A stretch of 64,000 nt of DNA from Qipengyuania sphaerica (lineage in GTDB: Bacteria; Pseudomonadota; Alphaproteobacteria; Sphingomonadales; Sphingomonadaceae), in contig NZ_JAIGNR010000004.1 of NCBI RefSeq assembly GCF_019711595.1, positions 62,001 to 126,000 on the forward strand, written 5' to 3'. This document shows, one piece after another, positions 1-64,000 of the stretch; positions within the stretch are counted from its first letter, which is position 1; the number at the start of each line of letters is the position of its first letter. Position numbers and translations under genes: made by a program. The notes below the pieces were generated by a model. That model did no database searches. It worked only from the letters and a program-made list of their open reading frames with translations, and was not told where the DNA came from.

Positions 1-2035
1 GCTGCAATTGCTGGCGGTCGGCTTCAACCGTCTTGTTGGCATTGCCCTTGAGATCGAGCGTCAGCCCGGCGCCAAGGATGGCTTCCTCGCGCTTCCTCAC
101 GATCTGTTCGATGAAGGGCAGGAGTTCGACCTTGGTCTTGCGCAGCGGCATCAACCCCGCCTCGGACTGCGAGAGGTCGAGCACGTTTTCGACCTGCTCG
201 GTCAGCTTGCCGACCGACATCGTGATGGCCTGGACATATTCCTTGGCCTGCGGGGTCAATTCGCCCGCGATCCCCTGGCTGAGCAGTTCCGCGAAACCGC
301 CGATCGATGTCAGCGGGGTGCGGAATTCGTACGACATATTGGCAAGGAAGCGGGTCATGACCGCATCCGCCTCTTCCAGCGCACGGTTGCGTTCGCGCAG
401 CGCCTGCTCGGCCTGCTGCGAGGCGGTCACGTCGAGCACGGTCAGAAGCCCGTTCCCATCGGGTAGCGGCACGCCGGCATAGGTCAGCGTGCGTCCGTCG
501 GCGAGTTCGATCCGGCCTTCGCGCGGTTTGCGGTCTAGCGTGGCGGCGCGGATGGTCTGCCCGATCTGCGAAATCTCGCGCGGTTCGGCCAGTTGCTTGG
601 CGATTTCCTCGAGCAGCTGTTCGGCCTGCGGGTGTCCGTCGAGCACTTCGCCCTCGAGGCCCCATGCAATGGGGAAGCCGCGGTTCCACAGTTCGAGATG
701 CCCGTCGGGCGCGAACACGGCGAGCGCTTCGAACAGGCTGTCGAAGGTGGCGGTACGGGTGCGCAGCAGCGTGTCGCGCGTGGCGGACAGGGCGAGCTGT
801 TCCGTGCGGTCCTCGGCGATAAGCACCAGCCCGCCATCGGGCAGCGGCTGCGAAACGAGGCGCAAATGCGTGCTGTCGGGCAGCGGCCACTGGTGGTCTT
901 CGGGCTCGTCGCGCAAAAACCAGTCGGCCAGTTCCTTGCGCCATGCGGGGAAGTCGCGAACTTCGGGAATGCGCCCGTTTTCGCGCGCAATCATCAGCAT
1001 CTGGTCGAAGCGGATGCGCTCGGCCACCACGCCGGGCGGTAGCGAGAAAACACGGTGGAATGGCTGGTTCGCGAATGTCATGCGCTGCTGCGCATCGAAC
1101 TGCGCAACGCCGATGGACAGCTGGTCGAGCATCGAGCGCTGCGCTTCGCGGAAAGCGCGGAATTCGCGCGCCTGTTCTTCCATTTCCTCGATGTCGATCG
1201 CGTAACCCGCGATGCCTTCGCCCGATAGCGGCAAGTCGGTGACGCGCACGGTGCGGCGCGCGTTGTTGATCGTAGCGGACAGGATGCGCTCGATCGGCTG
1301 GCGACGGTCTGCTGCCTGCTGGGCCACCTGCGCGGCGCTTCGCCCGCCTACCTGTTCGACAAGTTCGACCTGGTCGGCGACGACCTGGTCCGCGCTATCA
1401 GCGCCCACAGCCTCGACATAGGCCTTGTTGACGAGCCGCAACTGCATGTCCGCGCCGCGAAACCACATGGGCATGGGCGCGGCTTCGATCAGCCCGACCA
1501 GCGCGCCGAAATCGTCCCGCGCGCGGGCCGCTTCCTCGCCGAGGCGGGCGAGTTCGTCTTCGGTTTCGGTGAAGTCGAATACCCAGATCAGCGCCGCGCC
1601 GCTGGGCGAAACGGCGGGGTCAGCCAGCGCACCGCGCAGCGCGAGCGACTTGCGCGATCCGGGCGGGCGGAGTGCCATCTTGAAGGGCTTGGCGCTTTTC
1701 TGCGTGCGGCGGACATGGGCGGATAGGCGTTCGACCTGTTCCTCCGACAGGCCGCGATCGTCCTGCCCTGCCAGTTCGGAAAGATATTCGGGGACCTTGT
1801 CGAGCCCGACCCAGCGGGCGAACCGGTCGGGCGCCTCGATCCGGCCGTCGGCGCGCACCAGCAGCGGAATCGCGGGGCCGTCCTCGACCATGCGCGAAAG
1901 GCGGCGGGCCGCCTTGCGATGCGCCTCAGCCGCGCGCGTCTCGCGGGCCGCCCGCAGCATCAAGACCACCGCACCGCCGGTCCATAGCGCGAGCAGCAGG
2001 CCGATCAGGGGTATGAATACGGGCGAGATTTCCAT
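1..2035 (-). CDS. divL: DivL-like PAS-domain sensor kinase with Tyr in the H-box (partial, C-terminus off window)
   Basis: The frame opens with ATG at 2035 and runs off the left edge, giving about 678 residues. A membrane segment lies near residues 5-26, followed by several PAS-like regions (about residues 180-550) and a HisKA dimerisation helix. The H-box reads NMSYEFRTPLTSI: the residue normally His is Tyr (codon on 329-331, residue 569). In Caulobacter, DivL is the known atypical kinase with Tyr at this place; it acts at the cell pole through DivK and CckA in the CtrA circuit. The HATPase domain would lie beyond the window, so its state is unknown. The neighbour ahcY is read in the same direction. 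An ordinary PAS histidine kinase is unlikely given the Tyr; the assignment to DivL itself is inference from this motif and architecture. Confidence 0.82.
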   Translation of the reverse strand, partial: MEISPVFIPLIGLLLALWTGGAVVLMLRAARETRAAEAHRKAARRLSRMVEDGPAIPLLVRADGRIEAPDRFARWVGLDKVPEYLSELAGQDDRGLSEEQVERLSAHVRRTQKSAKPFKMALRPPGSRKSLALRGALADPAVSPSGAALIWVFDFTETEDELARLGEEAARARDDFGALVGLIEAAPMPMWFRGADMQLRLVNKAYVEAVGADSADQVVADQVELVEQVGGRSAAQVAQQAADRRQPIERILSATINNARRTVRVTDLPLSGEGIAGYAIDIEEMEEQAREFRAFREAQRSMLDQLSIGVAQFDAQQRMTFANQPFHRVFSLPPGVVAERIRFDQMLMIARENGRIPEVRDFPAWRKELADWFLRDEPEDHQWPLPDSTHLRLVSQPLPDGGLVLIAEDRTEQLALSATRDTLLRTRTATFDSLFEALAVFAPDGHLELWNRGFPIAWGLEGEVLDGHPQAEQLLEEIAKQLAEPREISQIGQTIRAATLDRKPREGRIELADGRTLTYAGVPLPDGNGLLTVLDVTASQQAEQALRERNRALEEADAVMTRFLANMSYEFRTPLTSIGGFAELLSQGIAGELTPQAKEYVQAITMSVGKLTEQVENVLDLSQSEAGLMPLRKTKVELLPFIEQIVRKREEAILGAGLTLDLKGNANKTVEADRQQLQ

Positions 2036-2120
2036 TACCTGCCAGCTATTAGGCTAGCGGGCAGGATGCAACTTGTAGATTGGGCGCGGGAGGGGATTGT
2101 CCCGCCCGCGCCCATCATTG

Positions 2121-3530
2121 TCAGTAGCGGTAATGCTCGGGCTTGAACGGCCCTTCGACCGGCACGCCGATGTAATCGGCCTGCGTCTGGCTGAGCTTGG
2201 TCAGCTGCACGCCGAGCTTGTCGAGGTGGAGCGCGGCGACCTTCTCGTCGAGCTTCTTGGGCAGGACGTAGACGTCGTTCTTGTAGTCGCCGGCGTTGTT
2301 CCACAGCTCCATCTGCGCCAGCACCTGGTTGGTGAAGGAACAGCTCATCACGAAGCTGGGATGGCCGGTGGCGCAGGCGAGGTTCACGAGGCGGCCCTTG
2401 GCCAGCACGATGATTTCCTTGCCGTCCGGGAACTTCACCAGGTCGGTGCCCGGCTTCAGCTCGGTCCACTCGTAATTGTCGAGCGCGGAGATCTGGATCT
2501 CGCTATCGAAGTGACCGATGTTGCAGACGATCGCCATCGGCTTCATCGCCTTCATGTGCTCCGCGGTGATGACATCTTCATTGCCGGTGGTGGTGACGAA
2601 GATGTCGGCGCGCTTCACCGCCTCTTCCATGGTCACGACCTCGAACCCGTCCATCGCGGCCTGCAGCGCGCAGATCGGGTCGATCTCGGTCACCAGCACG
2701 CGCGCGCCGCCGTTGCGGAGCGACTGCGCCGAGCCCTTGCCGACATCGCCGAAACCGGCGACGCAGGCGACCTTGCCCGAAAGCATCACGTCGGTTGCGC
2801 GGCGGATCGCGTCGACCAGCGATTCGCGGCAGCCGTAGAGGTTGTCGAACTTCGACTTGGTGACGCTGTCATTCACGTTGATCGCCGGGAACGGCAGCTT
2901 GCCTGCCTTGGCGAGGTGGTAGAGACGGTGAACGCCGGTGGTGGTCTCTTCCGAAACGCCCTTGATGTTCTTGACCGACTTGGTGAGGTAGCCAGGCTTG
3001 CGCTTGAGGAAGTCCTTGAGCGCACGCTGCATCTCGATTTCCTCGGCATTGGTCGGCGCGGGCATTTCCTCGCCCGCCTCGATGCGCGCACCCCACAGGG
3101 CGAACATGGTGGCATCGCCGCCATCGTCGAGGATGAGGTTCGCGGTGAGGTCTTCATCGGCCTCGGTCGACCAGTCGAAGATGCGGCCGACATAGTCCCA
3201 GTAATCGGCCAGGCTCTCGCCCTTCACTGCGAACACCGGAATGTCCTGCGCGGCGATCGCTGCGGCTGCATGGTCCTGCGTCGAGAAGATGTTGCAGGTC
3301 GCCCAGCGCACTTCTGCACCCAGCGCGACCAGCGTTTCGATAAGCACGGCGGTCTGGATCGTCATGTGGAGCGAGCCGACGATGCGCGCGCCCTTCAGCG
3401 GCTGCGATGCACCGTATTCCTCGCGCGTAGCCATGAGGCCCGGCATTTCGGTTTCGGCGATGCGGATTTCCTCGCGGCCGTAACCGGCGAGATCGATGTC
3501 CTTGATGACGTAATCGGTGAATTGGGCCAC
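2121..3530 (-). CDS. ahcY: Adenosylhomocysteinase (SAH hydrolase)
   Basis: Encodes 469 residues, the usual length for bacterial AhcY. The enzyme reversibly splits S-adenosylhomocysteine into adenosine and homocysteine, keeping the methylation cycle running in the cytoplasm. Visible marks are the NAD-binding stretch [17 protein letters not shown], the substrate-domain segment with LNDDGG-like and [13 protein letters not shown]-type signatures, and the C-terminal HYRY ending. I chose the GTG at 3530 because [11 protein letters not shown] is the typical family start; the frame stays open upstream but that part is not AhcY-like. The upstream 140 bases hold a nested hairpin and a terminator-like hairpin, so expression may be controlled by attenuation. 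DivL lies downstream on the same strand. Confidence 0.97.
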
Positions 3531-3582
3531 TTGGCGGTCCTCTTTCAAAACTCGTAAGAAAAAGGCGCCGCGCAAAGGAAAA

Positions 3583-3607
3583 GGGCGGCACCATGATGGC
3601 GCCGCCC
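3583..3607 (-). terminator. Intrinsic terminator or attenuator before ahcY
   Basis: On the minus strand GGGCGGCGCC, a 5-base loop and GGTGCCGCCC form a 10-bp stem (one G-T pair), followed directly by TTTTCCTTT. This has the full look of a Rho-independent terminator. It lies after the stop of the small exported protein gene (3673) and about 50 bases before the ahcY start, so it either ends the upstream transcript or works as an attenuator for ahcY. Confidence 0.75.
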
Positions 3608-3611
3608 CTAG

Positions 3612-3670
3612 CCTTTCGTCAGTGGGAGGGCAAGCTAGCCCCTCGGCCCTCCCGATACGATCCCGAAAGG
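3612..3670 (-). promoter_or_regulatory. Nested hairpin in the ahcY leader, possible pseudoknot
   Basis: On the minus strand an outer 7-bp stem (CCTTTCG with CGAAAGG, 3664-3670 and 3612-3618) encloses an inner 8-bp stem (GGGAGGGC with GCCCTCCC, 3646-3653 and 3624-3631). The inner loop carries CTAGC, which can pair with GCTAG just 3' of the outer stem, so a pseudoknot is possible. It starts only two bases after the previous stop codon. It does not match the SAH riboswitch consensus as I know it. A regulatory role is inference. Confidence 0.4.
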
Positions 3671-3672
3671 CC

Positions 3673-4131
3673 TTATCGCCGTGCCCAGCGCCCCCCGCTG
3701 CGCGGCGCCGGACCAAGCAGCTCGTCTGCTGCCTGTGCGAGAACCGCCGGATCCTTCGTGCCTGCGAGGTCCGAAGTGATTTCCTTCAGTTCCGCACAGC
3801 CGAGCCACGGGTGACCCTGGCCATACTGGTTGGCCATGCCGACGCTGATGCGGTCGAGAGCGCGCTTGGCACCCTTCTGGCCGTGGCGAGCGACAAGACC
3901 GCTCTCGAGACGGCGTGCAGCCGCGTTCAGAGCAGTGATGTGGCTGGCCGAAAACTTGCGGTACTGCGGCTGGAAGTCGTCCGAGCCCATGCGGCAGCGA
4001 AGCGAGGTGACCATCAGCATGATGTCGAGCTTGCGGACCTGTTCGTCCTGGCTCGCCGCATTGGCAGTCGTCGGCGTCATCATAAGCGCAGCGGCCGTCG
4101 CGGCGGCTGCAATCGTTTTCTTAAAAACCAT
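3673..4131 (-). CDS. Small exported protein of unknown function
   Basis: Encodes 152 residues. Residues 1-25 form a signal peptide (positive MVFKK start, Ala-rich core, cut after ANA), so the protein is exported. The mature part is charged and polar, with a single Cys pair (Cys in TSLRCR and in LGCAEL) that could form a disulfide in the periplasm. I do not recognise a catalytic motif. ATG 4131 was chosen over the in-frame upstream starts because it begins a clean signal peptide. It lies just upstream of ahcY on the same strand; similar genes may carry an ahcY-derived product name by neighbourhood only. Confidence 0.75.
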
Positions 4132-4308
4132 GTCCCTGGTCTCCCGTAATGGCGAGCGTCCCGTGCTCACCTCCAGAAACATGCGTGACAAAGTTTACCG
4201 AGATTTAAACCCGCGGGGTAAAATCATCTTAACCATCCGACTCCTTGCAAGAACGGCCTGTCTCACTAAGTGCTGAGTGTGGACCCAAAGACACAGGAGT
4301 TTTAACTT

Positions 4309-4788
4309 ATGACAATCGCTGTTGGCGACCGCCTCCCCGACGTGAAGCTGGTCAAGGCAACTGCCGAAGGCCCCGAGCAGGTCCAATCATCGGACTATTT
4401 CGCCGGCAAGACCGTGGCGCTGTTTGCCGTACCCGGCGCATTCACCCCCACCTGTTCGGCCAAGCACCTGCCCGGCTATGTCGAAAAGGCCGATGAACTG
4501 AAGGCCAAGGGCGTCGACGAGATCGTCGCCACCTCGGTCAACGATGCCTTCGTGCTCGGCGCATGGAAGCAGAGCGACGGCAGCGACGACATCACCATGC
4601 TGGCCGACGGCAATGGCGAATTCGCCAAGGCGACCGGGCTGGATGCCGATTTCAGCGGTTTCGGCATGGGTCATCGCAGCCAGCGCTACTCGATGCTGGT
4701 CGAAGACGGCGTGGTGAAGCAGCTGAACGTCGAAGAACCCGGCGACTTCAAGGTTTCTAGCGCGGAGCACATGCTCGGCCAGATGTAG
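4309..4788 (+). CDS. Peroxiredoxin, Prx5 type
   Basis: Encodes 159 residues of the Prx5/AhpE-like thioredoxin fold. It reduces hydrogen peroxide or organic hydroperoxides with thiol or glutaredoxin help in the cytoplasm. The active-site segment PGAFTPTCS places the peroxidatic Cys at residue 49. No second Cys is present, so resolution must come from an outside thiol. The RBS AGGAG lies 8 bases before the ATG. It is transcribed divergently from the small exported protein gene and is followed by its own terminator, so it is probably monocistronic. Confidence 0.94.
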   Translation: MTIAVGDRLPDVKLVKATAEGPEQVQSSDYFAGKTVALFAVPGAFTPTCSAKHLPGYVEKADELKAKGVDEIVATSVNDAFVLGAWKQSDGSDDITMLADGNGEFAKATGLDADFSGFGMGHRSQRYSMLVEDGVVKQLNVEEPGDFKVSSAEHMLGQM

Positions 4789-4815
4789 TCGGGATTTCCC
4801 GGTTAGGATAAAGGG

Positions 4816-4843
4816 CCCCGCCCTGCCAAACGGCAAGGCGGGG
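4816..4843 (+). terminator. Terminator after the peroxiredoxin gene
   Basis: CCCCGCC and GGCGGGG (4816-4822, 4837-4843) pair around an inner TGCC/GGCA stem with an AAAC loop. The hairpin lies 28 bases after the stop codon; the following T tract (CATCTCTT) is short. Confidence 0.65.
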
Positions 4844-4992
4844 CATCTCTTGAGAATTGCAATTGTAGCTGCCGAGAATGACCGCTTCTGTTGAACGGCA
4901 AGCTATTTGCGACTTTCCGATTATGGGGTGGAAACCGGACAACGCGAGAGGGTTTAATTGTCATCGGCGCCGAAGCGTTTCATAGTCGTTTG

Positions 4993-5469
4993 GTGAAAGC
5001 TATATTTGTCCTACCTGTGCTGGCGCTACTTCTCGGTTGCGAGCAACCTGAACCTGCCATCTCGGATGAAGAGTTTGCCGCGTTCCGGGATTCCCATCCG
5101 GGCATGATCCAAACCTGCTTGGACGAGGTTCGCTTTGGTGGTTTCATCGAGTGGCGCCCTGATGACCCTGACTGCTATGAAATGCTACCTGCAAAACGAT
5201 GGAGTGGTCTTTGGGAGCACGGGTGGGAATGGACTAACTTCTGTCCTGACCCAGCAGATACTTGCGATTGGATGGCAAAGCGCGGCATTTGGCTTGTGTT
5301 CGCGGACAACGTTGAACTGGATGACAACCTGCCTGATGGAATCCATCGCATCGAGTTTGTTGGTAGGCGAACCAAGGTGCCGGGGAATTTTGGCCACACC
5401 GCTAGCTATGAGCACCTAATGATCGTTGACCAGATTATCTCGCTCGAACCCGTCAACGACCAGCGATAA
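4993..5469 (+). CDS. Putative lipoprotein of unknown function
   Basis: Encodes about 158 residues. A start at GTG 4993 (or TTG 4990) gives a typical lipoprotein signal, VKAIFVLPVLALLLGC, with the lipobox Cys as the anchor residue. The mature part is acidic, rich in Trp and has several Cys residues (for example FCPDPADTCDW) that could form disulfides outside the inner membrane. No family is recognised. The frame is open further upstream to 4891, but that part has no signal sequence. Base composition is visibly less GC-rich than the neighbours, so this may be a recent arrival. The RBS is weak. Confidence 0.6.
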   Translation: MKAIFVLPVLALLLGCEQPEPAISDEEFAAFRDSHPGMIQTCLDEVRFGGFIEWRPDDPDCYEMLPAKRWSGLWEHGWEWTNFCPDPADTCDWMAKRGIWLVFADNVELDDNLPDGIHRIEFVGRRTKVPGNFGHTASYEHLMIVDQIISLEPVNDQR

Positions 5470-5550
5470 TCCATATCCATCGCTGGCGCATTTGAACGAC
5501 CGCAATCGGGTCGTTAGCTGACTGTCACAGTTTGGATGCGAAAGCCGACC

Positions 5551-6177
5551 TCACCCATACCCCATGAGCCTAAGGACTTCCTCGCGGCTGCGATGGTCTT
5601 CGAGGAAAGTCCCCATCATGCGGCTGGTGACCATGCCGACCCCGGGTGTGCGCACGCCGCGGGCGGTCATGCAGCTGTGCTGGGCGTCGATCACCACTGC
5701 CACGCCCTGCGGCTGGAGATGGTCCCAGATGCAGTCGGCGACTTCGGCGGTCAGGCGTTCCTGCACCTGCAGGCGCCGCGCGAAGCCGTGTAGCACGCGG
5801 GCGAGCTTGGAGATGCCGACCACGCGGTCGTTCGGCAGATAGGCGATCGCCGCCTTGCCGATGATCGGGGCCATGTGGTGCTCGCAGTGCGACTGGAAGG
5901 GGATGTCCTTCAGAAGGACGATCTCGTTATATCCCCCAACTTCCTCGAACACCCGGCTTAGGTGGACGGAGGGGTCCTCGGTGTAACCGAGGCAATATTC
6001 CTTCCACGCACGCGCGACGCGCGCAGGCGTGTCGAGCAGGCCCTCGCGGGTGGGATCGTCGCCCGTCCATTCGATCAGCGTGCGGATCGCATCCTGTACG
6101 TGCTCGGGAACCGGAGGCTTCCCCGAACCATCCGGGTATTTGGGATCGTCTTCATCGGGGCCGACCAGGCTGCTCAC
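5551..6177 (-). CDS. folE: GTP cyclohydrolase I
   Basis: Encodes 208 residues. FolE turns GTP into dihydroneopterin triphosphate, the first step of folate/pterin synthesis. Family marks are the DDPTREGLLDTPARVARAW region, the zinc ligand stretch SHCEHHMAPIIG, and the C-terminal SCMTARGV segment. The GTG start at 6177 overlaps the stop of the phospholipase D-like gene (GTGA), indicating translational coupling. The frame continues upstream without a stop, but that part is only an alternative reading of the phospholipase D gene. Confidence 0.96.
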   Translation of the reverse strand: MSSLVGPDEDDPKYPDGSGKPPVPEHVQDAIRTLIEWTGDDPTREGLLDTPARVARAWKEYCLGYTEDPSVHLSRVFEEVGGYNEIVLLKDIPFQSHCEHHMAPIIGKAAIAYLPNDRVVGISKLARVLHGFARRLQVQERLTAEVADCIWDHLQPQGVAVVIDAQHSCMTARGVRTPGVGMVTSRMMGTFLEDHRSREEVLRLMGYG

Positions 6178-7715
6178 GTGCCGTTTTTCCTTCTGAACTT
6201 GTTGCGCATGCGCGCAAGGCGGCTTCCCTTGCGGAAAAGTCCGCCCTTTGCAAATGGCTCGAACATGTCTTCGGGATCTTCGGGATCGAGCAAGGCGCTC
6301 TGCGCCAGCTTTTCCTCGGCTTCGTTGAGCTCTGGCGGGTGGTAGCGCAGCAGGTTGCGACCGCCCTCGGTGATCGAGTGATCGATCATCGCCGCCATCG
6401 AACCGTGGCGCGAGATCAGGCTGCCGATCTCGTCTTCTTCCAACCCGCAATGTTCGGCGAGTAGCGAATGCCGGATCGCCCTGATCGCATCGCCTGCATG
6501 TTCGTTGCCCTTGCGTGTCTTGTCGATGAAGACATCGCATTCGCTGTCGAGACCCATTGATCGATTGTTCATATTGGCAGAGCCGATCCGGATGATCTCG
6601 TCGTCCACCACCATGATCTTGGCATGGACGTAGATCGGCGTCGTCCCGGTGAAGGGGTTCCAGATACTGAAGCGGCCCTTGTGGTCTGCCTGTTCGATCG
6701 CGGTGACCAGTTCGGCGCGGGCATGGTCCATGGCCTGCTGTTCCAGCCAGCCGTCGGCGTTGCACGGATGGACGATGACGATCTCGGGCGGGTCGTCCTC
6801 TTCCAGCCGCGCGATAATCGCCTCGGCGATCGCGCGCGAGGCGAAATACTGGCTTTCCGCATAGATGAAGTGCTTCGCGCGCTTGATATGCTGGACGTAG
6901 AGCTGCTCGATCTCGTCGACCTTTTCCCATTCGCGGTGCGCAGCACGGGTGCGGGCGATGCCGACCTCGACATTCTCGAACTGCGCATCGAGTGCGTCGG
7001 GCCACGGAGTGCCGGGGCTGTCCTCATAATCGGGCAGCGGCGTGCCGCCGGCGCATGTCCACCTGTCTTCTCCCAGCTCCTCGAGCGCTTTCGCCGCATC
7101 GCCTTCGAGCATCATCGTGGCATCGTGCCAGGGATCGTAGCTGCGGCCATTGGGGGTCTTGCGCTTGTCGCAATGTTCGGGGTGGTCGCGCGTGTCCCAC
7201 CGCTTGTCGGTCATGTCGATGCCACCGCACACCCCGACCTTCCCGTCGAGGACGGCGATCTTCTGGTGGTGGCTGCAGCCGACAGGGTGGGCGGTATCGA
7301 ACTTGAAGGTGATCCGGCTGTGCCGCACCCAGCGCGCCAGGTCCCACACCATGGTGAAGCGCGTAGGCATGGTGAAGACCGAGAAGTTCCACTTGAGGAT
7401 TCGGATGTCGAGCTGTTTCCGATTGCGAGCAAGCCAGGCGATAAAACTGCCAAGCCGCTTGGGATAACCGCGTTTCCACGGCCGCTGCCACCACCGGCGG
7501 CCACGCTCCAGATGAATGCGCGTGTCGAAATCCCAGCCGATCAGCAGCATGCGGCGCCGCGTGTTGAGCATCGCCTCCTGCATGAAGGCAAAATAATCGG
7601 CCGCATCGATGATGACGCTGGCGCGCGTCACTTTTTCATAGCGCCACACGCCAGGTTCGACACCCGGCCCCAGCTGCGAGGTGCAGCTGGGATCGTCTTT
7701 TTTCGTTTCGCTCAT
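6174..7715 (-). CDS. Phospholipase D-like protein (two HKD motifs)
   Basis: Encodes 513 residues with two HxKxxxxD motifs: HHQKIAVLDGKVGVCGGID (about residue 165) and VHAKIMVVDDEIIRIGSAN (about residue 370). Paired HKD motifs form one active site that cuts or transfers phosphodiester bonds of phospholipids. No signal peptide or membrane span is evident; the C-terminus is strongly basic, which suits membrane contact. ATG 7715 is preceded by GAGGGGGG five bases away; an in-frame GTG at 7730 is less likely. The gene overlaps folE by four bases and follows the hemerythrin-like gene closely, although the three products have no obvious shared pathway. Confidence 0.9.
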   Translation of the reverse strand: MSETKKDDPSCTSQLGPGVEPGVWRYEKVTRASVIIDAADYFAFMQEAMLNTRRRMLLIGWDFDTRIHLERGRRWWQRPWKRGYPKRLGSFIAWLARNRKQLDIRILKWNFSVFTMPTRFTMVWDLARWVRHSRITFKFDTAHPVGCSHHQKIAVLDGKVGVCGGIDMTDKRWDTRDHPEHCDKRKTPNGRSYDPWHDATMMLEGDAAKALEELGEDRWTCAGGTPLPDYEDSPGTPWPDALDAQFENVEVGIARTRAAHREWEKVDEIEQLYVQHIKRAKHFIYAESQYFASRAIAEAIIARLEEDDPPEIVIVHPCNADGWLEQQAMDHARAELVTAIEQADHKGRFSIWNPFTGTTPIYVHAKIMVVDDEIIRIGSANMNNRSMGLDSECDVFIDKTRKGNEHAGDAIRAIRHSLLAEHCGLEEDEIGSLISRHGSMAAMIDHSITEGGRNLLRYHPPELNEAEEKLAQSALLDPEDPEDMFEPFAKGGLFRKGSRLARMRNKFRRKNGT

Positions 7716-7732
7716 GCCCCCCTCGCCCACGC

Positions 7733-8224
7733 CTATTCCTTGGCGTCCTCTTTCTTCTCGGGCGTGATTTCGGCCTCGGCCTTCTCTTCCTTCTTCCGCC
7801 GCTCGAAGACGGTGCGCATGTGCTCCATGTCCTCTTCGGTAAGGTGCTTCGCGAAATCGGGGAAGTGCTCGTCTTCCTCTTCCTCGATATGATGGCGATA
7901 ATCGTGGTCGAAGGTCTTGAACTTCGTCAGCCAGCCGCCTTCGGACATGTCGGTAGCAGCCAGATCGTTGAGCGCCTCGTCGAGTTCGTGATGCTCGGCG
8001 ACCGAGTGGCGGGTTTCGTCCGTCGTCGGCGGCTTCCTCAGCATGGTAGAATAAAGCGCCTGCTCTTCGGCCGCGGCATGGCCCTTCAGTTCCTTGGTCA
8101 GTTCCTCGAACAGCGTCTTGCGCTCATCGGTCTCGCCGCTCGTCTGCAGGATCTTGTCGAGCAATTCGCGATGCTTGTCGTGATCCTGCTTGAGGCGGTC
8201 GAAAATTTCCTTGCTGTCGGCCAT
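7733..8224 (-). CDS. Hemerythrin HHE-domain protein
   Basis: Encodes 163 residues, mostly helical and acidic. Histidine and glutamate residues spaced as in HHE cation-binding domains are seen: DHDKHRELLD near residue 14, KGHAAAEEQALY near 48, EHHELDEAL near 79, and DHDYRHHIEEEEDEHF near 107. Such domains hold a di-iron centre and bind oxygen or nitric oxide, or sense iron and redox state. The C-terminal 25 residues are a charged Lys/Glu tail. The gene ends 17 bases before the phospholipase D-like start, so the two are probably cotranscribed. Confidence 0.88.
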   Translation of the reverse strand: MADSKEIFDRLKQDHDKHRELLDKILQTSGETDERKTLFEELTKELKGHAAAEEQALYSTMLRKPPTTDETRHSVAEHHELDEALNDLAATDMSEGGWLTKFKTFDHDYRHHIEEEEDEHFPDFAKHLTEEDMEHMRTVFERRKKEEKAEAEITPEKKEDAKE

Positions 8225-8322
8225 GTCCGCTTTTCTCCTTTTGCCTTTCAGAACAGGCAGAAGCGAGGCCGGTTCCGTCGAGCTTGAAGATTGGTGCGCC
8301 CGCCCGCATATCCTTTCACGCA

Positions 8323-8718
8323 ATGCATGAAAGAGCAGGACCCACCCAGGCGCAGATGCAGCAGATGGCCGAGGCCGTAGTCGCATCGCTGCCCGAACAG
8401 TTCCGCGCGCAGATGGGCGAGATCGTGATGCGGGTTGAGGATTTCGCAACACCCGAGCAACTCGCCGCGGTCGATCTCGATGACAAGTGGCAGCTGAGCG
8501 GCCTGTACGAAGGACAGGCCTTGCCTGACCGATCCATCTGGGAAAGCCACCGCATGCCTGCGCGCATCTGGCTGTTCCGCCAGCCGCTCATCGCAGAATG
8601 GCGCGAGACTGGCGTGCGGATGGACGACCTTGTGCGCCACGTGGTGATCCACGAGGCGGGCCACCACTTCGGCTTTAGCGACGAGGACATGCATGCCCTG
8701 GAAGATGGGGCGGACTAG
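8323..8718 (+). CDS. Zincin-like metallopeptidase (PF06262-type)
   Basis: Encodes 131 residues. The motif HEAGHHFGFSDEDMHALE near the C-terminus is the zinc-binding HExxH helix of the small, minimal zincins of this family; the substrate is unknown. No signal peptide is present, so it is probably cytoplasmic. ATG 8323 was chosen because the frame upstream has no family similarity. The gene ends next to a long palindromic terminator shared with the convergent tRNA-Arg. Confidence 0.85.
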   Translation: MHERAGPTQAQMQQMAEAVVASLPEQFRAQMGEIVMRVEDFATPEQLAAVDLDDKWQLSGLYEGQALPDRSIWESHRMPARIWLFRQPLIAEWRETGVRMDDLVRHVVIHEAGHHFGFSDEDMHALEDGAD

Positions 8719-8733
8719 CCCGGCGCCCTGAAA

Positions 8734-8778
8734 CCAGAAAAGCCCACGACCCCGATTTGGGGTCATGGGCTTTTCTGG
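8734..8778. terminator. Long bidirectional palindromic terminator
   Basis: Arms 8734-8753 and 8759-8778 pair over 20 bases with one C-A mismatch and a 5-base loop. The left arm has AAAA and the right arm TTTT, so either strand ends in a U tract. It separates the zincin gene from the convergent tRNA-Arg, and its right arm covers the last three bases (CCA) of the tRNA. Confidence 0.75.
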
Positions 8779-8852
8779 CGCGCCAGGAAGGATTCGAACC
8801 TCCGACCGCCTGATTCGTAGTCAGGTACTCTATCCAGCTGAGCTACTGGCGC
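8776..8852 (-). tRNA. tRNA-Arg (ACG)
   Basis: A 77-nt cloverleaf: acceptor stem GCGCCAG with CTGGCGC, D-arm with GCTC/GAGT, anticodon stem CCTGA/TCAGG with loop CTACGAA (anticodon ACG), T-loop TTCGAAT, discriminator G and encoded CCA. The A34 base is expected to be edited to inosine by TadA so that CGN codons are read. Confidence 0.96.
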
Positions 8853-8896
8853 GTTGGAGGGCGGCACATAGAAAGGTGCTTGGCGGTTGGCAACAC

Positions 8897-9319
8897 CTAA
8901 TCGGGCATTTTTGCAAAGAGCGAGGCCGCCAGCGCCACATCGAGCGGGGGTTTGTCGAGTTCGCGCACCTCGGCAGGCGTGAACCAGTCCACTTCCCCGC
9001 CTTCGAGAGCCTGCGGATCGCCCTTCCAGCGCGCGCATGTGTAAAGGAGTATGACAATCGGCTTCTCCCGGGCGCCTTCCTCCTCCTGCGCGAAAGTGGC
9101 GGGCGCCAGATCGGTCGAATCGATTGCGATTCCCAGCTCCTCCGCGATCTCGCGAACCAGCGCATTTGCTGGTGTTTCGCCCGATTCGACCTTGCCGCCG
9201 GGGAATTCCCACAACCCGCCATGATGCTTGCCTGCGGGACGTTTGTGCATCAGCCAGCGCCCTTCCCCGTCCGTCAATGCAAGGGCGACGACCGGAGTCC
9301 ATGTCGGATTACTTTCCAA
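8897..9319 (-). CDS. mutT: MutT-like Nudix hydrolase (8-oxo-dGTP diphosphatase type)
   Basis: Encodes about 140 residues. The Nudix box GGKVESGETPANALVREIAEELG has all key residues (GX5EX7REUXEEXG). With HHGGLWEFPGGK and the short length, this resembles MutT, which removes 8-oxo-dGTP from the nucleotide pool. I prefer TTG 9319 because GAGGA lies nine bases upstream; GTG 9340 is an in-frame alternative with a poorer RBS. It is transcribed away from the pilin genes. Confidence 0.88.
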   Translation of the reverse strand: MESNPTWTPVVALALTDGEGRWLMHKRPAGKHHGGLWEFPGGKVESGETPANALVREIAEELGIAIDSTDLAPATFAQEEEGAREKPIVILLYTCARWKGDPQALEGGEVDWFTPAEVRELDKPPLDVALAASLFAKMPD

Positions 9320-9405
9320 TTCACCATTTCCTCGAAACACTTTCTTAAGACCTGCCCCAGTATTCCTTAGGTGTCAGCTACGAATTGACATTGGGGGCAA
9401 TCCAA

Positions 9406-9591
9406 GTGGTCCGATTTCTGAAAAGACTGAAACAGGACGACCTGGGTGCGACTGCTGTCGAATACGGGCTGATCCTCGCTTTGATTTTCCTGGCGATGAT
9501 GGGGGCGATCGAAACTTTCGGCCAATCGACGATCAAGATGTGGACCAACGTCTCGTCGAAGGTTGAGGCCGCTGGAGACACCTCCGTCTGA
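9406..9591 (+). CDS. Flp family type IVb pilin (first copy)
   Basis: Encodes about 61 residues starting at GTG 9406, with GGGGG upstream. The segment LGATAVEYGLI followed by a hydrophobic stretch is the class III signal and assembly helix of Flp pilins, cut before the Glu-Tyr-containing mature start by a TadV-type prepilin peptidase. These pilins build adhesive Tad fibres. A paralogue follows 120 bases later, but no tad assembly genes are in the window. Confidence 0.88.
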   Translation: MVRFLKRLKQDDLGATAVEYGLILALIFLAMMGAIETFGQSTIKMWTNVSSKVEAAGDTSV

Positions 9592-9713
9592 CCGGAACAC
9601 AAAACGTCGGCTGCATTAGCAATTTGTAAATCAGTCGGCGTCAGAACGAGGATAGCTCAAGCCGTTGGACACGGTGAGAGTCGGGTACCGAAGACTGAAC
9701 CAGGAGACGTAAC

Positions 9714-9896
9714 ATGAAGTTCATCAAGAAGCTGCGCCGCAACGAAGAAGGTGCAACCGCCATCGAATACGGCCTGATCGCAGCTCTGATCGCTGTTGCT
9801 GCCATGACCGCCATGGGCGCTCTCGGCAACCAGCTGAAGGCAACCTTCGGCAAGGTCAGCAGCACCATGTCGGAAGCAAACACCACCAGCGTCTAA
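9714..9896 (+). CDS. Flp family type IVb pilin (second copy)
   Basis: Encodes 60 residues: a basic N-terminus (MKFIKKLRRNEEG), the GATAIEYGLIAALI processing and assembly segment, and a short polar tail. The RBS CAGGAGACGTAAC precedes the ATG. It is closer to classic Flp than the first copy and ends at a strong terminator. Secretion and polymerisation need Tad machinery encoded elsewhere. Confidence 0.93.
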   Translation: MKFIKKLRRNEEGATAIEYGLIAALIAVAAMTAMGALGNQLKATFGKVSSTMSEANTTSV

Positions 9897-9926
9897 TAAG
9901 CGCTGCGTCGTTAAGACGAAAAAAGA

Positions 9927-9956
9927 GGCGGCGAGGGAAACCTCGCCGCCTTTTTT
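9927..9956 (+). terminator. Strong terminator after the pilin pair
   Basis: GGCGGCGAGG, a GAAA tetraloop and CCTCGCCGCC form a perfect 10-bp stem followed by TTTTTT. A run of A before the stem means it can also serve the convergent M48 peptidase transcript. Confidence 0.95.
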
Positions 9957-9996
9957 GATGCCCGCCGCAGACCGGCGGGCATTTTCATGTAAGGCT

Positions 9997-11460
9997 TCAA
10001 CGCCCGCGAACGACGATCTTGACCTTCTGACCGGCGCTGACGCCCTCGCCCGAGGACAGGCCGTTGAGCACACGGAAACGTTCTTCCTGCGCATTCGTGT
10101 ACGCCATACGGCGCGCCAGCGAGGAAACGGTATCGCCGCTGCCGACAGTCACCACGTCGATCTTGCGCGGTACGACATTGGCTGCTTCGCTGTCCGAGAT
10201 GCGCCTCACCGAGGCGAACATCGAGTTGAAGGTGCTGGCCTGGCCCGCCGGCGTGATGGCCAGGAAGTGATAGGCCCGGTCATTCGAGAACTGGTAGGCG
10301 AACACCGTCACATCGACCTGCTGGTTTCCGTTGTTGACGCGCGCCGTACCATAGGCAGCGGGCAGTCCGTTGACCGTGGTGGTCTGGATGTTCTGCGGAC
10401 GGATCTGCTGTTGCTGGCTGAGGCCCGAGAACACACTGTTCACATAGGTCTGCAGATTGCCATTGTATTGGGCCATGGTGAACTGGGCCTGCCCGCTCTG
10501 GCCGTTTACCGAAACGGCACGGGTCCCATTGACCATGTAGAAGCCCTGCGGCGCGGTAAAGGCAAGGCGCAGATCCGGGTGGATGAACTGGCTACCTTCG
10601 ATCACGCCCTGCGCAGGGTCGTCGCCATAGGTCAGGCCTTCGATACGGCTGAGGAAGGTATCGCGATTGGTCACCCCGGTCCCGCCGGCCGCAAGGCTGA
10701 GCGCGTTCTGCACACGGCTCGCAGGATCGGGATGGGTCGAAGCCCATTCGGGAATCGTCGCGTTATTGCGACCCTGAAGCCGCGCATCGAGCGCGTTTTG
10801 TGCGGCGAGGCTGGCAAGCACCGTCGCCATGGCGCGCGGGTCGTAACCGGCGCGGTTGAGGTAATCTACACCGAGCTTGTCGGCTTCGAGTTCCTGCGAA
10901 CGCGAGAACTTCAGCGTCAGGAGCTGCGAGCCCTGCATCGCTGCCTGACCCAGCTGCTGGCCGATCCCGCCACCGACGACTGCGCCGACGACTGCGCCGA
11001 GAACGCCGAGAAGCTGGTTCTGCTGCGCTTTCTGCTGGCGGCGCTGCGAGTGACGCGCTGCGACGTGGCCGACCTCATGGCCGAGCACGCCGGCCAGTTC
11101 CGCCTCGTTGTTCATGAGCGTTACGAGCTGGCGGGTGGTGTAGATATAACCGCCGGGAATGGCGAAAGCGTTGTTCACCGAGCTGTTAAGCAGCGCGACA
11201 TTGAAGGAATCGCGCGCGCCGCCGAGGCCAGACTGCACGGCGATATTCTTGCCGACGCTCTCGACATATTGGGCCTGGCTCCCGCTCATCGCACCGCCGA
11301 ACTCGGCGAGGATCTGCGGATTGGCTTCAGCGCCTATCTGCGCTTCGCTCTGCGTGATCGGAGCGTCGGCGCTCGGGATGGGGCCACCCATCGCACAGCC
11401 TGCGAGAGTAAGCGACATGAGGGCCGTGGAAGCGGCGGCGAAAGACTTGGTACGCGGCAT
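9997..11460 (-). CDS. M48 family lipoprotein metalloprotease with C-terminal LysM-like domain
   Basis: Encodes 487 residues. A lipoprotein signal ends at LTLAGC (Cys22). The zinc motif HEVGH lies at about residues 128-132, and the third ligand Glu is in SRSQELEADKLG, as in BepA/YfgC-type M48 proteases that care for outer-membrane proteins. A Gly-rich hydrophobic stretch lies between them. The last 50 residues (DVVTVGSGDTVSSLARRM to AGQKVKIV) look like a LysM peptidoglycan-binding domain. ATG 11460 has GGGGAGA as RBS. A role in envelope quality control is known for the family and inferred here. Confidence 0.92.
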   Translation of the reverse strand: MPRTKSFAAASTALMSLTLAGCAMGGPIPSADAPITQSEAQIGAEANPQILAEFGGAMSGSQAQYVESVGKNIAVQSGLGGARDSFNVALLNSSVNNAFAIPGGYIYTTRQLVTLMNNEAELAGVLGHEVGHVAARHSQRRQQKAQQNQLLGVLGAVVGAVVGGGIGQQLGQAAMQGSQLLTLKFSRSQELEADKLGVDYLNRAGYDPRAMATVLASLAAQNALDARLQGRNNATIPEWASTHPDPASRVQNALSLAAGGTGVTNRDTFLSRIEGLTYGDDPAQGVIEGSQFIHPDLRLAFTAPQGFYMVNGTRAVSVNGQSGQAQFTMAQYNGNLQTYVNSVFSGLSQQQQIRPQNIQTTTVNGLPAAYGTARVNNGNQQVDVTVFAYQFSNDRAYHFLAITPAGQASTFNSMFASVRRISDSEAANVVPRKIDVVTVGSGDTVSSLARRMAYTNAQEERFRVLNGLSSGEGVSAGQKVKIVVRGR

Positions 11461-11576
11461 GGGAATCTCCCCTTGGTAAGGCACGCAAGGTTCCCACCAG
11501 CATGCGGCCCGGTTGTTTACCTTTGGGAGAACAGTAGGATGGGGCGGTTTGTTCCCGCCCTCGTCCGCGATAGCGG

Positions 11577-12521
11577 TCAGCCCGCGATCTTGAGGAAACG
11601 CTCTTCGCGCAGACGCTTGAGTTCGTCGGGCGAATATCGCTCGAGCATATCGAGTTCCTCGCCGATTGCCTGCCCAAGCGCCCTGGCTGCCGCGGCAGGA
11701 TCTCGGTGAGCCCCGCCGACGGGTTCACCGACGATCCGGTCGATCACGCCCAGCTTTTCGAGGTCCTGCGCGGTCACCTTCATGGCTTCGGCTGCATCGG
11801 GTGCTTTTTCGGCGGTGCGCCAGAGGATCGAGGCACAGCCTTCGGGCGAAATCACCGAATAGACTGCATGTTCGAGCATCAGCACGCGCTCGGCACTGGC
11901 GAGCGCCACCGCGCCGCCCGAACCGCCCTCGCCCACGATGCTCGCCACCATGGGGACCGGCAGCGCAAGGCAGGCCTCGGTTGACCGGGCGATGGCTTCC
12001 GCCTGTCCGCGCTCTTCGGCCTCGACGCCCGGGAATGCCCCCGAGGTATCGACCAGCGTCACAACCGGCAGACCGAAACGGCCCGCCAGTTCCATCAGGC
12101 GGATCGCCTTGCGGTAGCCTTCGGGCTTGCCCATGCCGAAATTGTGGCGAATGCGGCTGGCAGTATCGTTGCCCTTCTCGTGCCCGATCAGGACGACCTT
12201 GCGTCCGTCGAGCTTGGCGAAGCCGCCCATGATCGCCTCGTCTTCCCCGAAATTGCGATCGCCGCCCAGCGGCACGAATTCCTCGAAGGCGTGCTCCACA
12301 TAGTCGCGGAAATGCGGGCGCGAAGGATGGCGGGCGACCTGCGTCTTCTGCCACGGCGAAAGACCTTCGTAAGTGCTTTCGAGCAGGGTCGCGCTCTTCA
12401 CTTCGAGCCGTTTCAGCTCGTTGGAGATGTCGACGTCGTCGCCTTCCGACGCTGCACGCAGTTCTGCAATGCGCTGTTCGAGCTCGGCGACCGGCTTTTC
12501 GAATTCGAGATAGGAAACCAT
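11577..12521 (-). CDS. accA: Acetyl-CoA carboxylase carboxyltransferase subunit alpha
   Basis: Encodes 314 residues, the normal AccA length. With AccD it moves the carboxyl group from carboxybiotin to acetyl-CoA, making malonyl-CoA for fatty acid synthesis. The N-terminal coiled helix (LEFEKPVAELEQRIAEL) and the carboxyltransferase stretch with GEGGSGGAVALA are typical. It begins 10 bases after the xerD stop on the same strand, so cotranscription with xerD and its upstream genes is likely. Confidence 0.97.
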   Translation of the reverse strand: MVSYLEFEKPVAELEQRIAELRAASEGDDVDISNELKRLEVKSATLLESTYEGLSPWQKTQVARHPSRPHFRDYVEHAFEEFVPLGGDRNFGEDEAIMGGFAKLDGRKVVLIGHEKGNDTASRIRHNFGMGKPEGYRKAIRLMELAGRFGLPVVTLVDTSGAFPGVEAEERGQAEAIARSTEACLALPVPMVASIVGEGGSGGAVALASAERVLMLEHAVYSVISPEGCASILWRTAEKAPDAAEAMKVTAQDLEKLGVIDRIVGEPVGGAHRDPAAAARALGQAIGEELDMLERYSPDELKRLREERFLKIAG

Positions 12522-12531
12522 TGCTGTCCCG

Positions 12532-13410
12532 CTAGTCGCTGCGGCGAGGCTGCGCAAGCGGGTGACGCTCATTGACCAGTTTCACCAGCCTTGCTGCATC
12601 GACATGCGTGTAGATTTGCGTGGTCGCGATATCGGCGTGACCGAGCAGCGTCTGGAGCGCACGAAGGTCCGCCCCGCCCTCCAGAAGGTGCGTCGCAAAG
12701 GCATGGCGCAGGACGTGCGGGCTGAGCTTTTCGGGCGGCAGGTCGGCGCGCACCGCCAGTTCCTTGAGCATCTGGTAAAGCCGGATGCGGCTGAGATGAC
12801 TGCTGCGCGAGGGGAAGAGGAATTTCGAGCCGGTCTCGCGCAAGGCCAGCCAACGCGACAATGCTTTTTTCGCGCGAGTGCTGACGGGAACCAGCCTCGC
12901 CTGCCCGCCCTTGCCCGTCACCGTGAGGAAGGGCTCATCGCGCGGAACGGCGGAAACGGGCAGCGAAACCAGCTCTGTCGCGCGCAGCCCCGATCCGTAA
13001 AGCAATTCGAGCATCGCCAGCACGCGAACGGCTTCGGGCCTGTCGCTCGCCGCCTCGTTCTCGGCACGGGTGAACAGCGCCTCGACCTGCGCATGGGTGA
13101 GTATTTTTGGCAGCGGCCTGCGCGTCGCGGGGCGCGGGAGCGCGTGGGTCGGGTCGTCCTCGCGCTCGCCCTCGTCGACGAGGAAGCCGAAGAACTGGCG
13201 CAGCGCCGAAACCTTGCGCGCCAGCGTCGATGGCGCGAGCGAGGACCAGCCCTGTCCCAGTTTCGACAATTGCGCCGGTGTTGCCCGGGCAAGATTTCCC
13301 CCGATCAATTCCTCGGCCTGAGCGAGGTCGCGCCCATAGGCGAGCAGCGTATTATGCGCCGCACCACGCTCGGCGGCGAGCATGGCGAGGAAATCGTCGA
13401 TGTCCGACAC
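12532..13410 (-). CDS. xerD: Tyrosine recombinase XerD-like
   Basis: Encodes about 292 residues. An N-terminal SAM-like core-binding domain (about 1-90) is followed by the catalytic domain with Arg in GSGLRATELVSL, Lys in TGKGGQARLVPVS, HVLRHAFATHLL, His in LGHADIATTQ and the nucleophile Tyr in IYTHV. XerCD resolve chromosome dimers at dif during division. GTG 13410 begins two bases after the upstream stop; TTG 13440 is an alternative that would overlap that gene. The chromosomal housekeeping context (accA, aroKB) argues for Xer and not for a phage integrase. Confidence 0.9.
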   Translation of the reverse strand: MSDIDDFLAMLAAERGAAHNTLLAYGRDLAQAEELIGGNLARATPAQLSKLGQGWSSLAPSTLARKVSALRQFFGFLVDEGEREDDPTHALPRPATRRPLPKILTHAQVEALFTRAENEAASDRPEAVRVLAMLELLYGSGLRATELVSLPVSAVPRDEPFLTVTGKGGQARLVPVSTRAKKALSRWLALRETGSKFLFPSRSSHLSRIRLYQMLKELAVRADLPPEKLSPHVLRHAFATHLLEGGADLRALQTLLGHADIATTQIYTHVDAARLVKLVNERHPLAQPRRSD

Positions 13411-13411
13411 G

Positions 13412-15244
13412 TCAGGCGCGCGCGACTGCCTCTGCGGCAATCATCCGGGCTTCGGCTTCCAGGCCAACGCGGTTGAGCGCCGAAACGATGTGATAGAGGT
13501 GGCGCGCGGTCATCTGCTCCCAGCCGGCCCCCTGCATCCCTAGCCCTGCGAGCATGACGACAAGCGCGGCATTGTCGGCTTCGGCCGCCTTGTCGATCAT
13601 GCGGGTCCAGGCGGTTGGCGCCGAGAGGTTCACTCCCAGCCGGCCGCTATACTCGTTGATATTGGCCGTATTGGTCCGGCCCAGCCCTGCAAGCCCTGCC
13701 AGGAGCATGCGCGACTTGCGCTGGCCCGACGAATCGTCATCGTCCTGGAAACTGTCGAGCTGGCCGTCGGAAACCTGCCCGCCATCAGGGTCGGCGAGCG
13801 CGAGTAGTGCCCAGCCGACGCTGCCTTCCTCGACCACGCCCGCCCAGCGCAGCGCATCGCGCTCCAGCCCGGCGGTAAGCATCGAGGCGATCAGCGCGCC
13901 CGCATCCTCGGCAAAGTCCTCGCTCGGCGTCAGGCGCGCGGCGGCGTAGGCGGTGAGGACAAGTCGGCCGTACTCATCGGAATTCCCGCCCCAGACATCC
14001 TTGATTGCCGCAAGGCGCGCGGCGGGCGACGGATCGGTATAGGCATCGCGCAGACGGCTCGCGAGCGTCAGGCCGACGCTGTCGCTCTCGTTCTCGCGAT
14101 TGGCGTAAAGCTGCGAATAGAGATCGACCATCGCCTTGGAGGACAGGATGCCCGAGGATGCAGCAACGTCGGCTCCGCGCAGCCTTTGCGTGACCGGCAA
14201 GGCAGGAATCAGCGCCGAGGACTTGAGGTAGTAATTGCCCAGAGTTTCGGAGAGGTTTTCCGGGATCGGTTCGCCCAGCGCATTGGCGAGCGCGAAGCGC
14301 CAGGGGTTCATTTCCTCAACCCCGTCCCACTCGATCGTCACCGCGCGGCGGCCCTGCCCGGCTGCACCCGCGTAACGCTGTGCCAGGAGCACGTCGATCT
14401 GGTCGTCGGGCGTCTGGTTGAGCAAACGGCGCAGATCGTTCTGCGCGCTGGTCGTCTCGCCGGCATAGGCAGCGCAGATACCTTCGAACATCGACCACTG
14501 CAGGCCGTCGCCATCGACTCCATCGAGGCGGACCACCGGGCAAGCACCGACGATGTCTGCAGTGCCGAGATAGGCTCCGAGTGCGGCATTGGTCAGCGCA
14601 CCGTTATAGTCCGCCGTGTCGACATCCTGCACCAATGCGCGTGCAGCCGCATGTTCGCCCATGGTGTTGAGCGTGCTGGCGCGCAGCGCGGCGAATTCGA
14701 CATCGTCCATGCCCTCGGGCGCATTGAGCCTGCTGGCGAGCGCTCGGCGCAACAGGATGTGGCCCCAGCGAGAGACCAGCGGCCCCTTGGTACCTTCGAG
14801 TGCCGCGCGGACGATCGAAGCGGGCTGGCGGGCAAGCGAACCGACCGGCAGGCCGCCCTCACCCTGTCCGATAATCCCGACACGCTCGGTCGAGCGGCGC
14901 GCGGCAGGGGGAATGTCGTAGCGCGGCTTGAGACCGAAAAGGTCGTCCAGTTCCTCGCTCGTCATCGCTTCGAGTTCGGCAGCGGAGGGAATGTCCGACA
15001 GGTCCACTCCCGAAACATCCACCGGCGCGGGCGCGCTGGGTAGCGGTTGCACCACCGCGCCTCCACCGGGCGCAGGAGCGCCCGGTGCCGGGGCCGAGGT
15101 CGGCGCAGGCGCAGGAGTCGGCGATGGCGCGGGTGCCGGGTCCTCGAATCCGCGCGGCAAGATGCTCTCGGGCGAATTCTGGGCCCATACAGCTGCCGAG
15201 CTGGCGACAAGGGCAACGCCCGCAAGATAAACGCCGCGCTTCAC
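13412..15244 (-). CDS. Exported protein with proline-rich linker, function unknown
   Basis: Encodes 610 residues. A signal peptide (VKRGVYLAGVALVASSAAVWAQ) is followed by a Pro/Ala-rich linker at about residues 35-70 that could cross the peptidoglycan, then about 500 residues rich in Ala and Leu helices resembling a repeat solenoid. I see no catalytic motif. GTG 15244 overlaps the stop of the small membrane protein gene (GTGA), and its stop lies just before xerD, so all three are probably one transcript. A cell envelope or division role is a guess from the context. Confidence 0.8.
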   Translation of the reverse strand: MKRGVYLAGVALVASSAAVWAQNSPESILPRGFEDPAPAPSPTPAPAPTSAPAPGAPAPGGGAVVQPLPSAPAPVDVSGVDLSDIPSAAELEAMTSEELDDLFGLKPRYDIPPAARRSTERVGIIGQGEGGLPVGSLARQPASIVRAALEGTKGPLVSRWGHILLRRALASRLNAPEGMDDVEFAALRASTLNTMGEHAAARALVQDVDTADYNGALTNAALGAYLGTADIVGACPVVRLDGVDGDGLQWSMFEGICAAYAGETTSAQNDLRRLLNQTPDDQIDVLLAQRYAGAAGQGRRAVTIEWDGVEEMNPWRFALANALGEPIPENLSETLGNYYLKSSALIPALPVTQRLRGADVAASSGILSSKAMVDLYSQLYANRENESDSVGLTLASRLRDAYTDPSPAARLAAIKDVWGGNSDEYGRLVLTAYAAARLTPSEDFAEDAGALIASMLTAGLERDALRWAGVVEEGSVGWALLALADPDGGQVSDGQLDSFQDDDDSSGQRKSRMLLAGLAGLGRTNTANINEYSGRLGVNLSAPTAWTRMIDKAAEADNAALVVMLAGLGMQGAGWEQMTARHLYHIVSALNRVGLEAEARMIAAEAVARA

Positions 15245-15381
15245 AGCGTGCCCTCGGGCAATTCGACCGGCTGGCTGATCTGGCGCAGAGGCTCTTCGCC
15301 CCCGTCGATCCACGCGGCGACGAGAACTCCGATAATACCCAGCAGTACGACCCACAGGATGGCTGAACGTTTGACGGCCAA
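15241..15381 (-). CDS. 46-residue single-pass membrane protein
   Basis: Encodes 46 residues from TTG 15381: a short basic N-terminus (LAVKRSA), one membrane helix (ILWVVLLGIIGVLVAAW), and an acidic tail ending LPEGTL. GAGGA lies ten bases upstream of the TTG. Its stop overlaps the start of the 610-residue exported protein (GTGA), so the two are translationally coupled and may interact. It is divergent from aroK, with 70 bases in between for promoters. No family is recognised. Confidence 0.65.
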   Translation of the reverse strand: MAVKRSAILWVVLLGIIGVLVAAWIDGGEEPLRQISQPVELPEGTL

Positions 15382-15451
15382 GTTTTTCGTATCCTCGTGC
15401 AACAAAGCGATGCCTTGCCCGCGCCCTAGCGCATCTATAGGCCGAGCGGCA

Positions 15452-16000
15452 ATGAGCAACGCGCACACCTCGACGCAAGCTGTTTCCATCGACCGTCCGC
15501 TGGTGCTGGTCGGGTTGATGGGCGTGGGCAAGTCGACCATCGGGCGCAGGCTGGCAGCCGCGCTGGGCAAGGACTTCGTCGACGCGGACGAGGAAATCGA
15601 GCGCGCCGCCGATCGCACCGTGAGCGAGATCTTCGAAAGCCACGGCGAGGCCTACTTCCGCGACGGCGAACGGCGTGTGATCGCCCGGCTGCTGGAGGAA
15701 GGCCACGGGGTCATTGCCACAGGAGGCGGCGCATTCGTGGATGACGAAACCCGCGCGCTGGTGCTCGAAAACGGCATTGCCATCTGGCTCGATTGCGATC
15801 TTGATACGCTGGTGGAGCGCACGTCGCGCAAGAAGACCCGCCCGCTGCTGAAGACCGGCGATCCCCGTGCGATATTGCGGGATCTCAAGGAAAAGCGCAG
15901 CCACGCCTATTCGCAGGCTCAAATCCACGTCGTTACCGACGATGGCCCGCACGAAGCGGCGGTCGAACGGATCGTGCAGGAATTGCTGGCATGGCAGTAA
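15452..16000 (+). CDS. aroK: Shikimate kinase
   Basis: Encodes 182 residues. It phosphorylates shikimate at the 3-OH with ATP in the aromatic amino acid pathway. The Walker A motif GLMGVGKSTIG lies at residues 22-32; the shikimate-binding FVDADEEIE, the FRDGERRVI and the TGGGAFVD segments follow. ATG 15452 gives a short leader before RPLVLVG; the open frame upstream lacks family similarity. It overlaps aroB by ten bases, which indicates translational coupling. Confidence 0.96.
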   Translation: MSNAHTSTQAVSIDRPLVLVGLMGVGKSTIGRRLAAALGKDFVDADEEIERAADRTVSEIFESHGEAYFRDGERRVIARLLEEGHGVIATGGGAFVDDETRALVLENGIAIWLDCDLDTLVERTSRKKTRPLLKTGDPRAILRDLKEKRSHAYSQAQIHVVTDDGPHEAAVERIVQELLAWQ

Positions 16001-17100
16001 TCCCCGTCGAACTTGCAGGGCGCAGCTACGAGGTGCGCGTCGAACGCGGCCTTCTCGCCGATATTGCGGGGCAGGCAGCCCCCTTCCTGCGCAAGGCCCG
16101 CGTGCCGATCGTCGCCGATGCAAATGCGCGTGCGCACTGGGGCGCAGTGGTCGAGCAATCGCTTGAAGCGGCAGGTAAGGAGCCGCGCTGGTACGAAGTT
16201 GCACCGGGTGAAGGCTCGAAAAGCTGGGAAAGCCTCGCTCGCCTTACCGACTGGCTGCTTGCCGAAGGTGTCGAGCGCGGCGACCATGTCCTGGCGCTTG
16301 GCGGCGGCGTGGTCGGGGACCTTACCGGTTTCGCCTGCTCCATCCTCAAGCGCGGCTGCGGCTTCGTGCAATTGCCGACCACCCTGCTCGCGCAGGTCGA
16401 CAGCTCGGTTGGCGGGAAAACCGCGATCAACACCGCGGCGGGCAAGAACCTAGTCGGCGCCTTCCACCAGCCCTCGCTTGTGCTGGCGGATCTCGATTCG
16501 CTGGCCACCCTCCCCCCGCGAGAACTGCGGGCAGGCTACGCCGAAGTGCTCAAATACGGAGTGCTGGGCAACGCGGCCTTCTTCGACTGGCTGGATGCGA
16601 ATGGCGAGCAGGTACTGGCACTCGAACACGCGCCGCTCGAACAGGCGGTAGCCACCAGCGTCGCCGCCAAGGCGCGCATTGTCGCCGAGGACGAGCGCGA
16701 AACCAGCGGAACACGCGCGCTGCTCAACCTCGGGCACACATTCGGGCATGCCCTCGAGGCGGAGACAGACTTTTCCGACAAGCTCCTCCACGGCGAGGCT
16801 GTGGCGCTCGGCATGGTCCTTGCGGCGCGCTATTCCGCCCGTCGTGGTCTGATGCCGCTGCGCGATGCGGAACGCGTAGTCCGCATTGTCGAGAAGGCCG
16901 GCCTTCCCAGCGAGATCGCTGCGCTGGACATGCAGGCGGACGGCAAGGCGCTTGCCGACCATATGCTCCACGACAAGAAGATGGACGCCGGCACGCTGCC
17001 CTTCATCCTCCTTCGCGGTATCGGGGAAGCCTACCTTGCCAAGGACGTGGATCTATCGGACATCGCAGCCTTCCTCGACGAGGAATTGCAGGCCCACTGA
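15991..17100 (+). CDS. aroB: 3-dehydroquinate synthase
   Basis: Encodes 369 residues. AroB cyclises DAHP to 3-dehydroquinate using NAD and a divalent metal. Typical segments are LALGGGVVGDLTGFACS (NAD binding), QLPTTLLAQVDSSVGGKTA, and NLGHTFGHALE with the metal-binding His. The start lies inside the end of aroK. Together the pair forms the usual aroK-aroB operon. Confidence 0.97.
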   Translation: MAVIPVELAGRSYEVRVERGLLADIAGQAAPFLRKARVPIVADANARAHWGAVVEQSLEAAGKEPRWYEVAPGEGSKSWESLARLTDWLLAEGVERGDHVLALGGGVVGDLTGFACSILKRGCGFVQLPTTLLAQVDSSVGGKTAINTAAGKNLVGAFHQPSLVLADLDSLATLPPRELRAGYAEVLKYGVLGNAAFFDWLDANGEQVLALEHAPLEQAVATSVAAKARIVAEDERETSGTRALLNLGHTFGHALEAETDFSDKLLHGEAVALGMVLAARYSARRGLMPLRDAERVVRIVEKAGLPSEIAALDMQADGKALADHMLHDKKMDAGTLPFILLRGIGEAYLAKDVDLSDIAAFLDEELQAH

Positions 17101-17191
17101 GGCTGCGCTTTTCCACCGCATAACGCCTCCGCCCCGCGACAAGCCGGGCGGGCGCCGCTAACTCTCCCGCAAAATTTCAGGGAGAGAACCT

Positions 17192-18586
17192 ATGACCGTC
17201 GCCGAAGCGACCCCGCGTTTCGACGAGAACGACACAAGCTTCCTCGGCCATCCGAAAGGCTTGGGCTACCTCGCCTTCACCGAGGCATGGGAGCGCTTCT
17301 CCTTCTACGGCATGCAGGCGCTGCTGGTCCTCTACATGACCAAGTCGCTGCTGCTTCCCGGCGAAGTCGAGCAGGTTGCCGGCATCGAGCAGCTCCGCGC
17401 CCTTTACGGCGGGATCGATGGCCAGCCTTTCGCCAGCGCCATCTTCGGGACCTATGCAGCGAGCGTCTATCTCACGCCGATCCTCGGCGGCTGGCTTGCC
17501 GACCGGTTTCTCGGCAAGCGCCGGACCGTCCTCCTCGGCGCAATCACCATGGCGGTCGGCCACTTCCTGATGGCATTCAACGCCACCTTCCTGCTCGCGC
17601 TTTTGTGCTTGATCCTCGGTTCGGGCATGTTCAAGGGCAACATCGCGAGCCAGGTTGGCAGCCTTTACAATGCCGAAGACCTGCGCCGTGCAGACGCTTT
17701 CCAGATCTTCTACCTCGCCATCAATGCAGGCGTCATCGCCAGCCCGCTGATCGTGGGCACGCTGGGCGAGACGATGGGCTGGCACTGGGGCTTCGGCGCC
17801 GCCGGGGTCGGCATGCTGATCGGTCTCGTCATCTACCTCGCAGGCCAGAAATACCTTCCGCGCGAGCATTTCGACGTTGCGGAAAAGACGGCGAAGGAAC
17901 CCAAGGAGCCGATGACGCGCAAGGACTGGATGGCGACCGCCGCGCTGATCCTGCTGATCCCGGTGCTCGCCATCGCGATCGTGCCGAACAACCAGATTTT
18001 CAACGCCTACCTCGTGTGGGGCGATGCCGATTTCGCGCTCTACTGGGGCGATGAGAAACTGCCCACGACCTGGCTGATTACGCTCGACGCGGTGGTTTCG
18101 GTGAGCTTCCTCGCCATCGTCGCCGGCTTCTATCGCTGGTGGAAGACCAGGTGGACCGAACCCGACGAGTTGACCAAGATCATCATCGGCTCGCTCTTTT
18201 CGATCGGCGGCATGGCCTGCCTCTACCTCGCTGCGGCGACCACGCCGGAAGGCGAGAAGATCGGCCTGTTCTGGCCGGTCATGTTCCACATCGTGAACTC
18301 GATCGGCTTTGCGCACATGCTGCCGGTCAGCCTCGCGCTGTTCGCCCGCCTTGCGCCGAGCCAGATCAACGCAACGGTGATCGGGCTCTACTACCTCGCC
18401 TTCTTCGCGGGCAATTCGCTGGTCGGCTGGGTCGGCGGCTGGTTCGAGACCATGCCGGTGACGCAGTTCTGGCTCATCCACATGGGCTTTGCCGCCGCAG
18501 CCGGCGTCGTTTTCGTGCTGTTCAAGCTGCTGCTCGCCAAGCGGCTGATGGGCAGCGACGAGCCCGAGGACACGGCGCTCGCGTGA
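17192..18586 (+). CDS. POT/PTR2 family peptide:proton symporter
   Basis: Encodes 464 residues with about 12-14 membrane helices. The N-terminal segment FTEAWERFSFYGMQALLVLYM carries the E-R-F-S/Y-YGM signature of proton-coupled oligopeptide transporters, which import di- and tripeptides. The RBS AGGGAGAG precedes ATG 17192. A CPBP membrane protease gene overlaps the end (GTGA), so the two are probably one operon. Confidence 0.92.
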   Translation: MTVAEATPRFDENDTSFLGHPKGLGYLAFTEAWERFSFYGMQALLVLYMTKSLLLPGEVEQVAGIEQLRALYGGIDGQPFASAIFGTYAASVYLTPILGGWLADRFLGKRRTVLLGAITMAVGHFLMAFNATFLLALLCLILGSGMFKGNIASQVGSLYNAEDLRRADAFQIFYLAINAGVIASPLIVGTLGETMGWHWGFGAAGVGMLIGLVIYLAGQKYLPREHFDVAEKTAKEPKEPMTRKDWMATAALILLIPVLAIAIVPNNQIFNAYLVWGDADFALYWGDEKLPTTWLITLDAVVSVSFLAIVAGFYRWWKTRWTEPDELTKIIIGSLFSIGGMACLYLAAATTPEGEKIGLFWPVMFHIVNSIGFAHMLPVSLALFARLAPSQINATVIGLYYLAFFAGNSLVGWVGGWFETMPVTQFWLIHMGFAAAAGVVFVLFKLLLAKRLMGSDEPEDTALA

Positions 18587-19356
18587 GACATTCCACACGT
18601 GCGATAATCGCCTTTGTGGGGATCGCATTGCTGGCGAGCCACGCGCTGGCCTTCGCCCTGATGGCGGCGGGGGCCAATCCGTGGTGGGTGCAGGCCGGGG
18701 CCGTCAGTGGCCCGACCATTGCCGCATTGATCGCCTTGCGCATCGAACGCGGAAACGCCCGGGAATTTCTTGCCGAACAGCTATTTGCGCACATGCCGAA
18801 TTGGCGGCTGCTGGCGATCGTACCTCTCGTGGTAGCGCTGTCTTTCCCTGCGCTGATGCTGGCAGGAGGCCATGCTGCCGATTTCCTCGGCACATGGGGC
18901 ACGCCGTCTGCTTATGGTCTTCTCGCCCTCAATATCTTTGTCGTCGCGCTGCTCGAGGAGATTGGTTGGCGCGGTTATCTCACGCCGTGCCTGCTAAGGC
19001 GAATGTCGCCCTTCGTGGTCTCGCTGGTGGTCGGGCTCGTCTGGGCGCTGTGGCATGGACCCAAGCTGTTTTCGCTGCCGATGCTGGGCGTGGTCGCCAT
19101 CGCGCTCAGCTTTACGATGACCTTCCTGGTTGCCACGCGCAAGGCGGGCCTCATCGGATGCATCATGCTTCACGGCAGCTTCAACGCCGCGGTCATGGCT
19201 CTGGAGAATGCGGTGGAATTCGAAACCGCCCTTACCACGTTCAACATCATGGCTGGCGGGATGGTCCTGCTCGCGATTGCGCTGGTTGCGCTGCGGCGGG
19301 AATGGTTCTTCGGGAAGCCGGCCAGCCAGGAGACGGCCCGGCCAGCTTCCCCCTAG
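18583..19356 (+). CDS. CPBP family intramembrane glutamic protease
   Basis: Encodes 257 residues, largely hydrophobic with about seven or eight membrane helices. The motifs EEIGWRGYL (Glu-Glu followed by Arg), WALWHGP and MLHGSFNA match the conserved EExxxR, His and H/N positions of the CAAX-protease/bacteriocin-processing (Abi, CPBP) family. GTG 18583 overlaps the stop of the peptide transporter. The substrate is unknown; the coupling to a peptide importer may hint at a role in peptide handling (inference). Confidence 0.87.
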   Translation: MRHSTRAIIAFVGIALLASHALAFALMAAGANPWWVQAGAVSGPTIAALIALRIERGNAREFLAEQLFAHMPNWRLLAIVPLVVALSFPALMLAGGHAADFLGTWGTPSAYGLLALNIFVVALLEEIGWRGYLTPCLLRRMSPFVVSLVVGLVWALWHGPKLFSLPMLGVVAIALSFTMTFLVATRKAGLIGCIMLHGSFNAAVMALENAVEFETALTTFNIMAGGMVLLAIALVALRREWFFGKPASQETARPASP

Positions 19357-19605
19357 TCATGCACGCAGGCGGGTAACCTTGCCTACGCCGACGGGCTGGT
19401 ATTCGGCCATCATCGTATCGTGTTCGGCAAACAGCCGCTCGATTTCGCTGCGGCGATCGAGCATCATGTGTGCGATGCCCGGAGCGAGGCTTTCGCCGTC
19501 GCCGATCTTTCCGAGTACTCCGGCAAGGTCGCTCACGGTCGCCTCTTCCGGTGTCTTGTAATAGTGCCCCCTCGCGTCGAAGAAGCCGGTGCCTTTACGT
19601 GCCAT
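19357..19605 (-). CDS. Conserved small protein of unknown function
   Basis: Encodes 82 residues, hydrophilic, without signal peptide or membrane helix. It begins MARKGTGFFDARGHYYKTPEEAT, a segment that looks like a folded N-terminal motif, and is helix-prone afterwards. Its stop abuts the CPBP gene stop in convergent orientation. I cannot assign a family. Confidence 0.65.
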   Translation of the reverse strand: MARKGTGFFDARGHYYKTPEEATVSDLAGVLGKIGDGESLAPGIAHMMLDRRSEIERLFAEHDTMMAEYQPVGVGKVTRLRA

Positions 19606-19715
19606 GCCAGTCGCTCCCTTGCATGAATGTGATTCGGCTCAGGGCGTTACCTTTTGGGCAACAGGGAGTTCTTACCAGCGCGTTTACCACGAATCGCGGT
19701 TAATTCAGGCAATTA

Positions 19716-19752
19716 CGCAAGATAGTTGCGCGTTGATGCGAGCTATCTTGCG
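19716..19752. repeat. 10-bp inverted repeat between pccA and the 82-residue gene
   Basis: CGCAAGATAG (19716-19725) and CTATCTTGCG (19743-19752) form a perfect inverted repeat around a 17-base spacer. There is no U tract on either strand, so it is not a clear terminator. It lies 33 bases after the pccA stop and 110 bases before the 82-residue gene. It could be an operator or a weak terminator. Confidence 0.5.
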
Positions 19753-19784
19753 CGTGATTTTGGTTAATGGGCGGGTGTCGGGCG

Positions 19785-21851
19785 CTACTCGAGCTCGAGA
19801 ATCACCTCGTCGACTGCCAGCGAATCGCCTTCGGCCGCGTTGATCTTGCCGACCGTGGCCTGTTTTTCGGCGCGCAGGATGTTCTCCATCTTCATCGCCT
19901 CGACCGTGGCGAGCGGCTGGCCCGGCTGGACCTCCTCGCCCTCTGCCACGTGCAATTTCACCAGCAGTCCCGGCATCGGGCAGATCAGCATCTTCGAAAG
20001 ATCGGGCGGCTCCTTCTCAATCATGTGCGATGCGAGATGGGCGATGCGTGTCTGGAGGATACGAAGTTGGTGCGTCGCGCCGCGCGTGGTCATGGCATAG
20101 CCGGTGCGCGTGGGTTTGAGCTGGATCGTATAGAGTTCCAGCGGCTCGGCATCCTCGTCGGCGTCGTTATCGTAAAGCGCCACGTCGACCATGCTTTCGC
20201 CCGGCGTGTATTGCATCTCGATCGTGACTTGCTCGCCATCAACCGTCAGCGCGTCCTCGCCGAGAACGACTTCGTGCGTGGTCGAGCCTTCCTCGCGCGG
20301 ACCGATGCGAATGGTCCAATCGCCCGGAGCATAGTTCTCGTCCGCAAGCTGCTGGTCGATCCGGCGAGCCCGGTCGGCATCGGCGGTGGCGATCACCCCG
20401 CCGACAGCTGCCAGCACGCCCTTGAGCCTGTCGTCGGCTGGTGCGCCCTCGAAACCTTCGGGATATTCTTCGGCGATGAAGCCGGTGGTCAGCTCGCCCG
20501 AGCGGAAGCGCGGGTGCTGCATGATGGCGCTGAGAAAATCGACATTGTGTCCGAGTCCCTCGATTCGGAAGGCGTCGAGTGCTGCGATCTGCAGGTCGGC
20601 CGCCTCGTCGCGCGTTTCGCCCCAGGTGACCAGCTTGGCGATCATCGGGTCGTAGAACATCGACACCTCGCCGCCCTCGAAGACGCCATCGTCTACGCGG
20701 ATTCCCGCGACGCCGCGGCGGCCATTCTCCTCGCCGTCATCGGCCCATGGCTCGACCGGCGGTTCGTAACGCACGAGGCGGCCCGTCGAGGGAAGGAAGC
20801 CGCGATAGGGGTCTTCGGCGTAGACACGGTTCTCGATCGCCCAGCCGTCGATCTTCACGTCATCCTGCGTGATCGAAAGCTTCTCGCCAGCCGCCACGCG
20901 GATCATCTGCTCAACCAGGTCGACACCGGTGATCGCCTCGGTGACGGGATGCTCCACCTGCAGGCGGGTGTTCATTTCGAGGAAGTAGAAGCTCTCGCCC
21001 GTCGGGTCCGCACCGGAAACGATCAGTTCGACCGTACCTGCGCTGTGATAGTTCACCGCCTTGGACAAGGCCACGCACTGCTCGCCCATGGCCTGTCGCA
21101 TCTTGGGTGTGACGAAAGGCGAAGGCGCTTCCTCGACCACCTTCTGGTGGCGGCGCTGGATGCTGCATTCGCGCTCGTTGAGGTAGATCACGTTCCCGTG
21201 CTTGTCGCCGAGGATCTGGATCTCGATGTGGCGCGGGTTCTCGATGAACTTCTCGATGAAGACGCGGTCGTCGCCGAAGGAATTGAGCCCTTCGCGCTTG
21301 GTCGCCTCGAAGCCTTCGCGCACGTCCTTCTCGCTATAGGCGAGGCGCATCCCCTTGCCGCCGCCGCCTGCGCTGGCCTTCATCATCACCGGGTAGCCGA
21401 TGTCGTTGGAAATCTCGACCGCATGGTCGGTATCGCGGATTTCGCCGACGAAGCCGGGGACGACATTGACGCCCGCTTCCTTCGCCAGCTTCTTCGATTC
21501 GATCTTGTCGCCCATCGCCGCGATGGCGTTCACCGGCGGGCCGATGAAGGCGATGTTCTCCGCCTCCAGCGCCTCGACGAAACTCGCGCGTTCGGAAAGG
21601 AAACCATAGCCCGGATGCACCGCTTCGGCACCGGTCTGCTTGGCTGCCTCGATAATCTTGTCCGCGATCAGATAGCTTTCGGCAGCGGGCGCGGGACCGA
21701 TGTGCACCGCCTCGTCCGCCATCCGCACAAAAGGCGCGCGGGCATCGGCATCGGAATAGACAGCCACGGTCTTGATGCCCATCCGGCGGGCGGTCTTGAT
21801 GACGCGGCAGGCGATTTCACCGCGGTTGGCAATCAGGATCTTGGAAAACAA
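19785..21851 (-). CDS. pccA: Propionyl-CoA carboxylase alpha subunit (biotin carboxylase and biotin carrier)
   Basis: Encodes 688 residues. The ATP-grasp biotin carboxylase part (about 1-450) starts FSKILIANRGEIACRVIK and has MKASAGGGGKGMR and EMNTRLQVEHPVTE; a BT-like linker domain follows, and the C-terminal biotinyl domain has VEAMKMEN with the biotinylated Lys. With PccB it carboxylates propionyl-CoA to (S)-methylmalonyl-CoA. TTG 21851 has GGAGG five bases upstream and gives the family start; TTG 21866 is a poorer alternative. It is the last gene of a minus-strand run with mutase, epimerase and pccB. Confidence 0.94.
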   Translation of the reverse strand: MFSKILIANRGEIACRVIKTARRMGIKTVAVYSDADARAPFVRMADEAVHIGPAPAAESYLIADKIIEAAKQTGAEAVHPGYGFLSERASFVEALEAENIAFIGPPVNAIAAMGDKIESKKLAKEAGVNVVPGFVGEIRDTDHAVEISNDIGYPVMMKASAGGGGKGMRLAYSEKDVREGFEATKREGLNSFGDDRVFIEKFIENPRHIEIQILGDKHGNVIYLNERECSIQRRHQKVVEEAPSPFVTPKMRQAMGEQCVALSKAVNYHSAGTVELIVSGADPTGESFYFLEMNTRLQVEHPVTEAITGVDLVEQMIRVAAGEKLSITQDDVKIDGWAIENRVYAEDPYRGFLPSTGRLVRYEPPVEPWADDGEENGRRGVAGIRVDDGVFEGGEVSMFYDPMIAKLVTWGETRDEAADLQIAALDAFRIEGLGHNVDFLSAIMQHPRFRSGELTTGFIAEEYPEGFEGAPADDRLKGVLAAVGGVIATADADRARRIDQQLADENYAPGDWTIRIGPREEGSTTHEVVLGEDALTVDGEQVTIEMQYTPGESMVDVALYDNDADEDAEPLELYTIQLKPTRTGYAMTTRGATHQLRILQTRIAHLASHMIEKEPPDLSKMLICPMPGLLVKLHVAEGEEVQPGQPLATVEAMKMENILRAEKQATVGKINAAEGDSLAVDEVILELE

Positions 21852-21929
21852 TCGGGCCTCCGACAAGGCGGGTGTGCATTGGATTGCACGCCCATGCCGT
21901 AGCGGAGGCCCGGTATCAAGGCAGATGCC

Positions 21930-22364
21930 TCAATCGCGGTCGATATGACCGATATGCCTGTCTTCGCGCAGGATCAACGAATTGAACTCGTCCCAAATGG
22001 CTTTGGCCTTTTCTTCGCCGCCGACCTGGCGTGCAAACTCGGCCTCCCATTGCTTGACTGCGGGGTTAGTTGCCCAACCCATTTCGGCAATCCCGCTACG
22101 CATCGGCAAGGCAACGATGCTGTCGTATTCACCGGTCTGCATATGGAAATCGAGTACGCCTTCCCAGCCGAGTGCCTTATCGACCTTTTCGTACATTTCG
22201 ATGATTTCGTGCGCACGACCGCCCTTACCCGGCTTCCATTTGATCATGCTGACTCGGTACCAGTCGACTTTCGAAAGCTCGGGCGTTTCATGATCGTCGG
22301 CAAGTGCAGGTGCAGCCGGAATGGCGAGTCCAATCGCGGCGGCCATTAAGATAAGCTTCTTCAT
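21930..22364 (-). CDS. Exported protein, possible Dabb/NIPSNAP-like fold
   Basis: Encodes 144 residues with a clear signal peptide (MKKLILMAAAIGLAIPAAPALA). The mature part (WYRVSMIKWKPGKGGRAHEIIEMY... EYDSIVALP) has the strand-helix pattern of ferredoxin-like dimeric alpha-beta barrel proteins, but no clear catalytic residue. It is encoded just upstream of pccA on the same strand. The function is unknown; the fold assignment is tentative. Confidence 0.7.
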   Translation of the reverse strand: MKKLILMAAAIGLAIPAAPALADDHETPELSKVDWYRVSMIKWKPGKGGRAHEIIEMYEKVDKALGWEGVLDFHMQTGEYDSIVALPMRSGIAEMGWATNPAVKQWEAEFARQVGGEEKAKAIWDEFNSLILREDRHIGHIDRD

Positions 22365-22496
22365 ACAGTCCTCTCCCCTGATTTCAGGAATGCGGCCCTA
22401 AGAAGCGATCCGAATTGTAATGCTGTTGTCCCCCAGCGCGGGCGAAAGGACGCCTGTCGATGAGAAGAGTCAAGTTTTTTGGATTATCAGTCGGTT

Positions 22497-23279
22497 TTAC
22501 GCGCACTCGGCGTATGAAACGAGCGCGCGGGCATAGGCTCCCGCACCCCGGCGGTCACCCTCGCCTTCGAGAAGCCCCTCCATTGCTGTTGCGAGTCGCT
22601 GGATGTTTTCGCCCGACAACTGACCGAGCGGTGAGACATAGATGCCGATGCCGAAGAGGATCGCGCCGGTTTCCGGCAAACGGCGCAGGGTCTGGCGTTC
22701 TGAGCGCACGAACAGCGTCTCGCCAGCGTTTTCGGCGGTGACATGGGCGAAAGCTTGCTCAGGCGGCTCCGCCACCCAGCGGCGCTCTCCGGTTGCCGCG
22801 ACAAACCAGTTGCAACGTCCGTAAATCGCGCCTGGCTTGAGCTTGGCCATGAAGTGATCGACGCCGCTCGCGAGCTGCTCCTCATAGCCCTGGATCGGCG
22901 CGTGAAGCGCGCGCAAGGGAAGGCCCATCTTGTCGGCGGGCGTCCAATCGGATGGCCATGCCACCGCCGCGCCGACAAGGCGGTACTGCTCGTCGCCGGG
23001 CCGCAGGGTGAGGAGGCACATGTCCTCGTGATGGGCGTGAGCGGCTTCGGGCAGACCGCCCGACAGGCCAAGCATGGCGGCAAGTTCCGCGCCCGGTTCC
23101 TCGCCCTTGGGCGAAAGTTGGATGCCTTCGGGATAGGCCGCAAACCCCTCGGCCCGCGCGGCAAGATCGGGATCAGGCTGGAGCCACGCGCCCTCGTCCA
23201 GCTTGGCCAGCCCCATCTTGAGCACACCGCCACCCCGCGCGCGCGGGAGGAGGTCGTCGACGGAGAAACCGAGGGTCAC
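22497..23279 (-). CDS. Heme-dependent oxidative N-demethylase-like protein (DUF3445)
   Basis: Encodes 260 residues without a signal peptide. The mid region (HHEDMCLLT, WPSDWTPADKMGLPLRALHAPI) and the segment GRCNWFVAATGERRW resemble DUF3445 proteins, some of which are the heme-binding alpha subunit of dimethylamine monooxygenase. The start is GTG 23279. It lies in the propionate cluster between the LprI-like gene and the exported protein; a link with methylmalonyl-CoA metabolism is not evident. Confidence 0.62.
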   Translation of the reverse strand: MTLGFSVDDLLPRARGGGVLKMGLAKLDEGAWLQPDPDLAARAEGFAAYPEGIQLSPKGEEPGAELAAMLGLSGGLPEAAHAHHEDMCLLTLRPGDEQYRLVGAAVAWPSDWTPADKMGLPLRALHAPIQGYEEQLASGVDHFMAKLKPGAIYGRCNWFVAATGERRWVAEPPEQAFAHVTAENAGETLFVRSERQTLRRLPETGAILFGIGIYVSPLGQLSGENIQRLATAMEGLLEGEGDRRGAGAYARALVSYAECA

Positions 23280-23297
23280 GCGCTTCCCCTGATCAGT

Positions 23298-23732
23298 TCA
23301 CATATCCTTATAAAGAGGCTCACCGGAGACGTTACTCAGCATCAGCGAGGCCAGTTCATCAGTTCGTTTGAGAGTAACATTCTTGAGGCAGATATACTCC
23401 AGCATCGGCGCCATCGAGCCGCCGTCAGCCGCAAATATGCGACAATGTACGTCACGGTATTTCAGCCATGCGCGCTGGCCAGCCAATAGCGCTTCGAAAT
23501 GCGACTTTCGGCCTATGTCCTTATTCGGCGGCCAATCGGCATCGAGCCGCTTCATGATTGCAGCTGTCCTTTTCCATTGAGCATTCATTTCGGCATCAGC
23601 CTGACGGAATTCAGTGACGGCGCAGTGAGTGAGTTCGCTTTGCGGCCCATCCCAGCATTCGGGCGGATCGCGCCAGTCTGTTGCACCTTGCTGGGCGACG
23701 GCTGTTTGCAGCAACAGTGAGAAGAGGATCAC
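23298..23732 (-). CDS. Exported LprI-like protein (DUF1311)
   Basis: Encodes 144 residues. The start GTG 23732 overlaps the mutase stop (GTGA), and gives a short signal peptide ending AVAQ. The mature part has paired Cys residues and the pattern [29 protein letters not shown], typical for the lysozyme-inhibitor LprI N-terminal domain, in which Cys residues form disulfides. Members are periplasmic; the exact role here is unknown. Confidence 0.72.
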
Positions 23733-25978
23733 TCCGCAACCTCGTCCAGATCCTCGCCCGCAGGCGGCATGTTGTGGCCCAGCAGGCGCAGCACGTCCGC
23801 CGCGCATTCGACCACATTGCTGCCCGGGCCGTAGATGCCCTGCACCCCGGCATCGCGCAGGAAGTCGTAATCCTTCTGCGGGATCACGCCGCCCGCGATC
23901 ACCTTGATGTCGCTGCGGCCTGCATCGCGCAGATGGCCGATCAGTTCGGGGATGAGCGTCTTGTGGCCGGCCGCAAGGCTGCTCGCACCGATGGCGTCGA
24001 CATCGTGTTCGAGCGCCATGTCGCGGGTTTCTTCCGGCGTCTGGAACAGCGGGCCGGAAACGACCTCGAAGCCCATGTCAGCAAAGGCGCTGGCGATCAC
24101 GTTCGCGCCGCGGTCGTGTCCGTCCTGGCCCATCTTGGCGACCATCAGGCGCGGTGCGCGGCCCAGGCGGCGCTGGACCGCCTGCACACCCTCGACAACC
24201 CGCTCGTAGAACGGATCGCCTGAATAGGCCTGCGAATACACACCGCTGACGGGTTTCGGCATGGTGTCGTAGCGCCCGAAAGCCGTTTCCATCGCCGCCG
24301 AAATCTCACCCAGCGTCGCGTTGGCGCGCGCGCATTCGACCGCGCGGGCAAGGAGGTTCTGGTCGCCGCCTGCCTGCAATTCGGCCATCTGCGACGGACG
24401 CAATGGCACGCCGCGCTCGTCGCGCCCGTCGGCCAGCTTCTCGCGCGCGGCGCTCGGATTGGCATAGGCGGCTTCGGTCAGCGCTTTGAGCGCAGCCTGG
24501 CAGGCGTCCTCGTCACGGCCTTCGCGTACGCGCTGGATGCGCTCGATCTGGCTCTGGCGAACCGCATGGTTATCGATATCGAGCGTGTCGATATCGGCCT
24601 CTGTCGGCAGGCGGTACTTGTTGACGCCCACGATGACCGTGTCACCCTTGTCGACGCTCGCCTGCTTGGCGGCGGCGGCTTCCTCGATCTGCGCCTTGGG
24701 CTTGCCGGTCGCGACATAGGCGGTCATCCCTCCCGCCGCGTCGACTTCCTCCAGCAGCGCGCGCGCCTGCTCCACCAGCGCGGCGGTGAGGCTTTCGATG
24801 TAGTAGCTGCCGCCCAGCGGATCGGCGACATTGGTGATGCCGGTCTCTTCCTGGATCACCAGCTGCGTGTTGCGCGCGATGCGGGCGGAGAAGTCCGTCG
24901 GCAGCGCGATCGCTTCGTCCAGCGCATTGGTGTGGAGCGACTGCGTACCGCCCAGCACCGCTGCCATCGCTTCGATCGTGGTGCGGATGACGTTGTTGTA
25001 GGGGTCCTGCTCCTGCAGCGAGACACCGCTCGTCTGGCAATGCGTGCGCAGCATCTTCGACTTGGGGTTCTGCGCCCCCAGCCCTTCCATCACATCGTGC
25101 CACAGCGCACGCGCGGCGCGCATCTTGGCGATCTCCATGAAGAAGTTCATGCCGATGCCCCAGAAGAAGGACAGGCGCGGCGCGAAGGCATCGATATCGA
25201 GACCCGCTTCCATCGCGCGCTTGGCGTATTCCTTGCCGTCGGCGATGGTAAAGGCGAGTTCCTGAACCGCCGTGGCGCCTGCCTCGTGCATGTGATAGCC
25301 CGAGATCGAAATGCTGTTGAATTTCGGCATGTTGGCCGAAGTATATGCGATGATGTCGGAGACGATCCGCATGCTCGGTTCGGGCGGGTAGATATAGGTG
25401 TTGCGGACCATGAACTCCTTGAGGATGTCGTTCTGGATGGTCCCGGCGAGCTTCTCCTGGCTCACCCCCTGCCGCTCCGCCGCTACGATGTAGAAAGCGA
25501 GCACCGGAATCACCGCGCCATTCATCGTCATCGACACGCTCATCGTGTCGAGCGGAATCTGGTCGAACAGGATTTCCATGTCGCGCACGGTGTCGATGGC
25601 GACGCCAGCCTTGCCGACATCGCCGACCACGCGCGGGTGGTCGCTGTCATAACCGCGGTGCGTGGCAAGGTCGAAAGCGACCGACAGGCCCTTCTGGCCC
25701 GCCGCGAGGTTGCGGCGATAGAAGGCGTTCGATTCCTCGGCAGTGGAGAAACCTGCGTATTGGCGGATCGTCCACGGGCGGCCGGTGTACATCGAGGCAT
25801 AGGGCCCGCGCGTAAACGGCGCGATGCCGGGGACGCCGGGGTCGAGATCGGCAGTGTCCTCGCTGGTATATAGCGGCTTTACTGCAATCCCTTCCGGCGT
25901 GTGCCAGGTGAGGTCGCGGCCCTTCACCTCCTTGTCGGCGAGGGGCTTCCAGTCTTCGTAGGTGCGTTTGTCGGTCAT
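23729..25978 (-). CDS. scpA: Methylmalonyl-CoA mutase (B12-dependent)
   Basis: Encodes 749 residues. It isomerises (R)-methylmalonyl-CoA to succinyl-CoA with adenosylcobalamin. The N-terminal TIM barrel ([21 protein letters not shown]) binds the CoA ester, and the C-terminal cobalamin domain has [10 protein letters not shown] with the axial His and a later [12 protein letters not shown] segment. The length is that of the catalytic large subunit. ATG 25978 lies 62 bases after the serine hydrolase gene; one copy of a 33-bp direct repeat fills the upstream gap. Confidence 0.96.
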
Positions 25979-25986
25979 GGGCTTTC

Positions 25987-26019
25987 CCCTAACCGCATTC
26001 CTATGCGCAGAAAAGCCGC
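25987..26019. repeat. Direct repeat copy A (33 bp)
   Basis: This 33-base stretch matches 27616-27648 at 30 of 33 positions, with the last 19 bases identical. It lies between the mutase start and the end of the serine hydrolase gene. The repeat pair brackets the hydrolase gene. Confidence 0.85.
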
Positions 26020-26041
26020 CGCTGGGATTTCCACGACCGGC

Positions 26042-27517
26042 TCAACCGGCCTCGCTCAGCCTCACCCAGAAGCCCTTTCCCGGATTGTCGCGATCACGCT
26101 GTCCGAGGGCCTGTTGCTTCACCTCGCCGACAAGCTGCCCGTCGATGTTCCACAGCCGCAGACGCAAATCGTGAGTGACCCCAAATCCAACCCCCTCGAG
26201 CTGCGCGTCCAACCTGATCTTGAAGGGCCCGTCGCCGCCGACAGAGCGAACCAGCACGTCACGTCCGTCAAGCGATGCCCGTGGCTGCAACGGGTTCCGA
26301 AAATCCAGCGTCAAACGAGCCACCGGGCCGTTTCCACCTATCGTGCCGCTCCAATAGCCCTCCAGCGCCTCGGGCACCTTGGGAGAGCGCCAATAGAGAT
26401 TGCTCTGCGTCTCGAATGACCTGATCATCTCCTCGCCCAGCACAGCCTCTGCAGTCGCATTGCCTTCGTTGATTGCGACGGCGATCACGAGGCCAAGCTC
26501 GGGCATTATCGCAAGGCGCGTCTTGGCGCCCGCCATCCCGCCGCCATGGCTAACGTACAGCGTCTCGGCGGGATATTCCTCGGGCCAGAGGCCGTGTGCC
26601 GCGCCCTTGCCCTCCTCACCCTGGTCATTGGTAATCATCAACCGGGCCGCATGCTGGCTCATGAGGGTGCTTTCGCCGCGATAGGCCCTGAGCCAGAATT
26701 GTCCGAACCGGATCATGTCTCGCACGGACATGAACGCGTTGGCTGCACCGGGATGGGATGTATTGACACCAGGGACGATCGATCCATCGGCCATGTATCG
26801 CTGCGCGCTTCCCGATGGACGCTCCCTCCCGGTATGAATGTAGGCGCTGGCCATGCCGAGCGGTTCGAACAGGCGTGTGCGGATAAAATCTTCGTAGGCC
26901 ATACCCGATTGCCTACGAATGATCTCCGCCAGGATTTCATATCCGAGGTTGGAATATTCGCTGCTCACTCCGGGCGGCAGGATCGTGTAGCCGTGCTCTT
27001 GCATCAGCTCTGCAAAGCTCGGGCGCACCCGGCTTTCATCGGCATATATCGGTTCGTAGAAAAACGGCAGGCCGGCCGTGTGGCTCATCACCCTGCCAAG
27101 CGTAATCTCTTTTTCCCGCCCATAGGTGGGCCGGACACCATCGTTCCCGAGATAGCGATTGACCGGAGTTTCCAGATCAAGCTTTCCCTCATCGACCAGC
27201 AACATGATCGCTGCCGCCGTGATGAACTTCGTGACAGAGGCTATTGGGAAGACAGTGTCGACAGTAGCATCGATTCCGGCTTCGCGGTCGGCCATGCCGA
27301 ACCCGCGCAGGTAGAGCGTGCGGTCGCCGCGTGCCGCAGCAACGGCCCCGCCGACTATACCATATTCAATGGCCGACTGTGCGATCCGTCGATCAAGATG
27401 AGCCTCGTCCCCGAACTGGTAATCCGAATGGGAAACTGGCACGTCGTCGGTCTGTGCGGCGAGCGGTGTCGAAGCGAGGATAAGCAGGACTGCTGCGGAA
27501 AACTGGCGCGAATACAA
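26042..27517 (-). CDS. Exported serine hydrolase of the beta-lactamase/penicillin-binding class C family
   Basis: Encodes about 491 residues. The signal peptide YSRQFSAAVLLILASTPLAAQ is followed by the class C fold: SVTK (nucleophile Ser and Lys), the YSN triad (in SEYSNLGYEI) and a HGGGMAG segment at the KTG-like position. Such esterases or D-peptidases act outside the cytoplasm. The last 120 residues form an additional beta-rich domain. TTG 27517 has GGGAGG six bases upstream; the GTG at 27550 is an alternative. The gene interrupts a propionate operon and is bracketed by a 33-bp direct repeat. Confidence 0.88.
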   Translation of the reverse strand: MYSRQFSAAVLLILASTPLAAQTDDVPVSHSDYQFGDEAHLDRRIAQSAIEYGIVGGAVAAARGDRTLYLRGFGMADREAGIDATVDTVFPIASVTKFITAAAIMLLVDEGKLDLETPVNRYLGNDGVRPTYGREKEITLGRVMSHTAGLPFFYEPIYADESRVRPSFAELMQEHGYTILPPGVSSEYSNLGYEILAEIIRRQSGMAYEDFIRTRLFEPLGMASAYIHTGRERPSGSAQRYMADGSIVPGVNTSHPGAANAFMSVRDMIRFGQFWLRAYRGESTLMSQHAARLMITNDQGEEGKGAAHGLWPEEYPAETLYVSHGGGMAGAKTRLAIMPELGLVIAVAINEGNATAEAVLGEEMIRSFETQSNLYWRSPKVPEALEGYWSGTIGGNGPVARLTLDFRNPLQPRASLDGRDVLVRSVGGDGPFKIRLDAQLEGVGFGVTHDLRLRLWNIDGQLVGEVKQQALGQRDRDNPGKGFWVRLSEAG

Positions 27518-27615
27518 GGTGGACCTCCCAGTTAACGACGGGAGGAACACCGTCTCAAGGTAAGGCGATAGCCTCTATCGATGAATGTCCGATATTGTCG
27601 GGCCAACGGCCGATA

Positions 27616-27648
27616 CCCTAATTGCATTGCTATGCGCAGAAAAGCCGC
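27616..27648. repeat. Direct repeat copy B (33 bp)
   Basis: Second copy of the 33-bp repeat at 25987-26019, with three differences. It lies just after the stop of the 175-residue membrane protein gene and upstream of the serine hydrolase gene. Start-to-start distance between copies is 1629 bases. Confidence 0.85.
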
Positions 27649-27651
27649 GGG

Positions 27652-28179
27652 TTAGAAAAGCTCGTCCAAAGTCGGCAGCCCGGGTTCGGTCCAGCGAGGC
27701 GCAGCCCTGATTTCTTCCAACGTCATCTCCCCGTGGATCGCGTACCAGCGGTCGTACTGGTGGGCCGTTGCGATCCAGTACAAGCCGCCCAAGGCAATCA
27801 CGGCAACCACCCAGAGGCTTTTCGCGAAGCGTGCGACCGGCATTCCGTCACGCCCCGCCGTCCAGAGAGTTCCGAGCGCGGTCCACGCGCCCAGCCCCAG
27901 AAAGCCCCAGCCGATCCAGCGATAATATTTGCCCAGCTCGGGATCTGGCGGCCAGTTGCGGGGGATATAGTTCGCAGGCTCGAGGCCGTGGCCGAAGAAC
28001 TCGATATATCCGGCGCCAAGGACGAATGCGCTGAGGGCGATCAGCGCGACTATTCCGCCCCAACCCTCGTTCTGTTCCTCGCGCCGCCGGATGCTTTGCT
28101 TCCAGCCTTCGCGAAAGGATTTCCAGCTGAAGGGCTTTGCCTCGTTCCACTCGAAAGGGAACCGGTCCCGATCGCGCAT
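27652..28179 (-). CDS. Membrane protein of unknown function
   Basis: Encodes 175 residues with a hydrophilic N-terminal part (FEWNEAKPFSWKSFREGWKQS) and three membrane segments (about 43-62, 88-107 and 121-139), then a polar tail. It starts three bases after the epimerase stop, so it is probably cotranscribed with mce. No family is recognised. Confidence 0.72.
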   Translation of the reverse strand: MRDRDRFPFEWNEAKPFSWKSFREGWKQSIRRREEQNEGWGGIVALIALSAFVLGAGYIEFFGHGLEPANYIPRNWPPDPELGKYYRWIGWGFLGLGAWTALGTLWTAGRDGMPVARFAKSLWVVAVIALGGLYWIATAHQYDRWYAIHGEMTLEEIRAAPRWTEPGLPTLDELF

Positions 28180-28182
28180 CGA

Positions 28183-28632
28183 TCAGTTGGACCAGTGTGC
28201 GCCCGACTTGGGCGTTTCCATGATTTCGGTCAGCTGGCCCATCATGTCCTTGGGGTGGAGGAAGAAGATCGGCGTGCCGTGCGCGCCCAGCCGGGTGGGG
28301 CCGAGGATGCGCTTGCCCAGTTCCTCGAACCATTTGCGGGCGTCTTCGATATCCTCGACCTCGTAGCAGACATGGTGCTGCGCGCCGGCGGGGTTCTTTT
28401 CGAGGAACTTGGCGATGGGGCTGTCGGGGCCGAGCGGCTCGATCAGCTCGATCTGCGTGCCGTGGGTGCCATCCTGCCCGGGCGTGTCGACGAAGCAGAC
28501 CTTCACCCCCTGGGCCTCCAGATCGAAAGGCTTGTGAAACGAGGTCGCGCCCATGACATCGCGGTAATAGCGGATCGATTCCTCGATCGAGGGCGTGGCG
28601 ACGCCGATGTGGTTGAGACGGCCGAGTTTCAT
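28183..28632 (-). CDS. mce: Methylmalonyl-CoA epimerase
   Basis: Encodes 149 residues of the vicinal oxygen chelate fold. It interconverts the (S) and (R) forms of methylmalonyl-CoA between PccAB and the mutase. LNHIGVATPSIEES (metal His), QIELIEPLG and HHVCYEVEDIEDA supply the expected metal ligands. It lies between two small membrane protein genes in the propionate cluster. Confidence 0.96.
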   Translation of the reverse strand: MKLGRLNHIGVATPSIEESIRYYRDVMGATSFHKPFDLEAQGVKVCFVDTPGQDGTHGTQIELIEPLGPDSPIAKFLEKNPAGAQHHVCYEVEDIEDARKWFEELGKRILGPTRLGAHGTPIFFLHPKDMMGQLTEIMETPKSGAHWSN

Positions 28633-28643
28633 CGTGATGCCTC

Positions 28644-28990
28644 CTAGTTGAGTGCCAAATACTGGGCGTATGCTGCGACCAGAACTGCAAGGCCCCAGAG
28701 CAGAAAAAGCAAAGCGGAAAGAACCGAAACGTATCGATCAACACCCCATGCTCGCGGTAATCGAGGCCAAAAGGCCAAACGAGCGAGCCACGAACCGATC
28801 AAAAGAAATAGAACTCCGACAGGCCAAATCGTCATCGGATACCAAACTCTTCCGCCTCTCCCCTCGATAGGCTCTCCGCTTTGAAGAGAAGACCAAGCCT
28901 CAAAGCAAGTCACGGCGACCGCCAGACCTATGAGAGCAAGGCTGAGCGTGCGTAGGCCGAGGGAGGGGCTTGGATTCTCCAAAGCCCTAC

Positions 28991-28994
<4 letters not shown>
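28644..28994 (-). CDS. Small membrane protein of unknown function
   Basis: Encodes 116 residues with about three membrane segments ([37 protein letters not shown] and [19 protein letters not shown]). GTG 28994 overlaps the pccB stop (GTGA), which indicates coupling, and the mce gene follows 11 bases downstream. Base composition is a little lower in GC than the flanks. No family is recognised. Confidence 0.65.
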
Positions 28995-30523
<1,529 letters not shown>

Positions 30524-30578
30524 GCTCTCTCCGTGAAATACGTTTGCACGAGCGCCTAGAGCGCAAGGTGCCGCAGCG

Positions 30579-31313
30579 TCAATTCCGGTAAGCGGAAATC
30601 AGGAATTCGACATTGCCCTCAGGCCCCTTGATCGGGCTTTCGACAATGCCCTGTACTTCGAAGCCCAGTCCTTCGGCCCATGCGCGCACCTCGTCGCATA
30701 CGCGGGTGTGGAGCGCGGGGTCGCTGACCACGCCTTTCTTGCCCACCTCCTCGCGCCCGACCTCGAATTGCGGCTTAATCAGCGCGACAAGACGGCACGC
30801 GGGTTCCGCCAGCTCGAGCGGGCGTTCCAGCACCTTCGACAACCCGATGAAGCTCGCATCGCACACCACCCATGTGACCGGCCGGTCGATCATCTCCCTC
30901 GTCAGGATACGCGCGCTGGTCTGTTCGAGCACGGTGACCCGCTCGTCTTGTCGCAGCTTCCAGGCAAGCTGGTTGGTCCCGCTGTCGACTGCGAAGACGT
31001 GGGCAGCTCCGCCCTGCAGCAAGACATCGGTAAAGCCGCCGGTGGAACTGCCGATATCCATCGCAGTGACGCCCGATGGGTCGAGCCCGAAATGCTCGAT
31101 GGCATGCGCAAGCTTGATACCGCCACGCGAAACCCAGGGATGATCGCGACCCCGCACCTCCAGCGGCGCATCCTCGGGCATCTGCTGGCCGGGCTTAGCC
31201 AGCTTCTGCTCGCCGCTGAACACCAGCCCCGCCATCACCAGCGCCTGCGCCCGCGTGCGGCTTTCCACCAGCCCGCGGTCCACCAGCATCTGATCGAGAC
31301 GTTTCTTACCCAT
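30579..31313 (-). CDS. tlyA: TlyA family 16S/23S rRNA (cytidine-2'-O)-methyltransferase
   Basis: Encodes 244 residues. An S4 RNA-binding domain ([24 protein letters not shown], residues 2-60) is followed by a Rossmann methyltransferase of the RrmJ/FtsJ type with [14 protein letters not shown] as SAM site and a catalytic Lys in IKPQFEV. Older names call such proteins hemolysins. ATG 31313 gives the family start; the RBS is weak. It may share a transcript with pccB. Confidence 0.92.
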
Positions 31314-31347
31314 AGGAAACAAAGCCGTTAGCGAGCATTGGGGTAGC

Positions 31348-31920
31348 ATGAAAGCCTCCCGCATCGTCATTGCCCGTGTCCTGCTGCTCTCCGGCGTCGC
31401 CACCGTCGCCGGGTGCGTTCCCGCACCTGAGAGTACGCCCGCGCCCTCGCCTGCGCCGGTTCAGACCGCCCCTGCCCCCGTGCCGACGCCCACACCCACG
31501 CCCGCTCCGACCCCTCATTTCGAAAGCTGGATGGATGCGCCCGCCACTCCCGGAACCTGGACCTACAAGGCCGATGTCGAGGGAACCACGGCTCGTTTCG
31601 GAGCAGCGAATAGCGAATACCGCTTCACGATCGCCTGCAACCCGCGGGCGCGGAGCATTCAAATGCTGCGCTTTTACCCGGGCATCCGGGCAGACGGACC
31701 GATGACCATCCGCACAGAAACCACGTCTCGCACTCTTTCGGCCACCGGCTCCGGCGGAGGCGGCTCGGGCGAATTGATGGCATCGCTGCAGGCGCGCGAC
31801 CCGCTGCTCGACGCGATGGCGCTCACCAAGGGACGATTCGCTGTGGATACTCCGGATCTGCCGACGCTTTACCTGCCCGCCTGGGCCGAAGTGACGCGGG
31901 TGATCGAGGATTGCCGCTAG
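31348..31920 (+). CDS. Lipoprotein with Pro/Thr-rich linker
   Basis: Encodes 190 residues. The signal ends at ATVAGC (Cys23), so it is lipid-anchored. Residues 25-56 are a Pro/Ala/Thr linker; the globular part has two further Cys residues (TIACNP and the ending EDCR) and a Gly-rich stretch. No family is recognised. It is divergent from tlyA. Confidence 0.75.
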   Translation: MKASRIVIARVLLLSGVATVAGCVPAPESTPAPSPAPVQTAPAPVPTPTPTPAPTPHFESWMDAPATPGTWTYKADVEGTTARFGAANSEYRFTIACNPRARSIQMLRFYPGIRADGPMTIRTETTSRTLSATGSGGGGSGELMASLQARDPLLDAMALTKGRFAVDTPDLPTLYLPAWAEVTRVIEDCR

Positions 31921-31977
31921 GCCGATTCACCGGTCCGCCAGCCGCCTTAGATCGGCCTGCTCCCGCGCAACGAAAAA

Positions 31978-32001
31978 TGGCCCGGAAAATCTTCCGAGCC
32001 A
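31978..32001 (-). terminator. Orphan minus-strand terminator-like hairpin
   Basis: TGGCCCGGAA and TTCCGAGCCA (10 bp, one mismatch, 4-base loop) are flanked by AAAAA on the left, so only minus-strand RNA would carry a U tract. It may simply mark the end of the plus-strand lipoprotein gene, or end an unseen minus-strand RNA that starts in 32002-32137. Confidence 0.45.
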
Positions 32002-32137
32002 CAAATGACAATTCTGACGTGGGAAAACTTTTTTGCAAGCCTTGTTTTGCGTCTCGAAAAGACTCAAATTGAACTCAAGATCAGCGGCGAACGCGGTCTT
32101 GGGGGTCCTTGAAAAGTCCCTCTAGCTCACAAGCGCG

Positions 32138-32151
32138 AAAGGAGGTGATCC
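32138..32151 (+). promoter_or_regulatory. Fourteen-base perfect Shine-Dalgarno sequence
   Basis: AAAGGAGGTGATCC is the full complement of the 3' end of 16S rRNA (GGATCACCTCCTTT). It precedes an ATG at 32153 by one base beyond the core, with AGGAGG about eight bases from the start. Such full-length pairing is rare and would bind 30S subunits very tightly. Confidence 0.8.
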
Positions 32152-32152
32152 G

Positions 32153-32209
32153 ATGTCTCATGGTTCAGCAGAGAGGTCGGCAAGTTTCCGCGCGAGGTAC
32201 TATCGGTAA
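32153..32209 (+). CDS. 18-residue mini-ORF upstream of ilvE
   Basis: The ATG follows the 14-base perfect Shine-Dalgarno sequence and opens an 18-codon frame, MSHGSAERSASFRARYYR, ending in TAA. It is basic and rich in Ser and Arg, with no Ile, Leu or Val, so it is not a branched-chain amino acid attenuator peptide. A hairpin (32234-32252) and a terminator (32261-32304) follow, and ilvE starts at 32353. It may be a leader peptide, a free small protein, or an open frame in a regulatory RNA. I do not recognise it. Confidence 0.55.
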   Translation: MSHGSAERSASFRARYYR

Positions 32210-32233
32210 TTCCCTATCGTTAGAGACTTCGTG

Positions 32234-32252
32234 AGCGGCACTTCCCGCCGCT
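32234..32252 (+). ncRNA. Small hairpin between mini-ORF and terminator
   Basis: AGCGGC (32234-32239) and GCCGCT (32247-32252) pair around ACTTCCC. Together with the mini-ORF and terminator it suggests a short structured RNA of about 170 bases ending at 32304. Confidence 0.4.
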
Positions 32253-32260
32253 GACCATGC

Positions 32261-32304
32261 GAAGGGCAGCTTCTCCTCCGGGCGAAGCTGCCCTTCTCAT
32301 TTTG
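32261..32304 (+). terminator. Strong terminator with CCTCC in its loop
   Basis: GAAGGGCAGCTTC (32261-32273) and GAAGCTGCCCTTC (32284-32296) form a perfect 13-bp stem followed by TCATTTTG. The 10-base loop contains TCCTCC (32274-32279), which could pair with the GGAGG at 32141-32145. It ends the mini-ORF transcript 48 bases before ilvE. Confidence 0.8.
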
Positions 32305-32352
32305 TCGTGTCCGCCCTTGCCCTAAAACGCGCGCTTCTCTAACCGCGCGGGC

Positions 32353-33432
32353 ATGGAATTCGAGCATTCTCCCCATCCCGCCCCTACGCCCGCCGACAAG
32401 CGCGACGAAGCGTTGAAGGACCCCGGCTTCGGCAAGCTTTTCACCGACCACATGGTCGTCATCGAATACGACGCCGACAAGGGCGGCTGGCACAAGGCGA
32501 CGCTCGGCCCGCGCGAGGCGATCAGTCTCGATCCGGCAGCGGCCGTGCTGCATTACGCCCAGGAAATCTTCGAGGGGATGAAGGCCTATAAGCAGGGCGA
32601 CGACAGGCTCGCCCTCTTCCGCCCCGAACAGAACGCGCGCCGCTTCAATGAAAGCGCGAAGCGCATGGCGATGCCCGAACTGCCCGAGGAGCTGTTCCTC
32701 GAATCCATCCGCCAGTTGGTCGCAGCCGACCGTGACTGGGTGCCCTCCGGCCCCGACGGCTCGCTCTACCTGCGCCCTTTCATGTTCGCCTCCGAAGCCT
32801 TTCTCGGCGTGCGTCCGGCGCGGCAGTATAAATATATCCTCATCGCTTCGCCCGTCGGCCCCTATTTCAAGGGCGGCGCGAAGCCGGTGAAAATATGGGT
32901 CAGCCGCAATTATACCCGCGCCGCCCCTGGCGGCACCGGTGCGGCCAAGACCGGCGGCAATTACGCCGCCAGCCTCGTCCCGCAGGCCGAGGGGATCGAG
33001 CACGGCTGCGACCAGGTCGTCTTCCTCGATGCGGTCGAGAAGAAGTGGATCGAGGAGCTGGGCGGAATGAACCTGTTCTTCGTTTTCGACGACGGCACGG
33101 TGATCACTCCGCCGCTGACCGGCACCATCCTTCCCGGCATCACCCGCGACAGCCTCATCCAGCTCCTGCGCGAAGAAGGGCTGGAGGTGCGTGAGGAACC
33201 CTACAGTATCGACCAGTGGCGCGCCGATGCGACCGAGGGCCGCCTGCTCGAGACGATGGCTTGCGGCACGGCGGCGGTTGTCACGCCGGTTGGCACCGTG
33301 CTCGGCCCCGATGGCGAATTTACCATCGGCAGTGGCGGCACCGGCCAGATGACCAACAAGGTCCGCGAAAAGCTGGTCGGGATCCAGAAGGGCGCAGTCG
33401 ACGACACCCACGGCTGGACGATGAAGCTTTAA
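32353..33432 (+). CDS. ilvE: Branched-chain amino acid aminotransferase
   Basis: Encodes 359 residues, a fold-type IV PLP enzyme of the larger (about 360-residue) BCAT class. It does the last step of Ile, Leu and Val synthesis and the first of their breakdown. LHYAQEIFEGMKAYKQGD, the KTGGNYAASL segment with the PLP Lys, and MACGTAAVVTPVG are typical. ATG 32353 starts the family N-terminus. It ends in a 4-base convergent overlap with the LysR gene. Confidence 0.94.
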   Translation: MEFEHSPHPAPTPADKRDEALKDPGFGKLFTDHMVVIEYDADKGGWHKATLGPREAISLDPAAAVLHYAQEIFEGMKAYKQGDDRLALFRPEQNARRFNESAKRMAMPELPEELFLESIRQLVAADRDWVPSGPDGSLYLRPFMFASEAFLGVRPARQYKYILIASPVGPYFKGGAKPVKIWVSRNYTRAAPGGTGAAKTGGNYAASLVPQAEGIEHGCDQVVFLDAVEKKWIEELGGMNLFFVFDDGTVITPPLTGTILPGITRDSLIQLLREEGLEVREEPYSIDQWRADATEGRLLETMACGTAAVVTPVGTVLGPDGEFTIGSGGTGQMTNKVREKLVGIQKGAVDDTHGWTMKL

Positions 33433-34358
33433 GCTTCGCCGCTCACCGAAGGCTCCACGCCGCTACATTTCCCGATCCGCTCGCGCATGGCGTCGATCAG
33501 CCAGCTGGTCGCGGGTCCCGGCCGCGCGTCGCGTCGCCACAGGGCGCTGAGCGTGTAATTCGCACCGGGCTTTTCGGGCAGGTCGAGCAGGCACAGCCGC
33601 CCCTCTTCAAGATCGCCAGAGACCATGTGGCGCGGCATGTTGCCCCAGCCGATGCCTTCCTTGAGCAGCGCATGCTTCGCCCCGAGATCGGCAAGCCGCC
33701 AGCTTTCGGGTGACAGGACGGAGAATTCCCGTCCCTCGGTCAAGGGCGAACGGTCGGTGAGGACCAGCTGGAGGTGTTTGCGGCTTTCGCCCGGCTCGAT
33801 CCCCGAACGCGCAAGCGGATGGTCGGGCGCTGCCACCGGCACCAGTTCAACCGCCCCGATCGCCTGGCGTTCGAGTTCGGGATGGTCGGCCAGCACCGGC
33901 CCGCCAATGCCCAGGTCCGCGCCGCCATCGAGCAGACAGGCCGCTACCGCGCCCAGCGCCTCGACCTGCAGGCGCAGAGCGACGGTTGGGAACATCTCGC
34001 GGAAGTCGCGCAGCGCGCTGGCAGTGACTTCGCCCGGCAGCATGACGTCGACAACCAACGAGACCTCACTTTCGAGCCCGGCATGGAGGCTTTGCGTCTT
34101 GGCGAGCAGATGGTCGATCCCGTCGGCCACAGCCTTGGCCTCGGTGAGCAGTCCGCGCCCTTCCTCGGTCAGGACGGGCTTGCGCGATCCCTCGCGCTCG
34201 AACAGCGATACGCCCAGCTGCGCCTCCATCTGCGAAATGCCGTAGCTGACCGCAGAGACCGCCCTGCCCATCTTTCGCGCGGCCGCACCGAAGCTGCCCT
34301 CCTCTGCCACCGCGAGGAAGATGCGGAGCTGGTCGAGGCTCGGCTCGCCCAATTTCAT
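33429..34358 (-). CDS. LysR family transcriptional regulator
   Basis: Encodes 309 residues. The HTH (LDQLRIFLAVAEEGSFGAAARKMGRAVSAVSYGISQMEAQLGV) occupies residues 8-58, and a periplasmic-binding-like effector domain follows. It is divergent from pirin-azoR-DoxX with 118 bases between the starts and a TGTTC-N9-GAACA repeat there, so it most likely controls that operon and itself. The effector is unknown; quinone or electrophile sensing would fit the target genes (inference). Confidence 0.9.
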   Translation of the reverse strand: MKLGEPSLDQLRIFLAVAEEGSFGAAARKMGRAVSAVSYGISQMEAQLGVSLFEREGSRKPVLTEEGRGLLTEAKAVADGIDHLLAKTQSLHAGLESEVSLVVDVMLPGEVTASALRDFREMFPTVALRLQVEALGAVAACLLDGGADLGIGGPVLADHPELERQAIGAVELVPVAAPDHPLARSGIEPGESRKHLQLVLTDRSPLTEGREFSVLSPESWRLADLGAKHALLKEGIGWGNMPRHMVSGDLEEGRLCLLDLPEKPGANYTLSALWRRDARPGPATSWLIDAMRERIGKCSGVEPSVSGEA

Positions 34359-34372
34359 CGAGAACGCTTCAT

Positions 34373-34391
34373 TGTTCTGATTTCCTGAACA
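34373..34391. promoter_or_regulatory. Candidate LysR operator
   Basis: TGTTC (34373-34377) and GAACA (34387-34391) form an inverted repeat with a 9-base spacer, 15 bases upstream of the LysR start and 85 upstream of the pirin gene. Spacing and place fit a LysR binding site. Not tested. Confidence 0.5.
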
Positions 34392-34476
34392 TCTTGGCGC
34401 GTTTTATCGCAGTTATCGGAACACACTGCAACGTCTATCTCTTGGGTCAACGAAGCATTCTCCAAGGAGACCAAGC

Positions 34477-35178
34477 ATGATCGAACACCGTCCTTTCGAC
34501 AGCCTCGGCAAGGCCAACCATGGCTGGCTCGATGCGAACCACCATTTTTCCTTCGCCGGCTATCACGATCCCTCGCGCGTCAACTGGGGCGCACTGCGCG
34601 TCTGGAACGATGACAAGATCGCGCCCAAGAGCGGCTTTCCGACCCATCCGCACAGCGACATGGAGATCATCACCTATGTCCGCACCGGCGCGATCACGCA
34701 CCGCGACAGCATGGGCAATGAGGGTCGCACCGAAGCAGGCGACGTCCAGGTAATGAGCGCCGGGCGCGGCGTGGCGCATTCGGAATTCAACCTCGAAGAC
34801 GAGGAGACCACGCTCTTCCAGATCTGGATCATTCCTTCCGAGCGCGGCGGCGATCCCGGCTGGGGCGCGCGCAAGTTCCCAAAGGGTGACCGCGCGGGCC
34901 AGTTCGTCCCGCTCGCAAGCGGCGCGGCCAATGACGAAGACGCGCTGCCCATCCGCACCGATGCCCGCGTGCTCGGCGCGACGGTGAAGGCAGGCGAAAG
35001 CGTCACCTACACGCCGCGCGACGCCAGCCGCCACCTCTACCTCGTGCCCGCTACCGGCAGCATCCGCGTAGGCGAGATCGAGGCGAAGGCCCGCGACGGG
35101 CTCGCCATCACCAAGGAAGACGCCATCACCATCACCGCAATCGAGGACAGCGAACTCGTCCTCGTCGACGCGGCCTGA
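34477..35178 (+). CDS. Pirin family bicupin protein
   Basis: Encodes 233 residues. The N-terminal cupin has GFPTHPHSDMEIITYV with metal-binding His residues, and SAGRGVAHSEFN supplies another His. Pirins such as YhhW act as quercetinase or redox-related iron proteins. The RBS AAGGAGAC lies before ATG 34477. It heads a pirin-azoR-DoxX operon divergent from a LysR regulator. Confidence 0.92.
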   Translation: MIEHRPFDSLGKANHGWLDANHHFSFAGYHDPSRVNWGALRVWNDDKIAPKSGFPTHPHSDMEIITYVRTGAITHRDSMGNEGRTEAGDVQVMSAGRGVAHSEFNLEDEETTLFQIWIIPSERGGDPGWGARKFPKGDRAGQFVPLASGAANDEDALPIRTDARVLGATVKAGESVTYTPRDASRHLYLVPATGSIRVGEIEAKARDGLAITKEDAITITAIEDSELVLVDAA

Positions 35179-35192
35179 ACAGGAGAATACCC

Positions 35193-35786
35193 ATGAGCAC
35201 CATCCTTCACATCACCGCCAGCATCCGCGACGGCGAGAGCGTTTCGCGCGGCCTCGGCACCAAGCTCGTCGAGGGCCTCGCCGGAAAGCAGGACGCAAAG
35301 GTCGTCACCCGCGACCTGTCGAAGAACGACATCCCCTTCATCGATGCCGAGCGCTTCGCCGCCAATCTCGCGCCCTTTGCCGAGCGGTCCCCCGAGCAAC
35401 ACGAACTCGCCAAGGTGGCCGATGAACTGATCGACGAGCTGAAGGCTGCTGACACGATCGTCTTCAGCGTACCGGTCTACAACTTCTCCGTGCCGGCCAC
35501 GGTCAAGGCCTGGGCCGATCTCGTCGCCCGCGCCGGGACGACCTTCCGCTACACCCAAAACGGCCCCGAAGGCCTGCTTACGGACAAGAAGGTCTACATC
35601 ACCGCGGCTTCGGGAGGCACGGCACTCGGTAGCGAGATCGATTTCATGTCGCCCTGGCTGAAGTTCTTCCTCGGCTTCCTCGGCATGAAGGACGTCGAAC
35701 TGGTCGCAGCAGACGGCATCATGGGGGAAGGCGGCGAGGAGAAGATCGCCGAAGCTCACCAGGAAGTAGAGAAGCTCGCCGCTTGA
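35193..35786 (+). CDS. azoR: FMN-dependent NADH:quinone/azo oxidoreductase
   Basis: Encodes 197 residues of the flavodoxin-like fold. LHITASIRDGESVSRGLG binds the FMN phosphate, and FSVPVYNFSVPATVKAWAD plus TAASGGTALGSEIDF are AzoR signatures. AzoR reduces quinones or azo compounds by two electrons. It starts 14 bases after the pirin stop with an AGGAG RBS. Confidence 0.92.
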   Translation: MSTILHITASIRDGESVSRGLGTKLVEGLAGKQDAKVVTRDLSKNDIPFIDAERFAANLAPFAERSPEQHELAKVADELIDELKAADTIVFSVPVYNFSVPATVKAWADLVARAGTTFRYTQNGPEGLLTDKKVYITAASGGTALGSEIDFMSPWLKFFLGFLGMKDVELVAADGIMGEGGEEKIAEAHQEVEKLAA

Positions 35787-35812
35787 AACAGCGGCCAAGG
35801 AAAGGGATTAGC

Positions 35813-36208
35813 ATGACTACCGAAACTGTTGCCGCCAGTCGCTGGCTCCCGCTCGCAGCACGAGTAATGATCGCCGCGATTTTCCTCCTCGCGGGGATCA
35901 ACAAGATTGCCGATCCGGCAAGTACTATCGGCTATATAGAGTCGGTCGGATTGCCTGCACCGACGCTGGCGCTTTGGGGTGCGATTATCGTGGAGGTCCT
36001 CGGAGCTCTCGCACTCATCGCCGGCTTCAAAACGCGCATCACCGCCTTCGCACTTGCGGCGTTCAGCCTTGTCACAGCCGTGGTGTTTCACAACCAGATC
36101 GGCGACCCGACGCAGTTCGTCATGTTCTTCAAGAACATCGCGATTGCCGGAGGCTTGCTGCAGATCGCGGCCTTCGGTCCGGGAGCCCTTTCGATCGATC
36201 GCGGCTGA
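35813..36208 (+). CDS. DoxX family membrane protein
   Basis: Encodes 131 residues with four membrane helices. The N-terminal helix pair (ARVMIAAIFLLAGINKIADPAST) matches the DoxX family. Members often accompany redox enzymes of electrophile or oxidative stress response. ATG 35813 has AAGG upstream; this is the third gene of the pirin-azoR operon, which a terminator closes. Confidence 0.88.
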   Translation: MTTETVAASRWLPLAARVMIAAIFLLAGINKIADPASTIGYIESVGLPAPTLALWGAIIVEVLGALALIAGFKTRITAFALAAFSLVTAVVFHNQIGDPTQFVMFFKNIAIAGGLLQIAAFGPGALSIDRG

Positions 36209-36228
36209 ATATAGCAAAAGTAGCTGAC

Positions 36229-36261
36229 AAACCGCCGGATAGCCCTGCTTTCCGGCGGTTT
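36229..36261. terminator. Bidirectional terminator after DoxX
   Basis: AAACCGCCGGA (36229-36239) and TCCGGCGGTTT (36251-36261) pair perfectly around an 11-base loop and are followed by TCCTTT. It lies between the convergent DoxX gene and the MFS transporter gene and can serve both. Confidence 0.9.
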
Positions 36262-36283
36262 TCCTTTGTCCCGACTGCCTCGA

Positions 36284-37627
36284 TCAGGCGGGCTTGTGCG
36301 CAGCCATGATTTCGCGGCGTTTCTGGATTTCGTAATATTCGGGACGACGCGGGAATTTCACCGTCACCAGCAGCAGCAGCATGATGGACAACGAAACCGC
36401 AACAACTGCGAAAATCGATTTCAATCCGCCAAGATCATCGGCGAGGCTCAGGGCGAAGGCGCCGATCGGGATGCCGAAATTGCCCACCGCCATGTAGATG
36501 GTGAACTGCGTCGCAGCGACGCCGGGAGAGCACAGGCGCATCGAGATCGGCAGGAGAGCCACGGCCCGCAGCACGTGCAGCGCCAGCCATCCGTAGACCA
36601 GCAGCAAAAAGAGCGGCGGGCGGCCCCACGAGGATACCGAAAAATACATGATCGCCATCAATGCGATTGTGGCGAGTATCCAGCCAATGCCGATCCTCTT
36701 CGCGCCATAGCGATCCCCCAGCCATCCGCCGAGCGTCATCGCCAGCAATCCGGCCACCAGACCGGACGCCGCAATGTGGGTCGATATGGTCGAAAGGTCC
36801 CAGCCGACATAATTCGCGCCGATCAGGGGCACGGCCCCGGTCATGCCGCCGTACAGCACGCCGCCGCAAAGCATCGTCAGGATCCAGAAAAGGCTTTTCC
36901 CGCCAACGATCGACTTGAAGCTTTCGCGCAGCAGCGGCCACCATGCGCCGATCTGGATATCGAGATTGCGCTTGTTGGCCTCTCCCTCGCTCCACGGGTG
37001 TCGGCGCTCCCCCGTTCGCTCGCGAAACACCAGCGTATAGACGCACAGGGCCGTAATGATGGCTGCCGCCAGCAGGAACGCGGCCTGCGCTCCGAAAGCG
37101 TCGATGACCACGCCGCATCCGGCGGTTGCCGCCGCGACCCCCAGGGCCTGCCCGCCGAACATCAACCCGCTACCGCGCGCGCGTTCGTCCTCGGTCATGA
37201 TATCGACCGCAAGACCGTCGACCGCGACATCCTGGAAGGCGGTGGCCGTGTGCAAGGTGAACCCGATCGCTCCGAGAAGAGCGACATCGGTGGCGGCTGG
37301 CGCCAGCACTGCTGCCGCAAGGAGCGAGAGCACCATCAGCGATTGCGCGGCGAGTATCCACGCCCGCCTGCGACCCATCGGCAGGTAGGTGTAGCGGTCC
37401 ATGAGAAACCCGTTGAAGAACTTCAGCGACCACGGGAGCGCTGTCAGCCCCGTTACCGATCCTACTTCGGCAGGAGACGCGCCGTTCACCGCCATCCACG
37501 CGGGTATTGCGAACATGAATAGTCCGATGGGCAGGCCCTGACCGACGTATAAGATAAATAGCGTGAATAGCCTCAGGCGCTGGTTTGCCTCGAGAATCCA
37601 TCCGCTTGCGGGCGCGGCTGTCGCCAT
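36284..37627 (-). CDS. MFS transporter, AmpG-like
   Basis: Encodes 447 residues with about 12 membrane helices. The stretch LYVGQGLPIGLFMFAIPAWM and the LPWSLKFFNGFLMDRY segment resemble AmpG/PAT-type transporters that import muropeptides or related compounds. The substrate is not certain. ATG 37627 was chosen over TTG 37633. It points away from the DMT gene. Confidence 0.82.
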   Translation of the reverse strand: MATAAPASGWILEANQRLRLFTLFILYVGQGLPIGLFMFAIPAWMAVNGASPAEVGSVTGLTALPWSLKFFNGFLMDRYTYLPMGRRRAWILAAQSLMVLSLLAAAVLAPAATDVALLGAIGFTLHTATAFQDVAVDGLAVDIMTEDERARGSGLMFGGQALGVAAATAGCGVVIDAFGAQAAFLLAAAIITALCVYTLVFRERTGERRHPWSEGEANKRNLDIQIGAWWPLLRESFKSIVGGKSLFWILTMLCGGVLYGGMTGAVPLIGANYVGWDLSTISTHIAASGLVAGLLAMTLGGWLGDRYGAKRIGIGWILATIALMAIMYFSVSSWGRPPLFLLLVYGWLALHVLRAVALLPISMRLCSPGVAATQFTIYMAVGNFGIPIGAFALSLADDLGGLKSIFAVVAVSLSIMLLLLVTVKFPRRPEYYEIQKRREIMAAHKPA

Positions 37628-37746
37628 TACCAATCCCCAAATGGTTGACGGCTGGCTTTATGCCTTGGCCGGACGCGCCCCGATCACGATCCGATATGCC
37701 AAATGTGCACCAGTCTGCCGCTCGCGACAAGGCTCCAAGCGCGCTG

Positions 37747-38634
37747 TTACAAGCGCGGACGGACCAGCAGCGGCTTGAACACATTGCGCGTGGGCCGCAG
37801 CACGATGATCGCCACGCCGACCAGTGCAATCCCGCCGCCGAGCAGCAGGGTCCAGCCAACCGCGTCTCCCGTCAGCCAGGCACCGAAAGCGATGGTCAGC
37901 AGCGGGGTAAGCAGGGTGAAGGGCACGACGACATTGGTGTCATATTGCTGGAGCATTCGGTAATAGGCCGAGTGCGCGCCGACCGAGACGATAATGGCGG
38001 CGAAGAACAGGCAGGCAGCGAGTTCGAGCGGGGCGGCCGTAAAGGCGGGTACCTGCCCGCTTTCGAGGAGGAAGGACAGCGGCAGGAGGACGATTACCGA
38101 TGCGAGCGCAGCCCAGGCCTGCATTTCCACCGCGCCGATCTCGATCCGCTTGAAGAATACCGAACCCAGCGCGCCGATGACGGCAGATGCGAAGACGAAG
38201 GCGAGACCTGCTCCGGCCTCCATTCCCGATGGCGATCCTATCGCGATCGCCACGCCGACCAGCGTTAGGGCGATCCCCAGCGCGCGCCGCCAGCGGATTT
38301 CCTCGCGCAGGAACAGGATGGCAAACAGGACGGTCAGCGGAGCGCCTGCAAGACTGACAATGCCAGCCGCCGAAGGGCTTGCCGTCTTGAGCCCGACGAA
38401 CAGCAGGGCGAAAGACCCGCCGCTGATCGCAAGACCGACGAGCATCACCTTGCCAAGCTCCCGCGGAACTTTGCGCAGCATCGGGGCAAGCGCGACCACG
38501 ACCAGCAGCGAACGAAGCGCCGCGTAGAATAACGGCGGCGCCTCGAGATCATCGACTGCAAGCTTGCTTACAACGACGTTCAACGCCCACACCAGGTTGC
38601 AAGCGAGCAGAATGAGGATGGCGCGAAACGGCAC
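37747..38634 (-). CDS. EamA/DMT superfamily transporter
   Basis: Encodes 295 residues with ten membrane helices in two EamA repeats. The start LILLACNLVWALNVVVSK and the second repeat (ITIAFGAWLTGDAVG) are typical. It exports or exchanges small metabolites; the substrate is unknown. GTG 38634 lies 4 bases after the nadE stop, so it belongs to the topoisomerase-nadE-transporter transcript. Confidence 0.9.
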   Translation of the reverse strand: MPFRAILILLACNLVWALNVVVSKLAVDDLEAPPLFYAALRSLLVVVALAPMLRKVPRELGKVMLVGLAISGGSFALLFVGLKTASPSAAGIVSLAGAPLTVLFAILFLREEIRWRRALGIALTLVGVAIAIGSPSGMEAGAGLAFVFASAVIGALGSVFFKRIEIGAVEMQAWAALASVIVLLPLSFLLESGQVPAFTAAPLELAACLFFAAIIVSVGAHSAYYRMLQQYDTNVVVPFTLLTPLLTIAFGAWLTGDAVGWTLLLGGGIALVGVAIIVLRPTRNVFKPLLVRPRL

Positions 38635-38638
38635 CGTC

Positions 38639-40939
38639 TTAGCCTGCTTCGGGCGGAAGGCTGCGCTTCAATTCGTCGAGCCAGACATCGGCCACCGCAT
38701 CGCTCGGCGCGCGCCAGTCTCCGCGCGGCGACAAGGCGCCGCCCGCGCTGACCTTCGGGCCATTGGGCATGGCGCTGCGCTTGAACTGGCTGAACCCGAA
38801 GAAGCGCTTCACAAAATTCTCCAGCCAGTTTGCGATAGTGGCGAGGTCGTATTCGTTCTTCGCATCCTCGGGGAAGCCGATCGGCCATTGGCCCGCCCCG
38901 ATATCGCGCCATGCGTGCCAGGCGAGGAAGGCGACGTGACTCGGGCTCTGGCCCCAGCGGATGACGTGATGGAGGAAGAAGTCGTTCAGCTCGTAAGGGC
39001 CGATGATCGACTGAGTTGACTGGATTTCGCCATCCTCGCCCGCGGGAATCAGCTCTGGACTGATCTCGGTATCGAGGATGTCGAGCAGGACTGCATCGAC
39101 ACCGTCATCGAACTGGTGCGTCGTGGTCGTCCAGCGGATGAGGTACTGGATGAGCGTCTTCGGAACACCGGAGTTGACGCCGTAATGGCTCATCTGGTCG
39201 CCCACGCCATATGTACACCAGCCAAGCGCGAGTTCGGACAAATCGCCGGTTCCAATTACCCAGCCGCCATGCTGGCCGGCCAGGCGGAAGAGATAATCGG
39301 TCCGCAGACCCGCCTGCACGTTCTCGAAAGTCGTGTCGTAGACGGGTTCGCCGTCCGCGAAAGCATGACCGATATTTTCGAGCATCATCTTGGCGGTCGG
39401 CTTGATGTCGATCTCTTCCGCCGTAATCCCGAAGGCTTTCATCAGCTTCCAGGCGTTGGACTTGGTGCCGTCGGAAGTAGCGAAGCCGGGCATGGTGTAA
39501 CCGCGGATGTCGGTGCGCGGGCGGCTGAGCCGGTCCATGGCCTTGGCCGCGACCAGCAGCGCATGCGTGCTGTCGAGCCCGCCAGAGATGCCGATGGTGA
39601 GGCATTTGGGCCGCGTCGCCTCGATCCGGCGCATGAGTGCATCGACCTGGATGTTGAAGGCCTCGTAGCAATCCTCGTCGAGCTTCTCCTGCCGGTTCGG
39701 CACGAAGGGGAAGCGGCGGATCGGACGTTCGAGGCCGATATCCTTGGCCGGGTGGCCATGTTCGAACGAGACGCGCCGGTACCAGTCTTCGGGGCGGCCC
39801 GCAGCATCGGCGGCATCGCCCCAGGTCTGCATTCGCATACGCTCGGCGAGGATGCGCTTTGTGTCGACATCGCTGACGCAGAGTTCGGGCTCATGATCGA
39901 AGCGGACGCTTTCGACGAGCAGATCGCCGAGTTCGTAAATCATCCCCTGCCCGTCCCACGCGAGGTCGGTGGTGCTCTCTCCATAGCCGCTCGCCGAATA
40001 GGCATAGGCGCAGACCGAGCGGCTTGAGCTGGCGCGGGTCAGCATGTGGCGCTCGTCGGACTTGCCGATGGTGATGTTGGAGGCCGAGAGGTTGAGCAGG
40101 ATGGTGGCCCCTGCCAGCGCGGCAAGCGTGCCGGGAGGATTGGGCGACCAGAAGTCCTCGCAAATCTCGATCCCGAAAGTGAAGCCGGGCAGGTCGTCGG
40201 CATCGAAGACAAGGTCGGTGCCGAACGGAACAGTTTCGCCATTCACACCGATCTCCAGCCCCACGCATTCGCGCCCGTGGCTGAACCAGCGCTTCTCGTA
40301 GAACTCGCGGTAATTGGGCAGGTAGCTTTTCGGGACAACGCCCAGCAGTTTGCCTCGCGCTATGACGATCGCGCAATTGTAGATGCGCCCGTTCCGGCGC
40401 AGCGGAGCACCGATGACGAGCACGGGGGCCAGATCCGCGGAGGCGCCCACGATTACGGCCAAATGACGCTCCACCGCATCGAGCAGCGCGGACTGGAGAT
40501 GCAGGTCGTCGATCGCATAGGAAGACAGGCAAAGCTCCGGATAAAGGAGCAGGTCGACCGAGCGCTCATGCGCGAAGCGCGCTTGCTCGAGTATGCCTTC
40601 CGCATTGTACGCCACGTCGGCGGTCCGCACCTTCGGTGTCGCCGTAGCCACACGGACGAAACCATGCGTGTGCATGTCGTAAAAGGAATGCGTATCGCTC
40701 TTGGGCATTCGGGAGCTTTCCTGCTTTTCGGTATGGGCCGGCTCGATCCAGTCGGCGGGCTGGCAGATGCCGAGATCGGCGAGTTTGCGCTGCGCCGCGG
40801 CGCGGGCAATCCGCCCCTTGCTTTCCCAGCCAAACACGGTCTGCGTCTTGAAGCCATACTGCGCAGCAAACTCTTCCGCGGAGAGCTGCGGCTCCTGCGC
40901 GAGGCGCCAAGCCTTGAGTTTCTGTCCGGCCAGATGCAT
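38639..40939 (-). CDS. nadE: Glutamine-dependent NAD synthetase with N-terminal HTH-like extension
   Basis: The open frame is 766 residues. Residues 1-75 look like a helix-turn-helix (LSAEEFAAQYGFKTQTVFGWES). The amidase (nitrilase-like) part follows, with Glu in PELCLSSY and Cys in CEDFW, then the synthetase P-loop SGGLDSTHALLV near residue 450. It makes NAD from NaAD with glutamine ammonia. Usual NadE starts at about MPKSDTHSFYDMHTHGFVRVA, here ATG 40708, which has its own AGGAAAG RBS; ATG 40939 has none. So either a fused HTH-NadE or two products are made from one frame. A palindrome lies 9 bases before 40939. Confidence 0.88.
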   Translation of the reverse strand: MHLAGQKLKAWRLAQEPQLSAEEFAAQYGFKTQTVFGWESKGRIARAAAQRKLADLGICQPADWIEPAHTEKQESSRMPKSDTHSFYDMHTHGFVRVATATPKVRTADVAYNAEGILEQARFAHERSVDLLLYPELCLSSYAIDDLHLQSALLDAVERHLAVIVGASADLAPVLVIGAPLRRNGRIYNCAIVIARGKLLGVVPKSYLPNYREFYEKRWFSHGRECVGLEIGVNGETVPFGTDLVFDADDLPGFTFGIEICEDFWSPNPPGTLAALAGATILLNLSASNITIGKSDERHMLTRASSSRSVCAYAYSASGYGESTTDLAWDGQGMIYELGDLLVESVRFDHEPELCVSDVDTKRILAERMRMQTWGDAADAAGRPEDWYRRVSFEHGHPAKDIGLERPIRRFPFVPNRQEKLDEDCYEAFNIQVDALMRRIEATRPKCLTIGISGGLDSTHALLVAAKAMDRLSRPRTDIRGYTMPGFATSDGTKSNAWKLMKAFGITAEEIDIKPTAKMMLENIGHAFADGEPVYDTTFENVQAGLRTDYLFRLAGQHGGWVIGTGDLSELALGWCTYGVGDQMSHYGVNSGVPKTLIQYLIRWTTTTHQFDDGVDAVLLDILDTEISPELIPAGEDGEIQSTQSIIGPYELNDFFLHHVIRWGQSPSHVAFLAWHAWRDIGAGQWPIGFPEDAKNEYDLATIANWLENFVKRFFGFSQFKRSAMPNGPKVSAGGALSPRGDWRAPSDAVADVWLDELKRSLPPEAG

Positions 40940-40947
40940 GGCGCGGC

Positions 40948-40968
40948 AATTATCCCGAAAAGATAATT
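40948..40968. promoter_or_regulatory. Palindromic operator candidate upstream of HTH-NadE
   Basis: AATTATC (40948-40954) and GATAATT (40962-40968) form a perfect 7-bp inverted repeat with a 7-base spacer, very AT-rich against the flanks. On the minus strand GATAAT inside it could be a -10 box about ten bases before ATG 40939, which would make the mRNA nearly leaderless. Confidence 0.5.
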
Positions 40969-40983
40969 AGCGCAAGGCCGCGG

Positions 40984-41985
40984 TCAGGCAGCGAGCAATT
41001 CAGCGGCGCTCGGGCAGTCTTGCAGCAATTCCAGCAAGCCCCGCTCCTCACGCGTATGCCAGCGCGTAGCGCGCGGCAGCGTGAGGTCGTCGCGCCATTC
41101 TTCCTGCCGTTCGACCAGGTCGATGACGGCGGGGTGGATGTAGCTCTTGCGCGTTACTGCGGGCGTATTGCCCAGCTGTCCGGCCACACATTCGAGCAAG
41201 GCCTTCATCGGCATCTGCCCCTCACCCGTGCGAAGGCATTCGAAACCCATCACGCTCGCATGCCAAGTGCGAAAGTTCTTGGCCGTGAAACGCTCGCCCA
41301 TGCAGGCTTCGAGATATTCGTTCACATCACCGGAATCGACGGTTTGTACCTCACCGTCCTCGTCGACGTATTTGAATACATTTTGACCTGGCAGGTCCTG
41401 CATCTTGCGCACCACGCGTGCGAGACTCCCGTCGGTCAGGGTTACGTCGCGCATCTTGCCCGACTTGCCTTTGTAGCGCAGGCGCAGCGTCTTGCCGGTC
41501 ACTTCGGCGTGGCGGCGGCGCAGGGTGGTCGCACCGTAACTCTTGTTCCGTTCGGCATAACCTTCATTACCGACGCGCACCGCACCAAGGTCGAGCAGGC
41601 GAACCACACTTGCCACCGCGCGCTCGCGGGTCAACTTGCGGCCATTCAGATCTTCCTCGACCCTCTTGCGCACCAGCGGCAGAAGATTGCCAAAGGCGAG
41701 GCAGTTGTCGAACTTCTCGCTCTCACGCTGGCTGCGAAATTCGGGGTGGTAGCGATACTGCTTGCGGCCCTTGGCATCGATACCGGTCGCAAGGATATGG
41801 CCGTTGGGCGCCGGACAGAACCATGCGTCGATATATGCCGGTGGCAAGGCAATCGCGTTGAGCCGCTTCTTCTCTTCGCTGTCGGTGATGAGCACGCCCT
41901 TGGGGTCGTAATAGGCCCAGCCCTTGCCGGCACCCTTGCGGGTGATTCCGGGCAACTGGTCGTCGACATAGATGAGCTTCGTCAT
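40984..41985 (-). CDS. DNA topoisomerase IB (poxvirus-like)
   Basis: Encodes 333 residues. The catalytic core includes Arg and Lys residues in RLLDLGAVRVGNEGYAERNKSYG, the Lys in the KGKSGKMRD region, and the Tyr in TRKSYIHPAVID. Such bacterial type IB enzymes relax supercoils through a 3'-phosphotyrosyl link. ATG 41985 gives the family start MTKLIYVDD. It is 44 bases upstream of the HTH-NadE start and probably cotranscribed. Confidence 0.93.
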   Translation of the reverse strand: MTKLIYVDDQLPGITRKGAGKGWAYYDPKGVLITDSEEKKRLNAIALPPAYIDAWFCPAPNGHILATGIDAKGRKQYRYHPEFRSQRESEKFDNCLAFGNLLPLVRKRVEEDLNGRKLTRERAVASVVRLLDLGAVRVGNEGYAERNKSYGATTLRRRHAEVTGKTLRLRYKGKSGKMRDVTLTDGSLARVVRKMQDLPGQNVFKYVDEDGEVQTVDSGDVNEYLEACMGERFTAKNFRTWHASVMGFECLRTGEGQMPMKALLECVAGQLGNTPAVTRKSYIHPAVIDLVERQEEWRDDLTLPRATRWHTREERGLLELLQDCPSAAELLAA

Positions 41986-42079
41986 GGCGAAGGGAAGAAC
42001 CGTGGTTATTGCGTAACGGTTCCCCACCTTGCGGCGAACTGAGGCGGGCATTAGCCACCTGCCCCATAAGGAGAAAAAC

Positions 42080-42931
42080 GTGTCCGACACCGCTTACACC
42101 CCGCCCGAAGTCTGGGATCCCGAAACCGTCAGCGGCGGCAAGTTCGCCAACATCAACCGACCGACCGCGGGCGCGAGGGAGGAGAAGGCACTCCCGACCG
42201 GCGAGCATGATTTCCAGCTCTATTCGCTCGCGACGCCCAACGGCGTGAAGGTAACGGTGATGTTCGAGGAACTGCTCGAAGCCGGCTACTCGGATGCCGA
42301 ATACGACGCTTTCACCATCAATATCGGCGATGGTGAGCAATTCGGCAGCGGGTTCGTCGACCTCAATCCCAACAGCAAGATCCCCGCCCTGCTCGACCGC
42401 AGCGGACCGGAACCGGTGCGCGTGTTCGAAAGCGGCGCGATCCTGCTCCACCTCGCCGAGAAATTCGGCGCTTTCCTGCCCACCGACCACACCCGCGCAG
42501 AGGTGCTGAGCTGGCTGTTCTGGCAGATGGGCAGCGGGCCGAACATCGGCGGCGGCTTCGGCCATTTCTACAATTACGCGCCCGAGAAGTACGAATATCC
42601 GATCAACCGCTATGCCATGGAAGTGAAGCGCCTGTTCGACGTCGCCGACCAGCGACTGGCGAAGAGCGAATATCTCGGCGGGGCGGAATACAGCATTGCC
42701 GACATCGCGACCTGGCCATGGCTCGCCCCCTTCGTGAAGGGCGTGATCTACGGAGAGGCGCGCAAGTTCCTGTCGATCGACGAGTACGAGCACGTCGCAC
42801 GCTGGGCCAACCAGATCGGCGAGCGCCCTGCAGCCAAGCGCGGACGCATCGTCAACCGGACCTGGGGTGACGAGGATACACAGCTACGCGAGCGTCATTC
42901 CGCCGCAGATTTCGAGGGCAAGAAACTTTAA
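42080..42931 (+). CDS. yghU: YghU-type glutathione S-transferase family protein
   Basis: Encodes 283 residues, with the N-terminal extension, thioredoxin-like domain (FQLYSLATPNGVKVTVMFEELLEAG) and helical domain of the Nu-class/YghU group. The motif NPNSKIPALLDRSG and FESGAILLHLAEKFG bind glutathione. These enzymes have disulfide-bond reductase activity and tolerate oxidative stress. GTG 42080 has AAGGAGA upstream. It converges on argE. Confidence 0.93.
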   Translation: MSDTAYTPPEVWDPETVSGGKFANINRPTAGAREEKALPTGEHDFQLYSLATPNGVKVTVMFEELLEAGYSDAEYDAFTINIGDGEQFGSGFVDLNPNSKIPALLDRSGPEPVRVFESGAILLHLAEKFGAFLPTDHTRAEVLSWLFWQMGSGPNIGGGFGHFYNYAPEKYEYPINRYAMEVKRLFDVADQRLAKSEYLGGAEYSIADIATWPWLAPFVKGVIYGEARKFLSIDEYEHVARWANQIGERPAAKRGRIVNRTWGDEDTQLRERHSAADFEGKKL

Positions 42932-42940
42932 GCCCCGATG

Positions 42941-44092
42941 TCACGATAACGCGTCGGCAAGGCGTTCCATGAAGCGGGCGCCTTGCTCGAACTGGTCTAT
43001 CGCGATCCACTCGTCCGGCTGGTGCGCCTGCTCGATGGAGCCGGGCCCGCATATCACCGTCGGGAAACCGGCCTGTTGGAACTGCCCTCCCTCCGCTGCA
43101 TAGGCGACGTGCGCGGGCGGTGCGTTCTCGCCTGTCAGCGTACGCACGAAGGCCACCGCATCGTCGCTTCCCTGCGCAGTCATCGGCGGGGCGGAGGCGA
43201 GTTGCTCCACGGTAATACCGGTAGCAGGAAAACGCGCCTTCATCTGCGCATCGAGCGATGCGCACAGCTCGCGAAAAGGCTTCAGCGCCGCCGAGCCATC
43301 GATATCGGGAGGGCAGCGCAGGTCGAAAACGAAGCGCGCATGGCCAGCAAGGATATTGGCCGCCGTCCCGCCCTGCATCTCGCCGATGGTCAACGTCGCC
43401 TGCGGCGGATCGAAACCATTGTCGACGGGGGCACTCTGTCGCAAATCGCCCGCGATACGGTCGAGCTTGGTCATGAGCTGAACGGCAACCATGTTGGCCG
43501 AAATGCCGTGGTCGACCAGCGAGCTATGCGCCTCATGCCCGCGCACGTTCACTTCGAACACGCTGATGCCCTTGTGACCGGTGATGATGCGCATGCTGCT
43601 CGGCTCGCCGATCACAGCGAGGCGCGGCGGCGGGATAGTCGCGGCCATTCGCTCGATCATGGCTGGCGCGCCCTTGCAACCGACCTCCTCGTCATAGCTG
43701 ATGGCGAGGTGCACGGGCTTCGACCCGCCGACAAAGCGTGGCACATAGGCCAGCGCCAGCGCGATAAAGCCCTTCATGTCGCAGGTTCCTCGACCGAACA
43801 GCTTGCCGCTGTCCTCACGCAAGACCCAAGGGTCGCTCGTCCAGTCCTGTCCTTCGACCGGCACCACGTCACTATGTCCGGAAAGGATAACCCCGCCCTC
43901 CACCGCCGGGCCGCAAGTTGCGAAAAGATTGGCCTTCTTGCCCGTCGCATCGGGCACGCGCGTTGCAGTTACGCCATGCTCGCCCAGATAAGCCTCGACC
44001 CATTCGATGAGCGCGAGGTTGCTGCGCGCCGAGGTAGTGTCGAAGCCGACCAGCGTTTCTAAGATTGAGCGGGCAGATGCACTGTCGGTCAT
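42941..44092 (-). CDS. argE: Acetylornithine deacetylase
   Basis: Encodes 383 residues of the M20 metallopeptidase family. GHSDVVPVEGQDW supplies the first metal His/Asp, SYDEEVGCKGA the catalytic Glu pair, and HEAHSSLVDHGISA lies in the dimerisation lid. It releases acetate from N-acetylornithine in arginine synthesis. DapE/ArgE paralogues are hard to separate, but the GCKGAPAMIE segment fits ArgE. Confidence 0.88.
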   Translation of the reverse strand: MTDSASARSILETLVGFDTTSARSNLALIEWVEAYLGEHGVTATRVPDATGKKANLFATCGPAVEGGVILSGHSDVVPVEGQDWTSDPWVLREDSGKLFGRGTCDMKGFIALALAYVPRFVGGSKPVHLAISYDEEVGCKGAPAMIERMAATIPPPRLAVIGEPSSMRIITGHKGISVFEVNVRGHEAHSSLVDHGISANMVAVQLMTKLDRIAGDLRQSAPVDNGFDPPQATLTIGEMQGGTAANILAGHARFVFDLRCPPDIDGSAALKPFRELCASLDAQMKARFPATGITVEQLASAPPMTAQGSDDAVAFVRTLTGENAPPAHVAYAAEGGQFQQAGFPTVICGPGSIEQAHQPDEWIAIDQFEQGARFMERLADALS

Positions 44093-44197
44093 GGGCGCGA
44101 CCTATCGCCGATACATGGCTCCTTCGCCAGCCCAAAGCCGCTTGACTTGGCTACGGCCTTCGCGTCCATTCGCTCGCCATGAGGGGGAACCGCGGTT

Positions 44198-45607
44198 TTG
44201 GCTGAACAGCATGCGCCGGTAACGCGCGCCGAAAAGCTGGGATACGGCGTGGGCGAACTCGCGACGTCCTTTTACATCAATTTCTTCAATATATACCTGC
44301 TCTACTACTTCGTGGAGCTGGGCGGCGTGGCACCGGCAGCAATGGGGCTGATGCTGCTGCTCACCAAGTTCTTCGATGCGGTGACCGATCCGGTGATGGG
44401 AGCCATCGGCGACCGCACGCGCACACGCTGGGGGAGGTACCGCCCTTATCTCCTGTGGGCCGCCGTGCCCTTCGGCCTGACAGGCGCGGCCATCTTCGCG
44501 AGCACCGGACTGACCGGCGATGCGATGCTGGTCTGGGCCTATGTCACCTATACGCTGACCATGGTCGCCTTCACTGCTGTGAACGTGCCCTATTCGGCGT
44601 TGATGGGCGTGATTTCGCCCAGCGCCGACGTGCGCTCGAGCGTTGCCGCCTATCGGATGGTCTTCAACGCCCTCGCCGTGGTCGGGGTGGCGGTTGTGGC
44701 CACGACGCTGGTGCGCGAACTGGGTAGCGGCAACGAAGCACGCGGCATCATGCTGACCATGTTCCTGCTCGCGGGAGCCGGAACCATCAGCCTGCTCGTC
44801 ACCTTCGCCGCCAGCCGCGAACGTATCGATCCTGCTCCATCGAATGGCCGCGTGCGTGACGACATCGCCCTGCTTGTCCGCACGCCTGCATGGATTGCGG
44901 TAGCGGTGGCTGCCATCCTCACACCCATCGCGCTCGCATCGAGGGCCAGCAGCGCGCTGTTCTGGTTCCGCTATGTCGCAAACGACGACGGTGCCGTGGT
45001 GTTCGGCTTCCTCGACCGGATCGGGCTATTCTACACCGCTTTCGCGCTCGGGCAGCTTGTCGGCGTCGTCTTCGCCAACCGGATGTGCAAGCGCTTCGAC
45101 AAGGCGCATTTGCTGATTGCGGCGGGGGCGATCGAAGTGACCGCCATCCTCGCATTCCACGCCATGCCACTGGATGCCGTCTGGCCGCAGACCTTCGCAC
45201 AGCTTTTCGTGGGCATCGGCCTGGGCATGATGATGTTGCTCGCCTACACCATGTTCACCGATATTGCGGAATATCTGGAATGGTCGAGTGGTCGGCAGAT
45301 GACCGGGCTCGCCGTCTCGGGCGCGGTCTTCGCCATCAAGACCGGTGTAGCTATCGGGGCCGCCCTTCCCGGCATGCTTTTCGCACTCACAGGCTTCGAG
45401 GCAGGCGAGGCGCAGAGCGAAAATGCCAAGTGGGGCATCGAACTCGCCTTCGCTCTTGTGCCTGCGGCGATTATCGTCCCGGCAGGGCTGGCGACATGGT
45501 TCTACAAGCTCGACCGCAAGACCATCGCCACGCTCGAGGCCGACCTAGAGGCACGGCGCGATCTGGCAGCGAAAGCCCCCTTCCCTTCGCCGCCGGATGC
45601 GTTATAG
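44198..45607 (+). CDS. Glycoside-pentoside-hexuronide (GPH) family MFS symporter
   Basis: Encodes 469 residues with about 12 membrane helices. KLGYGVGELATSFYINFFNIYLLYYFVELG and the loop DAVTDPVMGAIGDRTRTRWGRYRPYLLW are typical of GPH cation:sugar symporters (melibiose permease type). The substrate is unknown. TTG 44198 has AGGGGG upstream. Confidence 0.88.
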   Translation: MAEQHAPVTRAEKLGYGVGELATSFYINFFNIYLLYYFVELGGVAPAAMGLMLLLTKFFDAVTDPVMGAIGDRTRTRWGRYRPYLLWAAVPFGLTGAAIFASTGLTGDAMLVWAYVTYTLTMVAFTAVNVPYSALMGVISPSADVRSSVAAYRMVFNALAVVGVAVVATTLVRELGSGNEARGIMLTMFLLAGAGTISLLVTFAASRERIDPAPSNGRVRDDIALLVRTPAWIAVAVAAILTPIALASRASSALFWFRYVANDDGAVVFGFLDRIGLFYTAFALGQLVGVVFANRMCKRFDKAHLLIAAGAIEVTAILAFHAMPLDAVWPQTFAQLFVGIGLGMMMLLAYTMFTDIAEYLEWSSGRQMTGLAVSGAVFAIKTGVAIGAALPGMLFALTGFEAGEAQSENAKWGIELAFALVPAAIIVPAGLATWFYKLDRKTIATLEADLEARRDLAAKAPFPSPPDAL

Positions 45608-45620
45608 GGGCGCCCGCTGC

Positions 45621-45695
<75 letters not shown>

Positions 45696-45741
45696 GCCTT
45701 CCCAATTTGCCAAATCTCGCATGGCCGCTAAGCCTTTGCGC

Positions 45742-47289
45742 ATGAGCGAGATCGACCCGCGCAAAATCCCCGTCATCATCGGTGTGGGCCAGGTTAATGA
45801 CCGGCCGGAAGACCCCCTTGAAGGCCACACACCCGTCGATTTGATGGCTGAGGCACTCCGCCGCGCCGATGCGGATGCAGGCGGTGGCATGCTGCAGGAT
45901 TGCGACTGGCTGGCGGTGGTGCGGCAGATCGCTTTTCCCGAGCAGGCCGAGGCGAACCAATTGCTTGAGGCCGCCCTCGGTATCGCTCCGCGCACATCGC
46001 AAACTTCGCCATCGGCCAACGGAAACACACCCACGCGGCTTCTCAGCGACGCGGCCAATGCCATCGGCAGCGGAGCGGCGACGATCTGTGCGGTCGTTGG
46101 CGCCGAGGCGCTGCGAACCGCGGGCGCCCGCAAGGCCCAGCGCCAGATCGCCGATACCGCATCCAGCCAGGCCGGCAATCCATCCTCCGTTCCGCGAAAA
46201 TACGATCCGCTTCGCGACGCTGCGCATCGCATCAAGACCGGCTTTGCGCCCTCCTACGGCCTTGTCGCGCCGACCGACGTCTATCCCCTTTTCGAAAACG
46301 CCCTGCGCGCGAAACTGGGGCAATCGCTGGACGAATCGCAGGCCGAAAGCGGCCTCATCTGGTCGCTCATGTCGAAGGTGGCCGCAGGTAACGAAAATGC
46401 CTGGCTGCGCTCCCCGCTGGAAGCTGCGGAGATTATCGAGCCCTCACCACGAAACCGTCCGGTCGCCTTTCCCTATACCAAGTTCCAGGTCGCCAATGCA
46501 GCGGTCAACCAAGGGGCCGGGTTCATCGTCACCAGCCTCGCCGAAGCGAGGAAGCGAGGCGTGCCGGAAGACCGCCTTGTACACGTCGGATACGGCGCTG
46601 CGGCGGCCGAGGCATACGACGTTCTCGTGCGTGAACGCTACGATGCCTCGCCCAGCATGATCGCATCGATCGAGGGCGCGATGGAGGCGAATGGCATTGG
46701 GGTGGAAGACCTCGACCATGTCGAACTCTACAGCTGCTTTCCGTGCATTCCGAAGATGGCCCGCCGCATCGTGGGCTGGCCCGCAGACAGGCCCGCCTCT
46801 CTGGTTGGCGGCCTGACCTTCGGCGGAGGCCCGGTCGGCAATTACATGAGCCACGCGATAGCGCAGGCGACCGAAGCCTTACGCGGGACCGGTGACAAAG
46901 CGCTATTGTTCGGAAATGGCGGGGCCTACGCCACGCACAATCACACGATCATGCTCTCGGGCCGCCCGACAGGAGCGATCTTCCCGCACGACTATTCGCG
47001 CCAGGCGGAAGCCGACGAAATGCGCGGCGAGATACCGGATATCGACGAGCAGTATTCGGGGCCGGCGACGGTAGAAACCTACACGGTCTTCTTCGAGCGC
47101 GACGGTTCGCCCCGTTCGGGCGTCATAGTCGCGCGCACGCCTGCGGGTACCCGAACGCTGAGTTACGTACCGGGTGACGATAGCAAGGCCATCGCATTCC
47201 TTACCGACGGCACCGCGCAGCCGGTTGGTTCACATGGTGTCATCGTTCGCAAGCCGGACGGGCTTGGGCATTGGCAGCGTGCGTCCTGA
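45742..47289 (+). CDS. Thiolase-superfamily acetyl-CoA acetyltransferase-like protein
   Basis: Encodes 515 residues (522 if ATG 45721 is used). It has the paired thiolase fold, but no clear N-terminal active Cys; the segment ATICAVVGAEALRTAG lies in its place. ELYSCFPCIPKMARRI and LTFGGGPVGNYMSHAI are characteristic of the long SCP2-like group annotated as acetyl-CoA acetyltransferases. The substrate is unknown. No strong RBS is seen for either start. Confidence 0.78.
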   Translation: MSEIDPRKIPVIIGVGQVNDRPEDPLEGHTPVDLMAEALRRADADAGGGMLQDCDWLAVVRQIAFPEQAEANQLLEAALGIAPRTSQTSPSANGNTPTRLLSDAANAIGSGAATICAVVGAEALRTAGARKAQRQIADTASSQAGNPSSVPRKYDPLRDAAHRIKTGFAPSYGLVAPTDVYPLFENALRAKLGQSLDESQAESGLIWSLMSKVAAGNENAWLRSPLEAAEIIEPSPRNRPVAFPYTKFQVANAAVNQGAGFIVTSLAEARKRGVPEDRLVHVGYGAAAAEAYDVLVRERYDASPSMIASIEGAMEANGIGVEDLDHVELYSCFPCIPKMARRIVGWPADRPASLVGGLTFGGGPVGNYMSHAIAQATEALRGTGDKALLFGNGGAYATHNHTIMLSGRPTGAIFPHDYSRQAEADEMRGEIPDIDEQYSGPATVETYTVFFERDGSPRSGVIVARTPAGTRTLSYVPGDDSKAIAFLTDGTAQPVGSHGVIVRKPDGLGHWQRAS

Positions 47290-47301
47290 GGCTGCCGAGC
47301 C

Positions 47302-48225
47302 TCAGTCGACTGTGAATTTGCTGAAGTGGCCGTTCTTCACCGCATCAGGGATTTCCGCAGTGATGCCATATTCTCCGGGCGCCAGATCGAGCTTGAAATA
47401 GCCCGTCGCGCCCTGCGGCATGTCGTGGATGCCGCCAAGGAAATGGGCCGGAGCCGGGGTCTGCTGGCCGTCGACGGGGAAGAAATCCACCCAGCCCGCA
47501 GCCGCTTCGGCATCGGTGTCCTCGTCGATCCGGAAGACATGCGCATCATGCCCGACGAAATTGTTGTAAAGCTGCTGCTCAACGAAGCGCGCGCGCACGC
47601 TGTTTTCGCCGGGTCGGAAGGCGCCGTCGGCGATCCTGTAACCGGTGTTCGTCAATTCGAGAGTGACGTTGGCTTCCGGCTCGGCCATCCCGCCGTCCTC
47701 CGGCAAGACCGTGAGCGCATGGACCATGCCGAACTGCCCCGGCTCGGGGTTGTAATTGTGCTGCACCCCGTTGGTCTTGACGTAGCATTCGACGATGTAG
47801 TTGCCCGGCTCGAGATACATGGTGGCCTCTCCGGTGACGCCGTCCGACATCATGCCCGGACCGCCCAGCCAGACCAGGTCGGCGACCCATTCGGGGAAAG
47901 TGCCCAGCAAGCGGTCCGCCTCCTCGTCATCCCCGGCAAGGCGCGCGGTGAGGCTGGCCTGGAAAGGCCGGACCAGCTGGTCGTCGACCATTCTCGCCGT
48001 GACCCCTTCCGGCAGGCGGTAGACCAGCCCGAAGTGCGGCATGCCGCCATCATTTGTGATGCGAATGGTCGTCCAGCCGGACTTGATCGTGTCCGGCCCG
48101 GTAAAGGTCATGCCTTCGACACCGAGTTCGAGCACATTGGTGGCAGTCGAGGCCGGCTCGCCGGCTTTGTCTGAGCAGCCTGCCAAAGCGAGCGCGATGG
48201 CGACGACAGTCACGGGAATTTTCAT
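47302..48225 (-). CDS. Lipoprotein with cupredoxin-like folds
   Basis: Encodes 307 residues. The signal peptide ends at ALALAGC, giving a lipoprotein. Two beta-rich halves (WTTIRITNDGGMPHFGLVYRLPEGV and VTLELTNTGYRIADG...DAHVFRIDE) look like cupredoxin domains with scattered His and Met residues, but no classical Cys copper ligand set is evident. ATG 48225 has GGAGGAAG as RBS. The role is unknown; copper or electron transfer is possible. Confidence 0.72.
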   Translation of the reverse strand: MKIPVTVVAIALALAGCSDKAGEPASTATNVLELGVEGMTFTGPDTIKSGWTTIRITNDGGMPHFGLVYRLPEGVTARMVDDQLVRPFQASLTARLAGDDEEADRLLGTFPEWVADLVWLGGPGMMSDGVTGEATMYLEPGNYIVECYVKTNGVQHNYNPEPGQFGMVHALTVLPEDGGMAEPEANVTLELTNTGYRIADGAFRPGENSVRARFVEQQLYNNFVGHDAHVFRIDEDTDAEAAAGWVDFFPVDGQQTPAPAHFLGGIHDMPQGATGYFKLDLAPGEYGITAEIPDAVKNGHFSKFTVD

Positions 48226-48658
48226 AGCTTCCTCCCCCAAGGACGAGGCAAGAATATAGGAAAATGCCCGATGGGTAAATTGCCGGTCGGTAATGGTAGC
48301 GGAGGAGGCACATACAGTCATTAGATATATATCTGAAATATAATTGTAATTGATCGTTCACCTGTGGGAATACCCCCATCGGTACCCCCAGCGCCTGAAA
48401 TTTGCGTTAGGTCGTGACAGATGTGTGTTTAACCGCCTCCGGATGCGAGGAGCAATCGATCGGGCGCCGCCAAATCGAACGAAACTGGACCCATCGCAAA
48501 AGATCCGGGTTTAGCGGTTCCATTGTAAAGAGCCGTTGGTCGTCTCACGACCCAATATCGAAACTGATGCGCGATTGAGTAACGCTTCGCCTGAACTGAG
48601 CCTTTGGCGTAGGCCCCCGAAAGCTGCGAACAGACTCTCCCGCGCGTAACCTTGCGCG
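48226..48658. other. Gene-poor stretch
   Basis: This 433-base stretch holds no supportable gene. The part 48300-48360 is notably AT-rich for this chromosome. The rest shows no long open frame, repeat or clear terminator. It lies next to a broken RND efflux fragment and may mark the edge of an acquired region. Confidence 0.6.
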
Positions 48659-48914
48659 TCAGGTCTGGTTCGCCGCCGGGATCACCAACAAGGTGAGGAG
48701 CGTGAATGTCGTCAGGCCGCCGATGATGATACAGCGCATTGCGTTACGCCATTCGGCCGCGTCGGATTGCGCGAGCGCGACCGGCATCATCCCGAAAAAA
48801 AGCCGCGAGCGCTGCCATCAAAACCGGTCGCAATCGTTCCGGCGCTGCTTTGCGCATGGCACTAGTTGCGTCCATCCCTGCCTCACGATACCGGTTGGCC
48901 AAATCTCCTCCCAT
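48659..48914 (-). pseudogene. Remnant of an RND (HAE1/AcrB-type) efflux pump, C-terminal part, frameshifted
   Basis: On the minus strand, ANRYREAGMDATSAMRKAAPERLRPVLMAALAA reads on, in a shifted frame, as GMMPVALAQSDAAEWRN...GGLTTFTLLTLLVIPAA and ends at a stop. This is the conserved end of RND transporter membrane domain 2 (RLRPILMT and GMMPVAL of AcrB-like proteins). The shift falls in a run of seven T bases (48797-48803 region). Only about 80 codons of an approximately 1000-codon gene remain, so this is clearly a decayed remnant. Confidence 0.8.
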
Positions 48915-49073
48915 GACAACATATCGACACCGTACCGGCCAATCCAACGGTGCGGCATAGAGTTTGTGCATGTCAAAATGACATCGTTCAGGCGAGGCGA
49001 CTAGGCACCATTTTGTCGGGACGGGCCGAAAAGGGATAATCACAAGTTCAGATCGCTTCCTTAAGGCGAGGCT

Positions 49074-50045
49074 TCAGATGCTCCAGAATGCCAGTACCGC
49101 CTGAAGCGCAGCAACGAACGCAAGCGGCTGATCCAGCATGAGATGATGGCGCGCATCGGGTATTGCGATAATTGGTATGTCCTCCCCGCCCAACTCCCGG
49201 ATATAGTGAGCAGAATCGCGATCGAAGAGCTGACTTTTGGCGCCGTGCACAATTGCCTTGCGCCCTGGCGCATGGACCAACCTCTGGCCTACGGTCAACC
49301 ATTCGTCGGGCTTGTTGCTGCGCCGGAACACTTCGGGAGAAAACTTCCATGTCCATTCCTCGCCATCGCGGCGGAGAGAGTGATAGGCCATGTAGTCCAG
49401 CAGGAAAGGTTCACCGACTGGCTGCGGCGGCGACAGGATGTACCTTTCTCGCGCCGCTTCGTAGCTCGGATAGCGCCGGACTGGTTTGTCGGGATTTCCC
49501 GATCCGGGGCTCGATCTGCCCATGGTCCAGTATTTCTCCAGCTTTTCGGGCCGCATAACCATGAGATCGCAGACGATAACGCCTGCGAAGGCATCCGGCG
49601 ATTGGGTCACGGCGGTCAGCGCCGCGCCCGAGCCGAAACTGTGGGCGATGATCGTCGGCTTGGCACCATCCGCGAACAAATTGAGCGCCTCGCTGATTTC
49701 GGCGAATTCACTTCCGCGCGCCGCTATATCAGCCAAGCCGCGCATCTCGCTATCGCCCATGCCAGCCAGGTCGAACGCCACCACGTCGTAATCCTCGGCG
49801 AGGTACGGAGCGATGAATGCAAAGCAGCGGGCATGGGCGAGAAACCCGTGAGTCATGAGCAATTTTGGCCTGTCACGCTTTCCCCATCGGAAATAATGCA
49901 CGCGCGCGCCATCAACCTCTACGAAGCCTTCCTCACGAGGTACGCTGAGCGCCCAGGCGAACCATTCGGGGATATGCGCTCCATCGCCCGCCCAGACGGG
50001 ATCGATATCTTTTGCCAGTTCGTGGATTGCAGTAATTTTATTCAT
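49074..50045 (-). CDS. Alpha/beta hydrolase
   Basis: Encodes 323 residues. The core has THGFLAHARCF (oxyanion region), the nucleophile elbow HSFGSGAALT and a late His in PDARHHLMLDQP. ATG 50045 overlaps the BVMO stop (ATGA). Its position after a BVMO suggests it hydrolyses the ester or lactone that enzyme makes (inference). Similarity to epoxide hydrolases or lipases cannot be excluded. Confidence 0.86.
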   Translation of the reverse strand: MNKITAIHELAKDIDPVWAGDGAHIPEWFAWALSVPREEGFVEVDGARVHYFRWGKRDRPKLLMTHGFLAHARCFAFIAPYLAEDYDVVAFDLAGMGDSEMRGLADIAARGSEFAEISEALNLFADGAKPTIIAHSFGSGAALTAVTQSPDAFAGVIVCDLMVMRPEKLEKYWTMGRSSPGSGNPDKPVRRYPSYEAARERYILSPPQPVGEPFLLDYMAYHSLRRDGEEWTWKFSPEVFRRSNKPDEWLTVGQRLVHAPGRKAIVHGAKSQLFDRDSAHYIRELGGEDIPIIAIPDARHHLMLDQPLAFVAALQAVLAFWSI

Positions 50046-51679
50046 CTCGGCGCATTCTCCGTACCGGATAGTGTGGTCTTTATGAAACCACGATAGTCGT
50101 GCCCTGCGACCTCGTGACACAATGCCGCGTAACCGCATACGCTAGGAAAATTGACGAGTTGTCGGGGCTTGCCGGGAATATTGGCGCCCATGTACCAGGA
50201 CTCGGCTTTGGGGAAGAGCGTCATCGACCCTGCCTGAGCCACCATATCGGTCCAGCTCCGCTCGGCCTGCGGATCGGCTTCGAAATGGTCGATCCCGTTA
50301 TCGCGCAACCAGATCAGGAAATCGCAGATCCAGTCACCCTGAATTTCGGCGCTTGTCGGACCGTTGGAAAAGCCTGAAGGGCTAAGCGGACCGTACGCGA
50401 ACAGCATATTCGGAAACCGGGCCACGGCCATGCCCAGATAGGCTTTGATCTCGCTTTTCCATGCTTCCCCCAGTGTCAGCCCACCGCGGCCAGCGATATT
50501 CATGTCGATGAGCCCGCCGCGACCGGCATCGAAACCGGTCGCAAAGACGATCAGATCGCATTCAACCTCTCCTTGTCCGGTTTCGATACCTACAGCCGAA
50601 ATGCGCGTGATGGGGCTTTCATTCAAATCGACCAGCGTCACATTGTCTTGTGCGAAGATCTCGTAATAATTCTGTTCGAGCGAAGGTCGCTTCGTCCCAA
50701 ATGGATGCGGCGGCTCAGAGGGGGCAAGTCTCTCGGCAAGGTCGGGGTCGCAGATCCGAGCGCGGACCTTGTCACGCCAGAAATCATAGGCATGGCGATT
50801 GGCGATCTCGTTGGTCAGCAAGTCGGCGAAATTATGATACCAGAAGCGCAATCCCCCTTGCTGCCATAGTTCCTCGAAATGCGCAGTCCGCTCTTCCTCT
50901 GTCACCGCAAGCGCCGACACGTCCAGCGATTGGCATTCGAAACCGCCACTCGTCGTTAGCCTCTTTTCGAAGACGGCCGGATAATCAGATTTCTCGCGAA
51001 GCTGACGATCGGCGTCCAGTTTTTCCTGCCGCATGGGTAGAGCCAGAATAGGCGTGCGCTGGAAAAGCGTAAGCTGCCTCGCACACTTTGCAGCTTCCTG
51101 GGCCACCTGAACGCCGCTCGCTCCAGTGCCGATCAGGGCGATCCGGCGGCCAGAAAGGTCAACGCCTTCCTGCGGCCAGCGGGCGGTATGGCACCAGTCG
51201 CCCTCGAAATCGCCCAACCCCGGGATATCGGGAATATAGGGTTTCGAAGCAAACCCCAGGGCCGGTAGAAGGAAACGCGCACTGACCTTTCCGCCATCGC
51301 CCAGATCCAAACGCCATCGGGCGGTATCTTCATCGAACTGCGCGCTTTCGACCCGCGTTTCCATTCGCATTGCCCGCCAGAGGTCAAGCGTATCGCACAC
51401 GTGGCGAAAATAGGCGCGCAGTTCCTCCCAGCCGGGAAATCTTTCACTCCACTCCCAGCTTTGCCATAATTCCGGTATAGAAAATTCGTAAAGCGGGACC
51501 TGGGAATCGACCCGTGCTCCCGGATAGCGGTTCCAGTACCAGATCCCTCCCGGCAGCTTCGCTGCCTCTATCAGCAGCACATCGAACCCCGCCTGGCGCA
51601 GCTTGTGAAGCAGATATATACCGCTGAATCCGGCCCCGACGATGACAGCATCGTAATCAGAAGAGCAGCACTCGTTCAC
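50042..51679 (-). CDS. Baeyer-Villiger monooxygenase (flavin-containing)
   Basis: Encodes 545 residues. An N-terminal Rossmann motif (IVGAGFSGIYLL), a second GTGASG for NADPH, and FEGDWCHTARWP, the FxGxxxHTxxWP fingerprint of type I BVMOs, are present. It inserts oxygen next to a ketone carbonyl using FAD, NADPH and O2, producing esters or lactones. GTG 51679 overlaps the acyl-CoA synthetase stop. It sits in a catabolic minus-strand run. Confidence 0.93.
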   Translation of the reverse strand: MNECCSSDYDAVIVGAGFSGIYLLHKLRQAGFDVLLIEAAKLPGGIWYWNRYPGARVDSQVPLYEFSIPELWQSWEWSERFPGWEELRAYFRHVCDTLDLWRAMRMETRVESAQFDEDTARWRLDLGDGGKVSARFLLPALGFASKPYIPDIPGLGDFEGDWCHTARWPQEGVDLSGRRIALIGTGASGVQVAQEAAKCARQLTLFQRTPILALPMRQEKLDADRQLREKSDYPAVFEKRLTTSGGFECQSLDVSALAVTEEERTAHFEELWQQGGLRFWYHNFADLLTNEIANRHAYDFWRDKVRARICDPDLAERLAPSEPPHPFGTKRPSLEQNYYEIFAQDNVTLVDLNESPITRISAVGIETGQGEVECDLIVFATGFDAGRGGLIDMNIAGRGGLTLGEAWKSEIKAYLGMAVARFPNMLFAYGPLSPSGFSNGPTSAEIQGDWICDFLIWLRDNGIDHFEADPQAERSWTDMVAQAGSMTLFPKAESWYMGANIPGKPRQLVNFPSVCGYAALCHEVAGHDYRGFIKTTLSGTENAPR

Positions 51680-53286
51680 GATACCACGGCACCTGATTTT
51701 GCGATTTGCTTGGCAGTCGCGTAATCCGCCTTGCCATTAGACGCGCGCAGGGCGGCCTGCGTGGGACAAATCGCCTTGGGGGTTTTGTACCCTGCCAGTT
51801 GTGCGCGCACGTGATCCTTGATCGCCTGCTCGTCGAATTCAGCATCCTTGTTCAGATGCACCACTGCGGTCACGGCTTCGCCCCACTTTTCGTCTGGAAC
51901 TCCGACGACCAACGCATCGGCGATGGCGGAATGGGTCTTGAGCACCTCTTCCACTTCTTCCGGATAGACCTTCTCGCCTGCAGTATTGATGCAAACGCTG
52001 CCGCGGCCAAGCAAGGTCAGGCTGCCATCGGATTCCACCCGGCACCAGTCGCCCGGGATGGAGTAACGCACGCCGTCGATCGTCCTGAAAGTCTTGGCTG
52101 ACTTTACCGGGTCTTTGTAATACCCCGTAGGAATTGCGCCCTTGCGGGCAATATAGCCCGGTACGCCGCTCCCCGCCTCGACCTTCCGGTCGTTTTCATC
52201 GAACACGTCGCAAAATTCCCCGATCCCGAATTTCGCTGTATTGGTGCCGCCCTGTGCGGTCGTCACGGACAAGCCGAAGCCCAACCCTTCCGAAGCTCCG
52301 AAACTATCCATGAGGATGACCTGGGGGATATGCTTGCACAGGCCCTCTTTTACCTGCTTGCTCCACATAACGCCGGACGAAATGATCGAAATCAGGCTGC
52401 TCGTGTCCCAGCGCTTCGGCTGTGCGTCCAGCGCCTGCAGCATGGGCTTGGCGAAAGCGTCACCGACAATGGCGATGCTTTGCACCCTGTGCCGGTCCAC
52501 CACATCCCACAATTCTTCCGCATCGAAGGACGGATCGGACAGCGTGACGATGGCCCCACCCGACATGAGCGTGCCGATAGCGGTAATGAACCCGGTTCCA
52601 TGCATCAGCGGGCACGCTGGCAAAGTGATGCGAGAAAGCTCGCCCTGCTTCACCAGGGCCACCATTTCTTCCATGGTCTGGGGAACTGGACCAAGCAGCT
52701 TTTGCGCATCGAGCTGAGCCTTGCGCATGTCGTCGTGTCGCCACATCACGCCCTTGGGCATGCCGGTGGTGCCGCCTGTGTAGATGAACAGCAGGTCATC
52801 GGGAGACCGCTGGATATCGAGAGGCGCGCCGTCACCTTCTACGAGTTTTTCGTAAGGAAGCGCGAAGGGAGCAATCTGCGAAGCATCGCCTATTTCCACG
52901 AAGGTATGAACCTTGGTCAATCGCTCCTTCAGTTCAAGAATGCAGTCGCGGAACTCGGAACTGTAAACGATTACCTCGCTATCGGAATCGTCGAAGATGT
53001 AGAAAACCTCTTCGGGACGGTAACGATAATTTATGTTCACGTGCGTCAGCCGACCCTTGAAACACGCTGCCATCAATTCCCCGTATTCGGGACGGTTGCG
53101 CATGTAGAAGGCTATCTTCGCACCGTCGCCGGCACCTTGCGCGCGCAGATTGCGCGCCAGATTATTCGAACGCTTCGACATTTCGGGCCAGGTAATGATC
53201 CGATCACCGTGAATCAGCGCCGGAGCATCTCCCGGCACCACGGGCTCGATTGCATCGAGGATATCGCCAAGGTTCCAGTCGATCAC
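51676..53286 (-). CDS. Acyl-CoA synthetase (AMP-forming)
   Basis: Encodes about 536 residues of the ANL superfamily. The P-loop-like TGGTTGMPKGV, the A8 hinge with GRGSVCINTAGEKVYPEEVE, and the catalytic Lys in RASNGKADY are present. It activates a carboxylic acid to its CoA ester. GTG 53286 has an AGAGGA RBS; TTG 53331 is an in-frame alternative. The substrate is probably a branched or cyclic acid by context (inference). Confidence 0.93.
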   Translation of the reverse strand: MIDWNLGDILDAIEPVVPGDAPALIHGDRIITWPEMSKRSNNLARNLRAQGAGDGAKIAFYMRNRPEYGELMAACFKGRLTHVNINYRYRPEEVFYIFDDSDSEVIVYSSEFRDCILELKERLTKVHTFVEIGDASQIAPFALPYEKLVEGDGAPLDIQRSPDDLLFIYTGGTTGMPKGVMWRHDDMRKAQLDAQKLLGPVPQTMEEMVALVKQGELSRITLPACPLMHGTGFITAIGTLMSGGAIVTLSDPSFDAEELWDVVDRHRVQSIAIVGDAFAKPMLQALDAQPKRWDTSSLISIISSGVMWSKQVKEGLCKHIPQVILMDSFGASEGLGFGLSVTTAQGGTNTAKFGIGEFCDVFDENDRKVEAGSGVPGYIARKGAIPTGYYKDPVKSAKTFRTIDGVRYSIPGDWCRVESDGSLTLLGRGSVCINTAGEKVYPEEVEEVLKTHSAIADALVVGVPDEKWGEAVTAVVHLNKDAEFDEQAIKDHVRAQLAGYKTPKAICPTQAALRASNGKADYATAKQIAKSGAVVS

Positions 53287-53351
53287 GTCTAAAGGTCCTC
53301 TCTCCTCCGTGGCCACGCTTTTCTCGGTCAACGTGCGCCGGTTTCATTATC

Positions 53352-54443
53352 TCACGCGGCCTGCGTCCACCCCTGCAAGGCCGCCGCTTCGGCTCTGACT
53401 TTTTCGGGCCCGCCCAGTATCTGCCGGTCGAAACCAATCCGCTTGAACCAGAAATGCAGGCCGAGAAGATCGGTAAAACCCATCCCCCCATGCACTTCGG
53501 TGGAGGTTCGGGCGACAAAGCGATGGACTTCACCCGTGTGCGATTTCGCATGGCAAGCCATGAGCGGAGCCTCGTCGGGCGCCGTATCGAACGCATGGGC
53601 GGCATACCATACGAGCGAACGGCATGGTTCGTGGCGAGCAGCCATTTCCGCGCACATGTGCTTGACCGCCTGAAAGCTGCCAATCACGCGCCCGAACTGT
53701 TCGCGCTGCCCGGCATAGTCGACCGCCTTTTCGATCATAGCCTGGCCTGCACCAAGGCTATCGGCGGCCAATATCACCCGGCCGGCATCGCGTAGGCGGC
53801 TGGATGTGGAGCCATCATCGTCCGCGAGAGCTTCGCCCGCTACGCCGGAAAATCGCAATTCCCCCACGCTCCTGGTGCGATCTATCGTGGTGAGAGGAGC
53901 CATCTCTAGACCCGCAGCATCGCCAGCTACGAAGTGCATGCGACCGGCGGTATCCACGACAAGAAACGCGTCTGCTCCAAGGAAATCGAGCGCGAACAAC
54001 GCCGTTCCGTCGAGCTTCTCGCCGTCGAAGTCCACGCTTGACTGGTCCCGGATCTCGACCGTTTGCGCGATCGCGACCGCGACCTGCGCTTCACCCTTCG
54101 CGATCCTCGGCAGCCAGTGCGCTTTCAATTCTTCGCTACCGCCCTGTGCCAGCGCCAGCGGCGCCAGAACATGGGAACCGATAAAGGGCACCGGCGCGAC
54201 GGCGTAGCCGAGTTGCTCGGCCACGACGGCGGCATCGAGCATTGTCATGCCAAGGCCACCATATTGCTCGGGAACCATCATTCCCCAAATGCCAAGTTCG
54301 CCCAGCGCCGAGCACACCTTGTCGCTGAAGGAAGCCCTGTCCTCCGTGCATTCGCGTACATGATCGAGCGGACAGGTATCAGCAAGGGTGCGACTGATCG
54401 CGTCGCGGAGCATCTGCTGGTCTTGCGAAAGTCCGAAATCCAT
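53352..54443 (-). CDS. Acyl-CoA dehydrogenase, smaller partner
   Basis: Encodes 363 residues. The FAD-binding half (FGRVIGSFQAVKHMCAEM) and HGGMGFTDLLGLHFWFKR are present; in the latter the usual catalytic Glu position (T-x-E-Y in typical members) is occupied by Leu, so this may be a non-catalytic partner. The start overlaps the stop of the 416-residue dehydrogenase (TGATG), which suggests a fixed-ratio heteromer like the FadE pairs of steroid catabolism. Confidence 0.88.
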   Translation of the reverse strand: MDFGLSQDQQMLRDAISRTLADTCPLDHVRECTEDRASFSDKVCSALGELGIWGMMVPEQYGGLGMTMLDAAVVAEQLGYAVAPVPFIGSHVLAPLALAQGGSEELKAHWLPRIAKGEAQVAVAIAQTVEIRDQSSVDFDGEKLDGTALFALDFLGADAFLVVDTAGRMHFVAGDAAGLEMAPLTTIDRTRSVGELRFSGVAGEALADDDGSTSSRLRDAGRVILAADSLGAGQAMIEKAVDYAGQREQFGRVIGSFQAVKHMCAEMAARHEPCRSLVWYAAHAFDTAPDEAPLMACHAKSHTGEVHRFVARTSTEVHGGMGFTDLLGLHFWFKRIGFDRQILGGPEKVRAEAAALQGWTQAA

Positions 54444-55693
54444 CAGACTGCTCCCTTTTCCTGTCCGCTAGCAACCTTGGTGGCCTGTTCAACCGCAGCC
54501 GGCTTTGCCAGCTTGGGCTCTCGCGGCATTTCCAGTCCGCGTTCGGCGATAATGTTCTTCTGGATCTGGGCCGTGCCTCCACCAATGATCAGTCCCAGCT
54601 GGAACATGTAGTTCCACTGCCACGCGCCGCCTTCACGTTCGCGCTCGCTGCCATGATAGAGGATGCCCATCTCGCCCATCGCATCGATCGCGAGCGCGGA
54701 TATCTGATGGGCCAGTTCGCAGCTCTGCAGCTTTACGATCAGCTTCGCCATGCCTCCGGGATCGCCTTTGAGGCTGTTCGACAGGATGCGCATGCCATTG
54801 AACTTCATTGCCGCGACTTCGGCTTGCAATGCAACCAGCCGGTCACGCAGGACCGCATTGTCCATTGCGCACCCCTGGCCGACCTGTTCTGCCTGCATCA
54901 GCCTGACCAGCGCCTGGAGCCGGCTTTCCAGCGCATCGGGATCGCCCAGCATACCGCGTTCGTGGCCCAGCGTTGCATTGGCCACGTACCACCCCTGCCC
55001 GCGCTGCCCGACGATCTGGTCCATGGGAACGCGAACATCGGTGAAGAACGTCTCGTTGAATTCGGCATGACCGGTCATGGTCCTGAGCGGACGCACTTCG
55101 ATCCCGGGTGTGTCCATCGAGAATATCAGGTATGAGATGCCGCCATGCTTGGGCGCGTCCGGTTCGGTCCGCACCAGGCAAAAGATCATGTCCGCCTGCT
55201 TGGCGGTGCTGGTCCAAATCTTCTGCCCGTTGATCACGAAATCGCCATTTTCGACCCGGGCGCTGGTCTTGAGAGCGGCGAGGTCCGATCCGGCCCCGGG
55301 CTCCGAATACCCCTGACACCAGACTATCTCGCCTTCGAGGGTTGGCTTGATCCATTCCCTTTTCTGGGCTTCGGTTCCGAGTTCCAGCAGTGTTGGAACG
55401 AGCATGGAGATTCCCTGGTTCGCAAGGCCTCCGGGTATCCCTGCGCGCGAGAATTCCTCGGCGATGATCCGGGATACAAGAATGTCCGGCTCGGCCCCGT
55501 ATCCGCCATACTCCTCGGGGATCGTGCGCGCAGTATATCCATGCTGGATCAGCAGCTTTTGCCATGCAACGGCTTCGGGGGATGGTCGCGCGGCGCGGCC
55601 TTGTCCACCGGGTGCACGGTGACCATGGGTTTGAAGGAACTGACGCACTTCCTCGCGAAACGCGTCATATCGGGGTCCGTAGTCGAGGTCCAT
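54443..55693 (-). CDS. Acyl-CoA dehydrogenase, larger partner
   Basis: Encodes 416 residues. CQGYSEPGAGSDLAALKT (FAD and substrate), TSTAKQADMIFCLVRT and GGTAQIQKNIIAERGLEMP are typical of the longer FadE-type subunits. It would introduce an alpha,beta double bond into the acyl-CoA. It lies 7 bases after the DUF35 gene and overlaps the smaller dehydrogenase gene by one base. Confidence 0.92.
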   Translation of the reverse strand: MDLDYGPRYDAFREEVRQFLQTHGHRAPGGQGRAARPSPEAVAWQKLLIQHGYTARTIPEEYGGYGAEPDILVSRIIAEEFSRAGIPGGLANQGISMLVPTLLELGTEAQKREWIKPTLEGEIVWCQGYSEPGAGSDLAALKTSARVENGDFVINGQKIWTSTAKQADMIFCLVRTEPDAPKHGGISYLIFSMDTPGIEVRPLRTMTGHAEFNETFFTDVRVPMDQIVGQRGQGWYVANATLGHERGMLGDPDALESRLQALVRLMQAEQVGQGCAMDNAVLRDRLVALQAEVAAMKFNGMRILSNSLKGDPGGMAKLIVKLQSCELAHQISALAIDAMGEMGILYHGSEREREGGAWQWNYMFQLGLIIGGGTAQIQKNIIAERGLEMPREPKLAKPAAVEQATKVASGQEKGAV

Positions 55694-55699
55694 CTTGGT

Positions 55700-56176
55700 T
55701 TATCCTTGGGCGGACGCAGTTCTGGCAGGCCGAAATACCGGCAGGCGAAAATCGTCAGAGATTGGTTCGAAATCGAGCGTGACCGGCAGATCGAGTGTGA
55801 GCTCGTCATGCGCGCAATCGATCAGCCGCGTGGCCATTCGTACACCCTCCTCCAGTTCCACTACTGCGGCGATGAAGGGAATCTCGGCGGCGAATGCGGG
55901 ATGCAGCGCCTGATGGGTGACCGTCCAGGAAAACAGCGTACCTTTACCGCTGCTGCGCTCCCACGACCATTCGGGTGAGCCGCAGCGGGCGCACATGTAG
56001 CGCGGCAGATGCCGAAAGCTGCCGCATCCCTCGCACTGCTGAAAGTAGAGGTTGCCGTCCTGACACCGGTTCCAGAAATCCTGTTCTACCGGATCCTGCG
56101 GGCGAGGCAGTGGCTTTGGTGGAGCAGCCTGCGCCGAGGCGCGCATTTTGGGTGGAAGATCCTTCTCGTCGCTCAC
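55700..56176 (-). CDS. Zn-ribbon/OB-fold protein (DUF35)
   Basis: Encodes 158 residues. A rubredoxin-like zinc ribbon ([19 protein letters not shown]) precedes an OB fold ([35 protein letters not shown]). DUF35 proteins pair with thiolase-like enzymes; the adjacent thiolase-like gene overlaps it by four bases (GTGA). Known pairs include the Ltp2-ChsH2 aldolase and thiolase complexes. Confidence 0.93.
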
Positions 56177-57345
56177 GCGAACCTCCTCAAAATCGCGATA
56201 CTGCCATCACCAAGGTCGCCCCAGCCGGTGACCAAGCCGGTCTGAGCGCCCTCAACCTGCCGCTCTCCGCAATCGTGGCGCAACTGGCGCACTGCCTCCA
56301 CGATATGGTTTAGGCCCCAAACATGGGCTTCGCTCAGTAGGCCACCATGGGTGTTGACGGGATAGCGCCCGCCCAGCTCGATCTGTCCATTGGCGACGAA
56401 GTCTGCCTGACCGCCAGGTTCGCAATAGCCCATTGCTTCCAGCTGCAGCAGGACGATATAGGTAAAGCAGTCGTATATCTGCAGGAAATCCATGTCTTCG
56501 CGGTGGACCCCAGCCATTTCGAATGCGCGTGGCGCGGCATAGCTCAGGCCAATCTTGAAGGGATCGGGACGCGAAGGGATGTCATCGGCAGGATACGGAT
56601 GTCCTTCCGCCGCGCCAGCAATGCTCACCGGGACATGCGGCATGTCCCTGGCACGGTCCATCCGCGAGACCACGACCGCGCAGGCTCCGTCGGTTTCAAG
56701 ACAGCAATCGTAAAGGCGAAATGGTTCGGATATCCAGCGCGCGGAATGGTAGGTTTCAGCATCCAGTTCCCGGCCATAAGTGAAGGCCTGCGGATTCAGC
56801 TGTGCGTGGCGACGGCAAGCCAATGCGACAGCCGCCATCGCCTCCAGGCCAATTTCGTAGATCTTCGAATGCCGCGTAGCGAGCCAGGCATACATCTGCA
56901 CCGGCAGGAACACGCCATAGGGGATGTAATAACCCTGGATCGTGTTCGTCAGCGTGTTCATGTTCATCGGCCGCGTCGGGGGTGCGCCGGGCTTGGGTCG
57001 CAGGGCAGAATAACCGTTCCAGCCGAGCGTCACCAGAACGTGATCGCACAATCCACTGGCGATGGCCATCGCGGCGTTCTGGAGGGCCGTGGTCGGGCTC
57101 GCACCGCCCATATGGACTGTCGAGGCATAGCGCAGAACATCAATGCCGAGGTTAGCCGCCATCTCTTCCGATGTGGTGTAGATCGGAGGGGGAACCATGC
57201 CATCGATATCCGACGGCTTCAGTCCCGCATCCGCAATTGCATTGCGCGATGCCTCCAGCATCATATCGACTGCGGTTTTTTCGGTGCCTTTCACGAAGGC
57301 GGTTTCGCCCACGCCGGTGATAGCCGATTTGTCGCTGAAGCTCAT
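56173..57345 (-). CDS. Thiolase-like protein (SCPx/lipid-transfer type), possible retro-aldolase
   Basis: Encodes 390 residues of the thiolase fold. The usual N-terminal nucleophilic Cys position reads [18 protein letters not shown] and has no Cys, unlike true thiolases, while [15 protein letters not shown] and [14 protein letters not shown] remain. Together with the overlapping DUF35 gene this resembles Ltp2-type aldolases that cleave beta-hydroxyacyl-CoA side chains into a ketone and acyl-CoA. The aldolase function is inference. ATG 57345 overlaps a broken small ORF (ATGA). Confidence 0.85.
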
Positions 57346-57448
57346 GCCTGCCTCACCGCCTGGTAATCGCGTTCGAGCTGTTCAGACAGAGCGCGCACCC
57401 TGTGATAGGTTTCCGGCGGCGCAATTCATGTCCTCTGGCGTTAGCCAT
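57342..57448 (-). pseudogene. Small ORF of about 35 codons with a single-base frameshift
   Basis: ATG 57448 has a good GAAGGAGG RBS. The frame starts MANARGHELRR, but then runs to an early stop at 57353. Adding one base in the CCG-GAA region gives ...[18 protein letters not shown] and a TGA at 57342 overlapping the thiolase-like start (ATGA). The restored protein has 35 residues and is charged and helical. Either a true frameshift or a sequencing error. Confidence 0.5.
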
Positions 57449-57466
57449 AACGTTGCCTCCTTCGCT

Positions 57467-58609
57467 TCACCTGTAGGTACCGGCAGAAGCCAACGCCTTC
57501 TCGGCTCCGTCGACCAGGTCGCGCATCACTTCGGCGGCCGGCCGGATCGAATCAATCAAACCGATGCCCTGGCCGGCAAAGCCGGGGATGACATCCTTGC
57601 GCTCTGCCTTGATCCCGGAGGCCATGACCGGACCGGAGATCATCGACTGATAAGGCATGGGCAGAGGTTCCTTGCCGGCCATCACCCAGGCATCGGCCCA
57701 TTTATTGCGGATCATGCGCGCCGGCTTGCCGGTGAGCGAGCGGCTCACGACGGTATCGGCATCGCCGCTTTCAGTGATCGCCTCTTTCTGGAAGCGCTCG
57801 ATTCCCGCTTCCTCGGTAGCGAGGAATGCCGTGCCGACCCATGCACCCTCTGCTCCCAGCATCATCGCAGCAGCAACACCCCGGCCATCCGAGATGCCGC
57901 CAGCCCCAAGAACCGGAACACGGTCGCCAACGGCATCGACCACTTGAGGGATCAATGAAATCGTTCCGATCGGCGAGTTGTGACCGCCGCCGTCGTGACC
58001 TTGCGCGACGATTATGTCGATGCCCGATCCGACGACCTGTTCGGCGTGCTTGACCTTGCCGATCACCGCCATGACCTTGGTCCCATTGGCGTGGAGCCGA
58101 TCCATCCAGGGCTCGGGATTACCGAGGCCGGCAGCATAGACTGGCACCTTTTCCTCAATCACCACTTCCATTTGCGCTTCGAAGAATTCCTTCGAAAACA
58201 ATTGCGGGCCGCCCTTGCCCATCTCGGGCGCGCCCGCCGCCCGCATGGCTGCGGCGGCATCGACCTGCGGAAGTCCTTCACGATCCATGAAGTCACGCGT
58301 AAACTGCTGATATTCGCCCATCAGATCCATGGGGTTTTGGGGTGCAGAACCGCTTTGAGGGGCAGTACCGCGTCTGACCGAGGCGGGAAGGAGCGTATCC
58401 ACGCCGAATGGTTTGTCGGTCAATTCCCGTGTCTGGCGAATCCAGTCGCGCAACTGATCGGGAGAACATGCGGCAGCGCCCAAAACCCCGAGCCCTCCGG
58501 CGTTCGACACTGCGGCCGCCAGTGCCGGCACACTCGCCCCGCCCATTCCGGCAAGAAGGATCGGGTAACGGATACCCAACATTTCGCAAATTCGGCTGTT
58601 CAACGCCAT
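57467..58609 (-). CDS. Nitronate monooxygenase family protein
   Basis: Encodes 380 residues. The FMN-binding barrel of the 2-nitropropane dioxygenase family: YPILLAGMGGASVPALAAAVSNAGGLGVLG, QGHDGGGHN and GAGGISDGRGVAAAMMLGAEG. Members include nitronate oxidases and enoyl-CoA reductases or IpdC-like enzymes of steroid breakdown. ATG 58609 has GAGAGG seven bases upstream. It is the first gene of the minus-strand catabolic run. Confidence 0.9.
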   Translation of the reverse strand: MALNSRICEMLGIRYPILLAGMGGASVPALAAAVSNAGGLGVLGAAACSPDQLRDWIRQTRELTDKPFGVDTLLPASVRRGTAPQSGSAPQNPMDLMGEYQQFTRDFMDREGLPQVDAAAAMRAAGAPEMGKGGPQLFSKEFFEAQMEVVIEEKVPVYAAGLGNPEPWMDRLHANGTKVMAVIGKVKHAEQVVGSGIDIIVAQGHDGGGHNSPIGTISLIPQVVDAVGDRVPVLGAGGISDGRGVAAAMMLGAEGAWVGTAFLATEEAGIERFQKEAITESGDADTVVSRSLTGKPARMIRNKWADAWVMAGKEPLPMPYQSMISGPVMASGIKAERKDVIPGFAGQGIGLIDSIRPAAEVMRDLVDGAEKALASAGTYR

Positions 58610-58662
58610 TGTTTTTCCTCTCCAACCTGTGCCGCCAGGCACTCTCGAAACCATCTGAAATT

Positions 58663-59391
58663 CTAAAGCTGCCCCCACCTCACCCGCTGCGAAACCAGCT
58701 CGGGACTGCGCTCCGAAAGATACTCGGCAGAGCCTGCTACCAACTGGCCCATCGCCCGGCGTGCCGCGGTGCTGTCCCCAGTTCGCACCGCCTCGAGGAC
58801 CCGACCCAGAAATTTTATCTGCAACGCCCGTTCCTGCGCCGAATAGCCTAGCGAATGGGAAAACTCGCGCGTCAGCAGATGCATCGCAGACGTCAGGAGA
58901 CCGAAAAGCGGATTGCCGCTCGCCCAACCCAACAGGTCGTGAAACCTGCGATTGAGTTCCTCGAACTGGTCAGAGGCTTCATGCCGCCTCAGATCCGCCA
59001 GGCACCCGGCCAGCGCACTGAGATCGGCGGTCGTTGCACGCTGCGCCGCATAAGCCGCCACATCGGGAGCAATTGCTTCGCGCAGCTCAAGCAAGCCGCG
59101 CAAATCGGCTTCCATGAAATGCAGGATCAGCGATAGGCTACTGGCGAAATCGCCGGTCTGCGGCCGGGCGACGACAGGACCTCCACCACGCCCTAGCTGG
59201 AGATGGATGACTCCTTGCAACTCCAGGAACCGCAAGGCTTCTCGCAAGGTCGCGCGCGCAACCTCGTAGCGCGCCAGCATTTCATCTTCGCGCGGAAGCC
59301 TGTCACCCGGATTATGAGAGCCTGCCTCGATGTCCCGCACAATGCTCTGCGCAAGAGAAAGGGCACGCTTGGCCTTCTTTACCATTGGCAT
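58663..59391 (-). CDS. FadR/GntR family transcriptional regulator
   Basis: Encodes about 242 residues. The winged HTH (LPREDEMLARYEVARATLREALRFLELQGVIHLQLG) is followed by an all-helical FCD effector domain (LLELREAIAPDVAAYAA... LNRRFHDLLG). It is divergent from CYP153 and upstream of the minus-strand catabolic run, so it is the likely regulator of both. The effector is probably an acyl-CoA or acid (inference). Start ATG 59391 is a choice; 59385 and 59415 are possible. Confidence 0.88.
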   Translation of the reverse strand: MPMVKKAKRALSLAQSIVRDIEAGSHNPGDRLPREDEMLARYEVARATLREALRFLELQGVIHLQLGRGGGPVVARPQTGDFASSLSLILHFMEADLRGLLELREAIAPDVAAYAAQRATTADLSALAGCLADLRRHEASDQFEELNRRFHDLLGWASGNPLFGLLTSAMHLLTREFSHSLGYSAQERALQIKFLGRVLEAVRTGDSTAARRAMGQLVAGSAEYLSERSPELVSQRVRWGQL

Positions 59392-59433
59392 CTGCCATTC
59401 ATCTGCACACCTCAACCTACTCGTCTAAACAGT

Positions 59434-59444
59434 ATAATCATTAT
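59434..59444. promoter_or_regulatory. Palindrome in the GntR-CYP153 intergenic region
   Basis: ATAATCATTAT is a perfect 11-base palindrome, overlapping TATAAT (59433-59438), a possible -10 box. It lies 43 bases upstream of the GntR start and 152 before CYP153, where an operator is expected. TCGTCT and AGACGA half-sites also flank the stretch (near 59421 and 59472). Confidence 0.4.
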
Positions 59445-59595
59445 GCCTGCCGATCGCTCGTCCATTACACTATGAGACGACTCTAGCGGAGGCAAGATGC
59501 AAAAAGAGTGTACGGTTTATTGACCGCCTGAAATGCTTGCCTTATGCATCGCCACGGGCCGATCGAGCCTGAATCGTGAATGAGGATCGCCGCTT

Positions 59596-60858
59596 ATGAA
59601 CATCCAGACCGCAGCACCAGATGTCGCGGCCGAGATCGCGTCAATTCCGATTGAGGAAATCGACGTGGCCCGGCCAAGTCTTTTCCAGAACGATACGATC
59701 GGGCTGTTTTTCGACAGACTTCGCGCCGAAGAACCGGTCCATTACTGCCGCGAGAGTTATGTCGGTCCTTACTGGTCTATCACCAAGTTCGACGACATCA
59801 TGGCGGTGGACACCAATCATAAAGTCTTTTCATCGGAAGCGAAGCTTGGCGGGATTGCGATCCAGGACATGCACTCGGTCGAGGGCGCGCTGGAACTGGA
59901 AATGTTCATAGCGATGGATCCGCCCAAGCACGATCAGCAGCGCAAGGCGGTGACCCCGGCTGTGGCTCCGTCCAATCTCCAGCTGCTCGAACCGGTCATC
60001 CGCAAACGCGCAGGAGAGATTCTCGACGAACTCCCGGTTGGCGAAGATTTCGATTGGGTGGACAAAGTTGCGATCGAACTGACGACGATGACGCTGGCGA
60101 CACTGTTCGACTTTCCCTGGGAGGAACGGCGCAAGCTCACACGCTGGTCCGATGTCGCAACTGCGGCGCCTGAAACCGGAATCGTCGAATCCTACGAGGC
60201 GCGACGCGAAGAACTCATCGGTTGCGCAATGTATTTCAAGGCATTGTGGGATGAACGAATAAACCAAGAACCGAAGAATGACCTCATCTCGATGATGGCT
60301 CATTCTCCCGCGACGCGCGACATGCCGTTCCTGGAGTTTCTCGGCAATCTGATGCTGCTGATCGTTGGCGGAAACGACACGACCCGCAATTCCATCAGCG
60401 GCGGAGTGCTCGCCCTGAACCAAAACCCGGACGAGTATGCGAAACTCAACGAGGATCCTTCACTCATTGGCAAGATGGTTCCGGAGATCATCCGTTGGCA
60501 GACCCCCCTCACCCACATGCGCCGCACCGCGCTGGAGGATTGGGAGATCGGCGGCAAACAAATCAAGAAGGGCGACAAGGTCGTGATGTGGTATCTCTCG
60601 GGCAATCGCGACGAGAGCGCCATCGAGCATGCGGACCGGTTCATCATCGACCGCAAGAATCCGCGACATCACCTTTCGTTCGGCTATGGCATTCACCGCT
60701 GCATGGGAAACCGGCTGGCGGAGCTGCAGCTGCGGATTATCTGGGAGGAAATCCACAAGCGCTTCTCCCGTGTCGAAGTCACCGGTCAACCGGAGCGCCT
60801 TTTTTCAAACCTCGTGCGCGGGATCACACGGATGCCGGTGCGTCTGCACGCTCGCTGA
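59596..60858 (+). CDS. Cytochrome P450, CYP153 family
   Basis: Encodes 420 residues. The heme-binding loop HLSFGYGIHRCMGNRLAELQ holds the Cys ligand; the I-helix GGNDTTRN and the ExxR-like motif EIIRWQTP are present. CYP153 enzymes hydroxylate terminal methyl groups of alkanes, cycloalkanes or limonene. The partner ferredoxin follows 28 bases later; no ferredoxin reductase gene is in the window. No strong RBS is seen before ATG 59596. Confidence 0.94.
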   Translation: MNIQTAAPDVAAEIASIPIEEIDVARPSLFQNDTIGLFFDRLRAEEPVHYCRESYVGPYWSITKFDDIMAVDTNHKVFSSEAKLGGIAIQDMHSVEGALELEMFIAMDPPKHDQQRKAVTPAVAPSNLQLLEPVIRKRAGEILDELPVGEDFDWVDKVAIELTTMTLATLFDFPWEERRKLTRWSDVATAAPETGIVESYEARREELIGCAMYFKALWDERINQEPKNDLISMMAHSPATRDMPFLEFLGNLMLLIVGGNDTTRNSISGGVLALNQNPDEYAKLNEDPSLIGKMVPEIIRWQTPLTHMRRTALEDWEIGGKQIKKGDKVVMWYLSGNRDESAIEHADRFIIDRKNPRHHLSFGYGIHRCMGNRLAELQLRIIWEEIHKRFSRVEVTGQPERLFSNLVRGITRMPVRLHAR

Positions 60859-60886
60859 CCAGCCAGATCGAAATGCGGAGAACAAG

Positions 60887-61213
60887 ATGATCAATGTTAC
60901 GTTCGTGTCGAGCGACGGAGAGCGACGGCAGGTCCAGATCGAAGAAGGCGAGACAGCCAGGGAAGCGGCACTGTATAACGACGTGCCAGGTATCGATGGC
61001 GATTGTGGAGGAGTGTGTGCTTGTGCGACCTGCCATGTCCAGGTCGATCCCGAATGGATCGACAAGGTGGGCCGGCTGATGAGCGATGGAATGGAGGCCG
61101 ATCTTTTGCAATTCGCAGAAGGCACCACCGAATATAGCCGACTTGCCTGCCAGATCCCGATGAAGCCAATGCTGGATGGATTGGTTTTGCATGTACCCGA
61201 ACAACAGTACTGA
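60887..61213 (+). CDS. [2Fe-2S] ferredoxin
   Basis: Encodes 108 residues. The cluster ligands are in DCGGVCACATCHV plus a later Cys (LACQIPM), as in adrenodoxin-type ferredoxins that feed bacterial P450s. GGAG lies just before ATG 60887. It is the electron donor for the adjacent CYP153. Confidence 0.95.
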   Translation: MINVTFVSSDGERRQVQIEEGETAREAALYNDVPGIDGDCGGVCACATCHVQVDPEWIDKVGRLMSDGMEADLLQFAEGTTEYSRLACQIPMKPMLDGLVLHVPEQQY

Positions 61214-61274
61214 CGCGGAACTCTCCGTCTCTGATTTTTTGATTTCAATCTGACATTCCTCAACTTTCGGGAAA

Positions 61275-62492
61275 ATGCCGATGGCCACTCAACGACAATC
61301 CGAAGTACTCAGCGACGACGAGGCTTTCCGGGAAGAGGTGCAGGCATTCCTGCGCGACAATTTCCCTGAAGAACTGAAGAACAAGGGCAATCTGCTCGCC
61401 GGGGTGGATGGGCCGACCGATGAATCGACCACCCAAGAGGCCTGGCGCAAGGCAGTGGGCAAGCGTGGCTGGGGCACGCCGACCTGGCCGAAAGAGTACG
61501 GCGGCGGCGGCCTGACCAAGGCGCAGGCCAAGATCATTGACCAGGAATTCGCCAAGGCCGGTGCCTATAACCCGATCGGCGGCATGGGTGTGATGATGTT
61601 CGGCCCGACGCTGCTAGAATACGGCAGCGAAGAGCAGAAGCGCGAGCATATCCCCCCGATCACCCGCGGCGAGATCCGCTGGTGCCAGGGCTATTCGGAA
61701 CCCAATGCAGGGTCCGACCTCGCGAACCTGCAGACCTTCGCCGAAGACAAGGGCGACCACTATGTCGTCAATGGCCAGAAGACCTGGACCAGCGGTGGCC
61801 AGTGGGCCGACAAGTGCTTCGCCATCGTGCGCACCGACAAGAGCGACAAGCACAAAGGCATCAGCTTCATGTTGATCGACATGGATGCGCCCGGCGTGGA
61901 AGTCCGCCCGATCACGATGATTTCGGGCACCAGCCCGTTCTGCGAAACCTTCTTCACCGATGTGAAGGTGCCCAAGGCCAACCTCGTTGGCGAGGAAGGC
62001 CAGGGCTGGACCATCGGCAAGCGCCTGCTCCAGCACGAGCGCACCAACATTGCCGGCGGCGGCAGGCTGGCGAGCATGATGGGCGGGAGCCTGGGCGATC
62101 TCGCCAGGAAGCATTGCGAGACCGATGCGAATGGCGAACTGGCCGACAAGGTCCTGCGCGACAAGGTCGCCGACTTCGAAATCCGCTGGTCCAGCTTCCT
62201 GCTGACCGCACGGCGCGCTGTAGAGGAAAGCAAAGCGCAAGGCGGTGTGTCCGAAATCAGCTCGGTACTCAAGAAGCTCGGCACCAAGCTGAGCCAGGAA
62301 CGCTCCGAACTGCTGATCGAGATCCGCGGCCTGCAAGGGCTCGGCTGGGAAGGCGACAGCTTCTCCGACAGCGAGATCGAAGCGGTGCGCGCATGGCTCT
62401 TCGGCAAGGCCGCGACAATTTATGGCGGCTCGACCGAAATCCAGAACAACATCATTTCCAAGCGTGTCCTCGGCATGCTGGACCACCAGTAA
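61275..62492 (+). CDS. Acyl-CoA dehydrogenase, larger subunit of a second pair
   Basis: Encodes 405 residues. CQGYSEPNAGSDLANLQTF, QKTWTSGGQWADKCFAIVRT and IYGGSTEIQNNIISKRVLG are of the same class as the larger dehydrogenase at 54443-55693. It precedes another dehydrogenase with the usual RBS. Possible starts at ATG 61275 and 61281. The GC content is higher than that of the P450 block. Confidence 0.92.
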   Translation: MPMATQRQSEVLSDDEAFREEVQAFLRDNFPEELKNKGNLLAGVDGPTDESTTQEAWRKAVGKRGWGTPTWPKEYGGGGLTKAQAKIIDQEFAKAGAYNPIGGMGVMMFGPTLLEYGSEEQKREHIPPITRGEIRWCQGYSEPNAGSDLANLQTFAEDKGDHYVVNGQKTWTSGGQWADKCFAIVRTDKSDKHKGISFMLIDMDAPGVEVRPITMISGTSPFCETFFTDVKVPKANLVGEEGQGWTIGKRLLQHERTNIAGGGRLASMMGGSLGDLARKHCETDANGELADKVLRDKVADFEIRWSSFLLTARRAVEESKAQGGVSEISSVLKKLGTKLSQERSELLIEIRGLQGLGWEGDSFSDSEIEAVRAWLFGKAATIYGGSTEIQNNIISKRVLGMLDHQ

Positions 62493-62511
62493 GAGAGGGG
62501 AGGACTTCGAC

Positions 62512-63582
62512 ATGGCAGTTCTCAACGAAGAACAGGAAATGCTGCGCGACATGGCGCGCGACTGGGCGACCAACGAAAGCCCGGTGACCGAATTCCGCAA
62601 GGTCCGTGCCAGCGGCGAAGACCACGCCTATGACAAGAGCGCCTATGCTACGATGGCGGAGATGGGCTGGGCCGGGGTCATCATCCCGGAAGACCACGGC
62701 GGTTCGGACTTCGGCTTCATGTCGGCTGGACTCGTGGTCGAGGAACTCGGCAAGACGCTGACCGCCAGCCCGCTGGTCGCCACGACCATCGCCGCGAGCG
62801 CGATCGTGCTCGGCGGTAGCGAGGAGCAGAAAGCGAAATGGCTGCCCAGGCTCGCCAGCGGCGAGATGGTGGCGACACTCGCGGTCGACGAAGGCGCTCA
62901 TCACGATCCTTCGGCCATCGAAACGAGCGTTTCGGGCAGCAAGCTGACCGGCAAGAAGGCCTTCGTGCACGAAGCACATGGCGCCGACCTGTTCGTGGTA
63001 GCAGCGACGGATGGGCTCTATCTCGTCGAGAAGGGCGCCGGCGTTTCGCTCACCACCCGCAAGCTGACCGACCAGCGCAGCCATGCCGACGTGATTTTCG
63101 AGGGTGCGGCGGCGGATAAGCTCGAAGGCGGCGGCGACAGCCTGCTCGACGACGTGCTCGACAGGGCGCGCGTGCTGACCGCAGCCGAAATGCTCGGCAT
63201 GGCGCAGCAGGTGTTCGACACCACGCTCGACTATCTGAAGCAGCGCGTACAATTTAACCAGGTGCTCGCGACCTTCCAAGCGCTGCAGCACCGCATGGCC
63301 GACCTTTTCGCCGACCTCGCTCAGATGCGCAGCGCGGTCGAGGCGGGCCTCCAGGCGGTCGATGGCGGCTTCGGCGTCGCGCGCGCGGCGACCATCGCCA
63401 AGGCGGAAGCCAACCGCGTGCTGCACACCATCAGCAACCAGGGTATCCAGCTGCACGGCGGCATCGGGATGACCGACGAATACGACGTCGGCTTCTACCT
63501 GAAACGCGCCCGCGTGCTGGAGGCAAGCTTTGGATCGTCCGGTTGGATCAAGGATCGCTTCGCGAAACTGTCAGACTACTAG
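62512..63582 (+). CDS. Acyl-CoA dehydrogenase, smaller subunit of a second pair
   Basis: Encodes 356 residues. LHGGIGMTDEYDVGFYLKR keeps the Glu at the T-x-E-Y position, unlike the copy at 53352. FNQVLATFQALQHRMADLF is the FAD-binding helix. GGGGAGG lies before ATG 62512, 20 bases after the previous gene. The two probably form one alpha2beta2 enzyme. Confidence 0.92.
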   Translation: MAVLNEEQEMLRDMARDWATNESPVTEFRKVRASGEDHAYDKSAYATMAEMGWAGVIIPEDHGGSDFGFMSAGLVVEELGKTLTASPLVATTIAASAIVLGGSEEQKAKWLPRLASGEMVATLAVDEGAHHDPSAIETSVSGSKLTGKKAFVHEAHGADLFVVAATDGLYLVEKGAGVSLTTRKLTDQRSHADVIFEGAAADKLEGGGDSLLDDVLDRARVLTAAEMLGMAQQVFDTTLDYLKQRVQFNQVLATFQALQHRMADLFADLAQMRSAVEAGLQAVDGGFGVARAATIAKAEANRVLHTISNQGIQLHGGIGMTDEYDVGFYLKRARVLEASFGSSGWIKDRFAKLSDY

Positions 63583-63675
63583 CGACCAGAGCGGCAGTTT
63601 TCGTGCATGCCTTACGATAATATCGATGGCATACGGTCTGCCCTTGCAGGATGATCGATCATCTCGGCGCGATAT

Positions 63676-64000
63676 TCATCCAATTACCTCGCTTGCCGGG
63701 CCGTAACCTGCGTCCTCCGAAATGGTCAGGATACTCTTGCCGTCACGCTGCAAAACCTGCGGCATGACAGGCACGATCTTGCGCGCGTGCGCGCGATCTA
63801 CGCAGTCCGCAGCACTGCTGGCCTGGGACAGCAGTTCGAGATTGAGCCGCGTGGGGAAGATAATCGTGCGCTCGCCCGATCTCCCCAACTCCAGTGCGCC
63901 ATGGGGTGAAAGCCATTCAGCATCAACCATCTCGTAGCCGTCACAGGCGGCAATCTGGCGTGCCGGCGCGTGAGCGACATAGAACCATGTATCAAAGCGT
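63676..64000 (-). CDS. Nudix hydrolase, C-terminal part (partial)
   Basis: The frame enters from the right edge as RFDTWFYVAHAPARQIAACDGYEMVDAEWLSPH, which resembles the later part of Nudix hydrolases of the NUDT19/acyl-CoA diphosphatase kind, and ends at a stop at 63676. The Nudix box would lie beyond the window. An internal ATG at 63930 is not the likely start. It is transcribed toward the convergent dehydrogenase genes. Confidence 0.7.
   Translation of the reverse strand, partial: RFDTWFYVAHAPARQIAACDGYEMVDAEWLSPHGALELGRSGERTIIFPTRLNLELLSQASSAADCVDRAHARKIVPVMPQVLQRDGKSILTISEDAGYGPASEVIG

Follow-up and report, generated by a model that had tools for sequence, protein, structure and literature searches.

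The DNA analysed here (the window) is a stretch of 64,000 nt from Qipengyuania sphaerica. On its forward strand, upstream of ilvE (start at 32353; Pfam Aminotran_4), lies a short element that opens with a 15-nt Shine-Dalgarno (SD) sequence, GAAAGGAGGTGATCC, at 32137–32151, the complement of the 16S rRNA 3′ end. A preliminary description made from the sequence had reported that AAAGGAGGTGATCC (32138–32151) pairs fully with the 16S 3′ end; this was borne out, and with G32137 included the complementarity reaches 15 nt. The SD is followed by a mini-ORF (32153–32209) with its ATG at 32153–32155, 18 codons (MSHGSAERSASFRARYYR) and a TAA at 32207–32209. In the minimum-energy fold, codons 13–18 enter a hairpin, P3 (32190–32233, ends approximate), that holds the stop codon in its loop; in part of P3 both strands vary across the alignment. 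Sequence and folds further indicate a small hairpin, GCGGC/GCCGC (32235–32239 / 32247–32251), which is partly in competition with the extended form of a long-range helix, S2, described below. The element ends in an intrinsic terminator (32261–32304) with a 13-bp stem (32261–32273 / 32284–32296), loop TCCTCCGGGC and tail TCATTTTG; in the alignment both sides of the stem change while the pairing is retained. What had been said of the sequence itself, namely a frame of 18 codons followed, ahead of ilvE, by a small hairpin and a terminator of 13 bp that has TCCTCC in its loop, thus holds in full. Taken as a 195-nt RNA, the element has a more stable predicted fold than all of 200 shuffled sequences (z = −5.1).

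Upstream of the SD, a 190-nt alignment of 29 distinct rows from the genus contains a conserved block, CTGACGTGGGAAAACTTTTTT (32014–32034). The genus alignment also keeps TTGTTT (32042–32047) and, 17 nt further on, CAAATT (32065–32070), which we read as putative −35 and −10 elements of a promoter (32042–32070); a scan of 31700–32700 with a sigma-70 consensus gave no site. Two leader hairpins of the genus lie between 32076 and 32125, 5′ of the SD, one of the CCCGG-GUGAAA-CGGG type and the other formed by CAAGATC/GGTCTTG (32076–32082 / 32095–32101). The latter, predicted from folds and found in the genus and near relatives only, keeps 6 or 7 of its 7 pairs in 27 of 30 loci that matched a search expression for it, with some compensated changes.

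The ribosome site stands out in the genome as a whole. GGATCACCTCCTTTC is matched, with up to one mismatch, at just two places in the entire genome, the mini-ORF locus and one other, which we take to be the 16S rRNA 3′ end. Computed pairing with the 16S tail amounts to −28.8 kcal/mol at the SD and to −18.8 kcal/mol, 10 kcal/mol weaker, at the next best site of the window. The SD is also the window's sole site within two mismatches; this count is unremarkable by itself, as 0.40 such sites are expected and 35 of 100 shuffles contain at least one, whereas the exact 15-nt match exceeds chance. In loci retrieved by sequence pattern, SD invariance follows by construction, and codon-2 conservation partly so. 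Since the pattern itself demands an SD, fairer evidence comes from loci found with a covariance model: the exact 15-mer is present in all 30 genus loci taken from the model search, and several matches found by the model without the pattern have a near-perfect SD.

An attenuator of a new kind had been among the roles proposed for this RNA upstream of ilvE. Within the genus ilvE does follow the RNA in 29 of 29 rows, which would suit an ilvE leader, with or without leader-peptide attenuation. However, the distance from SD to ilvE varies between 213 and 542 nt in these rows and reaches 2966 nt elsewhere, and among the other loci of the same type with enough sequence, ilvE lies downstream in 12 of 23 and is missing in 11. 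The mini-ORF peptide lacks Ile, Leu and Val codons throughout its 18 codons, as the preliminary description had correctly stated, and no antiterminator overlapping the terminator stem was seen. An upstream ORF with no Pfam family (31348–31920) is kept better than ilvE, in 29 of 29 genus rows and 24 of 25 other rows of the type. We therefore rejected the ilv leader-peptide attenuator, and consider any leader function for ilvE highly improbable. The product of ORF 31348–31920 is lipoprotein-like, and among sphingomonads the ORF remains adjacent to the RNA also at loci where ilvE does not. In about 15 loci of the Rhodobacteraceae type, the RNA is followed on the plus strand by members of an ORF family that share GPGGQNVNKV, a motif of the ribosome-rescue factor ArfB. 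Neighbouring genes vary from clade to clade, and a terminator-like stem was found in 172 distinct sequences; the RNA is a free-standing unit with its own terminator and changing neighbours. As no downstream gene is common to the loci, action in trans appears likeliest.

Between 30000 and 35000 of the window, the Rfam models gave one match with an E value of up to 1: RF01867 (CC2171, "caulobacter sRNA"), at 32130–32294. The match is full length (positions 1–159 of 159, E = 3.1e-6), although the middle helices fit poorly; the traits of the family that the window RNA presents are the 5′ core, the long-range helix and the 3′ terminator. Its score, 40.7 bits, falls below the curated cut-off of 75, so that the RNA is a diverged relative of RF01867 and not a formal member. 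Of 37 genomes from the genus, that of the window included, 36 have a match to the RF01867 model; so do none of 24 genomes from other families of the order and 61 of 289 genomes of the class, 9 of the 289 above the cut-off. The pattern GAAAGGAGGTGRTCNNRTGTC, with one mismatch allowed, likewise hits 61 of the 289 class genomes. In a draw from the whole phylum the core pattern occurs in 53 of 299 genomes. Counted by hand, 51 of these belong to the 86 Alphaproteobacteria in the draw and 2 to the remaining 213 Pseudomonadota, and a reversed-pattern control also hits 2 of those 213. Within the window's own family it is present in 102 of 119 genomes; with an optional extra base, it is present in 106 of 199 genomes of the family of genome G382. 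Genera named among the matches listed are Sphingomonas, Novosphingobium, Brevundimonas, Paracoccus, Bradyrhizobium, Methylobacterium, Mesorhizobium, Roseococcus and Inquilinus.

These pattern counts are lower bounds, as the pattern misses some members. In 15 genomes devoid of the core pattern, the pattern AAAGGAGGTGNNNNDTG matched 6 genomes at 10 places, nine of them ordinary frames longer than the 100 codons read and one a member with its start one base closer. When weak model matches from the same 15 genomes were scanned for the SD core (10 of 13 loci), four turned out to be members with an inserted SD base (see below); the remaining scanned matches had no SD core. At three loci (L253, L255 and L261) the model match is confined to the terminator end. 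At locus L262 (genome G243), which the pattern missed, the start codon lies one base nearer to the SD. Genomes G072, G632 and G699 hold two or three copies each, those of G072 being of the MSHG type and of a TCATTGTC-like type; multiple copies in some sphingomonads are possible paralogues. The structure tests reported below do not include frames longer than 40 codons (L107, Paenibacillus; L190, Azospirillum); short contig ends were dropped before counting, and near-duplicates were removed from alignments A2 (10 of 44) and A3 (3 of 35).

We then considered whether the mini-ORF is kept as a frame or as a coding sequence. Among the 62 matches listed, the first base of the start codon is A or G, T in three, and never C, which would cost one mismatch just as T does. 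The stop position is fixed as well. Of 45 distinct sequences of the TCATGG type, to which the window RNA belongs, 43 have their stop at codon 19 (26 TAA, 12 TGA, 5 TAG), the two that deviate being L198 and L190, a doubtful Azospirillum record. Codon 19 is likewise the stop in 23 of 25 of the Rhodobacteraceae type (11 TAG, 8 TGA, 4 TAA), and codon 15 in 8 of 8 of the Bradyrhizobium type; TGG occupies the stop position in none of 78 sequences. The sphingomonad alignment is free of gaps inside the frame but has 405 of them downstream. A 15-nt tail complement that occurs nowhere else in the genome, the 16S gene excepted, would suit an RNA that stays untranslated and serves the 16S 3′ end as a decoy or chaperone; the conserved start-codon types and stop position argue against it, and we regard such a role as improbable.

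The peptide drifts. As a measure we used the synonymous share, that is, the fraction of single-base codon differences that are synonymous, compared with its neutral expectation. It is at or below expectation in the genus (0.11; 0.25 expected), the sphingomonads (0.24; 0.26), the CATTGTC type (0.29; 0.28), Bradyrhizobium (0.07; 0.23) and the Rhizobium type (0.18; 0.26), the sisters of the latter giving 0.31 (0.29 expected). Two types lie above expectation, the Rhodobacteraceae type with 0.37 (0.29 expected) and the AGTGA type with 0.38 (0.25 expected), and in these some constraint on the peptide is thus possible. A point against the reading proposed below is that two broad clades, in alignments that are uncertain, often have in-frame gaps of a length not divisible by three; the divisible ones number 67 of 115 in the CATTGTC type and 7 of 44 in the AGTGA type. 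Across clades the peptides have nothing in common beyond the first residues, and not even Ser2 is fixed, given that codon 2 is AAA or CAT in loci found by the model, the pattern having required TC there. A functional peptide, whether a small protein or the toxin-like product suggested earlier, would explain why a frame is kept at all, and the Rhodobacteraceae and AGTGA types remain candidates for one; the synonymous share disfavours it in most clades, that of the window among them, and we hold it to be unlikely as the general explanation. Probably, then, the mini-ORF is kept for its translation, and the peptide itself is not the selected product. The check for conservation in sphingomonads accordingly has a divided outcome, SD, frame and terminator being kept while the peptide is not, and the earlier suggestion of a regulatory RNA looks right.

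Two predicted helices join the translated part of the RNA to other segments. S2 (32159–32259) pairs 32159–32167 (codons 3–5) with 32252–32259; it appears in a consensus fold of 34 sequences, and across clades codons 3–6 covary with the bases immediately 5′ of the terminator. With the terminator located independently of the helix, and with one sequence per cluster, the clusters being taken as independent and their remaining relatedness ignored, each locus's own codons 3–6 pair with that segment better than those of other types do (mean rank 0.191 over 96 clusters, 41 of them below 0.05; KS p = 3.5e-21). Control windows at the start codon, codons 9–12 and codons 12–15 gave mean ranks of 0.53, 0.44 and 0.47, and codons 6–9 gave 0.31; an earlier version of the test that was not anchored on the terminator was weaker (0.304).

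S1 (32150–32180) is predicted in the window to mask the start codon, pairing CCGAUGUC (32150–32157), the end of the SD with the start codon, with GAGGUCGG (32173–32180) inside the frame. To examine S1 across clades, also with one sequence per cluster, we ranked the native combination of the two bases flanking the start within a set of 8 combinations. For segment 50–72 the native combination alone pairs best in 29 of 97 clusters, where about 12 are expected and the reversed control gives 10; windows 21–40, 28–46, 60–90 and 80–110 give 8 to 14 of 97, and 110–140 gives the lowest figure, 5 of 97. CCAG/CUGG, CCTG/CAGG, CCGG/CCGG and CCCG/CGGG are examples of the pairs. Among 44 candidate motifs within the frame, both variable bases are paired in 18, but not in the remaining 26. 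Two reversed controls deviate in the opposite direction (z = +4.0 and +2.6), so the z scale of this test is uncalibrated. The support for S1 from covariation across clades is therefore moderate, and within sphingomonads the bases of both helices are invariant and covariation is uninformative. Together S1 and S2 would form a pseudoknot, because the 5′ strand of S2 sits in the loop of S1. In sphingomonads the S1 partner GGUCGG is able to extend S2 instead, which suggests that the RNA chooses between the two partners.

The preliminary description had also proposed that the RNA holds a strong ribosome site together with its own mask, the TCCTCC of the terminator loop. The general idea finds support in the wider family; the particular mask was rejected, since of 22 distinct terminator hairpins from the genus only 5 contain TCCTCC, at times as part of the stem, and of 147 others none does, and pairing of loop and SD is on average no better than in shuffles. 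In the window's own lineage the likelier mask would be the S1 pairing of CCGAUGUC with GAGGUCGG, a reading based on the fold, as these bases hardly vary within the clade.

Other clades appear to mask the site by other means. In the Rhodobacteraceae type, the stretch that separates the frame from the terminator holds an anti-SD sequence (one sequence per cluster; mean z = −2.16 over 13 clusters, 8 of them at rank ≤0.05); the window's own clade, in contrast, has no enrichment of such a post-stop anti-SD (7 clusters, mean z = −0.17). In the family of genome G382, 24 of 106 matching genomes have one base inserted in the SD, 23 times an A and once a T, as counted by hand (loci L249, L251, L254, L259, L275, L276, L289, L295, L300, L301 and L303–L316). 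In 24 of 24 of these Rhizobiaceae-type loci a CCTTCC-like element begins 7–10 nt past the first base of the stop, while among 31 sister loci without the insertion neither CCTCC nor CCTTCC occurs within 40 nt in 29, and it lies at 27 and 34 in the other two. Among the 23 A-type loci, the best pairing of the SD with the post-stop region ranges from −12.1 to −18.3 kcal/mol, and in 22 of them it starts between −2 and +4 relative to the stop; in 30 loci without insertion the range is −6.0 to −13.2 kcal/mol. At the T-type locus, the partner of GAAAGGAU is AUCCUUUC, which overlaps the stop. The 16S tail is normal in one insertion-type genome, and a search of three more yielded no match to 16S; given the normal tail, the insertion should cost pairing with 16S while internal pairing is kept, and perfect 16S pairing would therefore be dispensable. 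A post-stop anti-SD common to the whole family was rejected, as it is enriched in the Rhodobacteraceae type and present in the Rhizobiaceae insertion type, but not in the window's clade. Compensatory change between the SD/start region and an internal partner is plain in the 24 Rhizobiaceae-type loci and moderate across clades, and the window's clade is near-invariant. Taken together, this suggests a ribosome site that is maskable, by different elements in different clades.

The comparison supports the view that an RNA with an SD, a kept start and stop, a long-range helix and clade-specific masks is conserved across Alphaproteobacteria. Our reading, to which we give an even chance, is that it is a small free-standing mRNA related to RF01867 whose product would be no protein but a ribosome-dependent state of the RNA, self-masking and acting in trans. 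Free of ribosomes, the RNA would fold shut, with part of the SD still exposed as a landing strip. There a 30S subunit would dock, its 16S tail displacing the internal mask, and ribosomes translating up to the fixed stop would keep the RNA open by covering either the pairing partners or, where the RNA is of the Rhizobiaceae type, the anti-SD just past the stop. Given the established size of its footprint, a terminating ribosome would cover the post-stop CCTTCC-like element. Such an RNA would report on ribosome availability, or draw on it, in trans. A bolder form of the proposal, which we put forward tentatively and consider possible though doubtful, is that of a class-wide ribosome sensor working as a natural toehold switch: the 16S tail would invade and displace an internal mimic of itself, ribosomes terminating on a mini-ORF indifferent to its peptide would hold or reset the switch, and the RNA would act in trans on translation capacity.

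The purine-rich 15-mer could instead be a sponge that binds anti-SD small RNAs, translation being incidental. Anti-SD small RNAs do exist in Alphaproteobacteria, as the available parts of two reports describe for SisA–D of alpha-R8 (PMC12559287) and for sRNAs with CCUCCUCCC loops (PMC3927594). A sponge, however, requires neither start-codon spacing, nor a stop kept by three different codons, nor an anti-SD tied to the stop, and we think it rather unlikely. If the translated, self-masking RNA is the correct reading, it would be an RNA kept for being translated and not for its coding content, offering a handle on how free ribosomes are sensed and managed, and RF01867, catalogued as an sRNA family, would be recast as a small mRNA. 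The SD insertion of the Rhizobiaceae type, with its post-stop anti-SD, provides a ready genetic test system.

The closest known counterpart is the RF01867 copy of Mesorhizobium huakuii, MH_s33, which is tabulated with a 215-nt sequenced transcript from RNA-seq (PMC5596092). It shares with the window RNA the core and terminator, a full-length model match and the character of a small intergenic transcript; it is catalogued as an sRNA, and the parts consulted of that report and of the Rfam literature mention neither mini-ORF, nor 16S complement, nor masking. The Rfam 15 paper, in the part available, enters RF01867 with one added covarying pair. Two earlier Caulobacter ncRNAs were reported as translated, their identities being specified in a supplement to the text seen (PMC4117421). 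In the accessible portion of the open-licence literature we found no description of a mini-ORF or 16S complement for the family; an older description is possible. A comparable logic has been demonstrated in cis for the DUF1127 uORF leader of Sinorhizobium meliloti (PMC12218461). According to the portion of that report available, it too has a short translated frame in which the RNA matters rather than the peptide, a ribosome binding site that co-folds with the first codons, and a start codon that lies roughly 30 nt away from the point where transcription starts. It differs from the window RNA in acting in cis on the next gene, in having no intrinsic terminator and in counting 29 codons; the bases directly following its frame, TCCAAGGC, lack the CCTTCC element (PMC12218461, same portion). 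SisA–D and the CCUCCUCCC-loop sRNAs resemble the window RNA, as far as the excerpts describe them, in being small RNAs of the same class that use SD/anti-SD pairing, but they carry the anti-SD, whereas the window RNA carries the SD and a frame (PMC12559287; PMC3927594). Finally, the extended SD of Staphylococcus aureus is likewise a case of pairing beyond the canonical helix; there, in the part of the report consulted, two extra pairs are seen in a native mRNA–ribosome complex (PMC13009471), while for the window RNA a pairing of up to 15 nt is predicted, on a free-standing RNA.
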